The notes below the pieces were generated by a model, which was given only the letters and a program-made list of their open reading frames with translations, was not told the DNA's origin and did not search any database. A stretch of 64,000 nucleotides of DNA from Parafannyhessea umbonata. GTDB taxonomy: Bacteria > Actinomycetota > Coriobacteriia > Coriobacteriales > Atopobiaceae. Positions 1 through 64,000 of the stretch are shown here, piece after piece (the stretch's first letter is position 1; each line of letters starts with the position of its first letter). A program made the position numbers and the translations under genes. The DNA is taken from positions 62,001-126,000 of the forward strand of contig NZ_FOGP01000005.1 of NCBI RefSeq assembly GCF_900111255.1, written 5' to 3'.

Positions 1-42
1 GAGGACCTTAAGACGCAGGAAGCAAAGTATAGGGAGGTGTAG
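1..42 (+). CDS. 3' end of an upstream gene (partial)
   Basis: Frame 1 is open from the window edge and ends in TAG at 40-42, two bases before the ATG of the next gene. The last residues would read EDLKTQEAKYREV. The start of the next gene's ribosome binding site (agggaggtgt) lies inside these last codons, as is usual in a tight operon. Too little is visible to name the product. In related genomes an FtsK-type gene could sit here, but nothing in these 13 residues shows it. Confidence 0.4.
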   Translation, partial: EDLKTQEAKYREV

Positions 43-43
43 C

Positions 44-1606
44 ATGGCGCGTCCTCGCTTCAGCGAGATGCTCGTCGACAGAAGACGCGAGCTCGGCCTT
101 TCCATCAAGCAGGCGGCCAATGTGCTACGCCTGAGGGAGGACGTCCTCATGGCATTTGAGGACGGCGACTTCCAGATGATGCCCAAGTCAGGCTACGCCC
201 AGGGTATGCTCTCCTCCTACGCTCGCTACCTCGGCCTTAATCCGCGCATGGTGACGGCACAGTTCTCGGCTGACTTGGCCGATTGGGAGCACGGTGGGTC
301 GGGGCGCCAGATTGCCGGCCGCGGCGGCTCGCGTCGAGGGAGTGGGGGAGAAGGGCCTTCCTACGAACTTCCGGGCGAGGGCTCCGGGGACGGCCACTAC
401 GAAGGCAGTCGCGGGCTTCTTCCCACCTCGGGCGGCTATGCTGGAGACGTGTATGGCTACACGACCACGCGTGCGAGTGCGCGCGGACAGGGCTCGACGC
501 CTCTGGTCAGCAGCCGCTCGGCGGCACGTGGCGACATTATTCCGCGTCGCTATAGCGGAAGGGACATGTCCAACTATTCTTCCGGTCGCGACGGCGGTAG
601 GTCATCGCGCTACCGTCAGCAGGCCGATCGCTCCGGCTATGCTTCGCGCTACCGCGGATCCGAGGGCTATGCGGATCGCTCGTCTCGCGACCGCGTGAGC
701 GTCCGCCGCGTCAACCCGAGCGAGTACCGCGACGACCTCAGATATGACAATGCTCGTCCCTATGAGGCTGCCTCGACGCTCTCGGGCAGGCAGTCCTCTC
801 GCAACATCGCGCGCACTGACCGACCCAACGTCGCACGCCGTCGGCCGAGCGAGGACCCGCGTCGCTACAACCGCGCACGCAGGAACCCCAAGCCGCCACG
901 CGGCGGTGTCATGGGCGTGATTGAGGCGTTCTTCTCGGATAGCCGCCGTGCCATCGGCTTCGGACTGGTTGCCTGTGCGGTGATCTTGACTGTGGTCGTA
1001 ATCTCGTCCATCAACTCCTGCGTGAGCAAGGGGGCCAGCGGCTCGAAGACTGTTGAGGTCAGCTCCTCTTCGACCCAGACGCAGTCCCAGTCGAAGCCAA
1101 GTGACTCCAGTCCAGGCTCCTCGGATAGCAATTCCAAGGAAGAGGAGGAGGCCGCTGCCGAAGCCGTCGCTGCCAAGAACGAGAAGGATGAGCAAGACGC
1201 GAACACCGAGACCGACGTGGTCGTGAGCGTCGAAGACGGCGAGGTGTCCTGGGTAGAGATCGAGTGCGACGGGAAGAGCGAGGTGGCTGAGCAGATAACC
1301 GGTCCCTGGAAGAAGAGCTTCGTCGTTACCGACTCCATCACCGTGCAGGTGAGCAACACCTCCGCAGTGACGGTTAAGAAGAATGGCGAGACCCAGAAGT
1401 TCGACAACAAGACCTCCGGCATCGGTACCGTTACCATTGCGGGCACCAAGGTCGCTACCAAGTCCGACGGCGCATCTGATGGCTCGGATGCTTCCGTGAC
1501 CTCCAGTGGCGATTCATCCTCAACCTCTTCGAGCGGCTCGAAGAGCGCGACTGCAAGCTCGGCCAAGGGCTCGAAGAAGACCGGCTCGAGCTCCCAGAAG
1601 AACTAG
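44..1606 (+). CDS. RodZ-like HTH / single-pass membrane protein
   Basis: 520 residues. Residues 1-85 form an Xre/RodZ-type helix-turn-helix domain (FSEMLVDRRRELGLSIKQAA, then a YAQGMLSSYARYLGL stretch), as in the cytoplasmic MreB-binding domain of RodZ. A long Arg/Ser/Tyr/Gly-rich, probably disordered segment follows (about 90-295), then one transmembrane helix (303-325), a Ser/Glu-rich spacer and a beta-rich extracytoplasmic DUF4115-like region (about 395-470) with a Ser/Lys tail. The order HTH-TM-DUF4115 is that of RodZ, a cell-shape and septation factor. The cytoplasmic linker of about 210 residues is far longer than in E. coli RodZ, where the helix starts near residue 112. The start is fixed by agggaggtgtagc before the ATG. 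First complete gene of a run to cinA. Confidence 0.8.
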   Translation: MARPRFSEMLVDRRRELGLSIKQAANVLRLREDVLMAFEDGDFQMMPKSGYAQGMLSSYARYLGLNPRMVTAQFSADLADWEHGGSGRQIAGRGGSRRGSGGEGPSYELPGEGSGDGHYEGSRGLLPTSGGYAGDVYGYTTTRASARGQGSTPLVSSRSAARGDIIPRRYSGRDMSNYSSGRDGGRSSRYRQQADRSGYASRYRGSEGYADRSSRDRVSVRRVNPSEYRDDLRYDNARPYEAASTLSGRQSSRNIARTDRPNVARRRPSEDPRRYNRARRNPKPPRGGVMGVIEAFFSDSRRAIGFGLVACAVILTVVVISSINSCVSKGASGSKTVEVSSSSTQTQSQSKPSDSSPGSSDSNSKEEEEAAAEAVAAKNEKDEQDANTETDVVVSVEDGEVSWVEIECDGKSEVAEQITGPWKKSFVVTDSITVQVSNTSAVTVKKNGETQKFDNKTSGIGTVTIAGTKVATKSDGASDGSDASVTSSGDSSSTSSSGSKSATASSAKGSKKTGSSSQKN

Positions 1607-1619
1607 TGCGAGGGGAACC

Positions 1620-2117
1620 ATGGCAAAGGAATCCAGCTTTGACATTGTCTCTGTGGTTGATATCCAGGAAGTAGACAATGCCTACCATCAGGCTTCGCGT
1701 GAGCTGACGCAGCGCTATGACCTGAAGCAGACCGACTCGAGCATCGAGTTTTCGAAGAGAGACGCGACCTTCAAGGTCGTCGCCCCCTCGGAGTTCGTTG
1801 TGGGGCAGGTTGTGGACGTGCTCAACTCCAAGCTATCTAAGCGCCTGATTGATCTCACCGCGCTCAGGTGGGACGACACCTGCTCTTCCTCGGGCACCTT
1901 GGTCTACCGCTGCGCCCGCATTGTCCAGGGGATTGACAAGGAGACCGCAAAGAAGATCTCAAAGGACATTCGCGATCTCAAGCTAAAGTGCAGGGTGACC
2001 GTCGAGGGCGACAAGCTCCGCGTCTCGTCCGCTTCGCGCGACACGCTTCAGAAAGTCATTAGCTCGCTAAAGGAAAGGGACTATGGCCAGCCTCTCCAGT
2101 TCAACAACTACCGATAA
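1620..2117 (+). CDS. yajQ: YajQ/UPF0234 nucleotide-binding protein
   Basis: 165 residues from ATG 1620, which has gaggggaa upstream. The sequence MAKESSFDIVSVVDIQEVDN and the later block DIRDLKLKCRV are typical of the YajQ family, which has two ferredoxin-like RRM-type folds. Family members bind nucleic acids, and some bind cyclic-di-GMP; the cellular role is poorly defined. The length matches the family (about 163). The gene begins 13 bases after rodZ, and its last 35 bases overlap the start of rimO, so it is translated as part of the same message. An in-frame codon at 1506 is a possible earlier start but would lie inside rodZ and adds residues not found in the family. Confidence 0.9.
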   Translation: MAKESSFDIVSVVDIQEVDNAYHQASRELTQRYDLKQTDSSIEFSKRDATFKVVAPSEFVVGQVVDVLNSKLSKRLIDLTALRWDDTCSSSGTLVYRCARIVQGIDKETAKKISKDIRDLKLKCRVTVEGDKLRVSSASRDTLQKVISSLKERDYGQPLQFNNYR

Positions 2118-3444
2118 CCCCATTCTCTACTGCCTCTACGTCACGCTTGGCTGCGCCAAAAATGAGGTCGACACCGACCGCATGCGCGCGCTTCTTAACG
2201 AGGCGGGCTTCGGCGAGGCCCACGACGTAGACGAGGCCGACGTCGTTCTCATCAACACCTGCTCGTTCCTCGCCTCGGCGACCTCCGAGTCCATTGACGC
2301 CACGCTCGACCTTGCCGATGACGTCGCCCAGGGCGTGCGCAGGCGTCCCATCGTCATGTGCGGCTGCGTGCCCTCTCGCTACGGTGACCAGCTTGCCGGA
2401 CAGCTTCCCGAGGTCGCGGCCTTCGTCCGCGCTGACGAGGAGGATGGCATTGTTGAGGTTGTTCGTGGCGTCTTGGACATCGAGGGGCAGGGCAGTGAGG
2501 CCCTTGGCAATCGCGTTTTGAGGACCGTCGAAGGCGCGAGCGCCTTCGTGAAGATTTCCGACGGCTGCGATCGCTACTGTGCCTTCTGTGCGATTCCCTA
2601 CATTCGCGGGCGCTACCACTCGCGTCCTGCCGCCGAGATTCTCGACGAGGTTGCCGAGCTTATGAGGGGTGGCGTGCGCGAGGTTGTTCTCATCGGCCAG
2701 GACACTGGTATCTGGGGCAGTGACATGGGTGACGGTTACTCCCTTGCATGGCTCCTTCGCAGGGTCGGCGAGGTGGTGCGTCCCTACAACGGCTGGGTTC
2801 GCGTGCTGTACCTCCAGCCCGAGGGCATGACGGACGACCTTATCGCAGCGATTCGCGACACGCCTGAGGTCCTGAACTACATCGACATACCCGTTCAGCA
2901 CTGCGACGAGAAGATCCTCAAGTCGATGAACCGCTCCGGGTCTCTCGAACAGCTGCGTGCCGTCTTCGATAAGCTTCGCAGCGAGATTCCCGGCATGGTG
3001 CTCAGGACGACGGGTCTCGTCGGCTTCCCCGGCGAGACCGACGACCAGTTCGACGAGCTTCTTTCCTTCGTCACCGAGCAGGAGTTCGACTATACCTCGG
3101 TGTTTTCCTACTCGCAGGAGGACGGCACGGCCGCGGCCAAGATGGCCAATCAGGTGAGCGAGGACGTCAAGCTCGACCGCGCCCAGCAGCTTCTGGATGT
3201 CGCGGAGGAGATGGGCTTTGCTGCCACCGCAAAGCACGTGGGAGAGGAGGCCGATGTCATCATCGACGGCGTCGAGGAGACCGACGACGGCGTCGAGCTC
3301 ATCGGTCACACCTGGTTCCAGGCTCCCGACTGCGACGGCGCGGTCCACATCGCCGAGGGCGAGGCCTCCGTGGGTGACGTCGTTCGCGTCAAGCTGGTCG
3401 ATTCCTTCTGCTATGAGCTTGTTGGCGAGATCATTGGGGAGTAG
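2083..3444 (+). CDS. rimO: Ribosomal protein S12 methylthiotransferase RimO
   Basis: 453 residues. A radical-SAM methylthiotransferase that adds a methylthio group to the conserved aspartate of ribosomal protein S12. The N-terminal UPF0004 domain (about 14-140) holds TLGCAKNEVD, NTCSF and CGCVPSRY, whose cysteines bind the auxiliary 4Fe-4S cluster. The radical SAM centre has CDRYCAFCAIP (CX3CX2C) near residue 160, followed by IRGRYHSRP. A TRAM-like domain ends the protein (about 385-453). The TLGCAKN variant, rather than TFGCQMN, separates it from MiaB, which is encoded later in the window. ATG 2083 is preceded by aaaggaaaggg and lies inside the end of yajQ. Confidence 0.95.
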   Translation: MASLSSSTTTDNPILYCLYVTLGCAKNEVDTDRMRALLNEAGFGEAHDVDEADVVLINTCSFLASATSESIDATLDLADDVAQGVRRRPIVMCGCVPSRYGDQLAGQLPEVAAFVRADEEDGIVEVVRGVLDIEGQGSEALGNRVLRTVEGASAFVKISDGCDRYCAFCAIPYIRGRYHSRPAAEILDEVAELMRGGVREVVLIGQDTGIWGSDMGDGYSLAWLLRRVGEVVRPYNGWVRVLYLQPEGMTDDLIAAIRDTPEVLNYIDIPVQHCDEKILKSMNRSGSLEQLRAVFDKLRSEIPGMVLRTTGLVGFPGETDDQFDELLSFVTEQEFDYTSVFSYSQEDGTAAAKMANQVSEDVKLDRAQQLLDVAEEMGFAATAKHVGEEADVIIDGVEETDDGVELIGHTWFQAPDCDGAVHIAEGEASVGDVVRVKLVDSFCYELVGEIIGE

Positions 3445-3451
3445 TTAGTTC

Positions 3452-4048
3452 ATGAGTTCCAACAAATCTATCTGGACGCCTGCAAACGTTGTCACCAGCG
3501 TCCGCGTCATATTCGTTCCCGTCTGGCTTGCCGTGGCCGAGCTGTGCCCCGCCTCGGATGGCTCTTCGGTCTCGTTTGCCGCGCTCTTCTCGGCCGTTTT
3601 CTTTATCCTGCTCTCCCTTACGGACAAGCTCGACGGTTACCTTGCGCGCAGCAGGGGAGAGGTGACCACCTTCGGTAAGTTCTTGGACCCCATCGCCGAC
3701 AAGCTCGTTGTCATCGTCGCGCTTTGCTTCTTTTTGGAGAAGGGCATGACGTCTCCGTGGGTGCTGCTCGTCATCGTCTCGCGCGAGTTCCTTGTTTCTG
3801 GCCTGCGCATGGTCGTGGCTTCCGCGGGCACCGTCATCGCCGCGTCCAACCTCGGCAAGTGGAAGACTGCGACTACCATGGTCTCGCTTTCCGGTCTCAT
3901 GCTGCTACGCTCTCTTCCCGCCGGTGTCCTCGCGTCGGGTCTTTCCGTCATCTCGTACGTCCTGCTGCTCGCCGCCGTCGTCCTGACTGCCTGGAGCGGC
4001 ATTGATTACTTCGTAAAGAGCTGGGCTTTCATTACGGAGGGTGAGTAG
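3452..4048 (+). CDS. pgsA: CDP-diacylglycerol-glycerol-3-phosphate 3-phosphatidyltransferase
   Basis: 198 residues, an integral membrane enzyme making phosphatidylglycerol phosphate from CDP-diacylglycerol and glycerol-3-phosphate. The CDP-alcohol phosphotransferase signature D-G-x2-A-R-x8-G-x3-D-x3-D is complete from DGYLARSR through FGKFLDPIAD (about residues 62-85). About five hydrophobic helices follow the family pattern, and TPANVVTSVRVIFVPVW at the N terminus is typical of PgsA. It begins 7 bases after rimO. A second CDP-alcohol transferase lies at 28645-29382; this copy, beside cinA and recA, is the better candidate for the main PgsA. Confidence 0.9.
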   Translation: MSSNKSIWTPANVVTSVRVIFVPVWLAVAELCPASDGSSVSFAALFSAVFFILLSLTDKLDGYLARSRGEVTTFGKFLDPIADKLVVIVALCFFLEKGMTSPWVLLVIVSREFLVSGLRMVVASAGTVIAASNLGKWKTATTMVSLSGLMLLRSLPAGVLASGLSVISYVLLLAAVVLTAWSGIDYFVKSWAFITEGE

Positions 4049-4049
4049 C

Positions 4050-4571
4050 TTGTCGCTTTCCGACTCGGACATAGAGCTTCCTTCCGACGACGACCTCTCT
4101 CGCCTTGCGGAGGAGGTCGTTTTGCTTGGAGTATCCTCCGGCAGCCTTGTCGGCACCGCGGAGTCCTGCACCGGAGGGCTTGTCGCTGCGGCCCTCACCT
4201 CGGTCTCAGGCTCCTCGGCCACTGTTAGGGGTGGCGTCGTGAGCTATGCGATAGGGGTGAAGCACGACGTCCTCGGTGTCTCGAGCGACATTCTTGATAC
4301 GCCCGGCATCGGTGCGGTCTCCTCTGAGTGTGCCGAGGCCATGGCCGCTGGTGCGCGTCTTGTTCTCTCCTGCGACGTTGCCGTTTCGGTCACGGGGATT
4401 GCGGGACCGACAGGCGCCGAGCCGAATAAGCCGGTGGGGTCCGTTTGGTTCGGAATCGCATCTGTTGGGTCGACGAAGAGCGAGCTGCATCTTTTCTCCG
4501 GAAATCGCGACCAGGTGAGGCGCAAGGCGACCTTTGTCGCCCTCACAATGCTGAAAGACGCGCTTGCCTAG
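4050..4571 (+). CDS. CinA C-terminal domain protein (nicotinamide-nucleotide amidase)
   Basis: About 173 residues. Only the C-terminal CinA/PncC domain is present; the N-terminal MoaB-like domain of full CinA is absent. Visible motifs are GTAESCTGGLVAAALT, the core with the Ser/Cys region, and VAVSVTGIAGPTGAEPNKPVGSVWFG. The family hydrolyses nicotinamide mononucleotide to nicotinate mononucleotide in pyridine-nucleotide recycling, and cinA commonly precedes recA. The start needs care. GTG 4041 directly abuts the only ribosome binding site (ggagg, 4036-4040), which leaves no spacing. TTG 4050 has 8-9 bases of spacing and follows the pgsA stop, so it is chosen here. Confidence 0.85.
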   Translation: MSLSDSDIELPSDDDLSRLAEEVVLLGVSSGSLVGTAESCTGGLVAAALTSVSGSSATVRGGVVSYAIGVKHDVLGVSSDILDTPGIGAVSSECAEAMAAGARLVLSCDVAVSVTGIAGPTGAEPNKPVGSVWFGIASVGSTKSELHLFSGNRDQVRRKATFVALTMLKDALA

Positions 4572-4572
4572 T

Positions 4573-4602
4573 AGAAGCTGCGACTTTGTGCGCGCAGCTT
4601 CT
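4573..4602 (+). terminator. Hairpin after cinA
   Basis: A perfect 10-bp stem (AGAAGCTGCG / CGCAGCTTCT) with a 10-base loop begins one base after the cinA stop codon. No T-run follows, so it may be a 3'-end stabiliser or a weak terminator separating the rodZ-cinA run from the recA promoter. Confidence 0.5.
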
Positions 4603-4660
4603 AACCCCTCTCGCTGGGTCAGTTTCCCGCAAGTCCAATTTGCTTAACTGGAAGCATGGT

Positions 4661-4689
4661 TTGACACCGAACGGGTGTTCGACTACTAT
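4661..4689 (+). promoter_or_regulatory. recA promoter with SOS (LexA) box
   Basis: The -35 box TTGACA is at 4661-4666 and the -10 box TACTAT at 4684-4689, with a 17-base spacer. Inside the spacer, at 4668-4681, lies CGAACGGGTGTTCG, a palindrome with GAAC-N4-GTTC that fits 13 of 14 positions of the Gram-positive SOS consensus CGAACRNRYGTTYC. LexA bound here would block RNA polymerase. recA starts 30 bases downstream at 4719. Confidence 0.88.
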
Positions 4690-4718
4690 TTCGGTAGTCT
4701 TTCGAATTGGGAGTGATT

Positions 4719-5813
4719 ATGGCCAAGAGCAAGGGATCCGCACGCGCTGTGCACGAGAAGACCTACGGCGAAGAGCGCGACAAGATGATCGACGCCACCA
4801 CGTCCGAGATCGTCAAGAAGTTTGGCAAGGGCGCAATCATGAAGTACGGTGACGGCGGCGTAGACCTCGACATCGAAGCCATCCCTACCGGTTCTTTGGC
4901 CTTGGACGCCGCCCTGGGTATCGGTGGCGTTCCGCGTGGGCGCATCATCGAGATCTACGGCCCCGAGTCCTCGGGCAAGACGACGCTTTCACTCGAGATC
5001 CTCGCCGAGGCCCAGGCTATGGGCGGTGTCGTGGCTTTTATCGATGCCGAGCACGCGCTTGACCCCGGCTACGCCGCCCGCATCGGCGTCGACATCGACG
5101 AGGTCCTCATCTCTCAGCCCGATACCGGCGAGCAGGCACTCGAGATCTGTGACATGCTTGTTCGCTCCGGTGCCATCGACGTCGTGGTCGTTGACTCGGT
5201 CGCCGCGCTCGTCCCGCGCGCCGAGATCGAGGGTGAGATAGGCGACACCACCGTCGGCCTCCAGGCTCGCCTTATGAGCCAGGCGCTCCGCAAGCTTGCA
5301 GGCTCGCTCTCTAAGTCCAAGACGACCTGCATCTTCATCAACCAGCTCCGCGAGAAAATCGGCATCATGTTCGGCAACCCCGAGACGACGCCCGGTGGAC
5401 GTGCCCTCAAGTTCTTCTCTTCGGTTCGCATGGACATCCGCAGGATCGATTCGATCAAGAAAGACGGCGACGTCATCGGCAATAGGGTGAGGGTCAAGGT
5501 CGTCAAGAACAAGGTCGCTCCTCCCTTCAAGCAGGCCGAGTTCGACATCATGTACGGCACGGGTATCTCCAAGGAGGGCTCCATCCTGGACATGGCTGTC
5601 GACCTGGACGTCGTCAACAAGAGCGGCGCATGGTTCACCTACGAGACGGAGAGGCTTGGCCAGGGCAGGGAGGCTGCCAAGGCCTTTTTGGCCAGCAACC
5701 CCGACCTTCGCGAGGAGATCGACCACAAGGTACGGGTGGCGTGCGGCCTTGACTTTGGTGACGAGCCTGTCGGCGTTCCAGTTGCCCTCTCGGACACCGC
5801 TGAGGCGAAGTAG
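4719..5813 (+). CDS. recA: Recombinase RecA
   Basis: 364 residues. ATP-dependent strand exchange in homologous recombination, and co-protease for LexA self-cleavage. Visible are the Walker A motif GPESSGKTT (about 80-88), the [20 protein letters not shown] block, loop L2 [22 protein letters not shown], of which only the diagnostic core QLREKIG and ETTPGG is needed, and the C-terminal lid region. The length is typical (about 350). ATG 4719 follows ttgggagtgatt; a TTG twelve bases earlier would put the ribosome binding site inside the gene and is rejected. recX follows after 5 bases. Expression is predicted to be SOS-controlled through the box at 4668-4681. Confidence 0.97.
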
Positions 5814-5818
5814 TCGCG

Positions 5819-6502
5819 ATGGGTTCATCTGGTTCGTTTGAGTGGAGCGTTTCCCTTCCTGGCTCCAAAGGCTCACGCTCCACTTTCTATAAGCCCAAGG
5901 CCTCCATCTGCGTTGATTCGGAGTCTTGTGGGCATGAGGAGCTCTTCGTGCCCGTTTCGGTCGCGAAGGTCCTCGCCCGTCACAGGAAGGACGGAGAGTC
6001 GCTTCCTGACTCACGTGCCGAGCTTATCTTTCAGTTGTCCTGGCTTGAGGAGACCGAATGCCGCAAGCGCGTAGAGGGCCTCATCAACCGCAGGGACTAC
6101 TCGACCTCCGAGCTTACTCTACGCCTCCAGCGCGACGGGTACCCATCCGACGTGGTCAAGTCTGTTGTGGAGAGGATGGTTGAGGTCGGCGTCCTGAACG
6201 ACTCGCGATATGCGGACGTCTTTATCAGGTCAAAGATCTCCTCCGGTTGGGGCGAGCTTCGGATTGAGCGTGAGCTTTCCCGAAGGGGCGTTGATGTTGA
6301 GACGCTCGAAGGCTGGCCTGACTCTTACTTCGACGCGACCAACGAGGCGGAGCGTGCTTACGAGCTTGCGTCTCGCAGGCGCTTCTCTGGAAGGGACCCT
6401 TACGCTAAGGCCGTTCGCTATTTGATTGGTCGCGGTTTCTCGTATTCCGTTGCATCTGATGTCGCCTCCCGCCTGAAGGACGAGGGTACGCTTCTCGGAT
6501 AA
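5819..6502 (+). CDS. recX: Regulatory protein RecX
   Basis: 227 residues, RecX family, an inhibitor that caps or destabilises RecA filaments. The C-terminal 160 residues show the repeated three-helix units of RecX: RRDYSTSELTLRLQRDGYP, then VLNDSRYADVFIRSK with GELRIERELSRRGV, then DPYAKAVRYLIGRGFSYSVA. The N-terminal 60 residues are less conserved. Position immediately after recA (5-base gap), without its own promoter, supports the call and implies co-induction in the SOS response. Confidence 0.9.
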   Translation: MGSSGSFEWSVSLPGSKGSRSTFYKPKASICVDSESCGHEELFVPVSVAKVLARHRKDGESLPDSRAELIFQLSWLEETECRKRVEGLINRRDYSTSELTLRLQRDGYPSDVVKSVVERMVEVGVLNDSRYADVFIRSKISSGWGELRIERELSRRGVDVETLEGWPDSYFDATNEAERAYELASRRRFSGRDPYAKAVRYLIGRGFSYSVASDVASRLKDEGTLLG

Positions 6503-6576
6503 TGCGTTTCTTGGTTCGTCTAGCACGATTCTTTCGTGTATTTGGTACGTTTGGCGACGCTACTCGCCGTGCATGT

Positions 6577-6605
6577 TTGACAGTTTTCGGTATTCAACCT
6601 AGGAT
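6577..6605 (+). promoter_or_regulatory. Candidate promoter for rny
   Basis: TTGACA at 6577-6582 and TAGGAT at 6600-6605 with a 17-base spacer, in a T-rich 282-base gap between recX and rny. The -35 is a perfect consensus. It leaves a leader of about 170 bases before the rny ATG, in which no known riboswitch was recognised. Confidence 0.6.
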
Positions 6606-6784
6606 TTAATCGTCATTTGAGTATTTCTCGTTTGTCGGGCTCGTCGACAGGCGTTGTTTATCTTTTTTATTCCAGACAATGCACCTCCTTGGGACGAGAT
6701 TCGCCTCAGATGGCGGGTTCCGCTGCGTATGCTGGCGGTTTCCTGAACAGACTTTATGCAATCTAATCATCTGAGGAGTGAACT

Positions 6785-8335
6785 ATGGAAATTGTCATCG
6801 GGCTTGTGTGCCTGGTCATCGGTGCAGTTGCCGCGTACTTCATCGCCACGAGCGGCAGCAACTCGAAGATCCAGGAGGCGAACCGCACCCTCGAGGACGC
6901 CAAGAGCGAGGCTGCCAAGATCGTTGATGCCGCCGAGAAGGATGCGGCTACGGCGAAGAAGTCCGCACTCGTCGAGGCGCGCGAGGAGATCCTCCAGCTC
7001 AAGAATCAGAGCGAGGCTGACGAGCGCAAGAGGCGCCAGGAGCTCCAGTCGATGGAGAATCGCATCATGCAGCGCGAGGAGTCCCTCGACCGTCGCAACG
7101 ACGCGCTCGATCGCAAGGAGCACCAGCTCTCCAGCCAGCAGGGCCAGATCGACCGCCGCCAGAACGAGGTCAACGACCTCTTCGCCCGTCAGACCTCCGA
7201 GCTCGAGCGTATCGCAGACCTCTCTCGCGACGACGCCCACCGCGAGCTTCTCGATCGCGTGCGAAACGAGGTCGTCCGGGACGAGGCCCAGATCATCAGG
7301 GACTCCGAGCAGAGGATCCGCGCTCAGGCCGACAAGACCGCGCGCGAGATCGTGAGCACTGCCATCCAGCGCTGCGCTGCCGACCAGGCCGGTGAGATTA
7401 CCGTCACGTCCGTCCACATTCCCTCCGATGACCTCAAGGGGCGCATCATCGGCCGCGAGGGGCGAAACATCCGCACCTTCGAGCAGGTCTCCGGTGTCTC
7501 GCTGGTCATCGACGATACTCCCGAGACGGTTGTCCTCTCGAGTTTCAATCCTGTCCGCAGGGAGACCGCCCGCGTTGCCCTCGAGAATCTCATCGCTGAC
7601 GGGCGCATCCACCCCGCGCGTATCGAAGAGATGTACAAGAAGGCTGAGAAGCTCGTCAACGAGCGCGTCCAGGAGGCTGGCGAGCAGGCTGCCTTCGATG
7701 CCGGCATCCACGACCTGCACCCCGAGCTCATCAAGACGCTTGGCGCACTGAGGTACCGCACCTCCTTTGGCCAGAATGTCCTTCAGCACTCCATTCAGGT
7801 CTCCGCTCTTTGCGGCATCATGGCATCCGAACTCGGTCTTGATGAGGCCATCGCCAAGCGAGCCGGCCTTCTCCATGACCTGGGCAAGGCCATTGACCAC
7901 GAGGTCGAGGGTCCCCATGCCGTCATCGGCGCCGACCTCTGCCGCCGCTACGGCGAGCGTCGCGAGATCGTTCACGCTGTCGAGGCACACCACGCCGACG
8001 TCGAGCCCGATACCGTCCTTGACGTCCTGGTCCAGGCTGCCGACGCCATTTCCGCTGCACGCCCCGGTGCACGTCGCGAGTCTGCCGAGAACTACATCAA
8101 GAGGCTTGAGAAGCTTGAGGAGATTTCCAATGCCCATGAGGGCGTTGAGCGCACCTACGCTATGCAGGCCGGTCGCGAGCTCCATGTCATGGTCCAGCCC
8201 GAGAAGATCTCCGACTCCGAGGCGACGGTCCTTGCCCACGACATCGCCAAACAGATCGAGGACGAGATGGAGTATCCCGGCCAGGTTCGCGTCGTGGTCA
8301 TCCGCGAGTCCCGTGCCGTCGACGTCGCGAAGTAG
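6785..8335 (+). CDS. rny: Ribonuclease Y
   Basis: 516 residues, the membrane-anchored endoribonuclease that starts mRNA turnover in many bacteria. In order: N-terminal transmembrane helix (about 2-21, VIGLVCLVIGAVAAYFIAT), a long charged coiled coil (about 30-200), a KH RNA-binding domain with GRIIGREGRNIRTFE (about 220-235), and a metal-dependent HD domain with LLHDLGKAIDHE (about 358-370). Length and domain order are those of RNase Y (about 520). The start is supported by ctgaggagtgaact. It heads a run with a GHKL ATPase, spoVS, miaB, miaA and hflX. Confidence 0.96.
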   Translation: MEIVIGLVCLVIGAVAAYFIATSGSNSKIQEANRTLEDAKSEAAKIVDAAEKDAATAKKSALVEAREEILQLKNQSEADERKRRQELQSMENRIMQREESLDRRNDALDRKEHQLSSQQGQIDRRQNEVNDLFARQTSELERIADLSRDDAHRELLDRVRNEVVRDEAQIIRDSEQRIRAQADKTAREIVSTAIQRCAADQAGEITVTSVHIPSDDLKGRIIGREGRNIRTFEQVSGVSLVIDDTPETVVLSSFNPVRRETARVALENLIADGRIHPARIEEMYKKAEKLVNERVQEAGEQAAFDAGIHDLHPELIKTLGALRYRTSFGQNVLQHSIQVSALCGIMASELGLDEAIAKRAGLLHDLGKAIDHEVEGPHAVIGADLCRRYGERREIVHAVEAHHADVEPDTVLDVLVQAADAISAARPGARRESAENYIKRLEKLEEISNAHEGVERTYAMQAGRELHVMVQPEKISDSEATVLAHDIAKQIEDEMEYPGQVRVVVIRESRAVDVAK

Positions 8336-8350
8336 CTTGGGCGCGTTCGT

Positions 8351-9421
8351 ATGACAAGCGACCTCGTTGACTTCGTTGCCTCCATGGGAGGCGAGCGCTC
8401 TCTGCGTGTCGAGGAGAACTTTGGCGACGGCTTCGTAAAGCTTCGCGTTTCCGAAGCGGAGCGCCGTCAGGCAAAGCACGACATCCGCTGCATCGAAGAC
8501 GTTGTCGTCGAGATGCTGAGGAACTCTCGCGACGCAGGTGCCCGCCGCATCTTCGTCGCGACATTCAGGGACGGCTCCACGCGAAAGCTGACCATCCTCG
8601 ACGATGGCTCTGGGGTTCCCGAGTCCATGCAGGACAGGATCTTCGATGCGCGCGTCACCTCAAAGCTCGAGAGCGTCCATATGGACCGCTGGGGCGTGCA
8701 TGGTCGCGGAATGGCGCTCTTCTCGGTGAAGGAGAACGCCGAGTCCGCTCGCGTCGTGGACTCGGCTCCCGGCAAGGGGTCGTCCATCAAGGTCGTGACG
8801 GATGTCGAGAAGGTTCGCGAGAGGGCGGACCAGTCCACGTGGCCATCTCTGGGCAGCGACGATGACGGCAACCAGTCCGTCGTGCGCGGTCCCCACAACA
8901 TCATTCGCACCTGCTGCGAGTTCGCCCTCGAGGAGCGCGGTAGGTGCGAGGTGTATGTTGGTTCGCCTGCTGAGATCGCGGCGACTGCACGCAGGAGGGT
9001 GAAGCCCTCCCTGGGAGGTTCCGACCTTCTCTTCGTCGATACGCTCTCCGAGCTCCCCGTGCTTGAGCGCTTCGCCGTTGCCGCGGACGCCTCCGAGCTC
9101 TTCGAGGTCTCTCGGGGCCTTGGGCTCGACATGTCCGAGCGCACCGCGCACCGCATCGTGAGCGGTCAGGTCAAGCCCCTTCGCAGCGTCTTCTCACGTC
9201 TCACGCATAAGGGGTCGCCCGATCCCAAGGAGGTCGACCTCCAGAAGGACCGCAGGGGGCTCAAGGTCTCCGTCGAGGACCTCGAGAACTTCTCGCGCGT
9301 GATGGAGAGGGATTTCTCGTCTATCGCCGACAAGTACTACCTGTGTCTTGCCGCTGACCCGAAGATTAGGGTGACGCGCAACAAGATTACTGTTACTTTT
9401 GAGATTGACGAGGGCGACTAG
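8351..9421 (+). CDS. GHKL-fold ATPase of unknown function
   Basis: 356 residues. The first 150 form a GHKL (gyrase/Hsp90/histidine kinase/MutL) ATP-binding domain: N-box EMLRNSRDAG (Glu54, Asn58), G1 box DDGSGVP (about 84-90), and a glycine-rich lid GVHGRGMALFSVKE (about 115-128). The lid resembles MutL/Hsp90/MORC-type proteins more than sensor kinases, and there is no dimerisation/phosphoacceptor His domain or membrane segment. The C-terminal 200 residues match no family I can name. The gene starts 15 bases after rny and precedes spoVS, so a role with RNA or nucleic acid is suggested by context only. Confidence 0.75.
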   Translation: MTSDLVDFVASMGGERSLRVEENFGDGFVKLRVSEAERRQAKHDIRCIEDVVVEMLRNSRDAGARRIFVATFRDGSTRKLTILDDGSGVPESMQDRIFDARVTSKLESVHMDRWGVHGRGMALFSVKENAESARVVDSAPGKGSSIKVVTDVEKVRERADQSTWPSLGSDDDGNQSVVRGPHNIIRTCCEFALEERGRCEVYVGSPAEIAATARRRVKPSLGGSDLLFVDTLSELPVLERFAVAADASELFEVSRGLGLDMSERTAHRIVSGQVKPLRSVFSRLTHKGSPDPKEVDLQKDRRGLKVSVEDLENFSRVMERDFSSIADKYYLCLAADPKIRVTRNKITVTFEIDEGD

Positions 9422-9422
9422 C

Positions 9423-9452
9423 TTGTCAGCCCCTCATATCTGAAGCTAAACT
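9423..9452 (+). promoter_or_regulatory. Candidate promoter for spoVS
   Basis: TTGTCA at 9423-9428 and TAAACT at 9447-9452 with an 18-base spacer; an alternative -10, TAAGAT, lies at 9454-9459. The 104-base gap is AT-rich compared with the genes around it. SpoVS and miaB could therefore be made independently of rny. Confidence 0.4.
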
Positions 9453-9525
9453 GTAAGATAATTGTTTGTAATTGAGTACCAAAACCATCGCACCGCAAGA
9501 CTAGAAACGCACCCGGGAGTATCAC

Positions 9526-9843
9526 ATGGAGTTCCTTAAGGTCTCCAGCAAGTCGTCGCCCGCTTCTGTGGCAGGCGCTATCGCTGGCATGGTAAAGGAC
9601 GGGGTCCCCGTCAATCTTCAGGCAATTGGCGCTGGGGCCGTCAATCAGGCGATAAAGGCTGTTGCCATCGCCAGGGGCTTCCTGATTCCCACGGGAGTCG
9701 ACATCTCTTGTGCTCCCACGTTTGCAGACATAATCATTAACGGCGACAGCCGTACGGCCATCAGGATTGCCGTGTACGTACATCGCATTGTTCCGCAGAC
9801 CGGCTCTGCGGACGACAGCAGCAGCTCGGAGTTGGTTTCTTAG
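9526..9843 (+). CDS. spoVS: Stage V sporulation protein S (SpoVS) family
   Basis: 105 residues. The first 86 match the whole of the SpoVS family: MEFLKVSSKSSPASVAGAIA, then VNLQAIGAGAVNQAIKAVAI and FADIIINGDSRTAIRI. The fold is Alba-like and a nucleic-acid role is suspected. In Bacillus, SpoVS affects sporulation and septation. The present organism is probably not a spore former, so the function here is unknown. A Ser-rich tail of about 18 residues is added. Its stop codon overlaps the GTG start of miaB (TAGTG), so the two are translationally coupled. Ribosome binding site gggagtatcac. Confidence 0.93.
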   Translation: MEFLKVSSKSSPASVAGAIAGMVKDGVPVNLQAIGAGAVNQAIKAVAIARGFLIPTGVDISCAPTFADIIINGDSRTAIRIAVYVHRIVPQTGSADDSSSSELVS

Positions 9844-11210
9844 TGTCTAGAGTCAAGCAGCTTGTAGGGAAGACCTACTTCGTCCGCACTTTCGGATGTC
9901 AGATGAACCTCCATGATTCCGAGAGGGTCGCAGGTCTCCTTGATGACTGCGGCTGCGTCCAGGTGGAGGGTCCCGCCGAGGCTGACGTCGTCGTTTTCAT
10001 GACGTGCTCGGTCAGGGAGAAGGCTGACACCCACCTGTATGGCGAGGCTTCGAATCTGGTCCGTCTGCCTGCCGCCCCCTCTGGACGTCGCGTGGTCGCC
10101 ATCGGCGGATGCATTGCTCAGCGCGACGGCGAGGCGCTCAAGGAGCACGTGCCCAATGTCGATGTCGTGTTCGGTACGAGCGCCCTGGCAGAACTTCCGG
10201 CACTTCTTGTCAGTGCCTTCGAGGAGAAGGGCGATGGCGTTTTCGTCGACGTCGTCGAGGAGGGCCGCGGCTTCTCCGCCGACCTCCCCAGCCACAGGGC
10301 GCAGCGCTTTCACGCCTGGGTGCCCATCATGACCGGCTGCAACAACTTCTGCTCTTACTGCATCGTCCCGTACGTTCGAGGGCGCGAGAAGAGCCGAGTG
10401 TTCGAGCGGATCGTCGCCGAGTGCGAGAGCCTTGTCGCGGACGGCGTGCGCGAGATCACGCTCTTGGGCCAGAACGTAAACTCCTATGGCCGTGACCTCT
10501 ATGGCGAGCCTCGCTTCGCGGAGCTCCTAAGGGCTGTCGGTGCCACGGGCGTCGAGCGAATCCGCTTTACCTCGTCGAACCCCAAGGACCTTTCGGCCGA
10601 GACCATCGCAGCCATGGCTGAGACGCCCAACGTGATGCCTCACCTCCACCTAGCGGTCCAGTCCGGCTCTTCGCGCATCCTTAAGGCCATGAACCGTAGT
10701 TATGACCGCGACGAGTACCTGCGCCTTGCGAAGGACCTCAAGGCGGCCATCCCGGGCCTCTTCCTCTCTACCGACATCATCGTCGGCTTCCCTGGCGAGA
10801 CGGAGGAGGACTTCCTCGACACGATGAGCCTCGTTCGCGAGGTTGGCTTCTCGTCTGCGTACACCTTCATCTACTCCAGGCGGCCTGGCACCCCGGCCGC
10901 CAAAATCGAAGATGACACCCCTCGCTCCGTCATTCAGAATCGCTTCGATCGCCTTGCGTCGCTCGTTGACGAGCTGGCCCACGAGGCGAACCAGGTCGAC
11001 TATGACAAGGTCGTTACCTCCCTCGTGGAGGGCACATCCAAGAAGGATGACTCCGTCTTGGTGGGACACAGCGAGAAGAACCAGACCGTGCTCTTTTCGC
11101 TTCCCGAGGGTCACACCGCCGGCGAGTATGTCGGCAAGATGTGCGACGTCCACGTTTCCGAGGCCAGAACCTGGTACCTGCGCGGCGCGCTCGTCGGCGA
11201 TCCTCGATGA
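9843..11210 (+). CDS. miaB: tRNA-2-methylthio-N6-dimethylallyladenosine synthase MiaB
   Basis: 455 residues. Radical-SAM enzyme adding the 2-methylthio group to i6A37 in tRNA. N-terminal domain with RTFGCQMNLHDSER, MTCSVREKA and GGCIAQRDGE (cluster cysteines); radical SAM centre CNNFCSYCIVPYVRGRE near residue 161; C-terminal TRAM domain (about 380-450). TFGCQMN is the MiaB form of the motif. The GTG start at 9843 shares a base with the spoVS stop. The end overlaps the miaA ATG (ATGA), giving the two consecutive enzymes of the same modification from one message. Confidence 0.96.
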   Translation: MSRVKQLVGKTYFVRTFGCQMNLHDSERVAGLLDDCGCVQVEGPAEADVVVFMTCSVREKADTHLYGEASNLVRLPAAPSGRRVVAIGGCIAQRDGEALKEHVPNVDVVFGTSALAELPALLVSAFEEKGDGVFVDVVEEGRGFSADLPSHRAQRFHAWVPIMTGCNNFCSYCIVPYVRGREKSRVFERIVAECESLVADGVREITLLGQNVNSYGRDLYGEPRFAELLRAVGATGVERIRFTSSNPKDLSAETIAAMAETPNVMPHLHLAVQSGSSRILKAMNRSYDRDEYLRLAKDLKAAIPGLFLSTDIIVGFPGETEEDFLDTMSLVREVGFSSAYTFIYSRRPGTPAAKIEDDTPRSVIQNRFDRLASLVDELAHEANQVDYDKVVTSLVEGTSKKDDSVLVGHSEKNQTVLFSLPEGHTAGEYVGKMCDVHVSEARTWYLRGALVGDPR

Positions 11211-12136
11211 GCCGCCCTCTGGTCGTTGCCATTGTGGGGCCGACCGCCTCCGGCAAGAGCGCCCTCGCGGACGAGCTTGCCGTCAGGCTGGCGACCAGCG
11301 TCATATCGGTCGACGCCATGCAGGTATATCGCGGGATGGACGTCGGTACGGCCAAGACTCCCGTGGAGGAGAGACGTGCGCCGCTCCTGATGATTGACGT
11401 CGCCGACGTCGGCGACGACTATTCGGTCCGTCTCTTCCAGCGCGGCGCGCGCGTCTGCATTGACGATCTCCTTTGCGCGCACAGGCTGCCCATCTTATGC
11501 GGCGGTACGGGCCTGTACCTCAATGCTGTCGTCGATCGCATGGAGTTTCCCGCCGGCGCGACCGAGAGTCCCGCCCGCGAGCGCTATGAGCGTTATCTGG
11601 AGCAGGAGGGCTCTGAGGCACTGTACGCGCTCCTGAGCGCGCGCGACCCGGCAAGCGCCGCGCTGATTCACCCCAACAACACGCGTCGCGTCGTTCGCGC
11701 CCTCGAGATGCTCGAGGGCGGGGTCTCGTATGCCGAGCATCACAAGGGCCTTCACGAGTGCAAACCCTTCTACGACGCCCGCATTTTCGGACTCGCGATG
11801 TCCCGCGAGAGACTCTACAGGCGCATCAACGAGCGCGTCGACCTCATGATGGAGCAGGGACTGCTCGCTGAGGTTGAGGCGCTTCTCGACCGCGGGCTCG
11901 GCTCATCCGCAACTGCCCGCCAGGCAATCGGCTACAAGGAGATTCTTGACTACTTGGACGGGGTTTGCTCCCTGGACGAGGCCGTCGAAACAATCAAGAC
12001 TCGCTCGCGCAGGTATGCCAAGAGACAGCTTTCCTGGTTCAGGCGAGACGGGCGCGTCAGCTGGCTAGACATGGATGCGATGGACACGTTTGCGGCGGCA
12101 GACGCCGTTCTGGAGAGCTTGGGGGAGCGCGACTAG
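11207..12136 (+). CDS. miaA: tRNA dimethylallyltransferase MiaA
   Basis: 309 residues. Transfers dimethylallyl from DMAPP to A37 of tRNAs reading UNN codons, the substrate step for MiaB. Walker A motif GPTASGKSALADE (about 10-22), SVDAMQVYRGMDVGTAK, CGGTGLYLNAV and RQAIGYKEI are all present. ATG 11207 overlaps the miaB stop by ATGA; an upstream in-frame codon at 11141 would add an arginine-rich stretch read from miaB in another frame and is rejected. hflX starts 1 base after the stop. Confidence 0.95.
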   Translation: MSRPLVVAIVGPTASGKSALADELAVRLATSVISVDAMQVYRGMDVGTAKTPVEERRAPLLMIDVADVGDDYSVRLFQRGARVCIDDLLCAHRLPILCGGTGLYLNAVVDRMEFPAGATESPARERYERYLEQEGSEALYALLSARDPASAALIHPNNTRRVVRALEMLEGGVSYAEHHKGLHECKPFYDARIFGLAMSRERLYRRINERVDLMMEQGLLAEVEALLDRGLGSSATARQAIGYKEILDYLDGVCSLDEAVETIKTRSRRYAKRQLSWFRRDGRVSWLDMDAMDTFAAADAVLESLGERD

Positions 12137-12137
12137 C

Positions 12138-13439
12138 ATGGGAAGGTTCAAGCATTACGAGACTGCTTTTCGTCCCGAGCGTGCCATCCTCGTCGGCGTC
12201 GACTTCGGCAAGGGCGAATGGAGCATCGAGGAGTCGCTCGCTGAGCTCGAGCGCCTTGCGCAGACTGACGGCGCCGTTGTGGTCAGGACTATCGTGCAGC
12301 GTCTTGACGCGCCGGTTCCCAGGACGTTCATTGGCAGTGGTAAGGCGGATGAGCTCGCCCGGCTCGTGAGGGCGCTTGACATCGACGTCGTCATATTCGA
12401 CGACGAACTGAGTCCTTCTCAGCAGTCGAACCTTGAGAGACTTGTCGGAGAGCCCGTGAAGGTGATCGACAGGACCGCCCTCATCCTCGACATCTTCGGA
12501 GAGCATGCCCGCACGCGCGAGGGACGCCTTCAGGTTCAGCTTGCCCAGCTTCAGTATGTGCTCCCTCGTCTCCGTGGCATGTGGAGCCACCTTGTGGGCG
12601 AGCAGACCCGAGGTGGCATCGGCAGCAGGTTTGGGCAGGGCGAAAGCCAGCTCGAGGTCGACCGCCGACTCGTCAGGAAGCGCATTTCGTGGCTTCGCAA
12701 GGAGCTCGAGCAAGTCGACGTCAGACGCCGTACCCAGGGCAAGGCGCGTTGGGACTCTGGCGTGTATCGCGTCTCACTGGTCGGATATACGAACGCAGGA
12801 AAATCCACGCTCCTCAACCACCTGACAGGGGCTGGCGTCTACGTTAAGGACGAGCTCTTCGCGACGCTCGACCCGACCACACGCTCGCTCGAGCTCGAAG
12901 AGGGACGAAAGATCACTATTACCGACACCGTCGGATTCATCCAGAAGCTCCCGACGATGCTCGTCCGTTCGTTCAAGTCCACCCTGGCCGAGGTCTCTGC
13001 CGCGGACCTCATCCTGCTGATTGTTGACGCGAGCGACCCCAACGCCTCGAAGGAAATAGCCGCCGTTCGCGCCATCCTGGAGGAGATCGACTCCGCGAGC
13101 GTTCCGTCGGTGCTGGTCTACAACAAGTGCGACCTACTGTCCGTCTCCGAACGCGAGGCTCTGGCACTTAGCAATCATGACGCCGTCTTCATATCGGCGA
13201 TGACGGGGGAGGGGATCCGCTCCCTCACTTACAGGATCGTGCAGGAGGCATCTGCCGGAGACGAGACCGTGACCGCGCTGATCCCCTACGAGAAGGGACT
13301 GCTCATGAAGCTTGTCCACGAGCGCTGCCAAGTCCTTCGCGAGTCATACGAGCAGGGTGGCCTTCTGGTTACGGCCAAGGCCTCGAAGCGCATGCGAGAA
13401 ACGCTCAGGCCCTACGAGATCGAAGGCGACGCCTTGTAG
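12138..13439 (+). CDS. hflX: Ribosome-associated GTPase HflX
   Basis: 433 residues. HflX binds and splits stalled ribosomes. N-terminal nucleotide-binding domain (about 20-190) with GSGKADELA, IFDDELSPSQQSNLE and the MWSHL...GERGPG-like region; a coiled linker; then a GTPase domain with G1 GYTNAGKSTLLNHLTG (about 216), G3 DTVGFIQKLP and G4 NKCD. The ATG 12138 choice puts the conserved FRPERAILVGVDF near residue 10; an upstream codon at 12075 lies in miaA. miaA-hflX adjacency is widespread. The product ends 39 bases from the convergent membrane gene. Confidence 0.95.
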   Translation: MGRFKHYETAFRPERAILVGVDFGKGEWSIEESLAELERLAQTDGAVVVRTIVQRLDAPVPRTFIGSGKADELARLVRALDIDVVIFDDELSPSQQSNLERLVGEPVKVIDRTALILDIFGEHARTREGRLQVQLAQLQYVLPRLRGMWSHLVGEQTRGGIGSRFGQGESQLEVDRRLVRKRISWLRKELEQVDVRRRTQGKARWDSGVYRVSLVGYTNAGKSTLLNHLTGAGVYVKDELFATLDPTTRSLELEEGRKITITDTVGFIQKLPTMLVRSFKSTLAEVSAADLILLIVDASDPNASKEIAAVRAILEEIDSASVPSVLVYNKCDLLSVSEREALALSNHDAVFISAMTGEGIRSLTYRIVQEASAGDETVTALIPYEKGLLMKLVHERCQVLRESYEQGGLLVTAKASKRMRETLRPYEIEGDAL

Positions 13440-13478
13440 GCTTTCGCCCGCGCCTTGGCGCCGGGGTCGCCGCATGCG

Positions 13479-14240
13479 TTATGCGAAGCGTGCTATTGCA
13501 TCCGCCAAGATGAGCAAGATTGGCTGGTGCGCCACGTAGATGGGCAGCGGTCGCCTGCCCACAACCTCGAGCGGTCCGATGCCGCATGAGAGCACGGCTG
13601 AAGTCGTCTTGCTCTCCTTCACCTTCGCGCCGGCTCCCCAGCCGGAAAGATAGAGGAAGAGGTAGGGGAGAAGGGGGTAGTAGTCCCCCGACGCGAAGCG
13701 GGGGCCAGGAAATCCCAGCCACGACAGCCAGCCCGCTTCGTATGGCGCCCTAGGCAGGCGGAGGGCATTTGCGCCCAGGCCTATGATTCCCTCCTGCAGG
13801 TTCAGGCAGACGATAAACGCCGCGGCAAGAAGCACGACGCCCATCCACCCCGGAGGCCTTACGCCAGTGCGCTCCAGTACGGCGGTTGTCAAGGTGCAGG
13901 CGCCCATGCAGTAGATGATTCCAAAGCTGATTGGTGTGTCGACGGCAGCCACGCTCGTCACGACGAATATCAGCAGGGCGACGGCGAGGTACTTTGCTGA
14001 CCTCTTGAGGTTGTTGCGCGAGTAGTTGCACATCATTCCGGCTAGCAGGATAAACGTCCACGATATGGTGCATCGCCAGACGTCCTGCGTCGGCGGCCGG
14101 AAGAACGGAAGGTCGATTCCCATGATGTACTTGAGGTCGTAGCAGAAGTGAAAAAGGACCATCGATATGACCGACAGCCCTCTGATAGTGTCGTAGAGCC
14201 TCGCTCGTTCGATTCGGTTCGCATCCTTGATATCGACCAA
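13479..14240 (-). CDS. DUF1624 / heparan-alpha-glucosaminide acetyltransferase-like membrane protein
   Basis: 253 residues, about seven hydrophobic helices. The N terminus YDTIRGLSVISMVLFHFCYD is the signature of DUF1624 (HGSNAT catalytic-like), membrane acyltransferase-like proteins whose bacterial substrates are mostly unknown; the His of LFHF is the likely catalytic residue by family analogy. TTG 14240 is used, with ccgaggtcaag upstream; no better start exists nearby. It lies 16 bases after the lexA stop on the same strand, so it is probably read from the lexA promoter. Whether it has any SOS role is not shown. Confidence 0.75.
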   Translation of the reverse strand: MVDIKDANRIERARLYDTIRGLSVISMVLFHFCYDLKYIMGIDLPFFRPPTQDVWRCTISWTFILLAGMMCNYSRNNLKRSAKYLAVALLIFVVTSVAAVDTPISFGIIYCMGACTLTTAVLERTGVRPPGWMGVVLLAAAFIVCLNLQEGIIGLGANALRLPRAPYEAGWLSWLGFPGPRFASGDYYPLLPYLFLYLSGWGAGAKVKESKTTSAVLSCGIGPLEVVGRRPLPIYVAHQPILLILADAIARFA

Positions 14241-14256
14241 CTTGACCTCGGCTCGA

Positions 14257-14901
14257 CTAGATTGACCTGAAGAGTCCGGTTACACGCCCCAGGATCTTCG
14301 GGTTGTCGACGTAGATCGGGTCCATGGTGTCGTTCTCGGGCTGGAGCCTGATCCTGTCCTTCTCGCGATAGAAGGTCTTCACGGTCGAAGAGTCGTCGAT
14401 GAGCGCAACGACGATTTCGCCGTCACGGGCGTCGTCCTGCTGCTTCACGACAATGTAGTCACCGTCGAGAATGCCGGCGTTAATCATAGACTGCCCACGG
14501 ACGCGAAGCACGAAGGAACTCGCGTCGCCGACGATGCTGGTCGGAAGTCTGAAGCTGTCCTCCACGTTTTGCTCGGCGAGGATGGGCGTTCCCGCGGCCA
14601 CGCGGCCGACGAGGGGGAGAGAGACCGAGCCGTCCTCGAGATCCTGCGTGACCCTGGCGACCTTGTCTGTCGACTCGGTGTCTTCCTCAACGACCTCGAT
14701 GGTGCGCGGCTTCTTGGAGTCACGCTTGATGAGGCCGCGCTCCTGCAGAACCTTGAGGTGCATGTGGACGGTTGACGGCGAAGCCAGGCCGACGGCAACG
14801 CCAATCTCGCGCACCGATGGCGGATAGCCGTGTTCAGTCGTGTAGTCGCAGATGAAGTCGTAGATTGCCTGCTGACGCTTGCTCAGTTTGTCTCTGGACA
14901 T
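14257..14901 (-). CDS. lexA: SOS repressor LexA
   Basis: 214 residues. Winged-helix DNA-binding domain (1-70; GYPPSVREIGVAVGLASPST) and S24 self-cleaving domain. The scissile Ala103-Gly104 lies in GRVAAGTPI, the catalytic serine is Ser138 (RGQSM) and the lysine Lys175 (STVKTF). ATG 14901 follows gaaggagggaatc; a longer reading to 14952 would cross this site and the -10 box. Divergent to the LysM gene at 15085 with SOS-like boxes between. It should repress itself, the LysM gene and recA. Confidence 0.96.
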   Translation of the reverse strand: MSRDKLSKRQQAIYDFICDYTTEHGYPPSVREIGVAVGLASPSTVHMHLKVLQERGLIKRDSKKPRTIEVVEEDTESTDKVARVTQDLEDGSVSLPLVGRVAAGTPILAEQNVEDSFRLPTSIVGDASSFVLRVRGQSMINAGILDGDYIVVKQQDDARDGEIVVALIDDSSTVKTFYREKDRIRLQPENDTMDPIYVDNPKILGRVTGLFRSI

Positions 14902-14923
14902 GATTCCCTCCTTCGTTTCCCCT

Positions 14924-14963
14924 ATTTTACGCGAACGGATGGAATTAGACAAACAAATGTTCG
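14924..14963 (-). promoter_or_regulatory. lexA promoter overlapping an SOS-like box
   Basis: Read on the minus strand: -35 TTGTCT (14952-14947), 17-base spacer, -10 TAAAAT (14929-14924). The box CAAACAAATGTTCG at 14950-14963 (plus-strand reading) covers the -35 and fits 12 of 14 positions of the Gram-positive SOS consensus, missing the second G and the last C. This is the layout expected for LexA autorepression. Confidence 0.7.
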
Positions 14964-14971
14964 ATTATTGC

Positions 14972-15013
14972 TTGACCGTACGCTTGTTCTATATATAGTA
15001 GTACATGTGTTCC
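14972..15013 (+). promoter_or_regulatory. LysM-gene promoter with two SOS-like boxes
   Basis: -35 TTGACC (14972-14977), 16-base spacer, -10 TATAGT (14994-14999). CGTACGCTTGTTCT at 14977-14990 lies in the spacer (11/14 to the SOS consensus) and AGTACATGTGTTCC at 15000-15013 lies at the expected transcription start (12/14). A weaker half-site, GTTCG, is at 15023-15027. The boxes are spaced 27 and 23 bases from start to start. Leader of about 75 bases to the ATG. Confidence 0.65.
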
Positions 15014-15084
15014 AATTCGTGCGTTCGAATTGTTGTCCGATCCTCTCGTCACAATGAGGTCAACAAATTCGAAAGGGGATAGAA

Positions 15085-15513
15085 ATGAACAACGCATCCT
15101 GCGCATATGCGGTCGACGGTAACCTTGCCCTCAAGCCCGTGGAACGCCGGCGCCTCATTCTTGTTGAGGGTTCGTCTTGCGGCGGTCGTCGTGCCGACTT
15201 CGTGCCTGAGGCTCCCGCTGCCGCTTCGCCGAAGTGCGTGGGGTCGCTTCTCGTGTTCGTTACCGCGTCTCTTATGCTCCTGGGGGCCATGGCTCTGGGC
15301 TCGACTCTCAGGGCCCAGCGTCTTTCTGCCCCCTTCTCCAACGTCTCCCGTCAGACCGTGGAGGTTTCCTCTGGCGACAGTGTGTGGACGATTGCCGAGC
15401 AACATCCGGTCGAGGGTGCTTCGACCCGTTCCGTTGCTGACTGGATCATCGAGGCCAACGGCCTCGAGCAGTCTAACCTTTCCGTCGGTCAGGCGCTCGT
15501 CGTGCCTGCTTAG
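15085..15513 (+). CDS. LysM membrane protein, probable SOS cell-division inhibitor (YneA/ChiZ-like)
   Basis: 142 residues. A cytoplasmic segment of about 50 residues, one transmembrane helix (51-74, SLLVFVTASLMLLGAMALG), then a single LysM peptidoglycan-binding domain (about 91-141; VSSGDSVWTIAEQ, WIIEANGL, VGQALVVPA). A small TM-plus-LysM protein encoded divergently from lexA is the pattern of YneA in Bacillus and ChiZ/DivS in other actinobacteria, which delay division after DNA damage. The assignment rests on architecture, position and the SOS-like boxes at 14977-15013, not on strong sequence identity. Ribosome binding site gaaaggggatagaa. Confidence 0.75.
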   Translation: MNNASCAYAVDGNLALKPVERRRLILVEGSSCGGRRADFVPEAPAAASPKCVGSLLVFVTASLMLLGAMALGSTLRAQRLSAPFSNVSRQTVEVSSGDSVWTIAEQHPVEGASTRSVADWIIEANGLEQSNLSVGQALVVPA

Positions 15514-15620
15514 CTTTCGCGTGCTCTTTTTAGTGGGTTATCTGGTCAGTTTTCTGCATTGATGCTTCACGTGCTGGATAGTGTGATACCTTTCGTACTG
15601 TTTAATGTATGAGGAGGAAT

Positions 15621-16073
15621 ATGCGCTGTCCCAAATGCGGATGCGATGAGTCGAAGGTCGTTGACTCTCGCCCTTCCGAGAGCAACGATGCGATTCGTCG
15701 TCGTCGTGAGTGCATCAAGTGCGGCACCCGTTTTACGACATATGAGCGTCGCGAGGAAATGCCCATCCTCGTGGTCAAGAAGGATGGTTCCAAGGAGACC
15801 TTCGAGCGCCAGAAGCTTATGCGCGGTCTCGTTACTGCTACTGTCAAGCGCAACGTGGCGCTCGAGGACCTGAACAATCTCATTGACGACATCGAGTCCT
15901 ACCTCAGGGACAACGGTATTACCGAGGTGCCCTCCCAGGAGATCGGCAAACTCGTGCTTCAACGTCTTATCGATGTGGATAAGGTCGCTTACGTTCGCTT
16001 TGCGTCTGTCTATCGCGACTTCAAGGACGTGGATGAGTTCAACGAGGAGCTGAGGAGCCTGGCTAATGAGTAG
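15621..16073 (+). CDS. nrdR: Transcriptional repressor NrdR
   Basis: 150 residues, repressor of ribonucleotide reductase genes, sensing dATP/ATP. N-terminal zinc ribbon with [18 protein letters not shown] and CIKCGTRF (four Zn cysteines), then an ATP-cone domain (about 49-139; [19 protein letters not shown]). ATG 15621 follows gaggaggaat exactly; an upstream in-frame codon at 15609 is rejected because it overlaps that site. No NrdR box was recognised in this window, so its targets lie elsewhere. It overlaps dut by 8 bases, a sensible pairing of dNTP-pool functions. Confidence 0.96.
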
Positions 16074-16512
16074 CGAGCGCATCAATCTTCCCATTATGAG
16101 ACTCGACCACGAGGTTGAGCTTCCCACGTACGCCTACGAGGGCGATGCTGGGCTCGACCTTCGCTCCAACGAGGATGTCGTCCTCCAGCCCCTTGAGCGT
16201 CGCCTCATCTCCACTGGTCTCGCAATCGCGATTCCCGAGGGATATGCCGGTTTTGTCCTGCCCCGAAGCGGGCTTGCCTATCGAGAGGGCCTTTCGATGG
16301 CCAATGCGCCGGGCCTCATCGATGCGCACTATCGTGGTGAGCTCAAGCTTTGTGCCGTTAACCTTGATGGGGAGAATCCCATTAGCATCTCTAGGGGCGA
16401 ACGAATCGCCCAACTTGTTATTCAAAAGGTTCCGGTCGTTAATCTCGTCGAGGTCGAAGAGCTTGATTCGACTGACAGGGGGACCGGGGGATTTGGTTCA
16501 AGCGGTGTCTAG
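16066..16512 (+). CDS. dut: Deoxyuridine 5'-triphosphate nucleotidohydrolase
   Basis: 148 residues, trimeric dUTPase converting dUTP to dUMP and pyrophosphate. All five family motifs are visible: 1 DAGLDLRS, 2 PRSGLA, 3 [12 protein letters not shown], 4 RIAQLV and 5 [10 protein letters not shown]. The start ATG lies within the end of nrdR after gaggagcctggcta. Full length for the family. Confidence 0.96.
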
Positions 16513-16518
16513 CCGTTG

Positions 16519-16558
16519 AATAAGTCGCTCGTTCGGATTATCCGATCGGGCGATTATT
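16519..16558 (+). terminator. Long hairpin after dut
   Basis: The 40 bases after the dut stop fold into one hairpin: AATAA/TTATT, a bulged G, TCGC/GCGA, T-G, CG/CG, and an inner TCGGA-TTA-TCCGA. It is followed by the T-rich tctgtgttt. It probably ends nrdR-dut transcription, or attenuates read-through into the permease gene 36 bases further on. Confidence 0.55.
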
Positions 16559-16594
16559 TCTGTGTTTCGAGCTACAAGGAAGGAAAAGCATTCG

Positions 16595-17908
16595 ATGGAG
16601 AAGTTCTTTAAGGCGGCCGAGCGTGGGTCGTCTGCGACCCAGGAGCTGCGTGCGGGTCTGACCACGTTCCTCGCGATGTCCTATATCATTGCGCTGAACC
16701 CCCTCATCCTTTCTGGCGCTGGGGTCCCCATCTCCGCCACCATTACCAGCACCTGCTTCGGCGCCGGCATCATGACGATTATCATGGGCCTGTTCTCAAA
16801 CCGTCCCATTGCCCTCGCCTCGGGCCTCGGGCTCAACTCCATGGTGGCGGTCGCCACCACGACGCTCTGCGGTGGCGATTGGCACGCGGGCATGGGCATC
16901 GTCCTCGTTGAGGGCATCGTCATTCTCTTACTCGTCCTCTGCGGCCTTCGCCAGGCGATCATGGACGCGATTCCCGTCTCGCTTCGTCATGCAATTTCGG
17001 TCGGCATCGGCATTTTCGTCGCTATGATCGGCCTTTCGAATGCCGGTATCATCACGGGCAATGGCGACACGCTCCTTGCGTTGGGCCAGGTTACCCAGCC
17101 GTCCTTTATCGTCGGTGTCATTTCCATCGTCGCGACCATCATCTTCGTCGCGTTTGACGTCAAGGGTGCTCTGCTCCTCGGCATCATCGTCGCCGTCGTG
17201 AGCGGCATTCCCCTGGGCATTACCGGCACGCCGCAAGGTGTCTTCTCGCTTCCCGACTTCACGGCCTTTGGTGCTCCATTTCAGGCTGACTCCGAGGGTG
17301 TCATGGGTATCGCCAAGGTCATTGCCACCCCAGCCCTTCTTGTGACTGCATTCTCGCTCATGATGTCCGACTTCTTCGACACGATGGGTACTGCCATGGC
17401 AGTCGCCAAGGACGGCGAGTTCCTCGATGAGAACGGCAACGTCGAGGACATCCGCTCCATCCTCATCGTCGACTCGTGTGCGGCTTGGGTCGGTGGCCTC
17501 CTTGGCGCCTCTTCTGTCACCACGTTCGTCGAGTCCGCCTCCGGCGCCGCCGATGGCGGCCGCACTGGCCTCTCCTCGATCTTCTGTGGCCTCTTCTTCA
17601 TTGTCTGCGCGTTCTTTGCGCCGGTCATTGCTGTTGTCCCCGGTGCGGCCACTTGCGGTGCCCTCGTTTATGTCGGCTATCTGATGATGTCTGAGGTCAC
17701 TGCTATTGACTGGAGTGACTTGCTTGAGGGCATCCCCGCATTCCTTTCTATCGCTGGCATCCCCCTCACGTACTCCATGTCCTCCGGTATCGGTCTCGGC
17801 TTCATCGCCTATATAGTCGTTGCCATTGCCACCGGAAAGGTCAGGCAGATCAAGCCTCTCATGTGGGTCGCTGCGATTGCGTTCGCGGTCTACTTCCTGG
17901 TTGCCTAG
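16595..17908 (+). CDS. NCS2 permease, AzgA/PbuG type (guanine/hypoxanthine)
   Basis: 437 residues, strongly hydrophobic with about 12-14 membrane segments. The N terminus ELRAGLTTFLAMSYIIALNP and the DFFDTMGTAMAVAKDGEFLDENG block are characteristic of the AzgA/PbuG branch of the nucleobase-cation symporters, which import hypoxanthine, guanine or adenine. ATG 16595 is preceded by aaggaaggaaaag; an in-frame codon at 16562 lies upstream of that site. A second NCS2 permease of the uracil branch follows after 68 bases, so the pair probably covers purine and pyrimidine salvage. Confidence 0.85.
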   Translation: MEKFFKAAERGSSATQELRAGLTTFLAMSYIIALNPLILSGAGVPISATITSTCFGAGIMTIIMGLFSNRPIALASGLGLNSMVAVATTTLCGGDWHAGMGIVLVEGIVILLLVLCGLRQAIMDAIPVSLRHAISVGIGIFVAMIGLSNAGIITGNGDTLLALGQVTQPSFIVGVISIVATIIFVAFDVKGALLLGIIVAVVSGIPLGITGTPQGVFSLPDFTAFGAPFQADSEGVMGIAKVIATPALLVTAFSLMMSDFFDTMGTAMAVAKDGEFLDENGNVEDIRSILIVDSCAAWVGGLLGASSVTTFVESASGAADGGRTGLSSIFCGLFFIVCAFFAPVIAVVPGAATCGALVYVGYLMMSEVTAIDWSDLLEGIPAFLSIAGIPLTYSMSSGIGLGFIAYIVVAIATGKVRQIKPLMWVAAIAFAVYFLVA

Positions 17909-17976
17909 CGGTCAGTTATCCCATTGGACATGTCACAACGACTGTCCTGTCCGTCCCTGATTCGAAAGGATTCTTA

Positions 17977-19266
17977 ATGGCTGAAAAAGAACGCGAGGTC
18001 ATTGGCGTCAGTGACCGCGTCTCTGTTGGAAGGGCCATTCCCCTTGGCATCCAGCACATGATGAGTATGTTTGGCTCGACGGTTCTCGTTCCCGTCCTCG
18101 TCGGACTAAATCCCAACGTCGCCATCATGTGCTCCGGCATCGGCACCATCTGCTACCTCCTCGTGACCAGGAACAAGATTCCTAGCTACCTGGGGAGCTC
18201 CTTTGCCTTCATCAGCCCCATCCTCGCCGCAGTTGCCGCTACGGGCAGCCTGCACACCGCCCTGTCCGGCGTCGTCGTCGCGGGTCTCGTCTTCCTTGCG
18301 GTCGCAGGCATTATCAAGCTCGTCGGCACCGGCTGGCTTGACCGCCTGCTTCCGCCCGTTCTCGTCGCTGCCGTAATGATCGTCATCGGCGTCGGACTCT
18401 CGGCGACCGCTGCCAAGATGGCGCTCTACTCCTCGACTGACTCTTTCGTCGCCGAGGGTGCTATCGTTGCGGCAATCACACTTTGCGCGGCCGTCATCTT
18501 CTCGGGCATGGGGGGACTTGTCGGCACGCTGCCCATTCTTCTGGCAATCATCGTCGGCTACCTCATCTCGATGCCGCTTGGGCTCGTCGACTTCCAGGGC
18601 GTCATCGACGCTCCTTGGATTGGTCTTCCGCCCATCCAGACACCGCACTTTGACCCGGGTGCGATTGCTCTGATCGCGCCCGTTGCCCTTGTGGTCGTTA
18701 TCGAACACATCGGCCATCTCCTTGCGGTGGGCGAGATCGTCGGCAGGGACTACCGCGACATGCTTCCTCGCTCTCTTGCTGGCGACGGCATCTCCACCGT
18801 CATCTCCGGCCTTCTTGGTGGCACGCCTACCACGACGTATGCCGAGAACATTGGCGTCATGAGCGTCACGCGCGTTTACTCCACGCAGGTGTTCTGGTAT
18901 GCGGCTGGCTTCGCGCTGCTCGTCGGTGGCTTCTGTCCGAAGCTCGCGGCCTTTATCAACTCGATTCCTGTTCCCGTCATGGGCGGCGTTAGTCTCCTGC
19001 TGTTCGGCCTCATCGCATCCAATGGCCTTCGCATGCTGGTCACCAACAACGTCGACTTCGACCAGAACCGCAACCTGATGATCGCATCCGTCGTCATCAT
19101 TTTGGGTGTCGGCATGGAGACGTCGAGTATCGCGATTCCGGTGGGGGACTACACCCTTCCTGGTATGGCGACCTCCGCTCTCGTCGGCATCATCATGAAC
19201 CTCATCCTTCCCAAGGCGAAGGACGATGCAGTCGAACCTGAGTCTTCCGTTGCGGAGATTGAGTAG
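17977..19266 (+). CDS. NCS2 permease, UraA type (uracil permease)
   Basis: 429 residues, about 12-14 membrane helices. PLGIQHMMSMFGSTVLVPVL near residue 20 (QH motif), the SSFAFISP half-helix, and EHIGHLLAVGEIVGRDY with GGTPTTTYAENIGVMS (substrate Glu and Thr/Glu region) are UraA/PyrP family blocks. Uracil:proton symport is the likely activity; xanthine cannot be excluded from sequence alone. ATG 17977 is preceded by aaaggattctta; an in-frame GTG/ATG region upstream overlaps the previous gene. Confidence 0.85.
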   Translation: MAEKEREVIGVSDRVSVGRAIPLGIQHMMSMFGSTVLVPVLVGLNPNVAIMCSGIGTICYLLVTRNKIPSYLGSSFAFISPILAAVAATGSLHTALSGVVVAGLVFLAVAGIIKLVGTGWLDRLLPPVLVAAVMIVIGVGLSATAAKMALYSSTDSFVAEGAIVAAITLCAAVIFSGMGGLVGTLPILLAIIVGYLISMPLGLVDFQGVIDAPWIGLPPIQTPHFDPGAIALIAPVALVVVIEHIGHLLAVGEIVGRDYRDMLPRSLAGDGISTVISGLLGGTPTTTYAENIGVMSVTRVYSTQVFWYAAGFALLVGGFCPKLAAFINSIPVPVMGGVSLLLFGLIASNGLRMLVTNNVDFDQNRNLMIASVVIILGVGMETSSIAIPVGDYTLPGMATSALVGIIMNLILPKAKDDAVEPESSVAEIE

Positions 19267-19375
19267 CATCAACGTGTCGCGCGTCGAGCCTCTATTTTCA
19301 GGGCAAAGACTTTAGTTTGCATTATCGGTCTCATGCATTTTGCGTGGGGCCGATTTGTTTGTACGCGATTTAAAA

Positions 19376-19403
19376 TTGCGAGAGGGTAGAGTGATTTTAG
19401 GAT
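19376..19403 (+). promoter_or_regulatory. Candidate promoter for trxB
   Basis: TTGCGA at 19376-19381 and TAGGAT at 19398-19403 with a 16-base spacer, 26 bases upstream of the trxB ATG in an AT-rich 160-base gap. The -10 is identical to that proposed for rny. Confidence 0.35.
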
Positions 19404-19429
19404 GAGAATTAGATCGAATGGAGGTCACT

Positions 19430-20377
19430 ATGAGCTCTACTGAGTTGCTGGACCTTGTCGTCATAGGCGCCGGTCCTGCCGGCCTTTCTGCGGCCATCTA
19501 CGCGCAAAGGGCCATGCTGTCCGGTGTGGTGCTCGAACAGGAATCGGTTGGCGGTCAGGTCGTGCTTACGAGCGAGGTTGACAATTATCCCGGGGTCCCG
19601 AACGCCGATGGGTATTCGCTGGTGGAAGCCATGCAAAAGCAGGCAATTGACCTTGGATCCACGATTCGCCTGGAGAACGTCGAGAGTGTCTCTCGGCTTG
19701 ATGACGGCATCTTTGAGGTTGTGACGCCTCAGGACACCTATCATTCCAAGGCTGTCATCGTCGCCGGTGGCGCCTCGCCGCGTGCGGCCGGCTTCGAGGG
19801 CGAGGCTAAGTTTAAGGGGCACGGGGTCTCGTACTGCGCAACCTGCGACGGCATGTTCTATCGCGGCAAGCATGTCTTTGTCATCGGCGGCGGCAACTCC
19901 GCTGCTGAGGAGGCGTTATTCCTCACCAAGTTTGCCGACAAGGTGACGATGGTCGTTCGCAAGGATCACCTGCGTGCGCAGGCTGCGGTCGCAATGCAGG
20001 TTGAGCAGAATGAAAAGATCGAGATCCGCTTCAACACTAGCGTGGTTGCGGTCGACGGCGACAACCTGCCGAAGTCTATCTCATTCAGGGACAACGTCAC
20101 CGACGAGGTCGTTACTGAGAGCTACGGTGAAGGCTCGTTCGGCGTCTTCGTGTTCGTCGGCCGCGTGCCGGCTTCCGAGCTGCTTCGAGGTCTCGTACAA
20201 GTAGACGAAGCGGGCTACATCGTTACGGACGAGCGCATGGCAACCTCGACGACTGGACTGTTCGCGGCAGGAGACATTCGACAAAAGCCTCTACGTCAGA
20301 TTGTGACCGCAGCGTCTGATGGAGCGATTGCCGCGACCAGCGTGGCGGCATATTTGGGGCAGCCCATCGAAGGTTAG
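19430..20377 (+). CDS. trxB: Thioredoxin-disulfide reductase
   Basis: 315 residues, FAD/NADPH flavoenzyme that reduces thioredoxin. FAD motif VIGAGPAGLSAAIYAQRA, redox-active Cys136-Ala-Thr-Cys139 in SYCATCDGMFY, NADPH motif VIGGGNSAAEEALFL, and the C-terminal FAD block TGLFAAGDIR. The length is normal. ATG 19430 is chosen because ATG 19418 overlaps the ribosome binding site (ggaggt, 19420-19425). The trxA partner is not in the window. Confidence 0.95.
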   Translation: MSSTELLDLVVIGAGPAGLSAAIYAQRAMLSGVVLEQESVGGQVVLTSEVDNYPGVPNADGYSLVEAMQKQAIDLGSTIRLENVESVSRLDDGIFEVVTPQDTYHSKAVIVAGGASPRAAGFEGEAKFKGHGVSYCATCDGMFYRGKHVFVIGGGNSAAEEALFLTKFADKVTMVVRKDHLRAQAAVAMQVEQNEKIEIRFNTSVVAVDGDNLPKSISFRDNVTDEVVTESYGEGSFGVFVFVGRVPASELLRGLVQVDEAGYIVTDERMATSTTGLFAAGDIRQKPLRQIVTAASDGAIAATSVAAYLGQPIEG

Positions 20378-21180
20378 GCTCGCGTCGCTCGTAAATCTAA
20401 CTTTCTTAATAAACGGCCGGGGAGACGCTCGACGGAGTTCTCCCGCTTTGGATGATAGTTATCGTATTATGTAAAGTAGTAGTTTCCGAACGCCACCAAT
20501 CGGGGAGAAGCAGTTTGCTCTAACCTGTTCTTAGTCTGGAGCAGTTGACGCCGCTGGGCCCGTTGATTCATGAGGCATAACTAGTCGATTAGAAATATCT
20601 AGGGCCTCAAAGCGCCTTAGAATGGCTCGTTTGTATTTGTGCAGGTAGAAAGACAATTATTGGTAACAAGTCTAACTTGTTGATAGCCATTGCGTTCCGA
20701 TGGCAATACCGGCTTTGAGATGCGTTTCATATTCGAGATCATCGCAGAATCGCCTGAAACGGTTGATGCGAATGCTCGTCTACAAGTTCGCTGCTGCCTA
20801 AGATTGTCTCTCATAGTTGTTAGGTGCTGTGTGTGACTTGCTCAAGAATCGTTGCGTCTGGAGCCGTTTGATGTCGTTGTGCGGCAATGCCGGTCGAGAT
20901 GTTGTCGTGGCTGATTCCAACTTGCGCATTGTCAGGCTCCGTGTTCGGCGACCATTTTGTCAGAACTATTTCATGTTAACGTGCCTTGTCGTTTTGGCAC
21001 GGTTGCAAGCTCGGGTTGTTGTCTGTAAGGTAGCGGCCTTCAGAGGCTCTATGTCGTTTGGGTACTGATCATCCTCAAGTATTTACGAAACCGTGATAAT
21101 ATATCTTATGTAAAGTATAAATGATACTTGCCTTTAATTGTCGTCGAGGTCAAGATATTCCTTCCTCAACCAAGGAGAAA
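20378..21180. other. Lower-GC stretch without a supportable gene
   Basis: About 800 bases that are visibly AT-richer than the flanks. Short open frames exist (for example 20817-21068) but have no ribosome binding site, no family resemblance and Cys/Arg-rich composition. Structures seen: a weak hairpin after trxB (GGGAGA 20420-20425 / TCTCCC 20439-20444), a 7-bp hairpin AACAAGT-cta-ACTTGTT at 20665-20681, and a 12-base direct repeat TTATGTAAAGTA at 20467-20478 and 21106-21117. An unrecognised small RNA or a decayed insertion are both possible; no known RNA family was recognised. Confidence 0.5.
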
Positions 21181-21216
21181 GCCCGGCCTGAAACGAATAT
21201 CTGTTTCAGGCCGGGC
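21175..21216 (-). terminator. Terminator of the ClC gene
   Basis: A perfect 14-bp stem (GCCCGGCCTGAAAC, 21181-21194, with its complement 21203-21216) and an 8-base loop. On the minus strand the stem is followed by TTTCTC. It lies 42 bases after the ClC stop. Confidence 0.8.
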
Positions 21217-21258
21217 GGCTCTCATTCCCTTTGCGGTGTTTTGCGTGCTTGAAGGGCC

Positions 21259-22947
21259 TTACTCGTTGGCTGAGACATTTCTGTTTGCGAAGATGTCTCG
21301 AACGCGCACTCGAAGTCTGGAGGACTTGGGAGTCCAATTGCTCGTGAGCGAACTCGAGAGCATCTTCCACACTTTGTCGTACGATTCGTCCTCGCTTGAC
21401 CCATCCATTAGAACCAGGCACTCGTCCAGCGACTCGAGTACGGTGTCGCCCGTTGGCGTGATGTCGCGGTTGGCCCTGCTGATCAAGACGATTCTCGTGT
21501 TGCTTGGCCACTCGATGTCGCGGAGCCGCTTGCCCTCGACCTTGGATCCTGCTCCCACGGTTATGGTGTGCAGGACCTTCTCCCCCGCCGGGGTGGCGCC
21601 AGAGCCATTGGACCCCGGTTCCTTGCGGTTTTGCGTGGCACCCAGGAGATTGCCGAGCAGGTGCTCGTAGAACGGGTCGACGCCCGTGAGGTTCGCCGTG
21701 ACGTACGAGAGAACAGACACGACCGAAACCGAGAGCAGGGCCTCGAGCGAGCCGGTGAGCTCGAACGCCAGAACGACCGCAGTAACCGGCGCACGCACGA
21801 CTGATGCGAACAGCCCCGCGATGCCCAGTACTACGAAGTTGGGCAGAAACTCCTGCGGCAAGCCGATTACGCGAGAAGACACGGTTGCGAAGAGGTATCC
21901 GCAGAGCGCACCCATGACGCAGAGCGGAAAGAGCGTACCGCCGGGCGCCCCAGACGCAAAGGCAAGCGTCGTCGCAAGGTACTTTCCAATAAGGAGGAAC
22001 GCCACAGCTGCGACCGCCAGTGCCTGCGGAGACTCAAGGAGCTTCAGAATCTCCTCTCCACCACAGGTAAACTGGGGTGCGAAGAAGACCAGGACGGCGG
22101 ATGCCGCAAAGGGTACCACCAGGCGCGCGTAGGGCAGGAAGCGGTCGACGCGCGCGTACAGGCGCTCGCTTGCGAGGAACATCCCCCTGTTGTGCGCGGC
22201 ACCAAGCAGGCCGCAGAGCACGCCGAGCGCGATGACGTAGAGGTAGCACGCGTGCGGGAGGCTCTGCGCGAGGGGGAACTTGAGCACGGGCTGCAGACCG
22301 AGCACCTGCGACGCGATGAAGTCGGACGAGACCGCCGAGGCCATCACCGAGATGATCAACGGCGCGGTGAACTCCTTGTGGATCTCCTCGATCGCAAAGA
22401 GGACTCCGGTCAAGGGCGCGCTGAAAGCGGCTGACATGCCCGCGGCCGCTCCGCAGGTGACAAGCAGGCGCTCTTCTCCCCTGCCCCTTCCGATGATCTT
22501 CGAGACTGCCTTGCCGCCCATGGCGCCCAGCTGAACGCTCGGTCCCTCTCGGCCGAGCGAGAGGCCGCCGAGGCAGCAGAGCGTTCCCTCGATGAACTTT
22601 GCGAGCGTGACGCGCCACCACGGCATGTCGAGCTGGCCCATGACCTCAGCATCGACCTGCGGAATGCCCGATCCTTGCGTGTATGGCTCCCATACGAGCA
22701 GCTTGCAGGTAAGGACGCAGAGGAGAAGTGCACAGACGACCCAGGCCGCGATGAGCACAGGCTGTTCGCGCGCGACGCCGACGAAGACCCTCAGGAGCGA
22801 CTCCGAGCCGCTGAGCACGTAGCGATAGAGGGTGACGATTGCCCCTCCTACGATGCCGACAAGCACGCCCTCGCCAATCATGTAGACCTGGAACCACCTT
22901 GACATGCGGCGCTCCAGCAGGGTGCCACCCGAGTCCGAACCTCTCAT
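21259..22947 (-). CDS. ClC-family H+/Cl- exchanger with C-terminal TrkA-C domain
   Basis: 562 residues. The membrane part (about 20-440) has the ClC signatures GSGIPQ, GREGPSVQ (the Glu is the external gate), GAPGGTLFP and PFYEH. The cytoplasmic proton-path glutamates are retained in FAIEEIHKEF, so exchange rather than simple channel flow is expected by analogy with CLC-ec1. The GREGP motif argues against the fluoride-selective branch. The last about 80 residues (SKVEGKRLRDIEWPSNTRIV) are an RCK_C/TrkA-C regulatory domain. ATG 22947 follows agagaggtctttgc. The terminator of the apt operon lies just upstream. Confidence 0.9.
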   Translation of the reverse strand: MRGSDSGGTLLERRMSRWFQVYMIGEGVLVGIVGGAIVTLYRYVLSGSESLLRVFVGVAREQPVLIAAWVVCALLLCVLTCKLLVWEPYTQGSGIPQVDAEVMGQLDMPWWRVTLAKFIEGTLCCLGGLSLGREGPSVQLGAMGGKAVSKIIGRGRGEERLLVTCGAAAGMSAAFSAPLTGVLFAIEEIHKEFTAPLIISVMASAVSSDFIASQVLGLQPVLKFPLAQSLPHACYLYVIALGVLCGLLGAAHNRGMFLASERLYARVDRFLPYARLVVPFAASAVLVFFAPQFTCGGEEILKLLESPQALAVAAVAFLLIGKYLATTLAFASGAPGGTLFPLCVMGALCGYLFATVSSRVIGLPQEFLPNFVVLGIAGLFASVVRAPVTAVVLAFELTGSLEALLSVSVVSVLSYVTANLTGVDPFYEHLLGNLLGATQNRKEPGSNGSGATPAGEKVLHTITVGAGSKVEGKRLRDIEWPSNTRIVLISRANRDITPTGDTVLESLDECLVLMDGSSEDESYDKVWKMLSSSLTSNWTPKSSRLRVRVRDIFANRNVSANE

Positions 22948-22990
22948 GCAAAGACCTCTCTGGTGGGACGGCCACCATAGCTGCTAACCT

Positions 22991-23019
22991 AAAAAAGCAG
23001 CGAGGACAAGCCTCGCTGC
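22991..23019 (-). terminator. Terminator of the FHA-MerR-apt operon
   Basis: On the minus strand: 9-bp stem GCAGCGAGG / CCTCGCTGC (23019-22997) with a 5-base loop, then six T's (22996-22991). A standard intrinsic terminator 37 bases after the apt stop. Confidence 0.88.
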
Positions 23020-23055
23020 AGACGTGACACGCTATGTCGCGCCGTGGTGCGGGCG

Positions 23056-23580
23056 CTAGTGCACCTGGATGATGGTGAAGATCTCCTGCTGGAAGTCCTT
23101 CTTCACGACATCGCGCGGGTTGAGGTAGCACAGCTCGAGGCCGAACGCGAAGCCCTCGACCTCTCCGCCGGCCTGCTCAATGAGCTTGGCGCATGCGACC
23201 GCGGTGCCGCCCGTGGCGATGAGATCATCGACGATGAGGCACTTGTCGCCGGACCTGATGGCGTCCTTGTGAATCTGGAGCTGGTCGGTGCCGTACTCCA
23301 GGTCGTACTCCTGACTGTAGACCTCGCGGGGAAGCTTGCCGGGTTTGCGGGCGGGAACGAAGCCGACGCCCATGCGGTATGCGACGGGAGCTCCGATGAG
23401 GAAGCCGCGCGCCTCGGCGCCGACGATCTTGGTAACGCCGGCATCCTTGAAGTGCTCGGCAATCTCGTCGACCATGCCGCAGAAGCCCTCTGCGTCTGCA
23501 ATCAGGGGCGTGACGTCCTTGAAGATGACGCCGGGCTCTGGGTAGTCGGGAATGTCGACGATGAACTTGTCGTAGTCCAT
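23056..23580 (-). CDS. apt: Adenine phosphoribosyltransferase
   Basis: 174 residues. Makes AMP from adenine and [22 protein letters not shown] is the Apt N terminus, [13 protein letters not shown] the base-binding region, and [16 protein letters not shown] the PRPP motif. Full family length. Start with gtagaggagaaca. It is the last gene of FHA-MerR-apt, 9 bases after the MerR stop, and is followed by a strong terminator. The purine permease at 16595 would supply its substrate class. Confidence 0.95.
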
Positions 23581-23589
23581 TGTTCTCCT

Positions 23590-24318
23590 CTACTTCATCT
23601 GGCTAAAGGTGCTGCCGATCTGACGCCTGATAAGGCCTTCCCTTACCTGGCCGGTGAGGAGAAGCATCTGACTGAAGGCGTGCTCGAACTGCTGGCGGTC
23701 CTCCTCGGTGGGATCCACCTCGACGCCGCCGGCCTTGCGAGCATACACCATGAGAGCCTGCTCGAACATCAGACTCTCGCGGTTCACGGAGGTAACGTAT
23801 TGGCGCAGGTTCTTCGGTCCGATACCGAAGTGCTGCAGCTGGTCGCAGATGCGAATGAGGCTGAGGTCGCGGCCGTCGACGAGGTCGCGACCGTGCGGCG
23901 ACCTCTTTAGCGAGATCAGCCCGACCTCCGCGAGCTGGCGGACGAAGCTGACCGAGCAGTTCGCGACCTCGGGCATGCGGTCGATGGGATGCAGCTTGTC
24001 GGCATCCTCGTCCTCGGACTCGACCGAACGGTACCCGATGGCGGGCGACGACTCGAGCTCGGGGGAAAGCCCTTCTCCCCCATCGAGCTGCTTCTTGATG
24101 ACCGAAAGCGGGAGGAAGCGGTTCTTCTGCAGGTAAAGGATGGTCTCGAGCCTGTGGAGGTCCTTCTGGGAGTACAGGCGGTAGCCTGCCGGCGTGCGCG
24201 AGGGGTTGAGCAGCCCCTCGTCCTCAAGGTAGCGGACCTTGCTGATGGAGAGGCCTGGGTACTGCGACTGGAGTCGCTTGACCACCTTGCCAATTGTGAG
24301 ATATCCGGCTTCAGGCAT
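23590..24318 (-). CDS. MerR-family regulator, FtsR-like
   Basis: 242 residues. N-terminal MerR winged helix (about 5-75; YLTIGKVVKRLQSQYPGLSI, KVRYLEDEGLLNPSRTPAGY). A second helix-turn-helix-like block near 110-140 (CSVSFVRQLAEVGLISLKR) and a helical tail replace any metal or drug-binding loop. This arrangement, and its position directly after a GarA-like FHA gene, match the actinobacterial FtsR/Rv1828 regulator, known in Corynebacterium to activate ftsZ. Orthology is inferred from architecture and synteny. No cysteines suited to metal sensing are seen at the C terminus. Confidence 0.8.
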   Translation of the reverse strand: MPEAGYLTIGKVVKRLQSQYPGLSISKVRYLEDEGLLNPSRTPAGYRLYSQKDLHRLETILYLQKNRFLPLSVIKKQLDGGEGLSPELESSPAIGYRSVESEDEDADKLHPIDRMPEVANCSVSFVRQLAEVGLISLKRSPHGRDLVDGRDLSLIRICDQLQHFGIGPKNLRQYVTSVNRESLMFEQALMVYARKAGGVEVDPTEEDRQQFEHAFSQMLLLTGQVREGLIRRQIGSTFSQMK

Positions 24319-24321
24319 GGC

Positions 24322-24756
24322 TTAGTTACCGGTCTCGATTCGCGTGGGCCTCTGGTTGGTATGGAACACCATGCGAAACGTGCCGATCTGGATGGTGGAG
24401 CCGTCCTTGAGCATTGCCTTGTTGACGATGGCACCGTCAACCCAGGTGCCGTTGAGCGAGCCGAGGTCCTCAACCGTAGCGAAGCCCGACGAGATGCCGG
24501 AAAGGTCAACGCGCGCGTGGTGGCGCGAGACGGTCATGTCGTTCAGGAACACGGAGTTGCTCGGGTCACGGCCGATGGTAACGATGGAATCGGTCAGCTC
24601 GAAGTTGGACCCCATCTGGGGACCCTTGACGATTACGAGCGAGGGGTTGGCGGGCGTCGCGTCGCCCATGAGGTCAGGAGACGTGGCATCCGACGACGGC
24701 ATCCTGAAGATGCGGGTTGCGCCGGAATCGGGCTCGTTGTTGTGTGTGGGCTGCAT
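24322..24756 (-). CDS. FHA-domain protein, GarA/OdhI-like
   Basis: 144 residues. The C-terminal half is an FHA phosphothreonine-binding domain with IGRDP (62-66), VSRHHA (76-81) and DLGSLNGTWV (97-106). The N-terminal tail holds Thr14 in GATRIFRM, placed like the PknB/PknG-phosphorylated threonines of GarA (ETTSVFRA). In GarA/OdhI the phosphorylated tail binds its own FHA domain and switches off inhibition of 2-oxoglutarate dehydrogenase and glutamate dehydrogenase. The target here is unknown. Start with gggagatacgacac. The merR gene follows after 3 bases. Confidence 0.85.
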   Translation of the reverse strand: MQPTHNNEPDSGATRIFRMPSSDATSPDLMGDATPANPSLVIVKGPQMGSNFELTDSIVTIGRDPSNSVFLNDMTVSRHHARVDLSGISSGFATVEDLGSLNGTWVDGAIVNKAMLKDGSTIQIGTFRMVFHTNQRPTRIETGN

Positions 24757-24794
24757 GTGTCGTATCTCCCATCTATATCTGCGTAACGCTCACT

Positions 24795-24800
24795 ATCATA
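24795..24800 (-). promoter_or_regulatory. Candidate -10 box for FHA-MerR-apt
   Basis: TATGAT on the minus strand in the short gap between the end of ridA and the FHA gene start at 24756. The -35 region is poor. It would let FHA-merR-apt be transcribed separately from patB-ridA. Confidence 0.35.
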
Positions 24801-24805
24801 CACCC

Positions 24806-25186
24806 TTATCTGCAGGCAACGCAGTCCATCTCGATGAGTGCCCCCATGGGAAGGCGCGAGACACCCACGACCGAGCGTGCCGGCGCGGGCGTCACGAAGC
24901 GCTTGGAATAGACCTCGTCCACCTTGTCGAGGTCGTCCAGATTCACGAGGTAGAGGGTTGTTTGGGCGACGTCGGAGAGCGTGCAGTCGCATTCGGCGAG
25001 AATTGCCTCCACGATATCGATGATGCGCTCGGTCTGCTCGGCCACCCCAGCCTGAATGACCCTCTTGCAATCGTTTGGGTCGATGGCGACCTGTCCCGAT
25101 GCGAAAACGAGCCTTCCTGCGGTGGTGCCCTGCGAATACGGACCCTGCGCGTCGGGGGCGTACGGTGCGTTGATCGAGTATTTCAT
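24806..25186 (-). CDS. ridA: RidA family enamine/imine deaminase
   Basis: 126 residues. RidA hydrolyses reactive enamines/imines such as 2-aminoacrylate to keto acids and ammonia. APYAPDAQGPYSQG, FASGQVAIDP and the catalytic-arginine region APARSVVGVSRLPMGALIE are typical. The start lies 2 bases after the stop of the PLP C-S lyase gene, whose reaction releases aminoacrylate, so the pair is functionally coherent. Full family length. Confidence 0.93.
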   Translation of the reverse strand: MKYSINAPYAPDAQGPYSQGTTAGRLVFASGQVAIDPNDCKRVIQAGVAEQTERIIDIVEAILAECDCTLSDVAQTTLYLVNLDDLDKVDEVYSKRFVTPAPARSVVGVSRLPMGALIEMDCVACR

Positions 25187-25188
25187 GT

Positions 25189-26421
25189 CTACCTTCCGAT
25201 GGTATCCAGCTTGCGTTCGTGAGCGACCGAGACGAGCCTCTCGAGCGCGCCCTCGATGACGTCGCTGGGGCAGGCGAGATTGAGCCGCTCGAAACCCGAG
25301 CCCTGCGTGCCGAACTTGGGACCGTGGTCAAGAAAGAGCATGGCCTCTTGCTCAAGGATACGCCTGCGCTCTGCGTCGGCAAGGCCCCATGCCCTGAAGT
25401 CCATCCAGGCTAGGTAGGTGCCCTCGAGGGGCATTACCTTGACGCCCGGCAGGTAGGCCTCGATGGCGCCGCGGAGGATGCCGTAGTTATTCTCTACCAC
25501 GCCAAGCAGCTGCTCGAGCCATTCGTCGCAGAGCGTGTAGGCCGCTATCGTGGCCGGATAGGCGAAGGCGTTCAGCTGGAAGAAGGCGGCGTCGGCCATG
25601 CCCTCCTCGAAGCGCTCGCGAAGATGTTCGTCGGGCACGAAGATGGCTGAAGACTGGCAGCCTGCGATGTTGAAGCTCTTGCTGGGAGAGGTGCACACGA
25701 CGATGTGGTCGTAATCGCTCGGGTCGGCGACGCCCATGATCGAGGTGAAGTCGTGCCCCGGCATCGTGATGTCGCCGTGGATCTCGTCGGACACGACGAT
25801 GACGTCGTTCTGGACGCAGATGTCAAGCAGTCTGCGGAGCTCAGCGGGCTCCCACACGCGCCCGACGGGGTTGTGTGGGCTGCAGAGCAGAAGCAGACGC
25901 GCTCGCGGGTCCGCGGCTTTTATGGCGAGGTCTTCGAAGTCGATGCGGTAGCGCGGTCTGCCGGCGGTGCCGAGCGCGTTCCCGTCGGGCGGCAGGAGCG
26001 GGTTTTCTACGACACGCCTCCCGCCGCGCTCGATGGCGTCTCTGAAGGGGCGATAAACGGGTGGCTGGATGATCACGCCGTCGCCTTCGGAGGCGAAGCT
26101 GCGAACGGCGTTGAAGAGGGCGGGCACGACGCCCGGGGTCGTGGCGATCCAGTCCTTCTCGGCTGGCCATCCGTGCCTGCGACGCTGCCAAAGCACGCAG
26201 GCCTCGTAGTACTCGTCGGTAGGATCGGTGTACCCCAGGCAGCTGGTCTGGGAGAAGCGCGAGAGCGCCTGTGCGATGGGGGGCGCAAGCGGAAACTCCA
26301 TGTCCGCGACGGATAGGGGAACTATGCCGTGAAAGGCGGACGGGTTGATCTTGAGCATCGAGTTCCACTTGCTGGAGCCTGACTCCGACCTCTGGGGACG
26401 CGTGGTGAAGTCATAGCGCAT
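25189..26421 (-). CDS. PLP-dependent C-S beta-lyase, PatB/MalY type
   Basis: 410 residues, fold-type I aminotransferase-like. SVADMEFPLAPPIAQAL and YTDPTDEYYEA are the PatB/MalY N-terminal blocks; CSPHNPVGRVW and SDEIHGD follow, and the PLP lysine is in SPSKSFNIAG. Such enzymes cleave cystathionine or cysteine conjugates to thiol, ammonia and pyruvate through aminoacrylate. ATG 26421 is preceded by ggagggaccca; a much longer reading frame upstream is non-coding by composition. ridA follows directly. Confidence 0.92.
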   Translation of the reverse strand: MRYDFTTRPQRSESGSSKWNSMLKINPSAFHGIVPLSVADMEFPLAPPIAQALSRFSQTSCLGYTDPTDEYYEACVLWQRRRHGWPAEKDWIATTPGVVPALFNAVRSFASEGDGVIIQPPVYRPFRDAIERGGRRVVENPLLPPDGNALGTAGRPRYRIDFEDLAIKAADPRARLLLLCSPHNPVGRVWEPAELRRLLDICVQNDVIVVSDEIHGDITMPGHDFTSIMGVADPSDYDHIVVCTSPSKSFNIAGCQSSAIFVPDEHLRERFEEGMADAAFFQLNAFAYPATIAAYTLCDEWLEQLLGVVENNYGILRGAIEAYLPGVKVMPLEGTYLAWMDFRAWGLADAERRRILEQEAMLFLDHGPKFGTQGSGFERLNLACPSDVIEGALERLVSVAHERKLDTIGR

Positions 26422-26561
26422 TGGGTCCCTCCTTAGCTGATGCCACGTGCGCGCTAGCGGCGCGCCTGGCCTCAGCTTATCCCACGTCTTGGAGAGACTG
26501 CCTGCCAACTCGACGAGTGCCGGGCTCCTTCCGCGCGCGGTCGAAGCGGATCGTCTTCCAC

Positions 26562-27419
26562 CTACGAGAAGAGCGCACGCGCGCCCACGTAGTCGCGTCC
26601 GTCGCGCAGGAGGTCGTGCGCAAGCAGCTTCTTGCCCTCTAGCTCGAGGCGCCCCTCGGTCGCAAGGTGACGCGACCACGGCAGCCCGTCATGGCATAGG
26701 GACCCGAAATCGCCCACGCCCAGGGGTGCCACGGACTCGAAGGAGAGCATGCTCCTCCAAAGCGTACGAGCAAGGGCGGGCGAGACGAGCATGAGGTACG
26801 CGGGCTCCTGCGCCACCTCTACGCAGATGGTGAGCGCGGCGATGCGCTTGTCAAGCAGGAGGCTGCGCACTTCTTCGGATTGCGGAAGCTCGTTCACGCC
26901 GTCAACGTAGTCGGCGAGCACCGGCGTGGCCGAGCGACCCCACAGCAGGAGTGGCACGAGCTTGTGCGAGACGTCGTCGGTCTTGAGGCCGTCGTAGGGG
27001 CGGTAACCCTTTTGCTCCACGGTCGAGAGGAACGAGAGCCAGGCACCGAGCATCTCTGCCCTGGGTGACGCGTCGATGGCCAGGTACTCGTGGTCTCCAG
27101 TCCTTACGGTCAGCGGGATGGACGCCACGCTGCCGTCGCCGACGAGGACCGCCTCGAAGGCCGCGGCGCCAACCGAAAGCGTCTTGCCGCCGAATGCGGC
27201 ATTCCCGAAGCTGGCTGCGGGCTCGCCGCCTGCAAAGAGCATCGTCGTTCCCGTGAGGTCGGCCAGCAGGCAGCCGTCATGAAGCCTTTCGCTCAGGCTC
27301 TCGGTTGTGGGGTACGAGAGCGGGCGCTGGGCTCCCCTCCACTCCCCCATCTGAGCTCCAAGGAGCTCATGCTCCTCGAGTAGGACACTGGTTACGATGC
27401 CGTCATTGTTTTCGCTCAT
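26562..27419 (-). CDS. GcvT/YgfZ-like folate-binding-fold protein
   Basis: 285 residues. Weak but consistent resemblance to the glycine-cleavage T-protein superfamily: an early HELLGAQMGEWRG, then LADLTGTTMLFAGGEPAASF (compare the LFDVSH-MGRLRVTGPDA region of GcvT), a barrel-like middle, and a C-terminal GVGDFGSLCHDG segment. Shorter than GcvT (about 360), and it lacks obvious aminomethyl-lipoyl-H partners nearby. ATG 27419 overlaps the dacA stop (ATGA), so it is coupled to envelope genes pgsA2 and dacA. The function is not known. Confidence 0.55.
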   Translation of the reverse strand: MSENNDGIVTSVLLEEHELLGAQMGEWRGAQRPLSYPTTESLSERLHDGCLLADLTGTTMLFAGGEPAASFGNAAFGGKTLSVGAAAFEAVLVGDGSVASIPLTVRTGDHEYLAIDASPRAEMLGAWLSFLSTVEQKGYRPYDGLKTDDVSHKLVPLLLWGRSATPVLADYVDGVNELPQSEEVRSLLLDKRIAALTICVEVAQEPAYLMLVSPALARTLWRSMLSFESVAPLGVGDFGSLCHDGLPWSRHLATEGRLELEGKKLLAHDLLRDGRDYVGARALFS

Positions 27420-28645
27420 GCTGCGGTCAGCTCCGTCATGTCATAGAAGAGTGGTAGTGCGAACACGTTGAAGGACGAGACGTTCGTGATGACTCGCCCC
27501 GTGGAATAAGTCGCGTAGGCAAGCGGGCGCCCGTTCTGGTACCAGCTTGCGTAGCCCGTCGGTCCGTTGGCGTCGGCGAGGGTAGACTTTGCAAGCGTGC
27601 AGGAGTAGGTGATCCTGCTTCCAGGAAGGTAGCGACCCTGTGCGTCTGACTGGGAAGTGGTGACCACCTTGCCCCAGAAACCCAGCGAGTAGGTCGAGAG
27701 GCGAATGGGCCAGGACTTGCGCGTGAAGGTCACGCCCTTCATGTAGCTGTCGTACACCCAGTCCATCAGGATGGCGGTGTCGCTGAAGCGACCCTCGTGC
27801 GTCTTGCACCCGAGCACGCACGAGAAGGTTTGGATGCCGTGTCTCCTGCTCGAACCGAGGAACGTCGTGCCGGACTCGACGGCACCCGTCTTGATTCCGC
27901 AGAGCCCGGCATAGCTGCCCATGAGGTCGTCGGTCGATTGGAAGGTCTTGGGCTGCCCGCCGACCGTAAGCGTCACACTGTGCGTGGTGACGGCCTGCGC
28001 GATGAGTGGGTAGTTCTCGAGCGCGTAGCGACCCATTATCGCAAGGTCGTGGGCGCAGGAGTAGTGCCCGTCGGCCTCCAGCCCGTGCGGGTTCACGAAG
28101 TGTGTGTTCGTCATGCCCAGTTGCGCGGCCTTCGCATTCATGAGCTCGGCGAAGGCATCCTCGCTGCCCGCGACCGCGATGGCGATGTAGGAGGCTGCGT
28201 CGTTTCCCGAGTAGACGAGCATTCCCATGATCAGGTCGCGCAGGGTCGGGGTCTCTCCCGGCTTGAAGCCGCAGAGCTGCGCGTCGGCTTGGAAGCTGAG
28301 CCCGTCGGGAATCGTGACGGGCGTGTCAAGCGAGATGCCCGAGTCGAGGGCGACCATTGCGGTCATGATCTTGGTGATGGATGCCATGGGCATCTGGGCC
28401 TGGGCGTTGTGACTCGACAGGACGTTGCCGTCCTGGTCGATGATCTCCCAGGCTTGGGCCTCGGCGGGATGCGGACCGTTCTCGCCGTCGTTCGCGTCCG
28501 CGGCGAGCGCGCGGACCGGCATCGCTACGATGAAGAGAAAGGCGACCAGCACGACGAAGGCCGTCAGGAGCGCAACGCGTCTGCAGACGCGAGAATCGGA
28601 GGACCCATGGATCCCCCGTACGGCCAAACAGGTTGAGAAGGACAT
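27416..28645 (-). CDS. D-alanyl-D-alanine carboxypeptidase (PBP5/DacA family, S11)
   Basis: 409 residues. Signal/anchor helix (about 24-48, ALLTAFVVLVAFLFIVAMP), then an S11 transpeptidase-fold domain with the three catalytic motifs Ser89-Ile-Thr-Lys92, Ser146-Gly-Asn148 and Lys252-Thr-Gly254, and a C-terminal beta-rich domain (about 320-409). It trims the terminal D-Ala from peptidoglycan stem peptides outside the membrane. No C-terminal amphipathic anchor is evident, so the N-terminal helix probably holds it. ATG 28645 overlaps the preceding gene's TAA by one base (TAATG); a longer frame to 28777 is rejected. Confidence 0.93.
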   Translation of the reverse strand: MSFSTCLAVRGIHGSSDSRVCRRVALLTAFVVLVAFLFIVAMPVRALAADANDGENGPHPAEAQAWEIIDQDGNVLSSHNAQAQMPMASITKIMTAMVALDSGISLDTPVTIPDGLSFQADAQLCGFKPGETPTLRDLIMGMLVYSGNDAASYIAIAVAGSEDAFAELMNAKAAQLGMTNTHFVNPHGLEADGHYSCAHDLAIMGRYALENYPLIAQAVTTHSVTLTVGGQPKTFQSTDDLMGSYAGLCGIKTGAVESGTTFLGSSRRHGIQTFSCVLGCKTHEGRFSDTAILMDWVYDSYMKGVTFTRKSWPIRLSTYSLGFWGKVVTTSQSDAQGRYLPGSRITYSCTLAKSTLADANGPTGYASWYQNGRPLAYATYSTGRVITNVSSFNVFALPLFYDMTELTAA

Positions 28646-29382
28646 TAGAACACCTCGTCGATGCGATGGCCCACCGAACGCGCCTTGTGAACGTAGAAGG
28701 CGCCCTTGCACGTGTACTCGAGGGCTGCAAGTGCCGAAAAGAGCACGCCGGCGTAGACGAAGAAGATGCCGAGGCACGAGGAGGACCCGTTGAGTCCCGG
28801 AAGCCAGGAGGCGGAAACGAGCCCGAGGCCATCGACGTGCGGGATGCCCAGGAGCATGAGGGTGAAGCCCGTCATGAGGCAGGCGGTCGCCGCCTTGCCG
28901 ACGTAGACCACGTCAACGGGACGGCCTCGGTACTTCTGCAGGTAGATCCCGCCGAGGAACAGGTAGCTGTCGCGGCAGACGATGAAGATGGCGATCCACA
29001 GGGGAAGGTCTCGTGCGATGATGAGGCCGAAGACTCCAAGGAACAGCAGGAGACGGTCCATCACTGGGTCCATCATCTTCCCGAGCCAGCTGACCGTCTG
29101 TGTGCGTCGCGCCACCTGGCCGTCGAGGAAGTCGGTGACCGCGGCGACGGCATAGCACGCGAGAGCGAGGTAGCGGTTCTCGCCGTTGATGTAGAGGAAG
29201 AAGAAGACGAGCGTAAGCACGAGACGGCAAAAGGTGATGAGGTTCGCAAGAGTGAAGGTCTTATGCGACGGGTTCTCGGATGACCCCACCGGTGCGCTGG
29301 TGCCCTGCTGCTGCGCCCTGAAGGCGTCCGGGTCGACCTGGTTCTTCACGTTTTGCTTGATTCGCGTGCTTGTCTGGGACAC
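28645..29382 (-). CDS. CDP-alcohol phosphatidyltransferase (PgsA-like, second copy)
   Basis: 245 residues. The signature DFLDGQVARRTQTVSWLGKM...DPVMD (D-G-x2-A-R-x8-G-x3-D-x3-D) is complete near residues 84-108, with about six membrane helices. It is longer than the pgsA at 3452 by a polar N terminus of about 40 residues and a C-terminal extension. It may be a cardiolipin or phosphatidylglycerol-phosphate synthase, or one for another head group; sequence alone does not decide. GTG 29382 has aaggagcaatac upstream. First gene of a coupled unit with dacA and the GcvT-like gene. Confidence 0.85.
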   Translation of the reverse strand: MSQTSTRIKQNVKNQVDPDAFRAQQQGTSAPVGSSENPSHKTFTLANLITFCRLVLTLVFFFLYINGENRYLALACYAVAAVTDFLDGQVARRTQTVSWLGKMMDPVMDRLLLFLGVFGLIIARDLPLWIAIFIVCRDSYLFLGGIYLQKYRGRPVDVVYVGKAATACLMTGFTLMLLGIPHVDGLGLVSASWLPGLNGSSSCLGIFFVYAGVLFSALAALEYTCKGAFYVHKARSVGHRIDEVF

Positions 29383-29608
29383 GTATTGCTCCTTGGGTAT
29401 CGTCCAACGTCCTGTATATTACCCGTTTAGGCCAATGCGGAGCCAATGTGCGGAGCTTCTCCACCGCCCAGCGCGTCCTTCGCTGCCGATTTGCCGCCGT
29501 ACAGCGGCTTGAGACGAGATTTTGCGCACGGGGGCGAGCCGTCGTGAGAACATTCGAGAAAATTGTGAGCTCGTTTGACGAGCGGGTTTTTAGCGGTCGG
29601 AGGTTTTC

Positions 29609-29887
29609 ATGGCAGACGGTCTTGACGGCATCGAGGACGAGGAGACTACGATCATCACCCTCAACTACGACGATGGAACGAGTGAGGAGTGTGAGGTCAT
29701 TGGTGTGTTCGGCCACGACGGAAGCGATTACATAGCGCTTGGCCCCGTCGAGGACGAGGATGACGTCTATCTGTATCGCTATCACGAGGGCGACGACGAG
29801 ACGTTCAGCATCGCCGAGATCGAGGACGATCTGTTCGATTCCGTGGCCGAGACCTACACGCAGATCATGGAGGAGGCCACGGCCTAG
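29609..29887 (+). CDS. DUF1292 family acidic protein
   Basis: 92 residues, very acidic. TIITLNYDDGTSEECEVIGVF and YIALGPVEDEDDVYLYRYHEG match the small DUF1292 family, widespread in Firmicutes and Coriobacteriia next to RNA-processing or housekeeping genes; its function is not known. The ATG is preceded by ggtcggaggttttc. The gene stands alone, between divergent pgsA2 and the convergent tRNA-Pro. Confidence 0.8.
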   Translation: MADGLDGIEDEETTIITLNYDDGTSEECEVIGVFGHDGSDYIALGPVEDEDDVYLYRYHEGDDETFSIAEIEDDLFDSVAETYTQIMEEATA

Positions 29888-29994
29888 GGGGCTGGCGCTC
29901 GCCCGTTCTTCGTATCTTGGTCAATATTAGATATACGACGGCGTCGGACACCCATTGTCGAAATGACAGCTTGTCATCTCCGAAGTTTTGCGCA

Positions 29995-30022
29995 AAGAAA
30001 AAGACCGCACAATGTGCGGTCT
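29995..30022 (-). terminator. Terminator of tRNA-Pro
   Basis: Minus strand: 9-bp perfect stem AGACCGCAC / GTGCGGTCT (30022-30002) with a 3-base loop, followed by TTTTTCTTT. It begins 11 bases beyond the tRNA 3' end. Confidence 0.85.
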
Positions 30023-30032
30023 CATAATAATC

Positions 30033-30109
<77 letters not shown>

Positions 30110-30157
30110 TTGCTTTGACGTTTGCGAATTCGCTTCGCTTCCCGCCTGCGGTTGAAT

Positions 30158-30186
30158 ACAATAACGAACATCATCTTGATGTGCAA
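30158..30186 (-). promoter_or_regulatory. Candidate promoter for tRNA-Pro
   Basis: Minus strand: TTGCAC (30186-30181), 17-base spacer, TATTGT (30163-30158). Both hexamers are imperfect. It would give a leader of about 40 bases before the tRNA 5' end at 30109. Confidence 0.3.
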
Positions 30187-30290
30187 GCAAAAATTGAAAA
30201 AGAATTTTGCAGTCCCATTTTTGTGAACAAGACGAGCGATCTACCTGTGGGTATTGACGTACTTTCAGATGCGGCAATTGTAACGAGGCG

Positions 30291-30647
30291 ATGTACACAC
30301 TCATGAAGGACCAAAGCGCGACGGGCGAAGGCCCCAACTTCTTCGAAAGGGCCTTTGACGTGGTAAGGCAGATCCCGCAAGGGCGCGTGGCAACCTACGG
30401 TCAGGTGGCCACGCTCATGGGCGAGCCGCGCAAGGCGCGCTTAGTTGGCTTCGCCATGCACCAGTCGCCCGGATTATCTGGAGGTGTGCCCTGCCATCGC
30501 GTCGTTTACGCGGATGGCTCGTTGACTCCGGGGTTTGCCTTTGGCGGTCCCGGCGAGCAGCGAAGGCTCCTGGTCACCGAGGGGGTCACTTTCACGAAGG
30601 ACGGAAAGGTCGACCTTGAGAAGCATCGTTGGGAGGCCGGGGTCTAA
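30291..30647 (+). CDS. Methylated-DNA-cysteine methyltransferase domain protein
   Basis: 118 residues, only the C-terminal DNA-binding/active-site domain of O6-alkylguanine transferases. IPQGRVATYGQVATLMGEP is the winged helix, and GGVPCHRVVYADGSL holds the acceptor cysteine in PCHRV. The cysteine separates it from the alkyltransferase-like proteins (ATL), which are equally short but have Trp there. The missing N-terminal domain means activity cannot be assumed. The start is uncertain: ATG 30291 is only 2 bases from gagg, and ATG 30303 is 14 bases from it. Confidence 0.82.
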   Translation: MYTLMKDQSATGEGPNFFERAFDVVRQIPQGRVATYGQVATLMGEPRKARLVGFAMHQSPGLSGGVPCHRVVYADGSLTPGFAFGGPGEQRRLLVTEGVTFTKDGKVDLEKHRWEAGV

Positions 30648-30716
30648 CAGAGGTCCTTATGGCGGCGGTGTCTAGCGATTTGTTGCCGTGTGGTCGGGCC
30701 TGGGCCAAGCCTAGCG

Positions 30717-31439
30717 CTAGCGAAGCCTGAAGCCACAGCCCTCAATCGCAATGCTGCCCTCGCGCTGCATGAGCGACAGCTCGCGCGAGAGCGCCGACCT
30801 GTTGGCGCCAAGGTACGCGGCGAACTGCGCCCTTGTGAGCGGTACGGAAATCACTTCTCCTTTGCTCTTGCCTTGGCGTGCGGCCTCGATGGAGAGGTAG
30901 GTCAGGACCTTCTGCCTGAGCGTGCGCTGCGAGACGACCTCAAGCCTCTGCATCAGGAGCACGTTCTTCTGGCAGAGCATGGAGACCATGTTCGAGGCGA
31001 GGCGCTGGTGGAATCCGCAGGAACGGGAACAGGAGCGGTTGATGCGGCTGAAGTCCAGAAACAGGAGGCTGCTCTGGCTGGCGGCCCGGAACGTGACGCG
31101 CGAGGTCCGCGTCGGTCCGCAGGCGAACGACTCGCCGACGAGTTCCCCAGGATAGAGACAGGCGAATATCGACTCGTTTCCGTCGATGTCCTGGGTGACC
31201 ATCTGCACAGAGCCCTCGATGATTGCGCCGACTAGGCTCACCCTCTGCTCGGCGAGGATGATGGTCTGGGACTCGTCGAAGTCGCGCCGTGACAGTGACA
31301 GGCAGCCGGACATTAGCATGAGCTCTTCGAGCGAGATGCCCTCGAAGAGGGGAAGGCGCGCCAGCTCGGGTTCGCTTACGGGGATGGTCCTTGACGGGAG
31401 GACGAGCGGCCTGGGAGCTCTGCCGTCAGATGATGCCAC
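30717..31439 (-). CDS. Crp/Fnr-family transcription regulator
   Basis: 240 residues. Cyclic-nucleotide-binding-like jelly roll (about 30-150; LPLFEGISLEELM, IIEGSVQMV, YPGELVGESFACG) and a C-terminal winged helix with LTRAQFAAYLGANRSALSRELSLMQREG. The ligand is unknown; the conserved cAMP-binding RxS pattern is not clear. The start is taken as GTG 31439, with gagaggggagag upstream and 8 bases spacing; longer frames run into Arg/Pro-rich non-coding sequence. It lies 143 bases downstream of the DUF1667 gene on the same strand and may control that operon. Confidence 0.85.
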   Translation of the reverse strand: MASSDGRAPRPLVLPSRTIPVSEPELARLPLFEGISLEELMLMSGCLSLSRRDFDESQTIILAEQRVSLVGAIIEGSVQMVTQDIDGNESIFACLYPGELVGESFACGPTRTSRVTFRAASQSSLLFLDFSRINRSCSRSCGFHQRLASNMVSMLCQKNVLLMQRLEVVSQRTLRQKVLTYLSIEAARQGKSKGEVISVPLTRAQFAAYLGANRSALSRELSLMQREGSIAIEGCGFRLR

Positions 31440-31582
31440 TTGCAACTCTCCCCTCTCCGCCGGTCTGCTCGCGACCTCCTGTCGGCACGGTCGAGAAGGG
31501 CGAGCCGTTCGCGCCTGGTAGGCCTGGCGGGATCGTCGGGCCTTGCGAACTGCTAAGAGTATACGCAAGGAGAAGTACGTGG

Positions 31583-31969
31583 TTACGGGTACGAGGCGGT
31601 AGCGACGACGTCCACGCCCGTCCCACAAACGTCCGCGAGGACGACCTGGCCCATTCGAACCGGCGGGCTCACGCGGACGGAAGCAAGGGCCTCCATGACG
31701 TCGCGAACGAGGTCCTTGGGGACGTCTTGCGCAGTCTTGACGGGCAGCATGGGCGCGGGAGTCCTTCCCGCCACACGGACGGTGCTTGTCACGACGCGCG
31801 TGGGGTTGGTAAGCTCCTTGCGGGCATAGGCGTCCCCGCGCGGACAGGCGTTGCCCCCGACCGACGCGACCTCTGTCCCCGAGAGCCGCGCGACGAGGCG
31901 ACAACCCCTGGGACACCGGATGCACGTCAGTTCTCGCATGATGCCTGTCGATGTCGCCCGGTCAGTCAT
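31583..31969 (-). CDS. DUF1667 protein
   Basis: 128 residues. Cysteine-rich N-terminal part with LTCIRCPRGCRL and GNACPRGDAYARKE, then PMLPVKTAQDVPKDLV, the DUF1667 pattern. Two CX2CX3C-like groups could bind an Fe-S cluster. The family is regularly the third gene after GlpA-like and GlpB-like oxidoreductases in anaerobes, as here. ATG 31969 with gaagagggctgac upstream is preferred; an internal ATG at 31939 would also fit the family's usual N terminus. The gene starts next to the GlpB-like stop codon (TGACATG). Confidence 0.85.
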   Translation of the reverse strand: MTDRATSTGIMRELTCIRCPRGCRLVARLSGTEVASVGGNACPRGDAYARKELTNPTRVVTSTVRVAGRTPAPMLPVKTAQDVPKDLVRDVMEALASVRVSPPVRMGQVVLADVCGTGVDVVATASYP

Positions 31970-31970
31970 G

Positions 31971-33296
31971 TCAGCCCTCTTCCAGCGCAATCGTGATGAC
32001 GTCGTCACCCGAGAGTCCCTCGAGGTAACTGGCGCGAATCCGTACGGTCAGCATCTCGGCCGGCACGAGCGCCACGTGGCGGCGATGGGAGACACGGCGG
32101 CCACCGACGTAGACGCTGACGCAAACGTCCCGGTAGACCGCGTCGACACGAAAGCGCAGCGTGAGAGCGTCTTCGACCGCAGATGGCCTCACGAACGACG
32201 GAACGGCGCAACGGACGCCCCGCGCGCACTCAACCGGAAACGACCCTTCGCCCGACATGGGGGCCGTCGGCGCGGAGGGAGCGTCCTTCTCGATGGCCGC
32301 ACGTAGGGCAAAGCGAGCGGCGCAGGAGCCGGCGTGTGCCGACTCCTCACTCACGTAGTCGACCAAATCATGCACGTGCAAGACGTTTCCGCAGGCGAAG
32401 ATGCCGGGCGCGGAGGTCTCGAGGCTCTCGTTGACGCGGGCGCCGTGGGTGGTCGGATTGATGTCGATTCCCGCCTGCTGGGCAAGTTCGTTTTCGGGAA
32501 GGAGGCCCACCGAGAGCAGCAGCGTGTCGCACGGCACGCGGCGCTCCGTACCCGCAATGGGACGCAAGTCCTCATCTACCTGCGCTATGGTGACCGCCTG
32601 GACGCGCTCCGCGCCCTCGACGTTGACGACCGTATGCGAGAGGAGGAGCGGAATGCCGAAGTCCTCGAGGCACTGGACGATGTTTCGCTTGAGTCCGCCC
32701 GAGTAGGGCATGATCTCGCACACACAGCTGACATGAGCACCCTCGAGGGTCAATCGGCGCGCCATTATTAGGCCGATGTCGCCCGAACCGAGGATGACCA
32801 CCTCGCGTCCGGGGAGGAATCCGTCCACGTTGACCAGGCGCTGCGCGGTGCCCGCAGTATAGACGCCGGCAGGCCGCGTGCCGGGGATGTCGAGCGCACC
32901 ACGCGGGCGCTCGCGGCAGCCCATTGCCAGCACGATGGATCCCGCCGCGACGCGGAAGACGCCGTCTCGGGCGTTTACGGCCACCACCTCCCTGTCTGCG
33001 GACAGGGAGAGCACCGTCGTGTTGAGGAGGTACTCCACCTTGAGCTCCCGGGCGCGCTCGACGTAGCGCGCGGCGTACTCAGGTCCGGTGAGCTCCTCGT
33101 TGAAGGTGTGTAGGCCGAATCCGTTGTGGACGCATTGGTTGAGTATCCCGCCCAGGCGCCCGTCTCGCTCGAGGATAAGGACGGAGCGCGCGCCCCGCTT
33201 CCGCGCCGAGATGGCGGCAGCGAGGCCCGCAGAGCCTCCACCAACGACGAGCACGTCGACGGAGCGACTCACCATCGGTTCGCTCGAGCTAGCCAT
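31971..33296 (-). CDS. FAD/NAD(P)-dependent oxidoreductase, GlpB-like partner subunit
   Basis: 441 residues. Pyridine nucleotide-disulphide oxidoreductase fold: FAD motif VVGGGSAGLAAAISARKRGA, GCRERPRG, NAD(P) motif VVILGSGDIGLIMARR, and SAPGIFACGNVLHVHDLVDYV. It lacks a redox CXXC pair and resembles the middle gene of anaerobic glycerol-3-phosphate-type or opine-type dehydrogenase clusters. The last about 90 residues are a small beta-rich extension. ATG 33296 has aggagg nine bases upstream and overlaps the end of the GlpA-like gene by 8 bases. Confidence 0.85.
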   Translation of the reverse strand: MASSSEPMVSRSVDVLVVGGGSAGLAAAISARKRGARSVLILERDGRLGGILNQCVHNGFGLHTFNEELTGPEYAARYVERARELKVEYLLNTTVLSLSADREVVAVNARDGVFRVAAGSIVLAMGCRERPRGALDIPGTRPAGVYTAGTAQRLVNVDGFLPGREVVILGSGDIGLIMARRLTLEGAHVSCVCEIMPYSGGLKRNIVQCLEDFGIPLLLSHTVVNVEGAERVQAVTIAQVDEDLRPIAGTERRVPCDTLLLSVGLLPENELAQQAGIDINPTTHGARVNESLETSAPGIFACGNVLHVHDLVDYVSEESAHAGSCAARFALRAAIEKDAPSAPTAPMSGEGSFPVECARGVRCAVPSFVRPSAVEDALTLRFRVDAVYRDVCVSVYVGGRRVSHRRHVALVPAEMLTVRIRASYLEGLSGDDVITIALEEG

Positions 33297-34758
33297 GGGG
33301 TGCAACCTCCTTGGTGTTGCCGGCTAGGTAGCGGGAGGCCCCGCCCTTTTTGGTGACCATCGCAAAGGGGATGTCGGGGTGCTCCTGCGAGATGATCTGC
33401 ATGATGCGCGGGCAGCAGAAGCCGCCCTGGCAGCGTCCCATGGTTGCCCCGGTGCGGCGCTTGACCGCATCGACCGAGCGGGCGCCGCGTCGGCACGCTT
33501 CGCGAATCTGCCCCTCGCTCACGAGGCAGCAGCGACAAACGATGTTGCCGTAGCTTGGGTCGCGCGCGATGAGCTCGTTCCATTCCTCCGGCGAGATGCA
33601 GTTTAGGTTGACGTAGCCTCGCCTGCGAGGCTGAAAGTCCGGGCGGGGCCCGCGGGCCCGCCCCATGCGCGCGAGGGCCCGGAGCACCTCAGACGCGACC
33701 ATGCGGCCGATTGCGGGACACGCCGTGAGGCCCGGGCTCTCGATGCCCGCGCAGTCCACGAAGCCCGGGGCCTCGGGCAGCTCGCCGATCGCGAAGTCAT
33801 GCTCCGGACGGTGGGCGCGCAGGCCCGAGAAGGACGCGATGACTTCGCGAAACGGGATGTCCCGCACCCCGAGAGCGCTCCTGCACCTTACGGCTCCAAG
33901 GCCCGCGGCGGTGGTCTGGGTGCCTTCGCGGTCGTCGACGTCGTCCGCGGTTGGTCCGACCAGCAGGTTGCCGTGGACGGTGGGCGTGACGAGCACACCC
34001 TTGCCCATCTTGGTGGGAAGCGTGAAGACCGTGTGGCGCACGTGACTACCGGCAGAGGTGTCGAGAAGTTCGTACTCCCCGCGCCGAGGCACGATCACCA
34101 TTCGGTGGGGGCTCACCATGTTGTGGATCTGGTCGGCGTAGACGCCGGCGGCGTTCACGACGCAGCGGGAGCGCACGACGCCTCCGCCGGCGTGGACCAG
34201 CCAGAGCCCTCCCTCCCGCTCGACGGACTCCACGCGCGACCCGAAGGAGAAGCCGACGCCGTTTTGGCGGGCGTTTTCGAAGAGCGCGATGACGAGCCCA
34301 AAGGGGTCGCAGATGCCGGCCGTGGGCGCCCACAGGGCGCACGTGGCGGCATCGGACACGTTGGGTTCCATGCGACGGAGCTCATCCTTCTCGACCACGC
34401 GAAGGCCGGGCACGCCGTTTGAGCGGCCGCGCTCCAAAAGCGCCTCGAGGGCGGGGCGCTGGTCCTCGCACGTGCACACGACGAGAGAGCCTACGGGCAT
34501 GAAGGCGAAGTCGAGCTCTTGGGCGAGCCCTGGGAAGAGGGCGTTTCCCTCGACGTTGAGGCGGGCCATGAGGGTCCCGGGATGGGCGTCGAACCCAGCG
34601 TGGACGATGGCGCTGTTGGCCTTGGAGGTGCCGCAGCCGACGTCGTCGGCCGCCTCTAGCACCAGATAGCGCCCGTCCGTTCGGGAGAGCTCGCGCGCGG
34701 CGGCGCAGCCGCTTGCCCCGGCGCCAACAATGACGCAGTCCCAAATGACGTCCTCCAT
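33289..34758 (-). CDS. GlpA-like FAD dehydrogenase with BFD-type Fe-S domain
   Basis: 489 residues. DAO/glycerol-3-phosphate dehydrogenase fold (about 1-365; VIVGAGASGCAAARELSR, GTSKANSAIVHAGFD, NAAGVYADQI) fused to a C-terminal BFD-like [2Fe-2S] domain (about 395-460) with CRCC and CQGGFCCPR. Probably oxidises glycerol-3-phosphate or a related 2-hydroxyacid anaerobically together with the following two genes. No glycerol kinase or facilitator gene is adjacent, so the substrate is inferred. Start ATG 34758 with ggaggtgct. A palindrome lies 25 bases upstream. Confidence 0.88.
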   Translation of the reverse strand: MEDVIWDCVIVGAGASGCAAARELSRTDGRYLVLEAADDVGCGTSKANSAIVHAGFDAHPGTLMARLNVEGNALFPGLAQELDFAFMPVGSLVVCTCEDQRPALEALLERGRSNGVPGLRVVEKDELRRMEPNVSDAATCALWAPTAGICDPFGLVIALFENARQNGVGFSFGSRVESVEREGGLWLVHAGGGVVRSRCVVNAAGVYADQIHNMVSPHRMVIVPRRGEYELLDTSAGSHVRHTVFTLPTKMGKGVLVTPTVHGNLLVGPTADDVDDREGTQTTAAGLGAVRCRSALGVRDIPFREVIASFSGLRAHRPEHDFAIGELPEAPGFVDCAGIESPGLTACPAIGRMVASEVLRALARMGRARGPRPDFQPRRRGYVNLNCISPEEWNELIARDPSYGNIVCRCCLVSEGQIREACRRGARSVDAVKRRTGATMGRCQGGFCCPRIMQIISQEHPDIPFAMVTKKGGASRYLAGNTKEVAPHG

Positions 34759-34782
34759 AGCACCTCCGTGGCGGGCCGCCCA

Positions 34783-34817
34783 GCGATAGCGTGACTATCG
34801 CACGTAAGACCATCATA
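34783..34817 (-). promoter_or_regulatory. Palindrome and -10 box upstream of the glpA-like operon
   Basis: GCGATAG-cgtga-CTATCGC at 34783-34801 is a perfect 7-bp inverted repeat with a 5-base centre. Just upstream on the minus strand is TATGAT (34817-34812), a good -10 box without a clear -35. The palindrome therefore sits at or just after the expected transcription start, a repressor-type position. Confidence 0.5.
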
Positions 34818-34905
34818 GCGAGCCGCACCGAGGCACCGGTCCCAGGGGCGGCGGATGGCCCGGATGCGGGCGTAGGTGCGCGCCCGGCGCGAGGCGCCAA
34901 GGTCA

Positions 34906-36792
34906 CTAGCTGGCGAACTGGCTTCGGTACAGCTTCGCGTAGAAGCCGCCCCTCGATAGGAGCTCCTCGTGCGTGCCGCTTTCGATCAGCCGTCCGTCGC
35001 GCATGGCCAGGATGCAGTCAGCACCCTTGATGGTCGAGAGCCTGTGGGCGACGACCAGGGAGGTGCGACCCTCCATCATGCGGTCGAACGCATCCTGAAC
35101 CTGCAGCTCGGTGCGCGTGTCGATGGAGCTCGTGGCCTCGTCGAGCAGCAGCACCGCCGGATCGGTCAGCATGACGCGGGCGATGCAGAGAAGCTGCCTC
35201 TGACCCTGCGACAGGCTTCCACCATCCTCCCCCACGACGGTGTCGTAGCCCTGGGGGAGCTGCATGATGAACTTGTGCGCGTGGGCGCGGCGGGCCGCCT
35301 GCTCGATCTGCTGGCGCGTGGCGCCGGGGCGGCCGTACGAGATGTTCTGGGCGACGGTGCCCTCGAAGAGCCAGCTCTCCTGAAGCACCATGCCAAAGGC
35401 CGAGCGCAGCGTTTCCTTGGTCATGGTGGCGGTGTCTCGCCCGTCAAGCAGGATCCGGCCCGCATCGAGCTCGTAGAAGCGCAGCAGGAGATTTATGAGC
35501 GTGGTCTTGCCGCAGCCCGTGGGACCGACAAGCGCGAAGCGCTTGCCAGCCGGGATGTGCAGGCTGAGGCCTGTGATGAGCGGATGGTCGGGTGCGTACG
35601 AGAAGGACACGCTCTCGAAGTCGATGCGTCCCTCGAAGCGCTCGGGGCAGGCGGAGGCCGCATCCGCAGGGGGCGTCTCGGGCGCGCGGAGGACGTCCTT
35701 CTCGTCCTCTGCGTCCAGCAGCGCGAGGACCCTTCGGGCGGAGGCGAAGGCCGTCTGGACCTGCGTCACGACCGACGAGATCTCGTTGAAGGGCTTCATG
35801 TACTGGTTGGCGTAGCTCAGGAAGCTTTGGACCTGGCCCACCGTGAGCGCGGACGGCCAGGAGCTGATGACGCAGGTGAAGCCCAAGAGCGCGACGGCAG
35901 CGTAGATGACGTTGTTCACTAGGCGCGTCGAGGGGTTGGTGAGTGAGCTCACGAACTGAGCGCGCTCACCTCTTGCGTACAGGCGCTGGTTTATCTGGGA
36001 GAAGCGCTCGCACTCCGAAGTGGAGCGGGCGAAGGCGCTCACGAGCTTCTGGTTGGTGATGGTCTCCTCCGCGAAGCCGCCGAGCTCGCCCTGGATGGCC
36101 TGCTGCCGCGCGAAGGACTTGGCCGAGAGGCGCGCGATCAGGGCGGCCGCACCGACCGAGAGTGGCGTGAGCACGATCACGAGGGCCGCGACGGGCAACG
36201 AGATGGACAGCATGAACGCGAGCGTCACGACGATGGCGACGATGCCGTTGAAGAGCTGGTTGAAGCCCTGCAGGAGGCCGTCTCCCAGCTGGTCGACATC
36301 GTTCACGACACGCGAGAGCAGATCGCCGTGCGCATGAGAGTCGACGAACGACAGCGGAAGACGCTCGAACTTAGAGAAGGCGCAGGTCCTGAGGTCGCGC
36401 ACCGTCTCGTAGCTCAGGCGGTTGGTGCAGTAGCCCGCCGCCCACTGAAGGGCGGCCGCGAGAGCGACGGTGAGCGCGAGCCGCTGGAGGGTCAACGTGA
36501 GGGCGGCAAAGCCGACGCTGCCGGGCGCCACCAGGCAGTCGATGGCACGGCCGGTAAGGATGGGGACGTAAAGCTGCAGCACGACCGAGACGGTCGCCGC
36601 CACGAACGATATGGAGAGCGAGACGATGTGCGGACGGACGAACGAGAGCATGCGGAGAAGGACCTGTCCGACGGAGTAGGAGCTCGCCTCGAGCTCAGGC
36701 GAGGCGCTGCCGCGAGGTCCCTTGCCCGAGCCGCCACGTACGGTAGCCATGGCAGCGGAGGCGCTGCCGCCGCCGGTGTAGGGATTGGGCAT
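34906..36792 (-). CDS. ABC exporter half-transporter (type IV), subunit with LSQGQ signature
   Basis: 628 residues: six-helix membrane domain (about 45-345) and nucleotide-binding domain (about 385-628). Walker A GPTGCGKTT, Q-loop LQESWLF, signature LSQGQRQ (non-canonical LSGGQ), Walker B VLLLDEATSSID with the catalytic Glu intact, and H-loop VAHRLST. An N-terminal Gly/Ser-rich tail of about 40 residues precedes the membrane part. It starts directly after the partner's stop (TAGATG), with ggaggtggcctag upstream. Together they form a heterodimeric multidrug/lipid-type exporter. Confidence 0.93.
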   Translation of the reverse strand: MPNPYTGGGSASAAMATVRGGSGKGPRGSASPELEASSYSVGQVLLRMLSFVRPHIVSLSISFVAATVSVVLQLYVPILTGRAIDCLVAPGSVGFAALTLTLQRLALTVALAAALQWAAGYCTNRLSYETVRDLRTCAFSKFERLPLSFVDSHAHGDLLSRVVNDVDQLGDGLLQGFNQLFNGIVAIVVTLAFMLSISLPVAALVIVLTPLSVGAAALIARLSAKSFARQQAIQGELGGFAEETITNQKLVSAFARSTSECERFSQINQRLYARGERAQFVSSLTNPSTRLVNNVIYAAVALLGFTCVISSWPSALTVGQVQSFLSYANQYMKPFNEISSVVTQVQTAFASARRVLALLDAEDEKDVLRAPETPPADAASACPERFEGRIDFESVSFSYAPDHPLITGLSLHIPAGKRFALVGPTGCGKTTLINLLLRFYELDAGRILLDGRDTATMTKETLRSAFGMVLQESWLFEGTVAQNISYGRPGATRQQIEQAARRAHAHKFIMQLPQGYDTVVGEDGGSLSQGQRQLLCIARVMLTDPAVLLLDEATSSIDTRTELQVQDAFDRMMEGRTSLVVAHRLSTIKGADCILAMRDGRLIESGTHEELLSRGGFYAKLYRSQFAS

Positions 36793-38529
36793 CTAGGCCA
36801 CCTCCCCTTCGGAGAGCTGCGACAGGCAGATCTCACGGTAGAGATCGCAGCTGCTGTAGAGCTCCCTATGCGTGCCGAGCCCGGCGACGTGGCCATGGTC
36901 CAGAACGAGTATCTCGTCGGCACCCATGACGGACGAGACGCGCTGCGAGATAACGATGCGGCTGAGGCCGGAAAGCGATCCGAGGGCCTCGCGCAGACGC
37001 GCGTCGGTCGCCAGGTCGAGGGCCGAGGCGGAGTCGTCGAGTATCAGCAGGCGCGGGCTTCCGACGAGCGCGCGGGCGATGGTGAGCCTCTGCCTCTGGC
37101 CGCCCGAGAAGTTCTTTCCACCGGCCTCGACAGGGGCGTCGAGCGCACCTTCCTTGGCGAGGACGAAGTCCGCAGCCTGGGCACGCTCGAGGGCCTCCAT
37201 AAGCGCGGATTCGTCGGCATCGGGGCACCTCCAGCTGAGGTTCGAGCGTATGGTGCCGGAAAGGAGGCTCGCCTGCTGGGGCACGATGGCGACCGCGCGG
37301 CGCAGCGAACCGAAGCTGAGCGTTCGGACGTCGTGACCGAAGACGCGAACCGTCCCGGCGCCCGCGTCGTACAGACGTACCACGAGATTAGCGAGCGTTG
37401 ACTTGCCCGAGCCCGTTCCGCCGATGATGCCAAGCGTTTCTCCCTGGCCAAGCGAGAGGCTCACGCCGCTGATGGCCGGCTCGCGCGCGCCCTCGTACCA
37501 GAACGACACGTCCGCGAGCTCCAGGGCGGGGACGGCGGCGTCGGTTGCGTCTGCGTCGAGCTCCTCGGATCCGGGCACGAGCGAGGCGGGGCACGACAGC
37601 ACCTCACCCACGCGCTGCGCCGAGGCGGCCCCACGCGTGAACACAACGACGAGGTTCGCGACGAATACGACGGAGAGAAGGGCCTGGCCCATGTAGTTCA
37701 CGAATGCGATGACCTGGCCCTGCGTGAGCTCGCCCTCGAAGACGCGCTGGCCGCTCGCCCAAAGAATCGCTACGACGCCGAGGTTCATGATCAGAAGCGT
37801 CGAGGGGTTGAGTACGGCAGAGAGCCTGCCGACCGAGATGGCGGTGTCGGCCTGCGCAAACGCGGCCTCGCGGAAGCGCTTGCGCTCGGCGTCGCCTCGC
37901 CTGAACGCGCGGATGACGCGCGCACCCGAGAGCGCCTCGCGGCACACGAGCGACACCCGGTCGAGCCTCTGCTGCATGACGCGGAAGTACGGGACGGAGC
38001 GTGACATGACCAGCCAAAACACGAGCCCCACTACGGGGATGCACACGAAGAAGACCAGACCCAGTCCCACGTCGATGCAAAGCGCAGCGACCATCGAGCC
38101 GACGGCCAGAACCGGCCAGCGGACGAGCTGGCGAATGCCCAGGGCGATGGCGACCTGGATCTGGTTCACGTCGTTGGTGAGCCGCGTCACGAGCGACGGC
38201 GTCGAGATGCGGTCGACGTCAGCGGCCGAAAGCGACATGGCCTTCTGGTACAGCGCATCGCGAAGGTCGGTGCCGACCCCCTGCGCCACGAGGGCCGCCA
38301 TCTTCTGGCAGACCAGCGTGAAGCAGTAGCCGACGATGGCCAGGCCCATGAGGAGAAGGGCGTAGCGCAGCACGACCGAGGAGTCATGCGCCGCGACGCC
38401 CTGGTCGATCATGCGGGCAACGATGACGGGCGTCGCGAGGTCGAAGAAGACCTCGACGACCTTGGCACTGACCCCCAGTGCCAGTCGCACCCGATACGGA
38501 GCGACGAACCTTGAAAGCAACTCTCTCAC
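36793..38529 (-). CDS. ABC exporter half-transporter, subunit with degenerate Walker B
   Basis: 578 residues: membrane domain (about 10-310) and nucleotide-binding domain (about 340-575). Walker A GGTGSGKST, signature FSGGQRQR, and Walker B LLILDDSASALD, where Asp replaces the catalytic Glu. The H-loop reads ISQRVSS, with Gln in place of the usual His. This is the degenerate half expected in TM287/288- or LmrCD-type heterodimers. GTG 38529 is preferred, having tagga about 7 bases upstream; GTG 38535 would abut it. The partner gene follows with no gap. Confidence 0.92.
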   Translation of the reverse strand: MRELLSRFVAPYRVRLALGVSAKVVEVFFDLATPVIVARMIDQGVAAHDSSVVLRYALLLMGLAIVGYCFTLVCQKMAALVAQGVGTDLRDALYQKAMSLSAADVDRISTPSLVTRLTNDVNQIQVAIALGIRQLVRWPVLAVGSMVAALCIDVGLGLVFFVCIPVVGLVFWLVMSRSVPYFRVMQQRLDRVSLVCREALSGARVIRAFRRGDAERKRFREAAFAQADTAISVGRLSAVLNPSTLLIMNLGVVAILWASGQRVFEGELTQGQVIAFVNYMGQALLSVVFVANLVVVFTRGAASAQRVGEVLSCPASLVPGSEELDADATDAAVPALELADVSFWYEGAREPAISGVSLSLGQGETLGIIGGTGSGKSTLANLVVRLYDAGAGTVRVFGHDVRTLSFGSLRRAVAIVPQQASLLSGTIRSNLSWRCPDADESALMEALERAQAADFVLAKEGALDAPVEAGGKNFSGGQRQRLTIARALVGSPRLLILDDSASALDLATDARLREALGSLSGLSRIVISQRVSSVMGADEILVLDHGHVAGLGTHRELYSSCDLYREICLSQLSEGEVA

Positions 38530-38556
38530 GCGCACTTCCTAACGGGGGGGCCGTCC

Positions 38557-40383
38557 CTAGTCCAGACCAAGCCTCTCCGCGAGCTCGAGCCACTCGTTCT
38601 CGAGCTCGTCGATCTCGGACAGCACGTCGTCGATCTTCTTCTGCTGGTCCAAGAGGCCAGCGTAGTCTGAGGGGTCCATGGCAGACATCTCGGCCCGCAG
38701 TTGGTCGGGCTTGCCCGACAGCTTGTCGATGCGACGGGTGACCGAGTCGTAGCGCTTCTTGAGCTCGCGGCGCTCGGAGTTCGAGAGCGTCGGCTTTGCC
38801 CCGGAGTCGCCTGAGTCGGGCGCGCCGTCAGAGGCAACCATAGACCCGCGGGTTCCCGGAGTCGAATTCCTCTTTTGTATGGACTCATTCAAGAGTCTGA
38901 GATACTCGTCGGTACCTCCCGGAACGTGACGGATCTCGCCGTCGATGATGGCGAACTGGTCGTCCGTGACGCGCTCCATGAGATAGCGGTCGTGGCTCAC
39001 CAGGATGAGCGTGCCGGGCCATTCGTCCAGGAGGTCTTCAAGAACGGCGAGCATGTCGGTGTCCAGGTCGTTGCCGGGCTCGTCGAGAATAAGCACGTTG
39101 GGCTCGTCGAGAAGGACGCACAGTATCGAGAGGCGACGGCGCTGCCCGCCCGAAAGGTCCCTGATGAAGGTCGGGAACTCCCGACGAGAGAAGCCCAGTC
39201 GCTCCAGCAGCTGCTCCGCCGACTGCATCTTCCCGTCGATCATGTAATACTTTTTGTAGCTCGCGATGAGCTCCGACACACGCCAGTCGTCCTTCTCGTG
39301 AAGTTTGTCAAGGTGCTGCGAGAGGATGCCGAACTTTACCGATTTGCCGATCTTCACGTAGCCCTTGGTCGGAAGGAGCTTGCCGGTCATCGCCTTGAGC
39401 AGGGTCGACTTGCCCACGCCGTTGGCGCCGAGTATGCCGTAGCGGTCGCCGGGGCCGATGAGCCAGTTCACGTCGTGAACGACGTTCTTGCCCGGGTAGC
39501 CGACGCTGACGTTCTTGAACTCCATCACCTGCTTGCCCAGGCGGCTTACCGCAAGGCGCTTGAGCTCGATGGTGTCCCTCAGTGGCGGGTCACCCGCAAG
39601 GAGCTCCATGGCTGCGTCTATGCGGAACTTGGGCTTCGAGCTGCGAGCCTTGGCCCCATGCGCCAGCCAGTTGAGCTCCTTGCGCAGGGTGTTCTGGCGC
39701 TTCTCCTCCGCGACGGCCGCCTGGCGATCACGCTCGACGCGCTGTTGGATGTAGGCCGAGTAGCCGCCCTCGAAGGGGTCGATCTGCCCGTCGTGAACCT
39801 CCCACATGTGCTCGCAAACCTCGTCGAGGAACCAGCGGTCGTGCGTGACGACGAGAAGTGCGCCATGACCCGAGGGCCAGCGGCGCTTGAGATGGTTTGC
39901 GAGCCATGTGATGGCGTGAACGTCCAGGTGGTTGGTGGGCTCGTCCATTAGCAGGACGTCCCAGGTACCCGTGAGGACGCGCGCAAGGTCGACGCGGCGG
40001 CGCTGGCCTCCAGAGAGCTCGCCCACGGCCCCCCTCCAGTCGACGTCGCTCAGGAGCTCGTCGATGATCGAGCGCACACGCGGGTCGGACGCCCACACGT
40101 ACTCGGGGACGTCTCCCACGACCGCGTGTTCGACGCTCTCGTCGTCGGAAAGGGAGTCCTCCTGCGCCAGGACGCCGACCTCGATGCCGTTGCGGTAGGT
40201 GACGTCGCCGGAATCTGGCTGGATGCGCTTGGCGACAAGCTCGAGAAGGGTCGACTTTCCGTCGCCGTTCTTGCCGACTATGCCGATGCGCTGGCCCTCG
40301 TTGATGCCGATGGTCTGGTCAACGAGGACCGTCTTGCCGGGCCATTCGTGCGAGACGTGCTCGCAGCCTATGAGTATGCCCAC
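38557..40383 (-). CDS. ABC-F ATPase, Uup-like
   Basis: 608 residues, two ABC domains without membrane segments. First: [25 protein letters not shown]. Second: GANGVGKST, LSGGQRRR, LILDEPGNDLD. The second Walker B extension (NDLD rather than NHLD) and a C-terminal coiled coil (about 545-605) are Uup features; Gly replaces the usual Thr of DEPTNDLD. ABC-F proteins act on the ribosome; Uup has also been linked to DNA branch processing. GTG 40383 has aaggagtagagaga upstream. Last gene of the long minus-strand run, 5 bases after nfo. Confidence 0.88.
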   Translation of the reverse strand: MGILIGCEHVSHEWPGKTVLVDQTIGINEGQRIGIVGKNGDGKSTLLELVAKRIQPDSGDVTYRNGIEVGVLAQEDSLSDDESVEHAVVGDVPEYVWASDPRVRSIIDELLSDVDWRGAVGELSGGQRRRVDLARVLTGTWDVLLMDEPTNHLDVHAITWLANHLKRRWPSGHGALLVVTHDRWFLDEVCEHMWEVHDGQIDPFEGGYSAYIQQRVERDRQAAVAEEKRQNTLRKELNWLAHGAKARSSKPKFRIDAAMELLAGDPPLRDTIELKRLAVSRLGKQVMEFKNVSVGYPGKNVVHDVNWLIGPGDRYGILGANGVGKSTLLKAMTGKLLPTKGYVKIGKSVKFGILSQHLDKLHEKDDWRVSELIASYKKYYMIDGKMQSAEQLLERLGFSRREFPTFIRDLSGGQRRRLSILCVLLDEPNVLILDEPGNDLDTDMLAVLEDLLDEWPGTLILVSHDRYLMERVTDDQFAIIDGEIRHVPGGTDEYLRLLNESIQKRNSTPGTRGSMVASDGAPDSGDSGAKPTLSNSERRELKKRYDSVTRRIDKLSGKPDQLRAEMSAMDPSDYAGLLDQQKKIDDVLSEIDELENEWLELAERLGLD

Positions 40384-40388
40384 TCTCT

Positions 40389-41258
40389 CTACTCCTTTTC
40401 GCCTGTCGCGAGGGAGCGCAGCAGGGCGATTTCGTGCTTGTAGCCATCAAGATCGTTGGGCGTCTCTAGAACCATGGGAAGCCCCCTCAGGAGGGGGTGG
40501 TTCACGATGCGGGCGAAGGCACGCTCTCCCAGGCAACCCTCGCCGATGCGCTCGTGACGGTCCTTGCGCGCGCCCACGGCATTCTTCGAATCGTTCAGAT
40601 GTAGGGCCTTGAGCCGGTCAAGGCCGATGCAGCGGTCGAACTCCCCGAGCACACCGTCAAGGTCGGAGGCGATGTCGTAGCCGGCATCGCTCACGTGACA
40701 GGTGTCGAGGCACACGCCCACGAGCTCGTCGTGGTCCACGCCATCGATGATGCGCCTGATTTCCTCGAAGCTGCGTCCGACCTCGGTGCCCTTGCCCGCC
40801 ATGGTCTCCAGCAGGAGGAGGGTTGACTGGCCGGGGCGAAGCGCCTGGTTGATGCCATCGACGATGAGCTCGACCCCGCGGTCGACGCCCTGCTTCACGT
40901 GGCTGCCAGGGTGGAAGTTCAGGTAGTTGCCGGGCAGTGCCTCCATGCGCTCGAGGTCCTCCCTTAGGACGCGGCGGGCGAAGTCGCGGGTCTCCTCCTT
41001 GCTGGAGCAGAGGTTCATAGTGTAGGGGGCGTGAGCGACCAGCGTTCCGAAGCCCTCTCGCCCCAGCAGCGCGCGAAGCGCGGCCGCGTCGTCGGGATCT
41101 ATGGGTTTGGCGTTGCCCCCGCGGGGGTTGCGGGTGAAGAAGGCGAAGGTCGTCGCGCCTATCTCGAGCGCGGTTCTCCCCATCGCCTCAAGTCCCTTCG
41201 ATGTGGAAAGGTGGCAGCCCAGGGCAAGGTCCTCGCCCGAAAAGCTAGCGTGCTGCAT
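40389..41258 (-). CDS. nfo: Endonuclease IV (AP endonuclease family 2)
   Basis: 289 residues. Three-zinc AP endonuclease that cuts 5' to abasic sites in base excision repair. The metal-ligand blocks are all seen: HAPYTMNL, LNFHPGSH, LLLETMAGKG, GVCLDTCHVSDAGYD, HLNDSKN and RHERIGEG. Full length. ATG 41258 overlaps the end of coaBC by 14 bases and has gaggggg upstream; an earlier in-frame codon at 41354 lies within coaBC. Confidence 0.95.
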   Translation of the reverse strand: MQHASFSGEDLALGCHLSTSKGLEAMGRTALEIGATTFAFFTRNPRGGNAKPIDPDDAAALRALLGREGFGTLVAHAPYTMNLCSSKEETRDFARRVLREDLERMEALPGNYLNFHPGSHVKQGVDRGVELIVDGINQALRPGQSTLLLLETMAGKGTEVGRSFEEIRRIIDGVDHDELVGVCLDTCHVSDAGYDIASDLDGVLGEFDRCIGLDRLKALHLNDSKNAVGARKDRHERIGEGCLGERAFARIVNHPLLRGLPMVLETPNDLDGYKHEIALLRSLATGEKE

Positions 41259-42465
41259 GAGCGGAAGCCCCCTCGATAAGTGCAGAAACACGACCCAGAA
41301 GCTCCGAGGCGACATCGTCAAGCGGAAGCGTCTCCATTTGCTCGACGCCCTCATGCGTCACGAACGCCACCCGGTCGGTGTCCGACCCGAAGGTAGAGTC
41401 GGCACGCGAGACGTCGTTTGCGACGATCATGTCACAGCCCTTGCACTCGAGCTTGCGCTTGGCGTTAGCGAGAAGGTCGTTCGTCTCGGCGGCAAACCCG
41501 ACCACAACACGCGACCCCTTCAAGGCGGAAAGCGAGGCGAGGATGTCTGCGGTCTCGACGAGTTCGATGCTATCGAGGTGCACGTGGGATTTCTTGAGCT
41601 TGTAGTCAGCGGGGTGCGCGGGAGTGTAATCCGCGACGGCCGCCGCGCAGATGGCGGCATCGGCATCTGCGAACGCGGCAGTGGTCGCCTCGAGCATCTG
41701 CGCCGCACTCACGACGTCAACACGCTCGACGCCGGCAGGTGCTGCGAGGGAGGTGGGGCCGCTCACCAGCGTCACCTGGGCACCCAGCGAGGCGGCGACG
41801 CGGGCAATGGCGTATCCCATCTTGCCAGTGCTCGCGTTGGCTATGTAGCGAACCGGGTCGATGGCCTCGTGCGTGGGCCCCGCGGTCACAACGACCTTCC
41901 TCCCGCAAAGCACGCCGCCCTTGGAATCCGTCTGACGAGCCACATCCAGCAACGCAAGCGCTGCGGAGACGATGTCATCCACGGAGGCGAGCTTGCCCGC
42001 GCCGTCATAGCCACAGGCAAGGTGACCCTCGTCTGGCTGCACGAAGCGGATGCCGCGGGCGCGAAGCGTGGCAACATTGGCCTGCGTCGCCGGGTTCGCC
42101 CACATATGCCCGTTCATGGCGGGGGCCACCAGAACGGGGCAGTGCATTGCCAGAAGCGACGAGCTCACCAGGTCATCGGCGATTCCCGAAGCCATCTTCG
42201 CCATGACGTTCGCGGTGGCGGGGACCACGACCGCAAGGTCGGAGTCATCGGCCAGCGAGATGTGAGGAATCGGCGTCTCGCAGTCGTAGAGCGAGGTATA
42301 GACCTCATGATGCGTCAGGGCGGCAAAAGTGGTCGGGCCGACAAAGCGCGTGGCGTCGTCGGTCATGGCAACGACAACGTCGCAGCCGGACTTTTGGAGC
42401 CCGCGAAGCACCTCACAGGCCTTGTAGGCGGCTATGCCGCCGCAAACGAAGAGGGAGGTCCTCAT
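41245..42465 (-). CDS. coaBC: Bifunctional phosphopantothenoylcysteine decarboxylase / phosphopantothenate-cysteine ligase
   Basis: 406 residues. CoaC half (1-190): flavin site GGIAAYKACEVLRGL with the catalytic His region, VPATANVMAK, and PAMNGHMWANP. CoaB half (195-400): VVVTAGPTHEAIDPVRYIANASTGKMG and the NDVSRADSTFGSD end. These are two consecutive steps of coenzyme A synthesis. ATG 42465 overlaps the previous stop (TAATG). Confidence 0.96.
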   Translation of the reverse strand: MRTSLFVCGGIAAYKACEVLRGLQKSGCDVVVAMTDDATRFVGPTTFAALTHHEVYTSLYDCETPIPHISLADDSDLAVVVPATANVMAKMASGIADDLVSSSLLAMHCPVLVAPAMNGHMWANPATQANVATLRARGIRFVQPDEGHLACGYDGAGKLASVDDIVSAALALLDVARQTDSKGGVLCGRKVVVTAGPTHEAIDPVRYIANASTGKMGYAIARVAASLGAQVTLVSGPTSLAAPAGVERVDVVSAAQMLEATTAAFADADAAICAAAVADYTPAHPADYKLKKSHVHLDSIELVETADILASLSALKGSRVVVGFAAETNDLLANAKRKLECKGCDMIVANDVSRADSTFGSDTDRVAFVTHEGVEQMETLPLDDVASELLGRVSALIEGASAHAAR

Positions 42466-43184
42466 TACTGAGCGACCTCCTCGGTCACCAGCATGCGGTG
42501 GCAGTACGGGCACTCCGCGATGGAGGTGCCCTTCTTGATGTCGTTGTAGAGGCTGGGCTGGAGCTTGACGCGGCAGACGGAGGGGACGTTGCCGTGCAGT
42601 TGCTCGACGCAGAGGCCGTCAAATCGCTTGCCGAGCCGCTCATAGGTGGCAAGCGTCTCAGGCTGGATGTCGGCGAGAACCTGCTTGCGCTCGGTGGCGA
42701 GCTTGCGCACCTCGGCCATGATGTTTGCGGAGTCACGCTTGAAGGACTCCTCGAGGGACTTCCTCTCGGCATCGAGCCTGGCGTCGAGGTCGCGTGCGTT
42801 CTTCTCGGCCTTGCTGGCCTTCTCGAGCGCCTCCATCTTCTGGCCGTGCGTGAACTCGAGCTTCTCCATCTTCTTGGCGAGCGAGGTGAGCTGCTGCTCG
42901 ATGCTGCCGATCTCGCGATAGCCCGTCTCGCCGGCATTGAGCTTGGACTTCACCTCGTCGCGCACGTCGACAAGATGCTGGTAGGCAGCCTCGGAGTCGC
43001 TCACGTCGATCTCGCAGTCCTTGCGCTGGCCGACGATCTTGGTGAGCTGGACGGCGAGTTTCTTCTTCGCGGCGTCCAGCGCGGCAAGCCTCTTCTGCTG
43101 GGGCATCGCCTTGAGCTGGCGGCTATACCTCATGAGCTCGATGTCTATGCTCTGGAGCCTGAGAAGCGCCTCATATTCGTTCAT
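42465..43184 (-). CDS. Coiled-coil protein with degenerate C4-type zinc ribbon (DUF164-like)
   Basis: 239 residues. A long helical hairpin (about 5-180) is followed by a C-terminal zinc-ribbon region. In the family the ribbon is two CXXC pairs. Here the second is intact (ECPYCHR, about 226-230), but the first reads PSVCRVKL, with Pro where the first Cys is expected, leaving three cysteines in place. An extra Cys upstream (GLCVEQL) may or may not replace it. Function of the family is poorly defined; a nucleic-acid or stress role has been suggested. ATG 43184 follows caaggaggaacac. Confidence 0.78.
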   Translation of the reverse strand: MNEYEALLRLQSIDIELMRYSRQLKAMPQQKRLAALDAAKKKLAVQLTKIVGQRKDCEIDVSDSEAAYQHLVDVRDEVKSKLNAGETGYREIGSIEQQLTSLAKKMEKLEFTHGQKMEALEKASKAEKNARDLDARLDAERKSLEESFKRDSANIMAEVRKLATERKQVLADIQPETLATYERLGKRFDGLCVEQLHGNVPSVCRVKLQPSLYNDIKKGTSIAECPYCHRMLVTEEVAQ

Positions 43185-43228
43185 GTGTTCCTCCTTGCGG
43201 TCGAATGGCGACCCGTGTTCCTTGACGC

Positions 43229-44407
43229 CTACAGGCGGCCGTTCTGCTGTCTGACGATGTCGAGAAGGGCTTGCGCGAATCGATCGAGGTCGTCCTCGGC
43301 AATGCGTTCGTCGAACGAGATCCTGAGAGCTCCGAGCGCCTGGTCTCGAGGGATGCCCATGGCCGACAGAACATGGCTCGGGTCGAGCGAGCCAGAAGAG
43401 CAAGCCGAGCCAGCCGAGACCTCGAACCCCGCCCGGTCGAGCTTGAGGATGAGCGTCTCGGAGTCGACGCCCGGGCACATGATCGAGACCATGCCCGGGA
43501 GTCTCCCTTCGTCAATCGTAGCCGAGGTGGTGGGAAGGATGCCCGTCCCTTCGGCGCAAAGCGTCTGGTAGAGGCGGTTGGCGCGAGCGGAGACGAGGGC
43601 ACGCCTCTCGGAGAGGTTCTCGCACACGTCAAGGGCGGCAGCGGCGAACGCGAGCGCAGAGCGCACGTTCTGGGTGCCGGCCCTTCTCCCCTGCTCCTGT
43701 CCCCCACCGAAGCCCTGCGGCCTGAACGGGGTGCGACCGCGCATCGCCAGTACGGCTATCCCCACAGGGCCACCAATCTTGTGGGCCGCCGCGCTCACCG
43801 CGTCGACTTCGTCGAGCTCCAGGGGAATGCGGCCGAACGCCTGCACGGCGTCGGTGTGGAAGAGCGCGCCGTGAGCGTGAGCGGCACGACAGAGCTCAGC
43901 CACGGGCTGGACGACGCCGGTCTCGTTGTTGGCGCTCATGACCGAAACGAGTGCCACGCGGTCGTCGAGCAGGGGCTCGAGGGCCTCGGCGGTCACTCGG
44001 CCCGAGCGGTCGGGACGCACAAACTCGACGTCGAAGCCACGGCCGCGAAGGCTGGGGGCGACGTCGATCTCGGAGTCGTGCTCAATCGCCGAGATTATCA
44101 CCCTGGTGCGCTTGCGATCGCGGGCGCGGACGCCCTCGGAGATGCCATAGAGCGCGATGTTGTTCGACTCGGTGCCGCCCGAGGTGTAGACGACGTCAGA
44201 GGGACGGAAGCCGCCGCCTAGGCAGCGAGCCAGGTCGCGGCGGGTCTTCTCGAGAGCCTGCTGGGCCTTGCGGCCAAGCGTGTGGAGACTGTTGGGGTTT
44301 GCCCCGGCGATGTCAGACCCCTCGTAGGCGAGCTCGGCGGCGCGCGCAGGCTCACTCATCGGCGCGGAGGCGGCGTAGTCGAGGTACACGAAGCCGTTCT
44401 GATCCAT
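43229..44407 (-). CDS. Cysteine desulfurase (NifS/IscS family)
   Basis: 392 residues, PLP enzyme releasing sulfane sulfur from cysteine for Fe-S clusters and thiolation. VYLDYAASAPMSE N terminus, TSGGTESNN, PLP Lys210 in AAAHKIGGPVG, and active-site Cys336 in SAGSACSSG on a long class I loop (RISFDERIAEDDLD after it). No iscU or mnmA is adjacent, so the acceptor is not shown. ATG 44407 overlaps the rpe stop (TAATG). Confidence 0.93.
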   Translation of the reverse strand: MDQNGFVYLDYAASAPMSEPARAAELAYEGSDIAGANPNSLHTLGRKAQQALEKTRRDLARCLGGGFRPSDVVYTSGGTESNNIALYGISEGVRARDRKRTRVIISAIEHDSEIDVAPSLRGRGFDVEFVRPDRSGRVTAEALEPLLDDRVALVSVMSANNETGVVQPVAELCRAAHAHGALFHTDAVQAFGRIPLELDEVDAVSAAAHKIGGPVGIAVLAMRGRTPFRPQGFGGGQEQGRRAGTQNVRSALAFAAAALDVCENLSERRALVSARANRLYQTLCAEGTGILPTTSATIDEGRLPGMVSIMCPGVDSETLILKLDRAGFEVSAGSACSSGSLDPSHVLSAMGIPRDQALGALRISFDERIAEDDLDRFAQALLDIVRQQNGRL

Positions 44408-45087
44408 TAGCGCCTCGCCTCGAGACCGAGCCTGCCCTGGGCACGCAGCCCGGCAATGGCCTGGGCGCGATCCTGGGGCTTGAAGACGGAGCTGCCAGCG
44501 ACGAGCACGTTGGCTCCCGCCTCGACAATATCCCGAGCATTGCCGACGCCGATGCCACCGTCGACCTCGATGGCGGGGCTCACGCCATGCTCGCGGCAGA
44601 GCTCGGAGAGCTTCCTGACCTTCTGGACGGAGTTGGGGATGAAGCTCTGGCCGCCAAAGCCGGGATTCACCGTCATGACGAGAACCATATCGACGTCCTC
44701 GATCACGGAGTCGAGCAGGCAGACGGGCGTGGCGGGATTGAGGGCGACGGCTGCCTGGGCGCCGGCCTCGCGAATCTGCGCGCACAGGCGGTTCGCATGC
44801 GTGGCGGCCTCAAGGTGGAACGAGATGATGTCGGCACCGGCCTCGAGGAACCAGGGAACCTGGACCTCGGGGTTCGAGACCATGAGGTGAACGTCGAGAG
44901 GGAGCTTGGTCGCGGCCTTGACCTGCTTCAGGATGGCCGTACCGTAGCTCAGGTTAGGCACGAAGTGGCCGTCCATCACGTCGTAGTGGACCAGGTCGGC
45001 GTCGCGTACGGCGTCAAGCTCCGCGCCGAGCTTCGTGAAGTCGGCGGAAAGAACCGAAGGTGCGATAAGCACGTCTTCGTTGAGCAT
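44407..45087 (-). CDS. rpe: Ribulose-phosphate 3-epimerase
   Basis: 226 residues, TIM barrel interconverting ribulose-5-phosphate and xylulose-5-phosphate. IAPSVLSADFTKLG, HYDVMDGHFVPNLSYG (metal-binding His/Asp), HLMVSNPE, MTVNPGFGGQSFI, EVDGGIGVGNA. Full length; ATG 45087 follows agagagggattgcactt. Longer frames upstream lie in the gap before gpsA and are not coding. Confidence 0.95.
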   Translation of the reverse strand: MLNEDVLIAPSVLSADFTKLGAELDAVRDADLVHYDVMDGHFVPNLSYGTAILKQVKAATKLPLDVHLMVSNPEVQVPWFLEAGADIISFHLEAATHANRLCAQIREAGAQAAVALNPATPVCLLDSVIEDVDMVLVMTVNPGFGGQSFIPNSVQKVRKLSELCREHGVSPAIEVDGGIGVGNARDIVEAGANVLVAGSSVFKPQDRAQAIAGLRAQGRLGLEARR

Positions 45088-45145
45088 AAGTGCAATCCCT
45101 CTCTCTATTCGTTTGTTCCGGCCTGGGGCCGGCTCGTTGCAAAGA

Positions 45146-46165
45146 CTAGCGAAGGCCGTAGAACTCCTGGCGCGGGCTGCGCTCGAGGAGAAGGTCAAAG
45201 GCCTCGGTAGCTCCAATGTTCTCATACAGGACGGCGTGGACCGCGTTTGTGAGCGGCGTCTCTATGGAAAGCTCGGAAGCGAGCTCCCAGATGCTCTGTG
45301 CCGCGCGAGCACCCTCGACGACCATCCCGCTGCGCTCCTCATACTCGGCGAGGGTCACGCCGCGCGAGAGCAACTCGCCGAAGCTGCGGTTTCGCGAGTG
45401 CGGACTCGTGCAGGTCGCCACGAGGTCACCCATGCCGGCAAGCCCCATGCAGGTCATCGGGTCGCCGCCGACTGCGGCGACGATACGGCTGATCTCAGCG
45501 AGGCCGCGCGTCATCACGACCGCCAGGGCATTGTCGCCCATGCCGTTTCCGGCACAGGCGCCACAGGCAATGGCCACGACGTTCTTGGCGGCAGCGCAGA
45601 CCTCGACGCCCGTGAGGTCAGACGAGCAGTACGTGCGGAAGGTCTTCGAGTGGAAGAGGCCCTGCAGCCTCAGGGCAAGCTCAGCATCGCCCGCCGCCAC
45701 GACGGCGGCAGACACCATGCCCTGCCAGATCTCCTCGGCGTGGTTCGGGCCAGATAGCGCCGCGACGCGCGAGGGGTTTCCCAGCTCGTCGGCCACGACG
45801 TCGGTCATGAGCTTATGCGATCCGCCCTCGACGCCCTTCGTGAGAACCACGACGGGGCAGCTCTGGTCGGCATGGGGCGCAAGATCGTGCATGACGCCGC
45901 GAACGAAGGCCGAGGGAACCGCGACGACGATGCAGTCGGCACCGGCGGCCGCCCCCTCAAGAGAGTCCGTTGCGACGACGTTTTCGGGCAGCACGTAGTC
46001 CGAAAGGTGCTTTGGATTCACATGGCGCTCGCAGATCGAGTCCGCGACGGCGACCGTGCGGGCCCACACGCACACCTCGTCGCTGTTGCGGGCTACAAGT
46101 CCGGCGGCGGCGGTTCCCCAGCTGCCCGAGCCGATAACGGCGACGCGCCTGAACTCCGAGGCCAT
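45146..46165 (-). CDS. gpsA: Glycerol-3-phosphate dehydrogenase [NAD(P)+]
   Basis: 339 residues. Makes sn-glycerol-3-phosphate from dihydroxyacetone phosphate for phospholipids. Rossmann motif VIGSGSWGTAAAGLVARN, VPSAFVRGV, TKGVEG, LSGPNHAEEI, the catalytic Lys in CAAAKNVVAIACG, and GMGDLVATCTSPHSRNR. Start with gacgggaggtagccc, 3 bases after the plsY stop; the plsY enzyme uses its product. Confidence 0.95.
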   Translation of the reverse strand: MASEFRRVAVIGSGSWGTAAAGLVARNSDEVCVWARTVAVADSICERHVNPKHLSDYVLPENVVATDSLEGAAAGADCIVVAVPSAFVRGVMHDLAPHADQSCPVVVLTKGVEGGSHKLMTDVVADELGNPSRVAALSGPNHAEEIWQGMVSAAVVAAGDAELALRLQGLFHSKTFRTYCSSDLTGVEVCAAAKNVVAIACGACAGNGMGDNALAVVMTRGLAEISRIVAAVGGDPMTCMGLAGMGDLVATCTSPHSRNRSFGELLSRGVTLAEYEERSGMVVEGARAAQSIWELASELSIETPLTNAVHAVLYENIGATEAFDLLLERSPRQEFYGLR

Positions 46166-46168
46166 GGG

Positions 46169-46852
46169 CTACCTCCCGTCCTCAGAGGAATCCTTGTGAC
46201 GAACCGAGAACTTGCGCTCGCTTCCCGCAAGGAGCTTCTTGATGTTGGAGCGATGGGCCCAAACGACCGTGGCGGAGACCAAGCAGAGCGGGACAAGCGC
46301 CATGCCCCTCACACCGAACGCCGCGGAGAAGAACGAAAGCGACAGGGCCGCAAAGATCGAGCCAAGGGAAACGTATCCCGAGGGCACGGCCAGAACGATG
46401 AAAACGCCAAGCATGGACAATGTGGCATTCCAGCAGAAGCCAAGGCCCGCGCCCAGACCGACGGAAATGCCCTTTCCGCCATGGAAGCCAAGGTAGGGCG
46501 AGAACACGTGCCCGAGCACGCAGAGAGCGTAGAGCGACGTGGTCATCCAGCCGAGCTCGGCAGTGGGAAGGGTGCTCGCCCAATCTCCCCCAAAGGCGAA
46601 GTGTGCCAGGGCAAGGCGCGACAGCATGATCGCAAGGAAGCCCTTGCCGGCATCGCAGAGCAGGGTAGCCACTGCCGCACCGGCACCCGCAGAGCGAGCG
46701 ACGTTGGTCATGCCGATGTTTCCGGAGCCGACGTCACGCACGTCAATGTGCGCAGAGACCCTGGCGATGATCAGTCCACAGGGAATGCCACAAACGAGGA
46801 AGCAGCCAATCGCGCAGAGCGCGAAGGTGAGAAGAGCGTTGGGGGTGATCAC
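46169..46852 (-). CDS. plsY: Acyl-phosphate:glycerol-3-phosphate acyltransferase PlsY
   Basis: 227 residues, about seven hydrophobic helices. The three PlsY loop motifs are visible: DVRDVGSGNIGMTNVAR, the DAGKG segment, and LGFHGGKGISVGLG. First acylation of glycerol-3-phosphate using acyl-phosphate. GTG 46852 starts directly after the der stop. A polar tail of about 20 residues (SVRHKDSSEDGR) is longer than in many homologues. Confidence 0.94.
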   Translation of the reverse strand: MITPNALLTFALCAIGCFLVCGIPCGLIIARVSAHIDVRDVGSGNIGMTNVARSAGAGAAVATLLCDAGKGFLAIMLSRLALAHFAFGGDWASTLPTAELGWMTTSLYALCVLGHVFSPYLGFHGGKGISVGLGAGLGFCWNATLSMLGVFIVLAVPSGYVSLGSIFAALSLSFFSAAFGVRGMALVPLCLVSATVVWAHRSNIKKLLAGSERKFSVRHKDSSEDGR

Positions 46853-48172
46853 CTAGTCGTCCTTCCTTCGGAACTTGAGCCTGATGGGCGTGCCCTCCAG
46901 CGAAAACGTCGCGCGCAGGCGGTTCTCGAGGAAGCGCTCGTAGTTGTCATCGATGAGGTCGGGGGCGTTGCACCAGAAGGTGAACACGGGCGGCTTGTCG
47001 CCGGTCTGCGTCGCATAGTGCACCTTGAGGCGACGGTTCTTCTGGGTGATGGTGTGGCCGCTCTCGCGAATCTGGGTGACCAGCTGATTGAGCTGGGAGG
47101 TCTTGATGTGGTTCGCGTGGTTCTGTGCCGCGTGCACGGCAGCGGCCAGAACCTTGTCGGTGGCGCGACCGGTGAGGGCAGAGACATTGACGGAGGGGGC
47201 CCAGGTAGCGAAGGTCATGCGGGCGTCCAGCGAGTTCACGACGGCGTCGCGCTTCTCGTCATTGTCGATGAGGTCCCATTTGTTGAGGACGATCACGATG
47301 CCGCAGCCGCGGTCGATGGCCATGCCGGCGAGCTTCTGGTCCTGCTCCGTGACGCCGATGGAGGCGTCCACGACGAGCAGGCAGACGTCCGCGCGGTCCA
47401 TGGCGCCAAGGCCGCGGACGAGGCTGTAGTACTCGACATCCTCGTGCACCTGGGTCTTCTTGCGCATGCCGGCAGTATCGACCAGGCGGAACTTTTGGCC
47501 CTTCCACGAAATCATGATGTCGACGGCGTCTCGCGTCGTGCCGGCGACGTCGCTGACGATGGAGCGGTTCTTCTTGGCAAGCCTGTTGGTGAGGGAGGAC
47601 TTTCCGACGTTCGGGCGACCAATGATGGCGATGTTCAGGGCGTCGTCGTCGAGGGGCTCCTCCTCGACGACGTCTGGGAACGCCGCGACGACGTCGTCCA
47701 GAAGGTCGCCGGTGCCGTGGCCGTGGCCCGCGGAGAGAGCGCGCGGCTCGCCGACGCCCAGGGAGTAGTAGTTCCAGTCGTCGAGCATGGTCTCGGGGTT
47801 GTCGATCTTGTTGACGACGAGGAAGACCGGCTTCTTCGACTTGCGGACGACGCGAGCGACCTCCTCGTCCTCGTCGGTGACGCCGACGGTTCCATCGACT
47901 ACGAATACTATGACATCGGCCTCGTCGCATGCCGCGAGGGCCTGCTCGCGGATGCGAGGGGCAAAGACGTCCTTCGACTTGAGAGACTCGATGCCGCCGG
48001 TGTCAATAAGGACGAACTCCCTTCCGTTCCAGTCGCAGTCATGGTAGGAACGGTCGCGCGTGACACCGCGCGACTCGTGGACGATGGCGTCGCGGTTGAC
48101 CGAAAGGCGGTTGACCAAGGTGGACTTGCCCACGTTGGGCCTTCCCACGACGGCAACGACAGGCTTAGACAT
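46853..48172 (-). CDS. der: Ribosome assembly GTPase Der (EngA)
   Basis: 439 residues. Two tandem GTPase domains: G1 GRPNVGKSTLVNRL (about 9) and GRPNVGKSSLTNRL (about 185), G3 DTGG and DTAG, G4 NKID and NKWD, then a KH-like domain (about 355-439). Double-GTPase plus KH is unique to Der, needed for 50S maturation. Start with gaaggagtctt. A 99-base gap separates it from the DUF512 gene upstream. Confidence 0.97.
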   Translation of the reverse strand: MSKPVVAVVGRPNVGKSTLVNRLSVNRDAIVHESRGVTRDRSYHDCDWNGREFVLIDTGGIESLKSKDVFAPRIREQALAACDEADVIVFVVDGTVGVTDEDEEVARVVRKSKKPVFLVVNKIDNPETMLDDWNYYSLGVGEPRALSAGHGHGTGDLLDDVVAAFPDVVEEEPLDDDALNIAIIGRPNVGKSSLTNRLAKKNRSIVSDVAGTTRDAVDIMISWKGQKFRLVDTAGMRKKTQVHEDVEYYSLVRGLGAMDRADVCLLVVDASIGVTEQDQKLAGMAIDRGCGIVIVLNKWDLIDNDEKRDAVVNSLDARMTFATWAPSVNVSALTGRATDKVLAAAVHAAQNHANHIKTSQLNQLVTQIRESGHTITQKNRRLKVHYATQTGDKPPVFTFWCNAPDLIDDNYERFLENRLRATFSLEGTPIRLKFRRKDD

Positions 48173-48271
48173 AAGACTCCTTCGTAGAAATTCTCATCTT
48201 GGTCAGTCTACCATCAGTGCAGCTAGGCTATGCACCCGCTCGACGTGCACACCAAGAGTGCGGATAGGCGC

Positions 48272-49711
48272 TCAGGACTGGCGGAGGGACTCGACGATGT
48301 GGGCGGGAGACGGCACGGAGACGACTCCCCTGCCGCCGCGGCGCTCGATCTCGGACATGACATGCGCCTGCGTGTCGCCGTCGAGGGTCATCTTGTCGAA
48401 GTTGAACATGACCTCGGGAAGCAGCACGGTCTTTCCCGAGAGGTCCTGCGGAAGCTGGGCGAGAAGGTCGCAGGAGACAATGAGTCCGGTGACGTTGACG
48501 TCGCCGCCGTAGTAGTCGTTGCGGATGGCCTGGGCCTCGATGGCAAAGGGGACGCCCGCCTCGCGGGCCACAGACTCCCAGAGCTCAAGGAACACCTGGG
48601 TCACTTCGAGCGCGGCCTCGCCACACACGAGCAGGGCGCCGGAGCGGCCGCCTTCTTCGGCCGAGCAGACGCGGAGCGCGGCTTCAGCCAAAAGCTCCGG
48701 ACGAGATTCCGCGATGTCGGCCCCCTCGTCGAGGAAGCTGCGAAGCATGCCGATGCCATCGTAGAACTGCGGGTATCCGTCATAGCTCTCGGCAGGCGGA
48801 ACGGGCAGCCTCGCGTCGACGTAGAACTCGTCCGAAAGCTGAAAGCGCGTGATGCCAAGACGCTCGCGGGCACGTTGCTGATACGGCTCTATGAGCCTAA
48901 CGACGGCGCGCGACGCCTCGACGTCCTCGGAGAAGGACTCTGAGAACATCTTCGAATACTTCGTGTAGCCCATGGGGACGAGGGCGAGCGAGGTGACGTT
49001 GTCGTGGGCCTCGACCCAGGACAACGTTTTGCGAAGCTCTTCTCCGTCGTTGATGCCGGCGCAGAGTACGATCTGTCCATGGACCTCGATGCCCGCCTCG
49101 CAGAGACGCTCAAGCACCTCGATCCCGCGGTCCGCGTTGCGGCCGATGAGTGAGCGCCGGACGTCGGGGGATATTGCGTGGATCGAAACGTTCATGGGCT
49201 CCATGCGACACTCGATGATGCGACGCAGGTCCTCGTCGTCGACATTGGTGAGCGTGACAAAGTTGCCCTGGAGGAAGGAGAGGCGGAAGTCGTCGTCGCG
49301 AAGCGTGAGCGACGCGCGGGCGTCTTCGGGAAGCATGCGCATGAAGCAGAACTTGCAGGCGTTCCTGCACGTGCGGATGCCATCGAAGAGGACGTCGGTA
49401 AACTCGACGCCCCAGTCTTGCCCCAGATCGCGCTCGAGCGTGCAGGCAAAGGCTCCCGACTCATCGAGGCCGAGCGCCTCGGGAACGAACACCTCAAGCT
49501 CGGCGATCTGGTCAGAGGCCTCCCAGCGCCAGGAGATGATGTCGGTCAGCCTCGCACCGTTGACCGAGTCGATGCGCATGCCGGGCTCGAGCCCTGCCTC
49601 CCAGGCGGGGCTGCCGTCCTCGACAAACTTGATCCAGGCGCCGTCGGCGCGCTCCCTGGTCGAGGCGTAGTCGCTTCTCTGCTTGCCGTCGTATGCGAGG
49701 TCGCTCGACAC
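48272..49711 (-). CDS. DUF512 radical SAM protein with N-terminal PDZ-like domain
   Basis: 479 residues. PDZ-like N terminus (about 25-75; VEDGSPAWEAGLEPGMRIDSVNG), then a short radical-SAM-like region with FDGIRTCRNACKFCFMRMLP (CX3CX2C near residue 115) and the DUF512 C-terminal domain (about 280-470). The family often adjoins der in Gram-positive anaerobes, as here; its reaction is unknown. GTG 49711 has gagaggggggcac upstream. It starts 32 bases after ispH. Confidence 0.88.
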   Translation of the reverse strand: MSSDLAYDGKQRSDYASTRERADGAWIKFVEDGSPAWEAGLEPGMRIDSVNGARLTDIISWRWEASDQIAELEVFVPEALGLDESGAFACTLERDLGQDWGVEFTDVLFDGIRTCRNACKFCFMRMLPEDARASLTLRDDDFRLSFLQGNFVTLTNVDDEDLRRIIECRMEPMNVSIHAISPDVRRSLIGRNADRGIEVLERLCEAGIEVHGQIVLCAGINDGEELRKTLSWVEAHDNVTSLALVPMGYTKYSKMFSESFSEDVEASRAVVRLIEPYQQRARERLGITRFQLSDEFYVDARLPVPPAESYDGYPQFYDGIGMLRSFLDEGADIAESRPELLAEAALRVCSAEEGGRSGALLVCGEAALEVTQVFLELWESVAREAGVPFAIEAQAIRNDYYGGDVNVTGLIVSCDLLAQLPQDLSGKTVLLPEVMFNFDKMTLDGDTQAHVMSEIERRGGRGVVSVPSPAHIVESLRQS

Positions 49712-49743
49712 GTGCCCCCCTCTCGCTTCCTAAGTGTAGCCTG

Positions 49744-50625
49744 CTAGTCGTCGGACTCCGCCGCGGGTACCGACTCTGCGACGGAGCCGCCGGTAAGAGC
49801 CCCTATGGTCCTGACGACGTGGTCGATCTGATCCTGCGGGGTGCTCGCGCCGGCGGTGACGCCGATGGTCTGCGCGCCCGCGAACCAGGATCCCTGGAGT
49901 TCGTCGGCGTCCTCGATGTGATGCACGCGAGAGCAGGACCCGAGGCAGATCTGGGCCAGCCGGCACGTGTTTGCCGAGACGCGCCCGCCCACCACGACCA
50001 TGACGTCGGCCTCTGCGGCAAGTCGAGCGGCGGCGGCCTGGCGTCTGGAGGTCGCCTCGCAGATCGTGTCCATAACGCGAACCTCGTCGACCCGACCTAT
50101 GAGCGCGCTGACCAGCTCGCGCAGACGCGCGCGCGACTGGGTCGTCTGGACGACGAGGCCCACGCGCCTCTTGAGCCTGAGCCCTTCGAGGTCCTCAGGT
50201 GCCTGGACAACGGTGGCGCCCGGCGCGTGCCCGAGAGTGCCGAGCACCTCCGGGTGACCTGGCTCGCCGAAGACAAGCACGTCGTAACCCTCGTTGGTAA
50301 GCGTCTCGGCCGCGCGATGGGCGCGCACGACGAAGGGGCAGGTGGCGTCGAGGACGGCTTCCGCACTCGAGCGTGCGAGTTCCTCCTCGGCGGGCGTCAC
50401 CCCGTGCGTGCGGAGCACGAGCGTGCCGCCATCGTACTGGTCGGGAGCGGAGGCGACGCTCACGCCGGAAGCCTCGAGCTCGCCGACGACCTTGGGATTA
50501 TGGATGAGGGGACCCAGCGTGTGGATGGGACCCCGCGCGTTTGCGGCGGCCTTGCGAACGAGTTCAAGTGCACGGTTGACGCCGTAGCAGGCTCCCGCCT
50601 CGCTGGCAATGACGATTCTGGGCAT
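49744..50625 (-). CDS. ispH: 4-hydroxy-3-methylbut-2-enyl diphosphate reductase
   Basis: 293 residues, last enzyme of the MEP isoprenoid pathway, [4Fe-4S] dependent. Cluster cysteines lie in SEAGACYGVNRA, DATCPFVVRAH and VSANTCRLAQI; the active-site regions GPLIHNP, THGVTP and GHPEVLGTLGHA are present. It supplies DMAPP, the substrate of MiaA in this window. It starts 8 bases after the cmk-plsC stop. Confidence 0.94.
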   Translation of the reverse strand: MPRIVIASEAGACYGVNRALELVRKAAANARGPIHTLGPLIHNPKVVGELEASGVSVASAPDQYDGGTLVLRTHGVTPAEEELARSSAEAVLDATCPFVVRAHRAAETLTNEGYDVLVFGEPGHPEVLGTLGHAPGATVVQAPEDLEGLRLKRRVGLVVQTTQSRARLRELVSALIGRVDEVRVMDTICEATSRRQAAAARLAAEADVMVVVGGRVSANTCRLAQICLGSCSRVHHIEDADELQGSWFAGAQTIGVTAGASTPQDQIDHVVRTIGALTGGSVAESVPAAESDD

Positions 50626-50632
50626 TTCTCAC

Positions 50633-52213
50633 CTACATCTTTCCGGGATGCTCGCGGCGCAGGTCGTCACGAATGGCGTAGACGCGCTCCATGGCAACGC
50701 GCTCCATCTGGGCGCACTGCAGCTTGCGGCCCCTCACGCCGAGGGACGAGAACTCGATGGGCTCGCCAGCCCTGACGAAGACGCGACCGAGGCGCTTGAG
50801 GTGCTCGCCGCGCGGGGTGATGTCGCGGGCGCCGACGATGGCGACGGGCTGGACGGGGGCCTTGGCCATCTGTGCGATGAGCGCGAAGCCACCATGGATG
50901 GTGACCGGCTCGTCGTCGGACTTGACGCGAGTGCCCTCGGGGTAGATGAGGACATCCTCTCCCCTCTCGAGGGCCCACTGTGCGCGGCGGACTGCCTTGA
51001 GGTCGGCGGTGCCGCGAGCTACGGGGATTCCGCCGACGCGCGAGAAGAGCCAGGTGGCCGGGGCGATCTTGTCAAACTCGCTCTTGTAAATCGGACGTAT
51101 GCGCCTACCGTGGAACCATGCGGAGACAACGACGATGATCGGCTCGAGCATCGAAACGTGGTTCATGACGATGACGCGGCCGTGCTCGCCGTCCCAGAGG
51201 CCGTCGGACCCCTCAATATGCCAGGGCCAGAGAATCTTGGTGAGCAGGCCGAGCAGGCAGACGACGAAGCCCAGCAGCGCGCGAGCGGGCAGCGGGTACT
51301 CGCGCATGGCGTGGTCGTAGTAGTCCACGTAGGCGTTGCCACGGAAGGCATGCAGGCGGCCCGAGGGAGCGCCGCCGCGCTTGGACACGTGCCTCGAACC
51401 GCCGGAGCCGGATCGATTGGGCTTGGCAGCGGACTTGGAGGCACCATTGGGGGCGAGATTCGCCTTGGGAGCGGACTTGGAGGCACCATCGGGGGCGAGA
51501 TTCGCCTTGGGAGCGGACGATGCCTTGGCGCGAGCGGCCTCCATCAGATCTACCACGCGCTGGATCACCTGCTCGAGCGTGAGGTCGGACGAGTCGATGA
51601 CCACCGCGTCGTCGGCAGGGCGCAGCGGGGACTCCTTGCGAGTCGAGTCAAGTTGGTCGCGACGCCTGAGGTCCTCGAGTATGCGCGCCTCCTGGGCAGC
51701 GTCGGCTGCGGCGGAAGCGTCCCTGGCGGCATCGCCGCCCTCGCGCTGCACGGCCCTGCGATGCGCGCGGGCCTTTGCGTCAGCGGTGAGAAACACCTTG
51801 ACCTCGGCATCGGGAAAGACGACGGTGCCGATGTCGCGACCCTCGGCCACCACGTCGCCCGAACCGGCAATCTGGCGCTGGCGATCGACGAGGGCGGCTC
51901 GAACCGCAGGGACGGCGGACACGGCGGAAACGTTGCGGTCGACCTCGGGGGTGCGAATCTGGTCGGTAACGTCCTCGCCGTTCACGATGACCGTCTGGCC
52001 GGAGGCAGAGCTGCCAAACAAGATGGAGCAGTCCTTCTCGACCGACGCGACGGCCTTGGCGTCCGACACGTCCACGCCCGCACGCAGGCACAGAAGCGTG
52101 ACGGAGCGATACATCGCGCCCGTGTCGAGGAAGGTGAGGCCGCAGCGCCCGGCGATTGCGTGGGCCACGGTGGACTTGCCGGAGCCGGCGGGTCCGTCAA
52201 TTGCGACTATCAC
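50633..52213 (-). CDS. cmk: Cytidylate kinase - PlsC-type acyltransferase fusion
   Basis: 526 residues with two enzymes in one frame. 1-225: cytidylate kinase (IDGPAGSGKSTVAHAIA, LDTGAMYRSVTLLCL, VAEGRDIGTVVFPDA). About 226-285: Ala/Lys/Pro/Ser-rich linker with a 14-residue repeat. About 300-526: PlsC-type 1-acylglycerol-3-phosphate acyltransferase with a membrane helix (FVVCLLGLLTKILWPW), MNHVSMLEP at motif I (HX4E instead of the usual HX4D), GGIPVARG, and YPEGTR. GTG 52213 directly follows the preceding stop (TAAGTG). CMP kinase feeds CTP/CDP-diacylglycerol synthesis and PlsC makes phosphatidate, so the fusion joins two phospholipid inputs. Confidence 0.9.
   Translation of the reverse strand: MIVAIDGPAGSGKSTVAHAIAGRCGLTFLDTGAMYRSVTLLCLRAGVDVSDAKAVASVEKDCSILFGSSASGQTVIVNGEDVTDQIRTPEVDRNVSAVSAVPAVRAALVDRQRQIAGSGDVVAEGRDIGTVVFPDAEVKVFLTADAKARAHRRAVQREGGDAARDASAAADAAQEARILEDLRRRDQLDSTRKESPLRPADDAVVIDSSDLTLEQVIQRVVDLMEAARAKASSAPKANLAPDGASKSAPKANLAPNGASKSAAKPNRSGSGGSRHVSKRGGAPSGRLHAFRGNAYVDYYDHAMREYPLPARALLGFVVCLLGLLTKILWPWHIEGSDGLWDGEHGRVIVMNHVSMLEPIIVVVSAWFHGRRIRPIYKSEFDKIAPATWLFSRVGGIPVARGTADLKAVRRAQWALERGEDVLIYPEGTRVKSDDEPVTIHGGFALIAQMAKAPVQPVAIVGARDITPRGEHLKRLGRVFVRAGEPIEFSSLGVRGRKLQCAQMERVAMERVYAIRDDLRREHPGKM
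51428..51518 (-). repeat. 42-bp tandem repeat in the cmk-plsC linker
   Basis: Two complete 42-base units begin at 51428 and 51470, with a partial third from 51512. They differ at single bases. In frame they encode a 14-residue unit of the type SAPKANLAPDGASK within the interdomain linker. Unit number may vary between strains. Confidence 0.85.
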
Positions 52214-52900
52214 TTATCTATCACTCCCGGAGATATTGGTGGTTGAGGTGCTATCGGCACCCAAGAGCTGCGGATTCTGCGTGCGGCGAATAACTTCCTC
52301 GGGGGCAAGGCCAAGACCAGCGAGGGAGAACGTGTCGCCGTTGCAGGTAAGGACCTGCGAGCTGACGTTGGGGATCACAAGGTTCCAGAACGTCTGAAGC
52401 GGCGTGTCGAAGGCCGCCCCCAGGAAGGCGCGGGTGAATGCGCCGTGCGCCACGAGCGAGGTGCGACCAGAAAGAGGCCTGAGCTCGTCGAGCAGACGCT
52501 TGCAGCGCTCGTACATGTGCTCGAACGACTCCGCGCCCGGTGCCGCGACGGAGTGGCCGTCCTCGTCGAGCCTCCAGGGGAAGTCATAGCCCATCTGACG
52601 CGCCTCAAGGACCGTCTTGCCCTGGAGCGAGCCGAACTCGATCTCGGCGAGGTCCGGCTTCACGACGCACTCGATGCCGAGGCGACTGGCGGCCTCCTCG
52701 GCGATGGACTTGCAGCGAGAAAGCGGCGAACACCAGATGCGGTCGGGTTCCCAGGCGACGATGGCCTCGATGGCCCGGTACATCTGCTCCTCTCCCTCAG
52801 GCGTCAGGTCGACGTCATCGCGTCCCGACAGCTGCAGAGCCTTGTTAGCCCGCGTCTGCGGATGCCTGGTGAGAAGAATGCGATGCTCTGTTCTAGCCAA
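52214..52900 (-). CDS. Histidine phosphatase family protein (phosphoglycerate mutase-like)
   Basis: 228 residues. Branch 1 histidine phosphatase fold: LLTRHPQTRAN holds the phospho-accepting His, but the usual RHG is RHP; then WCSPLSRCKSIAEEAA, EIEFGSLQGKT (acid), and VAHGAFTRAFL (second His). It is more likely a cofactor-independent phosphatase of the CobC/GpmB type than glycolytic mutase. TTG 52900 is chosen because aaaggagg lies 6-7 bases upstream; longer frames lack a ribosome binding site. Confidence 0.85.
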   Translation of the reverse strand: MARTEHRILLTRHPQTRANKALQLSGRDDVDLTPEGEEQMYRAIEAIVAWEPDRIWCSPLSRCKSIAEEAASRLGIECVVKPDLAEIEFGSLQGKTVLEARQMGYDFPWRLDEDGHSVAAPGAESFEHMYERCKRLLDELRPLSGRTSLVAHGAFTRAFLGAAFDTPLQTFWNLVIPNVSSQVLTCNGDTFSLAGLGLAPEEVIRRTQNPQLLGADSTSTTNISGSDR

Positions 52901-53726
52901 GATGGTCCTCCTTTGCCCGCGCTCGGGCGTCAGGCGCCTTGCCCGAGCGAGCGATCCCAAGTATTTCCTGCCGTTCGCGCTCGTTGAGCGGGCGCCACTC
53001 CCCCGGAAGCAGTCCCGCGAGTTCAAGGGGTCCAAACTGGTCGCGATGAAGCCTCACGACCTCGTGACCCACCTGTTTGAGCATGCGCTTCACCTGGTGC
53101 TTTCTGCCCTCGTGGATGCGCAGCGAGACGACCGAGTGGCCATAGGGAAGCCCCTCAGGGATGACGGGGGTGGCCCTTGGGTCGTCCGCGGCGAGAGATT
53201 CTGCCTCGGCGGGAGCCGAGACGCCGTCGTCGAGCGGCACGCCCTCACGAAGGCGACGGAGCTGGTTGGGGGTTGGCATTCCCTTTACCAGCGCGACATA
53301 GCGCTTCCACACGTGATGCGACGGGTGGAGCATCTGGTTGCCGAGCTCACCGTTGGTAGTGAAGAAAAGCAGCCCCGTCGTGTCGCCGTCGAGCCTGCCA
53401 ACCGGGAACAGCCCCGGATAGCGGTCCGTCGGAACCAGGCTCGCAACACAGGGCCTGCCCTGGGGATCGCTCATCGTGGTGATGTATCCGCCGGGCTTGT
53501 ACAGCACGAGGTAGGTGTGGTCCTCGGCGAGCGTGTGAACGACGCCGTCGACGGTCACAACGTCGACGGCGGGATCGACCTTGGTGCCAAGCCCGGTCAC
53601 CACGACTCCGTTGACGGCGACGCGCCCGGCCGTCATGAGGTTCTCGGAACCCCTGCGGCTCGCGACGCCAGCACGCGCCAGGAACTTCTGGAGGCGCATG
53701 GTGTACGAGATTTCCTGCTTATACAC
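52893..53726 (-). CDS. Pseudouridine synthase, RluB/RsuA family
   Basis: 277 residues from GTG 53726. S4 domain (about 10-60; MRLQKFLARAGVASRRGSEN), then RsuA-type catalytic domain with LFPVGRLDGDTTGLLFFTTNG, whose Asp is catalytic. It modifies a uridine in 23S (RluB) or 16S (RsuA) rRNA; Gram-positive homologues are usually RluB. GTG 53726 has ggggag 4 bases upstream, within the scpB stop region. ATG 53699 would start at MRLQKFL, which fits the family but has a weaker site. scpA-scpB-rluB is a common order. Confidence 0.9.
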   Translation of the reverse strand: MYKQEISYTMRLQKFLARAGVASRRGSENLMTAGRVAVNGVVVTGLGTKVDPAVDVVTVDGVVHTLAEDHTYLVLYKPGGYITTMSDPQGRPCVASLVPTDRYPGLFPVGRLDGDTTGLLFFTTNGELGNQMLHPSHHVWKRYVALVKGMPTPNQLRRLREGVPLDDGVSAPAEAESLAADDPRATPVIPEGLPYGHSVVSLRIHEGRKHQVKRMLKQVGHEVVRLHRDQFGPLELAGLLPGEWRPLNERERQEILGIARSGKAPDARARAKEDHLG

Positions 53727-53727
53727 G

Positions 53728-54471
53728 CTACTCCCCGCCCCCTTCGGACGCCGCCTGCGCCTCGGGCGACGCGATGCCTTCGCTCGCGTCGGCGTCGTCG
53801 GAGTCCGAGGAATCGTCATCGTAGCCCTCGCCCAAGAGCTCGCGCTCATCATCGATGTCAGCTGAGGCCTCCTCAAGCGTCGAGGAGATGGCACTGCCCG
53901 AGAGGCGCTCGCGGATGAACCGCTTTGACTCCTCGTCGGGGGCAAAGTCCTCGAGCGGCGGAAGCTCGCGCAGGCTCTTAAGGCCAAAGGTCTCGAGGAA
54001 GCGCTGGGTGGTGCCATACAGGATGGCGCGGCTGCGATCGCCCTCGTGCCCCACCTCGCGAACCAGCCCCTTGTCGCGCAGCGACGCAATGACGCCGTCG
54101 GAGTTGACGCCCCGGACGGCCCTCACGCCTTCGCGCGTCACCGGCTGGTGGTACGCGATGACCGCAAGCGCCTCGAGGGCCGCCTGCGAGAGGTGGCGGG
54201 TGTCCCAGGAGAGAACGTACTTCTCGACCGCCTCGTGGTTGGCGGGGTGCGTGAAGAGCCTCCAGCCGCCGGCGACCTCACGCAGCTGGAAGCCACGGTT
54301 TGCGCTCTCGTACTCAGCGGAGAGGTCGGCGAGCGCAGCCGCCACCTCTCCGGGTGCCACGCCCAGGACCTTCGCGAAGTCGGTTGCCGGAACGGCGTCG
54401 GAAGAGACGAGGAGAAGGGATTCGAGCACGCTCTTGAGCGACTCGCCGTCAATGTGATCGAGGTCAAGCAC
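53728..54471 (-). CDS. scpB: Segregation and condensation protein B
   Basis: 247 residues. Two winged-helix domains (about 10-170; ESLLLVSSDAVPATDFAKVL, LSQAALEALAVIAYHQPVTR, VREVGHEGDRSRAILYGTT), followed by a very acidic tail (about 195-247). ScpB regulates the SMC-ScpA complex. The GTG start shares a base with the scpA stop (TAGTG), with gaggatctc upstream. Confidence 0.95.
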   Translation of the reverse strand: MLDLDHIDGESLKSVLESLLLVSSDAVPATDFAKVLGVAPGEVAAALADLSAEYESANRGFQLREVAGGWRLFTHPANHEAVEKYVLSWDTRHLSQAALEALAVIAYHQPVTREGVRAVRGVNSDGVIASLRDKGLVREVGHEGDRSRAILYGTTQRFLETFGLKSLRELPPLEDFAPDEESKRFIRERLSGSAISSTLEEASADIDDERELLGEGYDDDSSDSDDADASEGIASPEAQAASEGGGE

Positions 54472-55289
54472 TAGAGATCCTCCTCTATGCTGGTTAGGTC
54501 GGATTTATCAAGCTCGAAGGGAGGCGCCCCCTCGACGCGGGCAATGTCAATCTCGCCGAAGGTCTCGGCCTGGCTCAGCGTGACCGAACCGCGCTTGCTG
54601 AGCTCGAGGATGGCCAGAAACGTCGCGACTACGGTCTCGGGCTTGAGGTCGCCGTCCAGAAGCTCGGTGAAGCTCACGAGCGGGTGGTTGCGCGTGACGC
54701 GGTCGACCGAGGCGACAGTGAGCGCAATGGGAAGGCGCCTGGGCGCAACGTGCTCGGCCTCGAGGAGGAAGCTCTCGCGACGGCTGTCGAGGTCGGCGCA
54801 GATGACGGCAAGCGAGCGCAGCGTGATTCCCTCGAGGTAGTCGGGCATGAGGCCCAGGAAGTCCGGGTCGGGGCCCGCGGTGCGAGGCTCCATGCGCCCC
54901 TCGGCCTCCATGCGACTGCCGAGCGCGGCCGCCGCGTTGCGGAACTGCTTGTAGGCGATGAGGCGGGCGATGAGCACCTCGCGAGCCTCATCGGGCGAGA
55001 GGTCGGAAAGGTCGTCGTCCTCATCGTCCTCGTCGACGGCGTGCGAGGACCCGACGTCGTGCGTGGGGACGAGCGAGGACGCCTTCATCTCGAGCAGCGT
55101 TGACGCCACCAGCACGAAGTCGCTGGCGACCTCGAGGTCGAGCTCGCCCATGTTCTGGACCTCGGCGAGGTACTGGTCGGCCACCTCTGCGATCGATATG
55201 GAGCCGATGGCGACCTTCTGGCGGCTGACGAGCTGGAGCAGAAGGTCGAACGGCCCGGTAAACGCCTTCGTCTTTACCTTGTATGACAC
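54471..55289 (-). CDS. scpA: Segregation and condensation protein A
   Basis: 272 residues, kleisin bridging the SMC dimer. N-terminal FTGPFDLLLQLVSRQKV and DFVLVASTLLEMKAS bind the SMC neck; an acidic Asp/Glu-rich insert (about 84-100) follows; the C-terminal winged helix (about 215-272) has VATFLAILELSKRGSVTLSQ. GTG 55289, with gggggcatag upstream. It directly follows the site-2 protease gene. Confidence 0.95.
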   Translation of the reverse strand: MSYKVKTKAFTGPFDLLLQLVSRQKVAIGSISIAEVADQYLAEVQNMGELDLEVASDFVLVASTLLEMKASSLVPTHDVGSSHAVDEDDEDDDLSDLSPDEAREVLIARLIAYKQFRNAAAALGSRMEAEGRMEPRTAGPDPDFLGLMPDYLEGITLRSLAVICADLDSRRESFLLEAEHVAPRRLPIALTVASVDRVTRNHPLVSFTELLDGDLKPETVVATFLAILELSKRGSVTLSQAETFGEIDIARVEGAPPFELDKSDLTSIEEDL

Positions 55290-55952
55290 CTATGCCCCCA
55301 TCAGGAAGGAATACGCGCTGCCGGCGGTGCAGTAGAGCAGCTGGCCAACAGGGTCGAAGCCCAGTACGGACGGCAGCACATACAGCGCGACGAGGAGGAT
55401 CGGCATGGAGTAGCGCTGAACGCGATAGTAGGTGCGCCGAGCCTCGCCGTCGAGCAGCGGAGAGATGATCGAGGAGCCGTCGAGAGGCGGAAGTGGGATG
55501 AGGTTGAAGAACATGAGCGTCAGGTTGATGTAGACGTAGGAGGCCACGACCGAGAGCAGCTGGTAGCCAAGGAGGTCGCCCGTCCACGCGGCGTCAAGCG
55601 CCCTGAAGGCCAGCGAACCCACGACGGCCTGGATGAAGTTGCAGGCGGGACCGGCAAGCGCAACAAAGACCTCGTCGCGCTTGGGCTTACGAAGGTTGTT
55701 CGGGTTGTACGGGACCGGAATGGCGAACGCGAAGACGGGGCCGCCCACGAGAGACATGAGCAGCGGGAGGACGACGGAACCGAAGGGGTCCAGATGGCGA
55801 GCGGGATTGAGGGAGATCCTGCCCGCGCGCTTGGCCGTATCGTCGCCGAGCCTGTACGCGGCCCAGGCATGGGCCACCTCGTGTAGTACGACGGAGACAA
55901 CGACGATGGCGAGCGAAACGACTGCCCGTATAATAGAGGCGCTGTTGAGCAC
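55290..55952 (-). CDS. Site-2 protease family (M50) membrane metalloprotease
   Basis: 220 residues, about six hydrophobic helices. Zinc motif HEVAH in SVVLHEVAHAWAAYRLGD (about 24-28), and the second ligand motif NLIPLPPLDGS (about 148-158). Family members cleave transmembrane segments of other proteins, but many short M50 proteins next to scpA have no known substrate. A small C-terminal helix ends the protein. GTG 55952 with ctgagggggtagc; it follows the proline/tyrosine-rich membrane gene by 1 base. Confidence 0.9.
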   Translation of the reverse strand: MLNSASIIRAVVSLAIVVVSVVLHEVAHAWAAYRLGDDTAKRAGRISLNPARHLDPFGSVVLPLLMSLVGGPVFAFAIPVPYNPNNLRKPKRDEVFVALAGPACNFIQAVVGSLAFRALDAAWTGDLLGYQLLSVVASYVYINLTLMFFNLIPLPPLDGSSIISPLLDGEARRTYYRVQRYSMPILLVALYVLPSVLGFDPVGQLLYCTAGSAYSFLMGA

Positions 55953-55953
55953 G

Positions 55954-56689
55954 CTACCCCCTCAGGTCTCGCGCCTTGCGCACGAGGACCCAGTCAAGAA
56001 TGAACAGGATGATTGCCGCGACCACGAAGTCGCCGCGGAGGTTGCCCCCAAACGGCGTCTCGTAGACGAAGACGCCCGAGAGCACGGAGGGCATCCAGGA
56101 GGTGGCGCGGTTTGTGACATCAATAACGAAGATGCGAGAAGAGCCCGTCACGAACGCGTTGGCGATGACGAGACCGGACAGGAGAAGGGCACAGAGCCTG
56201 CATGCGATCGCAAGCAGTCGGCAGCAAAGGGCTCCGGCGGCGCTTCCCGCACGACGGGCCATGGGGTGAGACCCGCCCGCCCGCGAACCCGGAACGTACG
56301 CCTGCTGCTCGGGACTCTCCTGCAAGGCGGGTGCGACCCGGGCGTAGCGCGGGTCAACCTGAGGCTGTGGCCTCCTCAGAACGGGCCCGCGTACCGCGGG
56401 GTCAGCCTGGCCATAGCCCTGCGAGCAGCCCGACTGCCGCTCGCAGCCCTGAGGATACTGCTGCGGATAGCCCTGCCGTCCGTAGCCCTGGGGCACATAT
56501 GCCTGCTGGTAGGGGTCGTTAGGGACATCGCGGTACTGCGTGGGCGGCACGGCGTTGCCGGAGCGAAGAACAGTCTTGCCCAGGTCATCGCCCTGAGGCT
56601 GGATGTTGTCCAGGGGCTTTGGGGCAACCCTGCGCGTCGGCTCAGACGCCGACGCGGCATCGGTCTGTTCCCAACCAGAAGTGGAGTGC

Positions 56690-56697
<8 letters not shown>
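55954..56697 (-). CDS. Unrecognised membrane protein with Pro/Gln/Tyr-rich N terminus
   Basis: 247 residues. Residues 1-145 are low complexity and rich in Pro, Gln, Tyr and Gly ([19 protein letters not shown]) and probably disordered. Then come a cysteine-containing hydrophobic helix (about 157-180, [20 protein letters not shown]), an outside loop, and a final helix (about 220-240, [16 protein letters not shown]) with a basic end. No family was recognised. It overlaps the ABC-F gene by 8 bases and precedes the site-2 protease gene by 1 base, so it is co-expressed with both. Confidence 0.7.
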
Positions 56698-58732
<2,035 letters not shown>

Positions 58733-58787
58733 GTGAAACCCTTTTCTTACTGGGCGTGAGGCTGGTGCATGGGTGATGCGGGACGCA

Positions 58788-59180
58788 TTACTTGTCGGCC
58801 GTCAGGTGGATGGCGAAGCCGCCAATCTGCTCCTTGAAGTACACCAGACGGCAGGAGCCGTCGGGGTAGTTGGCGCGGGAGTCCCAGTTGACCTCGTAGC
58901 CATGGTCCTCGAACCAGGCGCAGGCGGCCTCGATGTCGTTGACGTGGAATCCAATGTGGCCCTTGTCGCCACGACCGTTCTGCTTCATGACCTCGACGAG
59001 GGAACCGGCGAAGAACGAGGGCGGCTGCTCCTGCTTGGGAAGGGACATGAGTCGGCCGAAGTCATCGACGATGCTTTCGGCGTCAGCGGGGTCCGTGGCA
59101 TTGATTCCGACATGGGCGACGTACATGTCGAAAAGCTCTACCGGGTCCTCGTTCGGCTGGCAATCGTTCAGGTCTGACAT
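58788..59180 (-). CDS. VOC-superfamily protein (glyoxalase / epimerase-like)
   Basis: 130 residues, one pair of beta-alpha-beta-beta-beta modules. [48 protein letters not shown], and [18 protein letters not shown] give His and Glu/His positions consistent with a metal site. The exact reaction (epimerase, lyase or other) is not clear. It begins the long minus-strand run; ggggaggagccag precedes the ATG. Confidence 0.8.
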
Positions 59181-59218
59181 CTGGCTCCTCCCCTTGGTCC
59201 CGCCGTCGACGGGACGCT

Positions 59219-59282
59219 GCGTCCGTCTCGCCTTCCTGACGAGAATTCATCCCTTGAATTATACGGAAGCGCGGACGGACGC
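59219..59282 (-). promoter_or_regulatory. Candidate -10 box flanked by a 9-bp inverted repeat
   Basis: TATAAT on the minus strand at 59263-59258, 78 bases upstream of the VOC gene; no good -35. It is enclosed by the inverted repeat GCGTCCGTC (59219-59227) / GACGGACGC (59274-59282). Probably the main promoter of the long run; the repeat may be an operator pair or chance in GC-rich DNA. Confidence 0.4.
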
Positions 59283-59371
59283 GCAGGCAGCCGAGAAAGG
59301 CTACCCATAAGAATCACGGGCGCGACCAAGGGCGCGATGTCATGTGAGGAGGACGGCTCAGGGATCGTTGC

Positions 59372-60220
59372 TCACTGGCGCCGGAAGACCGAATCCTTGT
59401 CGGTGAGGATGTCGTGCGCGAGCCGCCAGTCGGGACAGCCGCACTCCACTATCTGGTGGGTCTTTTGGGCCCGTTCGACAGGATCGTCCTCGTCGGCACA
59501 CACGTGGTCGGCAAGTGCCCGCGCGAAGGCGTAGGCCATGCAATGCGGCGGGAACGGAATGAGGTCGCGCGACAGCCAGACGTTGGAGCCCCTCTGATCA
59601 ATATATATGAGGCGGTCGTGGGACTCGCGTGCCCTAAAGGTATACCTCCCCTCGAGCGAAACCCCAGCCCGCTCGCTCACCTGTGCGCAGAGTCCAAGTG
59701 CGTTGCGAACAAGGATGTCGTCAGCCCAACTAATGAACGAACCGCGGCGCTGCTCGAAGCTGCCGGTCTGAATAACGAACAGCTCGACGAGCGATACCTG
59801 GGTGACGACGCGCACGCCGACGTTGGCGCGGCCACGAGAGGCATGGTGCATCTGTCCCATAGCTTGGGGATAGACGCGCAGCATAAAGGGTCGCCCGTAG
59901 ACGTAGGCGACGTCGCCGGTCTGGTAGCGGCAGTGCGTTGACGGACTCTTGCGGTAGCGCCGGCGCATGTCGGCCATGACGTCGCGAGCAGCGGGCAGCC
60001 ATTGGTTGACGAAGGCGATGAGCTGCTTGTTAGTTGCCCGGCAATCCGTAAAGAGCGTCGGAGTGGCGCTGGGCGGCTCGAAGGCAAAGTAGGTCTCGGG
60101 AACATCCGTGCGGCAGACGGGGCAGTCGATGCCATCAAAGGAGATGGCGCCTATCAGCCCGGGAGACGGGCGCTTCTCGCCCGATGTCTGCGGGCGCGTG
60201 CTGTTTTGGGGATCATCCAT
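59372..60220 (-). CDS. Unrecognised protein, possible decayed YgjP/DUF45-type metallopeptidase
   Basis: 282 residues, soluble. It has no confident family. From about residue 70 it follows the YgjP (DUF45) layout: an Arg-rich helix MADMRRRYRKSP, a YGRPFMLRVYP hairpin, RGSNVWLSRDLIPFP, then AFARALADHVC where the HExxH zinc helix would lie, and THQIVECGCPDWRLAHDIL, resembling the HSP-x-FW...PD segment. If so, the zinc site has been lost. N-terminal CPVC and several other cysteines could bind a metal. ATG 60220 has ggaggccgca upstream. Confidence 0.65.
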   Translation of the reverse strand: MDDPQNSTRPQTSGEKRPSPGLIGAISFDGIDCPVCRTDVPETYFAFEPPSATPTLFTDCRATNKQLIAFVNQWLPAARDVMADMRRRYRKSPSTHCRYQTGDVAYVYGRPFMLRVYPQAMGQMHHASRGRANVGVRVVTQVSLVELFVIQTGSFEQRRGSFISWADDILVRNALGLCAQVSERAGVSLEGRYTFRARESHDRLIYIDQRGSNVWLSRDLIPFPPHCMAYAFARALADHVCADEDDPVERAQKTHQIVECGCPDWRLAHDILTDKDSVFRRQ

Positions 60221-60310
60221 TGCGGCCTCCCGTCGCGCGTTTACCCAAGTATGGACCGTGAATAGGGCCGCGCGGGTCGTAAACGAGGGAGAAACGGACG
60301 AGCGGCTGAT

Positions 60311-60346
60311 ACAAAAGCAGGCCGACGGAAAGAAACCGCCGGCCTG
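60311..60346 (-). terminator. Terminator of tRNA-Ile2
   Basis: Minus strand: 11-bp stem with one G-T pair (60346-60336 with 60328-60318), 7-base loop, followed by CTTTTGT. It begins 9 bases after the tRNA CCA. Confidence 0.75.
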
Positions 60347-60354
60347 GGAGCTGT

Positions 60355-60430
60355 TGGTGGGCCCACCAGGATTCGAACCTGGGATGAAGGGATTATGAGT
60401 CCCCTGTGTTAACCGCTGCACTATAGGCCC
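60355..60430 (-). tRNA. tRNA with CAT anticodon, probably tRNA-Ile2
   Basis: 76 bases with encoded CCA. Acceptor GGGCCTA/TGGGCCC, T arm CCAGG-TTCGAAT-CCTGG, anticodon stem GGGGA/TCCCT enclosing CTCATAA (anticodon CAT). C4-G69 and C5-G68, the pairs recognised by TilS, are present, which favours the lysidine-modified isoleucine tRNA over elongator Met. It is not an initiator: the anticodon stem lacks the three G-C pairs next to the loop (GGG/CCC). Confidence 0.9.
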
Positions 60431-60436
60431 AAGATG

Positions 60437-60463
60437 AAAAAAGGCGACGGATTTACCGCCGCC
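60437..60463 (-). terminator. Terminator of tRNA-Ala
   Basis: Minus strand: 8-bp stem GGCGGCGG / CCGTCGCC (one G-T pair) with a 5-base loop, then six T's (60442-60437). It sits between the two tRNA genes, so each tRNA has its own terminator. Confidence 0.8.
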
Positions 60464-60474
60464 CATAGTTTACA

Positions 60475-60550
60475 TGGTGGAGATAAGGGGGTTCGAACCC
60501 CTGACCTCATGACTGCCAGTCATGCGCTCTCCCAGCTGAGCTATATCCCC
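60475..60550 (-). tRNA. tRNA-Ala(GGC)
   Basis: 76 bases with encoded CCA. Acceptor GGGGATA pairs with TATCTCC, the anticodon stem CATGA/TCATG encloses CTGGCAG (anticodon GGC), and the T arm is AGGGG-TTCGAAC-CCCCT. The alanine identity pair G3-U70 is present as G3-T in the acceptor stem. Confidence 0.95.
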
Positions 60551-60776
60551 GTCCGTTGGTGCGATAGCTACTATAAGAAAACACCCGAGTGGGGTCAAGC
60601 GATATTTTTCAATTATTAGAAAGCCTGTGAACGAGCTGTGAATACTCCAGCTCAAAAGCAGGTACACTGTAGCCGTTGGCAATAAGAAGACCGCCGGCCC
60701 CGCCCGACGGAAGAGAGAAAGAGCCCGCCCGGGACTGCGATTCCCCGGGTACGGCGCTTTGGTTTGGAGAAGCAAA

Positions 60777-61154
60777 GTGGCAGCAGAGTGCAGAAACCTC
60801 AAGATGGCGTGCATTGCGGCGCTCATTTTTGGAATCGTCAGCTTCGCGGCAGGCGTCTTCTACATTGTCGTCGCTCCGACGACGACGCAGTCGTACGTGG
60901 TCGCGGCAGACGGCCTGGCCCTCGCCTACATGGGCTTCCAGGGCGCCCGCAGGATCAACGTCCCGTCGAACGCCCCCGCAATCATGAACATGTGCTCGGT
61001 GATCGTGCTGGTCTCGTTCGTGTGCGCGGCCTTCCTCATGCTCAACCACGAGAAGATCATCCTTCAGGTGGTCATCGGAGGCATCGGGCTCGTCCTCTCG
61101 CTCCTGGCGTTCGTTCTGGCGCGCAAGATCAGCAACATCCAGAAGTCGATGTAA
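60777..61154 (+). CDS. Small four-helix membrane protein of unknown function
   Basis: 125 residues with four hydrophobic helices (about 10-32, 40-58, 66-85, 95-114): LKMACIAALIFGIVSFAAGV, then VAADGLALAYMGFQGA, MCSVIVLVSFVCAAFLML, and VVIGGIGLVLSLLAFVLA. No family recognised. GTG 60777 has ggagaagcaaa upstream; an earlier TTG at 60759 would include that site. The only plus-strand gene after 30647, with its own terminator. Confidence 0.7.
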   Translation: MAAECRNLKMACIAALIFGIVSFAAGVFYIVVAPTTTQSYVVAADGLALAYMGFQGARRINVPSNAPAIMNMCSVIVLVSFVCAAFLMLNHEKIILQVVIGGIGLVLSLLAFVLARKISNIQKSM

Positions 61155-61185
61155 ACAGTCGAAAAGCATTCACGCTCTCAGTCGA

Positions 61186-61214
61186 GGCGCCGCTCCTAGG
61201 AGCGGCGCCCTTTT
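61186..61214 (+). terminator. Terminator of the small membrane protein gene
   Basis: 10-bp perfect stem GGCGCCGCTC / GAGCGGCGCC with a CTAG loop, followed by CTTTT. It lies 31 bases after the stop codon. Confidence 0.88.
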
Positions 61215-61282
61215 GTACGACGAACGGTACGAGGACGTGCGCACCCAGCCCTACCGAGCGGATGCGAGGAGTGGAAACCTCA

Positions 61283-61354
61283 CGCACCCGCCTCCTCGTT
61301 TGGGGAGGCGGGTGCGATTTGAACGGTCCGCCAGCCGAGAGTTGGGGCGGACCG
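61283..61354 (-). terminator. Two consecutive hairpins after the surface-protein gene
   Basis: Perfect 9-bp stem (61324-61332 with 61346-61354) nearest the gene and perfect 13-bp stem (61283-61295 with 61304-61316) beyond it. Neither has a good T-run on the minus strand. They may act together as a terminator or protect the 3' end of the long mRNA. Confidence 0.55.
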
Positions 61355-61372
61355 CAGGAGACGTTGGAGCCG

Positions 61373-64000
61373 CTAAGGCTCCTGGCAACGCCGACGGCAC
61401 GCGCCCGCGGCGACGAGCGCAACACCAAGGAGTGCTGCGAATCCGGCAAGGTCGGAAGCAAGGTCGCCCGTCTGCGGGATGCGCTCACCAGCGTACTTGA
61501 AGCGTCTGCCGCGCGCGAGCCTGGCAGCGTCCTCCGCGTAGTTGCCCCAGACGGGCTCGAAGATGATATCTGCGGTCATAGGCGTGTTGAAGATGGCATC
61601 GGGGTCCTCAACGTAGGTGGTAACGCCGTTGATGGTAATCAACCAGCCCTTGAGGTAATAGCCAGGCGTCGCATCAATCCCGACGGCTTCGTGCGGAATC
61701 GTGAAGCCGTACTCGATGGCCTCGGGGTCGATGGTGACGCTGCCGCCGGGCTGGACGCCTCCGACGACGCTAGGCGTGTGCTTCTCGATGTCCCAGACCG
61801 CGTAGAGCGTGATATCGGAGCCGTCGGCGAGGGCCGCAAGCAGGTACATGGCCGTGCGCGGGTCGTCAAGGTCGCCGAAGAGACCGTCGTCAAGCTCGCC
61901 AGCCGCAAGAAGCGTGAGGGCACGCATAAGCTGCTCGTCGCTGATGTCAGGCTCGGTCGCATCGGGCGAGAAGCTCCAGCCGAGGAACTTTGCGTTGCGG
62001 CGCGAGAAGCCGGTCTTGCCCAGCTGGAAGTCGGGATCGTCGTAGGTGTACTCGACGTCTTCCATCCGACCGGTAGCAACGGGATCGTTCTTGTCGAAGT
62101 GCAGGTTGTAGACGTTCTGAATCCAAACCGGCTTGAGAATGGAGTCGTGGTCGGGCATGGTGCAGGCGCCGCCGGGCTCGTACACGTTGCCGTCCTCGTC
62201 CTCCCAGCCGCCAAGTGTGTAGCCGTTGCGCTTGACGTCGTCCTCGGTCGGGAGCGTGATGATGGAGTCGGTTCCGTAGGTGAACGTGCGCGGCAGCGTG
62301 TCGGTGGAGGTCTCAGCCTCGTCCTCACGAACACCGAAGCTGCCGTCGTAGGTGCTCCAGCTGCCCTCGCCGCGACCATCATCGTCGAGGCCAGAGGCGT
62401 CGTCGGTCCACGTGCCCCTGTTGGGGTCGAGCGTGAGCGTGTGGTCGTTGGCGATGTAGTATAGCCACAGGACCGTCGACTCGTCGCCGTTGAGGTTGTC
62501 CTTGGGATGGCTGTAGACCAAAGTGCCGTCCGCAAGCGTGATGGGCGTGTCGGGATCGACGATCACAGTGTAGCCGGTGAAGCCCTCGCGGGTCTCGGTG
62601 TCGAACGGGATAGCGGTCACGGTGGTGTCGGTGGTGCCGGTGAGGTTCTCGATGACCTCCTCGAGGGTGGTCTTGTTACCCGTGACGCGGATGTGGCGGA
62701 CGACGTAGGGCGTATCAATATTTGCGGTATAGAAGAACTTGAGCGCAAGCGTTCCTTCGCCGTCAAGGTTTGCGGCGGAGAGGCCCGTATCACCCTCGCC
62801 GTTGTCATAGTCGCTCACGTAGGTGTATCCGGGGTAGTAGCCCGCGGGCTTCTCCCCTGCCGTGACCTGGGCGTTGTTGATGTCATCGTCGGTTGCCGCA
62901 GGATCATAGGTGTGCGTGACGTTGCCGTCGGCATCGACCGCGTAAGAGCCGTCGGTGATGCCCGTGAACTCACGTGTGTCACCCTCGACCTCGTGGGCCA
63001 CGCCGTCGGCGTCGACGAGGTAGTGCGTGACAGTGTACGTCGTGTCGCTGCGCGCACGCCAGATAGCGTAGAGCGTGACCTGCGAGGTGGGCATCAGGAA
63101 GGTGCCGTCGGGCTCGATGAACATCGCGTTGGGCATCTCAAACGTCGGGTTCTCGTCAGCGAAGGCGCGTAGGAGCATGGCAAGCAATGATGCGCCGCCA
63201 AGCTGGTCGCCCTCCCCGGCATCCGGGTCGACGAACTCGCCGTTCTCGACGCTCTCGAGCCTACGGGCGGTCTCGACGGAACGCTCTCCGCGGGCGCTCG
63301 GACCCATGGCGCCGTCAGCGACCAGCGACCAACCGACCAGGTCGTAGCCGGCGCGGGTCGGGAGAACGTAGCCGTGCGTGGCGAGGACCTCGGAAATCTT
63401 CAACGTAGACTCAGAGGTCTCGTTGCTCACGAAGTTGCCAAGGCTCCAGGAGCCGTTGCCGTCGGAGTCTCCGGCAACGATCTCGAGCCTGACGTCGATG
63501 CGCGCGGCGTAGTACAGGTTGAGGACCATTGAGCCGTCGCCCAGGACGACGTCGACGTCGTGCGAGACGTAGGTCACGCCGTTCACGTCCGTGAACGTCT
63601 GCTTATACTCGTAGCCCACGAAGTCCGGATCGTAAGCTTCGTCACCCTCGACACCGGAGCGCTTGCGGGAGATGGCGGGAGTATCGGTGCCCTTGGAGAT
63701 GATCTCAACGATGAGGTCCTTCTCGACGCCGTCGCCGGTGACGCGGTGGTGGTTGACCGTGTAGGTGGAGTTCTCGTCCGCGAAGTAGTACAGGACAAGG
63801 ATCATGTCACCCGTGCCGTCGATGTTGCCGGAGGCCACCGTCATGTAGCTGTTGCCGAGGAGGTCGCTGTAGGTTACGCCGTCCTTGATGTAGTGGTATC
63901 CAGCCATGACGATGTTGTCGTGCGTGCGCCACTTGGGCGTTCCGATGCTGGTGTCCGCGTCGGCGATCGCCTCCTCGTCGGTCACGCCCGTGCGCTCGAT
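61373..64000 (-). CDS. Sortase-anchored repeat surface protein (5' end beyond window)
   Basis: At least 875 residues; the frame is open to the window edge, so the start and signal peptide are not seen. Repeated beta modules of two types: MucBP-like segments (YTVNHHRVTGDG, YTVTHYLVDADG, YVVRHIRVTGNK, each ending in an LYYxA-type strand), and InlB B-repeat/Flg_new-type segments (AGYDLVGWS to VTLYAIW; GYTLGGWEDEDGNVYEPGG; ITLYAVW). The C terminus is a cell-wall sorting signal: IPQTG, hydrophobic helix (LAGFAALLGVALVAAGA), then RRRC. Likely an adhesin or host-interaction protein linked to peptidoglycan by a sortase not in this window. Confidence 0.9.
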   Translation of the reverse strand: MERTGVTDEEAIADADTSIGTPKWRTHDNIVMAGYHYIKDGVTYSDLLGNSYMTVASGNIDGTGDMILVLYYFADENSTYTVNHHRVTGDGVEKDLIVEIISKGTDTPAISRKRSGVEGDEAYDPDFVGYEYKQTFTDVNGVTYVSHDVDVVLGDGSMVLNLYYAARIDVRLEIVAGDSDGNGSWSLGNFVSNETSESTLKISEVLATHGYVLPTRAGYDLVGWSLVADGAMGPSARGERSVETARRLESVENGEFVDPDAGEGDQLGGASLLAMLLRAFADENPTFEMPNAMFIEPDGTFLMPTSQVTLYAIWRARSDTTYTVTHYLVDADGVAHEVEGDTREFTGITDGSYAVDADGNVTHTYDPAATDDDINNAQVTAGEKPAGYYPGYTYVSDYDNGEGDTGLSAANLDGEGTLALKFFYTANIDTPYVVRHIRVTGNKTTLEEVIENLTGTTDTTVTAIPFDTETREGFTGYTVIVDPDTPITLADGTLVYSHPKDNLNGDESTVLWLYYIANDHTLTLDPNRGTWTDDASGLDDDGRGEGSWSTYDGSFGVREDEAETSTDTLPRTFTYGTDSIITLPTEDDVKRNGYTLGGWEDEDGNVYEPGGACTMPDHDSILKPVWIQNVYNLHFDKNDPVATGRMEDVEYTYDDPDFQLGKTGFSRRNAKFLGWSFSPDATEPDISDEQLMRALTLLAAGELDDGLFGDLDDPRTAMYLLAALADGSDITLYAVWDIEKHTPSVVGGVQPGGSVTIDPEAIEYGFTIPHEAVGIDATPGYYLKGWLITINGVTTYVEDPDAIFNTPMTADIIFEPVWGNYAEDAARLARGRRFKYAGERIPQTGDLASDLAGFAALLGVALVAAGACRRRCQEP

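Follow-up and report, generated by a model that had tools for sequence, protein, structure and literature searches.

Two proteins that combine a single transmembrane (TM) helix with a LysM domain and are encoded next to lexA have been characterised, ChiZ in Mycobacterium tuberculosis and YneA in Bacillus subtilis. In M. tuberculosis, Rv2719c (ChiZ) forms an operon with nrdR and Rv2717c that is under LexA control (PMC4181829), and a PafBC motif at this locus is directed into the Rv2719c operon and not into lexA (PMC8151990). The RecA-independent (PafBC) promoter of mycobacteria follows the pattern tTGTCRgtg-N8-TannnT (PMC5656591), and PafBC itself senses single-stranded DNA (PMC11804915). The two proteins differ in the role of LysM. 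In YneA, the TM helix binds TM7 of FtsW, and binding of LysM to peptidoglycan is required, with the peptidoglycan-binding residues D46 and T47 being needed (PMC13396833), whereas the LysM domain of ChiZ is reported to be dispensable (PMC3989709).

Here we analyse a similar locus in a window of 64,000 nucleotides from a 2.06-Mb genome of Atopobiaceae, the family of Olsenella and Parafannyhessea (Table 1). The computational results comprise LexA boxes, promoters, synteny, protein domains, the conservation of a predicted second promoter, P2, and its co-occurrence with PafBC-like genes. P2, a cytoplasmic motif and a LysM-less part of the order go beyond the original prediction, which had proposed a damage-induced division inhibitor divergent from lexA.

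Table 1. Features of the lexA–TM-LysM locus and of recA in the window
Feature	Position	Strand	Remarks
LexA box of recA, CGAACGGGTGTTCG	4668..4681		perfect; in spacer of TTGACA-17-TACTAT; matrix rank 2
recA	4719..5813	+	Pfam RecA, E 2e-137
lexA	14257..14901	-	214 aa, ATG 14901; TIGR00498 235 bits, E 5e-70; Pfam LexA_DNA_bind and Peptidase_S24
Predicted lexA promoter, TTGTCT-17-TAAAAT	14924..14952	-	-35 TTGTCT at 14952; TAAAAT ends at 14924
LexA box 1, CAAACAAATGTTCG	14950..14963		matrix rank 1 of 63,987; conserved in relatives
Predicted TM-LysM promoter P1, TTGACC-16-TATAGT	14972..14999	+	TTGACC at 14972; TATAGT ends at 14999
LexA box 2, CGTACGCTTGTTCT	14977..14990		matrix rank 5 of 63,987; register conserved
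LexA box 3, AGTACATGTGTTCC	15000..15013		matrix rank 3 of 63,987; AGTAC-type box in relatives
PafBC-type element P2, TTGTCCGAT-CCTCTCGT-CACAAT	15033..15055	+	-10-like half degenerate in this genome; TTGTCCG-N10-TATAA in relatives
TM-LysM protein, predicted SOS division inhibitor	15085..15513	+	142 aa; Pfam LysM PF01476, E 1e-6
Cytoplasmic motif GNLAL...LVEG	15118..15171	+	aa 12-29; conserved
Membrane helix	15238..15306	+	aa 52-74 by hydropathy; helix 52-84 in predicted structure
LysM domain	15361..15507	+	aa 93-141; Pfam; Foldseek to LysM structures, probability 1.0, E 6e-3
nrdR	15621..16073	+	downstream of TM-LysM gene; order as in M. tuberculosis
dut	16066..16512	+	overlaps nrdR

Gene order and distribution

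The likeness to yneA and chiZ that the original prediction had drawn is borne out by the gene order and by the protein architecture, a single TM helix followed by a C-terminal LysM domain. As in M. tuberculosis, the TM-LysM gene is divergent from lexA and precedes nrdR, and its product has a predicted cytoplasmic N-terminal tail. Judged by these sequence features, the locus has the ChiZ arrangement and thus belongs to a known kind. The next gene is different, dut following nrdR in Coriobacteriales and Rv2717c in M. tuberculosis. In B. subtilis, yneA is presumably followed by yneB-ynzC, and the Coriobacteriales gene by nrdR-dut. An HGSNAT-like membrane acyltransferase gene (13479-14240) shares the strand of lexA and lies immediately downstream of it.

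Searching for the same gene pair in other Coriobacteriia, we found it to be near-universal in Atopobiaceae and Coriobacteriaceae, where nearly all loci show the order lexA<>TM-LysM>nrdR>dut. TM-LysM proteins encoded divergently from lexA were also detected at 15 of another 29 loci of Actinomycetota.

LexA boxes and predicted divergent promoters

Counting mismatches against the consensus CGAACNNNNGTTCG yields 53 sites with at most two mismatches in the whole window, compared with 49.6 expected from shuffled sequences. Since this is no enrichment, single boxes are weak evidence, and we therefore built a matrix from relatives, trained on 154 sites with the source genus left out and scored at 63,987 window positions. 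The three boxes originally proposed at 14950, 14977 and 15000 are correctly placed. They take ranks 1, 5 and 3, with the recA box at rank 2, and their register recurs in relatives. Boxes 2 and 3 mismatch the consensus at 2–3 of 10 positions. The rank-4 site, at 21194, coincides with the hairpin stem of a terminator and was rejected as a LexA box. A further LexA-like site at 15026 (CGAATTGTTGTCCG; rank 24) was also rejected, its conserved part being the TTGTCC of P2.

At 91 lexA loci of the order, the intergenic regions contain 153 LexA sites with at most one mismatch (0.45 expected). In Coriobacteriaceae and Eggerthellaceae, most neighbouring boxes are spaced at 28 bp; in Atopobiaceae the spacing is about 28 bp and then about 24 bp. 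The 28-bp repeats of the former two families are strikingly regular at some loci (e.g. L087 and L098), and a repeat of this kind may reflect LexA dimers that touch one another on the DNA.

Box 1 overlaps the predicted -35 element of lexA, box 2 lies within the spacer of the predicted promoter P1, and box 3 follows immediately 3' of the P1 -10 element. This agrees with the earlier assignment of the boxes to the lexA -35, the LysM spacer and the LysM start. A -35 element TTGACC or TTGACA is seen in aligned relatives as well. The recA box likewise sits in a promoter spacer, as box 2 does in P1, and 28 of 29 recA genes of the family carry a LexA box 107–129 bp upstream of the aligned segment. In the window, recA and lexA are about 8.4 kb apart, with miaB, miaA and hflX-like genes in between. 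A consensus scan of the source genome for other SOS genes, allowing at most one mismatch, gave 105 sites against 217 in a reversed control and was too noisy for an SOS regulon to be called.

Control of the TM-LysM gene by LexA is supported by the conservation of the boxes, the box shared with recA and the placement of the predicted promoters. It could instead be argued that LexA regulates only lexA, to which the strongest box belongs, and that the TM-LysM gene encodes a constitutive cell-wall protein and is no more than a neighbour; some TM-LysM proteins, such as SpoIIIM, are known to have other roles (PMC13396833). We regard this as very improbable, given that boxes 2 and 3 fall on the TM-LysM promoter in a register kept by relatives and that the adjacency to lexA is conserved over the phylum.

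The TM-LysM protein and its family

Pfam, hydropathy, AlphaFold and Foldseek together show one TM helix ahead of a LysM domain at the C-terminus, confirming the small membrane LysM protein first noticed opposite lexA. The AlphaFold model (mean pLDDT 81) shows a disordered N-terminus, one long helix and a LysM fold. The NCBIfam YneA model (PRK14125) covers residues 64-142 (E 1e-12), with a score of 47.5 bits that is below the cut-off of 60. The protein may therefore work like YneA, yet it is not classed as YneA, from which it also differs in its long cytoplasmic tail.

An alignment of 33 proteins of the family reveals a cytoplasmic motif, G-[TNS]-x-A-L...[LF]-x-[LV]-[IV]-E-G-G (GTSAL...IEGG), in which G12 and A15 are invariant and L16 and G29 are conserved in at least 90% of the sequences. 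The LysM residues W101, N125 and G135 are invariant, and the LysM core GD[ST]xW is kept in the family (GDS/W in the protein of the window). The motif is present in 57 of 64 genes, against 1.7 expected after shuffling. It is shared in Coriobacteriales and is not readily recognised in those proteins of other Actinomycetota that we examined.

In Eggerthellaceae, all 14 genes found keep the cytoplasmic motif and stop at the membrane helix, in contrast to the LysM-bearing ChiZ. The same form, motif and helix without LysM, is also seen in one Atopobiaceae genus, in two genomes, and in some other lineages. Since a deep-branching Coriobacteriia locus carries LysM, the simpler reading of these sequences is that LysM was lost in Eggerthellaceae. 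These versions make it less likely that the mechanism relies on LysM alone. Corynebacterium glutamicum DivS and Staphylococcus aureus SosA are lexA-linked or SOS-induced division inhibitors that also lack LysM, and by description the Eggerthellaceae form, which ends at the TM helix, is comparable to them.

The lexA-divergent gene was not detected in several lineages (L048, L053, L091, L102, L103, L233, L251 and L254), among them Adlercreutzia and Olsenella KGMB02461, and LexA boxes are still present there upstream of lexA. Three Adlercreutzia loci and the genus of Olsenella KGMB02461 yielded no comparable open reading frame. Loss of the gene in Adlercreutzia and in the KGMB02461 genus implies that the proposed checkpoint is not indispensable.

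The protein could also be induced by LexA or PafBC for envelope repair or peptidoglycan remodelling, and not for inhibiting division. Such a role would fit the description of ChiZ as a cell-wall hydrolase (PMC3989709). However, the Pfam search found no hydrolase domain in the TM-LysM protein, the Eggerthellaceae versions have no outside part, and both YneA and ChiZ, the characterised lexA-adjacent TM-LysM proteins, inhibit division. We thus consider a repair role unlikely, and division inhibition remains our preferred reading.

A probable second promoter and a PafBC-like regulator

Below the LexA boxes, most Atopobiaceae and Coriobacteriaceae carry the element TTGTCCG-N10-TATAA(C), termed P2. 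Its -10 half reads CACAAT in the source genome instead of TATAAC, and TACAAC in a genome of the same genus. With gaps of 6–18 allowed, 34 of 36 matches have 12 bases between TGTC and TA. Frame and spacing are those of the mycobacterial PafBC motif, with the difference that position 6 is C in P2 and R in mycobacteria (PMC5656591).

The source genome has a single WYL gene (L261; G000:C5:84016-85983). Its product is a fusion of 656 aa that contains two WYL stretches and gives a hit to the PafBC structure PDB 6sj9. The Pfam HTH_PafC domain scores 25.2 bits, under the cut-off of 32, and 36.4 bits in the homologue from the same genus. This genus and Parafannyhessea have the fused form; most relatives give one match for each half, in two neighbouring but unjoined stretches. 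Where a PafBC-like gene is present, 40 of 48 genomes have P2; where it is absent, none of 30 do. Within Atopobiaceae the corresponding figures are 28 of 29 and none of 5. All these are counts of genomes that are not phylogenetically independent. The genomes without a clear PafBC-like homologue comprise three different Atopobiaceae genera in addition to Eggerthellaceae. Three Atopobiaceae loci (L060, L062 and L063) are without a clear PafBC-like gene, P2 or the cytoplasmic motif and keep the TM-LysM gene.

A strict form of the element occurs 15 times in 17 Atopobiaceae and Coriobacteriaceae genomes, 11 times at the lexA locus, and is absent from a reversed control. The four other sites lie in or beside unrelated genes and were not accepted as PafBC targets, and no P2-like element was found upstream of recA. 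Because the strict pattern was derived from the lexA locus itself, the regulon may be wider and its motif less strict.

From these sequence data, P2 is probably switched on by the PafBC-like WYL regulator. That it is an ordinary promoter, or the site of another regulator, seems to us the less plausible view, though one to be taken seriously: position 6 departs from the mycobacterial motif, the regulator is only distantly similar to PafBC (strong in WYL, uneven in HTH_PafC), and no further convincing targets emerged from the strict matches. Against it stand the PafBC spacing of nearly all matches and the absence of the element wherever PafBC-like genes are absent.

A model for the proposed checkpoint

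The synteny and the domain architecture common to ChiZ and YneA support the original reading of the locus as an SOS division checkpoint. We consider it likely that the locus encodes a checkpoint of the ChiZ/YneA kind, in which a LexA-repressed TM-LysM protein inhibits septal wall synthesis and a PafBC-like factor probably provides a second input. From these relatives we infer the binding of LexA and PafBC, the induction, the topology and the division block.

LexA on the three boxes would silence both divergent promoters. Upon DNA damage, RecA filaments would trigger LexA cleavage, so that lexA and the TM-LysM gene, the latter from P1, are derepressed together. P2, situated below the boxes, would be fired by the PafBC-like WYL factor bound to single-stranded DNA, as modelled on mycobacterial PafBC, and would constitute a LexA-independent input. 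At the ChiZ locus, control by LexA is accompanied by a PafBC motif; the candidate counterparts here are the predicted LexA boxes and P2, which is conserved in relatives and has a degenerate -10-like half in the source genome. The product would insert with its N-terminus inside, one helix in the membrane and LysM outside, and slow septum synthesis until repair is done. Its most likely target would be FtsW/FtsI, with LysM holding septal peptidoglycan; the source genome encodes three proteins of the FtsW/RodA family.

More tentatively, and as a possibility that we rate below even chance, the inhibitor core of Coriobacteriales could be the cytoplasmic GTSAL... motif with the membrane helix, and not LysM. 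Eggerthellaceae would then use a tail-anchored form without an outside part, and the PafBC regulon of Atopobiaceae and Coriobacteriaceae may be reduced to essentially one gene.

A literature search, outside which most subscription papers fell, returned no work on SOS or PafBC in Coriobacteriia. In it we found no description of the order-wide presence of the gene in Coriobacteriia, of its cytoplasmic motif, of the branch lacking LysM or of a PafBC-like second promoter in this group.

Coriobacteriia are common gut bacteria and are exposed to genotoxic drugs and host metabolites. The lineages with LysM, those without it and those that have lost the gene form a natural set in which to ask which part of the inhibitor stops septation, and LysM-plus and LysM-minus lineages could address the conflict between YneA, where LysM is needed, and ChiZ, where it is reported to be dispensable. 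The dual input of LexA and a PafBC-like factor on a lexA-adjacent gene, known in mycobacteria and predicted for Coriobacteriia, points to a checkpoint that is old in actinobacteria, or to one that has been repeatedly favoured.

Follow-up and report, generated by a model that had tools for sequence, protein, structure and literature searches.

Across the Atopobiaceae and Coriobacteriaceae, the acid of acyltransferase motif I in PlsC appears to have been exchanged repeatedly between aspartate and glutamate, in a protein that is often the only LPA acyltransferase-family member of its genome. The cmk-plsC fusion of Parafannyhessea umbonata carries the glutamate form, and judged by sequence it seems to be an otherwise ordinary pair of enzymes. 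We are fairly confident that it is a two-enzyme housekeeping protein, a CMP kinase and an LPA acyltransferase on a disordered tether, which arose from an operon pair joined in frame and in which Glu357 is the partner of His352. We also think it probable, with some reservation, that the acidic member of the catalytic His-Asp dyad is interchangeable in the LPA acyltransferases of these two families, with six or more replacements on branches of good support, many of them where the genome has no other such enzyme.

The motif I aspartate is treated as near-invariant, and its presence serves to judge whether an acyltransferase is active. If the exchange is as we propose, the lineage is a natural experiment on the rebuilding of a catalytic dyad, with sister species that differ at that residue. 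The repeated exchange is noteworthy because in human AGPAT1 the replacement of Asp109 by Asn or Glu is reported to abolish activity; E178Q is reported there to be inactivating as well (PMC4280512).

A CMP kinase and a PlsC-type acyltransferase in one frame

The window (the whole stretch of DNA that was analysed) comprises 64,000 nucleotides. A first-pass annotation had described a cytidylate kinase fused to PlsC with HX4E in motif I, a 42-bp tandem repeat in the linker, and gpsA and plsY in the same run of genes, and all of these observations were borne out (Table 1). PF02224 and PF01553 both match within one frame of 526 residues; NHVSMLE runs from H352 to E357 with GAG as the acid codon; and gpsA and plsY lie downstream of the fusion on the same strand. 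A sequencing or assembly error at the Glu codon is excluded, as Glu is found in all three typed genomes of the genus. Recurrence in 64 (fusion) and 41 (Glu) of 124 typed genomes of the family also shows that neither trait is a chance event.

Table 1 Features of the cmk-plsC fusion gene and of its neighbourhood. Positions refer to the window; aa, residues of the fusion protein.
Feature	Position	Strand	Remarks
Histidine phosphatase gene, upstream	52214..53035	-	PF00300; true start probably inside this ORF
cmk-plsC fusion ORF, 526 aa	50633..52213	-	stop-free; GTG start directly after TAA of upstream gene
CMP kinase domain, aa 3-224	51542..52207	-	PF02224, TIGR00017; P-loop GPAGSGKST
Linker, aa 222-289	51347..51550	-	composition and AF2 model
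42-bp in-frame tandem repeat	51415..51518	-	period 42, 2.5 copies, 14-aa unit, 93% matches
PlsC-like acyltransferase half, aa 290-526	50636..51346	-	PF01553 match at 50837-51187, aa 343-459
Motif I, H352-V-S-M-L-E357 (HX4E)	51143..51160	-	within NHVSMLE; Glu codon GAG, 51143-51145
Motif III, YPEGTR, aa 424-429	50927..50944	-	
ispH (LytB), next gene downstream	49744..50625	-	PF02401
PDZ / radical-SAM / DUF512 gene	48272..49711	-	
der (EngA GTPase)	46853..48172	-	
plsY	46169..46852	-	PF02660
gpsA	45146..46165	-	PF07479, PF01210

The CMP kinase half belongs to PF02224 (239 bits, cut-off 26) and to TIGR00017 (229.3 bits, cut-off 135.55). The PlsC half, in the same frame, belongs to PF01553 with 59.6 bits (gathering cut-off 23) and stays below the curated cut-off of TIGR00530, AGP_acyltrn (51.1 bits versus 102.95). 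It departs from the canonical HX4D by its GAG-encoded glutamate, while the motif II arginine (GGIPVARG) and the motif III PEGTR (YPEGTR) are both intact. Among the NCBIfam models matched by the fusion protein there is none for a CMP kinase-PlsC pair.

An AF2 model of the PlsC half is of high quality (pLDDT 93.2, pTM 0.91). Its best match among solved structures is Thermotoga maritima PlsC (5kym_A, Z 19.9, rmsd 3.5, 208 aligned residues; Foldseek E 2.4e-11, sequence E 1.8e-20), and with Z scores of 14.8-16.4 against GPATs it has the PlsC/GPAT fold. The full-length model consists of two confident domains with residues 238-280 disordered (pLDDT under 50) and has a pTM of 0.54, and thus no fixed contact between the two enzymes is predicted. 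We propose that the N-terminal half phosphorylates CMP/dCMP, that the disordered tether would let the two enzymes fold and work independently, and that Glu357 most likely replaces the motif I aspartate as the partner of His352.

The linker of the window protein is rich in Ala, Ser, Gly, Lys and Pro. Linkers of 56 fused representatives range from 19 to 174 aa (median 56) and are rich in Ala, Lys, Glu and Pro. A TRF repeat with a score of at least 40 occurs in 19 of these 56 linkers, and although the array in the window scores highest, it is therefore one of many of the same kind.

The glutamate form is often the only PF01553 protein

In the host assembly (2.06 Mb, 99.8% complete) the fusion gene accounts for the only PF01553 protein and for the only full CMP kinase. 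A second PF02224 match covers only 37 positions (20.5 bits, below cut-off), and acyltransferases of families PF19576 and PF03279 have no match in this genome; plsX is present, and plsY and gpsA lie inside the window. That the fusion is the sole PF01553 protein of so complete a genome argues that it is most likely a working LPA acyltransferase.

The same holds for five further genomes (G191, G220, G114, G290, G216), in which the Glu-form PlsC is the only PF01553 protein. Of the 15 Glu-form genomes examined, however, ten encode a further PF01553 protein, each with HX4D, which speaks against the Glu form as the working enzyme. Yet in all ten of these second proteins (L261, L262, L263, L266, L278-L282, L284) PEGTR is replaced by PEGN, PEGD, PEGV, PSGD or PERE. 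Coriobacteriaceae-type genomes (family f3) have exactly one PF01553 match in 64 of 65 cases and none in the remaining one.

For the two close Glu forms L041 and L042, dN and dS are 0.028 and 0.35 in the PlsC half, and 0.025 and 0.29 in the CMK half. These values show that close Glu forms are under purifying selection in the PlsC half just as in the CMK half. Sole-copy status, together with dN far below dS, argues for a working enzyme; the reported inactivity of human AGPAT1 with Glu at this position argues against it.

Repeated exchange between aspartate and glutamate

HX4E was found in 41 of the 124 typed genomes of the family, a count that includes as Glu a fragment at a contig end (L211) which reads NP for NH. 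It also occurs in all 21 Coriobacteriaceae-type loci inspected (19 named and 2 others). Collinsella has the Glu form, and loci L035 and L065, listed as Parafannyhessea, have the Asp form. Glu is absent from the 18 loci of families f2, f4 and f6, from the 20 distant loci, and from the 29 scored loci of a class sample (30 fetched, L027 having no scorable row), the latter being best-scoring PF01553 matches, a choice that may favour Asp.

In an alignment of 151 proteins, which leaves out four fragmentary or duplicate rows (L160, L162, L211, L239) and three others whose contig lacks cmk, the motif I acid is Asp in 90 and Glu in 61 cases with no other residue, and the histidine is present in all 151. 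The acid codons are GAG (54), GAA (7), GAC (62) and GAT (28), and thus the two states are one base change apart.

A CMK + PlsC tree was computed from 129 of the 151 rows (22 near-identical rows left out), with the Asp/Glu and Phe/Tyr columns removed. At least 11 Asp/Glu and 21 Phe/Tyr changes are required on this tree, which comes from a rapid search, contains long branches flagged by treekit (L121, L237, L253, L234, L112) and does not give the direction of the changes. Six Asp/Glu contrasts fall on branches with an SH-aLRT of at least 95. Both states occur inside genera g10, g18, g19 and g25. A PlsC-only tree still requires 10 Asp/Glu changes (3 starred independent contrasts) and a CMK-only tree 13 (4), and therefore a single spread of the Glu-type PlsC domain by recombination does not explain the distribution.

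No second-site change was found that tracks Glu beyond chance. Val at 459 was the strongest column over eight Glu/Asp contrasts picked by hand (6 of 8 contrasts, none against), but 21% of label swaps did as well. A coupling between Glu and Tyr in motif III held for all six Glu forms among the first 30 fused loci, but Glu with Phe and Asp with Tyr are common across all lineages, and the pair test on the tree was not significant. At position 358, directly behind the motif I acid, 75 of 78 Asp forms have Pro but only 27 of 51 Glu forms do (Val and Thr being common there), a pattern that largely follows two clades of the tree. Two proteins with HX4D, L195 (genome G277, genus g24) and L094, have FPQGTR as motif III, with Gln for the Glu of PEGTR; G277 is 99% complete and has a single PF01553 match. 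In the open-licence literature, acyltransferases with HX4E led to lipid A enzymes and to a poplar esterase, and no report that spells the motif HXXXXE was found.

With sole LPA acyltransferases in either state, the clade offers Asp/Glu pairs, within g10, g18 and g19 as well as between g1 and g9. Such pairs allow one to ask what permits function with Glu, and whether the choice of acyl chain or acceptor shifts.

The fusion is probably a version of an old gene pair

The family was surveyed with one genome per species. A search of 140 genomes with the whole fusion protein gave matches in 137, and 124 were typed; the 16 untyped genomes are the three without a match and 13, by subtraction, that were not fetched. 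Among the 124, cmk and plsC are fused in 64, adjacent and separate in 57, and undetermined in 3. Fused loci include those of P. umbonata and Atopobium minutum, split loci that of Tractidigestivibacter scatoligenes, and genera g3 (17 of 17 typed) and g12 (8 of 8 typed) are wholly split. Outside the family the fusion was not found, neither in 14 Eggerthellaceae-type (f2), 2 f4, 2 f6 and 2 Coriobacteriaceae-type (f3) loci nor in the 19 named Coriobacteriaceae loci (L102-L119, L122), where the genes are always separate and adjacent. In the distant loci L124-L143, cmk lies beside plsC in 17 of 20 cases, all 17 clostridial. In one f2 genome with a single contig (G385, contig C1, 2243929-2244920) the CMP kinase appears in two pieces with different open-frame lengths, due to a frameshift or an error.

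The order scpA-scpB-cmk-plsC-ispH-DUF512-der-plsY is also found in genomes with separate genes (Collinsella, split Atopobiaceae), and cmk-plsC-ispH extends to f2 genomes and Oscillospiraceae. This neighbourhood thus predates the fusion, because the order is the same where cmk and plsC are separate. Among the 73 split junctions, the plsC start most often overlaps the cmk stop by 4 nt (33 cases) or lies 0-3 nt behind it (26), with the start picked as the one nearest to -4, which favours the 4-nt overlap class. Given the old shared gene order and the overlapping or abutting junctions, we read the fusion as a long-standing coupled pair whose two genes have come into one frame. It probably arose from an ancestral operon pair of this kind, in which slight shifts of frame would suffice to turn one state into the other.

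The CMK + PlsC tree (129 rows) calls for no fewer than 12 transitions between the fused and the split state, and fusion and Glu vary independently of each other. The suggestion that the locus is a lipid-synthesis control point found no support, as the gene order predates the fusion and the two states interchange this often. Separate cmk and plsC genes with HX4D, which the first-pass annotation had set against its own reading, do occur in many relatives (genera g3, g12, g14); neither the fusion nor the Glu is therefore unique, yet both are real. The pair illustrates how readily genes that overlap in an operon become joined or separated. Reports of a cytidylate kinase-PlsC acyltransferase fusion or of an Olsenella cytidylate kinase were not found in the open-licence literature.

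Alternative readings

PlsC is membrane-bound, and at the membrane CMP is a product of CDP-DAG-dependent synthases, while CdsA uses CTP together with the phosphatidic acid that PlsC supplies. The fusion might thus be adaptive by tethering the CMP kinase where CMP is released and CTP is used. This substrate logic of established pathways, the fused state of 64 of the 124 typed genomes and the Ala/Lys/Glu/Pro-rich tethers of 19-174 aa in the 56 fused representatives speak for such a role. We nevertheless consider it unlikely, given that the states have changed at least 12 times with g3 and g12 wholly split, that the adjacency is older than the fusion, and that a fixed arrangement of the domains is not predicted (pTM 0.54).

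The remaining alternatives concern the glutamate. The partner of His352 could be another carboxylate, in which case the motif I acid would be structural, with Asp and Glu freely exchangeable. There are reported precedents, as the histidine of PatA pairs with E200 rather than with the HX4D aspartate (PMC4792965) and H122 of LpxM pairs with D192 (PMC6286764). A candidate second carboxylate, D404 (column D115), lies four residues after the motif II arginine, is invariant in 107 aligned proteins, and falls on an alanine of 5kym in the HMM alignment. However, all 151 proteins keep an acid at motif I, while a purely structural site would likely vary more, and among the fold matches PlsC (Z 19.9) ranks above PatA (13.1) and LpxM (10.9), so that we regard a relocated partner as quite improbable. 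Least credible, with a very small chance of being correct, is that the PlsC half has decayed or been put to another use, its acyltransferase activity lost through the Glu, as D109E is reported to inactivate human AGPAT1 (PMC4280512). The score below the TIGR00530 cut-off would fit decay, but the Glu form is the sole PF01553 protein of the host and five further genomes, is under purifying selection like the CMK half, retains motifs II and III, and alternates with Asp forms on the tree while the other motifs stay intact. An active enzyme in which Glu357 takes the place of the aspartate thus remains our preferred reading.

Comparison with known systems

CMP kinase is also joined to housekeeping proteins in panC-cmk (PRK13477), cmk-der (PRK09518) and aroA-cmk (PRK11860), and a cmk-rpsA fusion is reported for Treponema pallidum (PMC3570794); in the window the partner is PlsC instead, which is thereby added to the list of cmk fusion partners. 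The PlsC half resembles T. maritima PlsC (5kym, PF01553) in its fold over 208 residues, the N-H of motif I, the motif II arginine and PEGTR in motif III, but differs from it in having Glu for the motif I Asp and in being fused to a CMP kinase. With the lipid A acyltransferases LpxL and LpxM (HX4E/D) it shares a glutamate at a motif position where that residue matters, as E137A is reported to lower the activity of E. coli LpxL 3000-fold (PMC6286764). These enzymes belong to another family (PF03279, absent from the host genome) and act on another substrate, and the fold match to LpxM reaches only Z 10.9.
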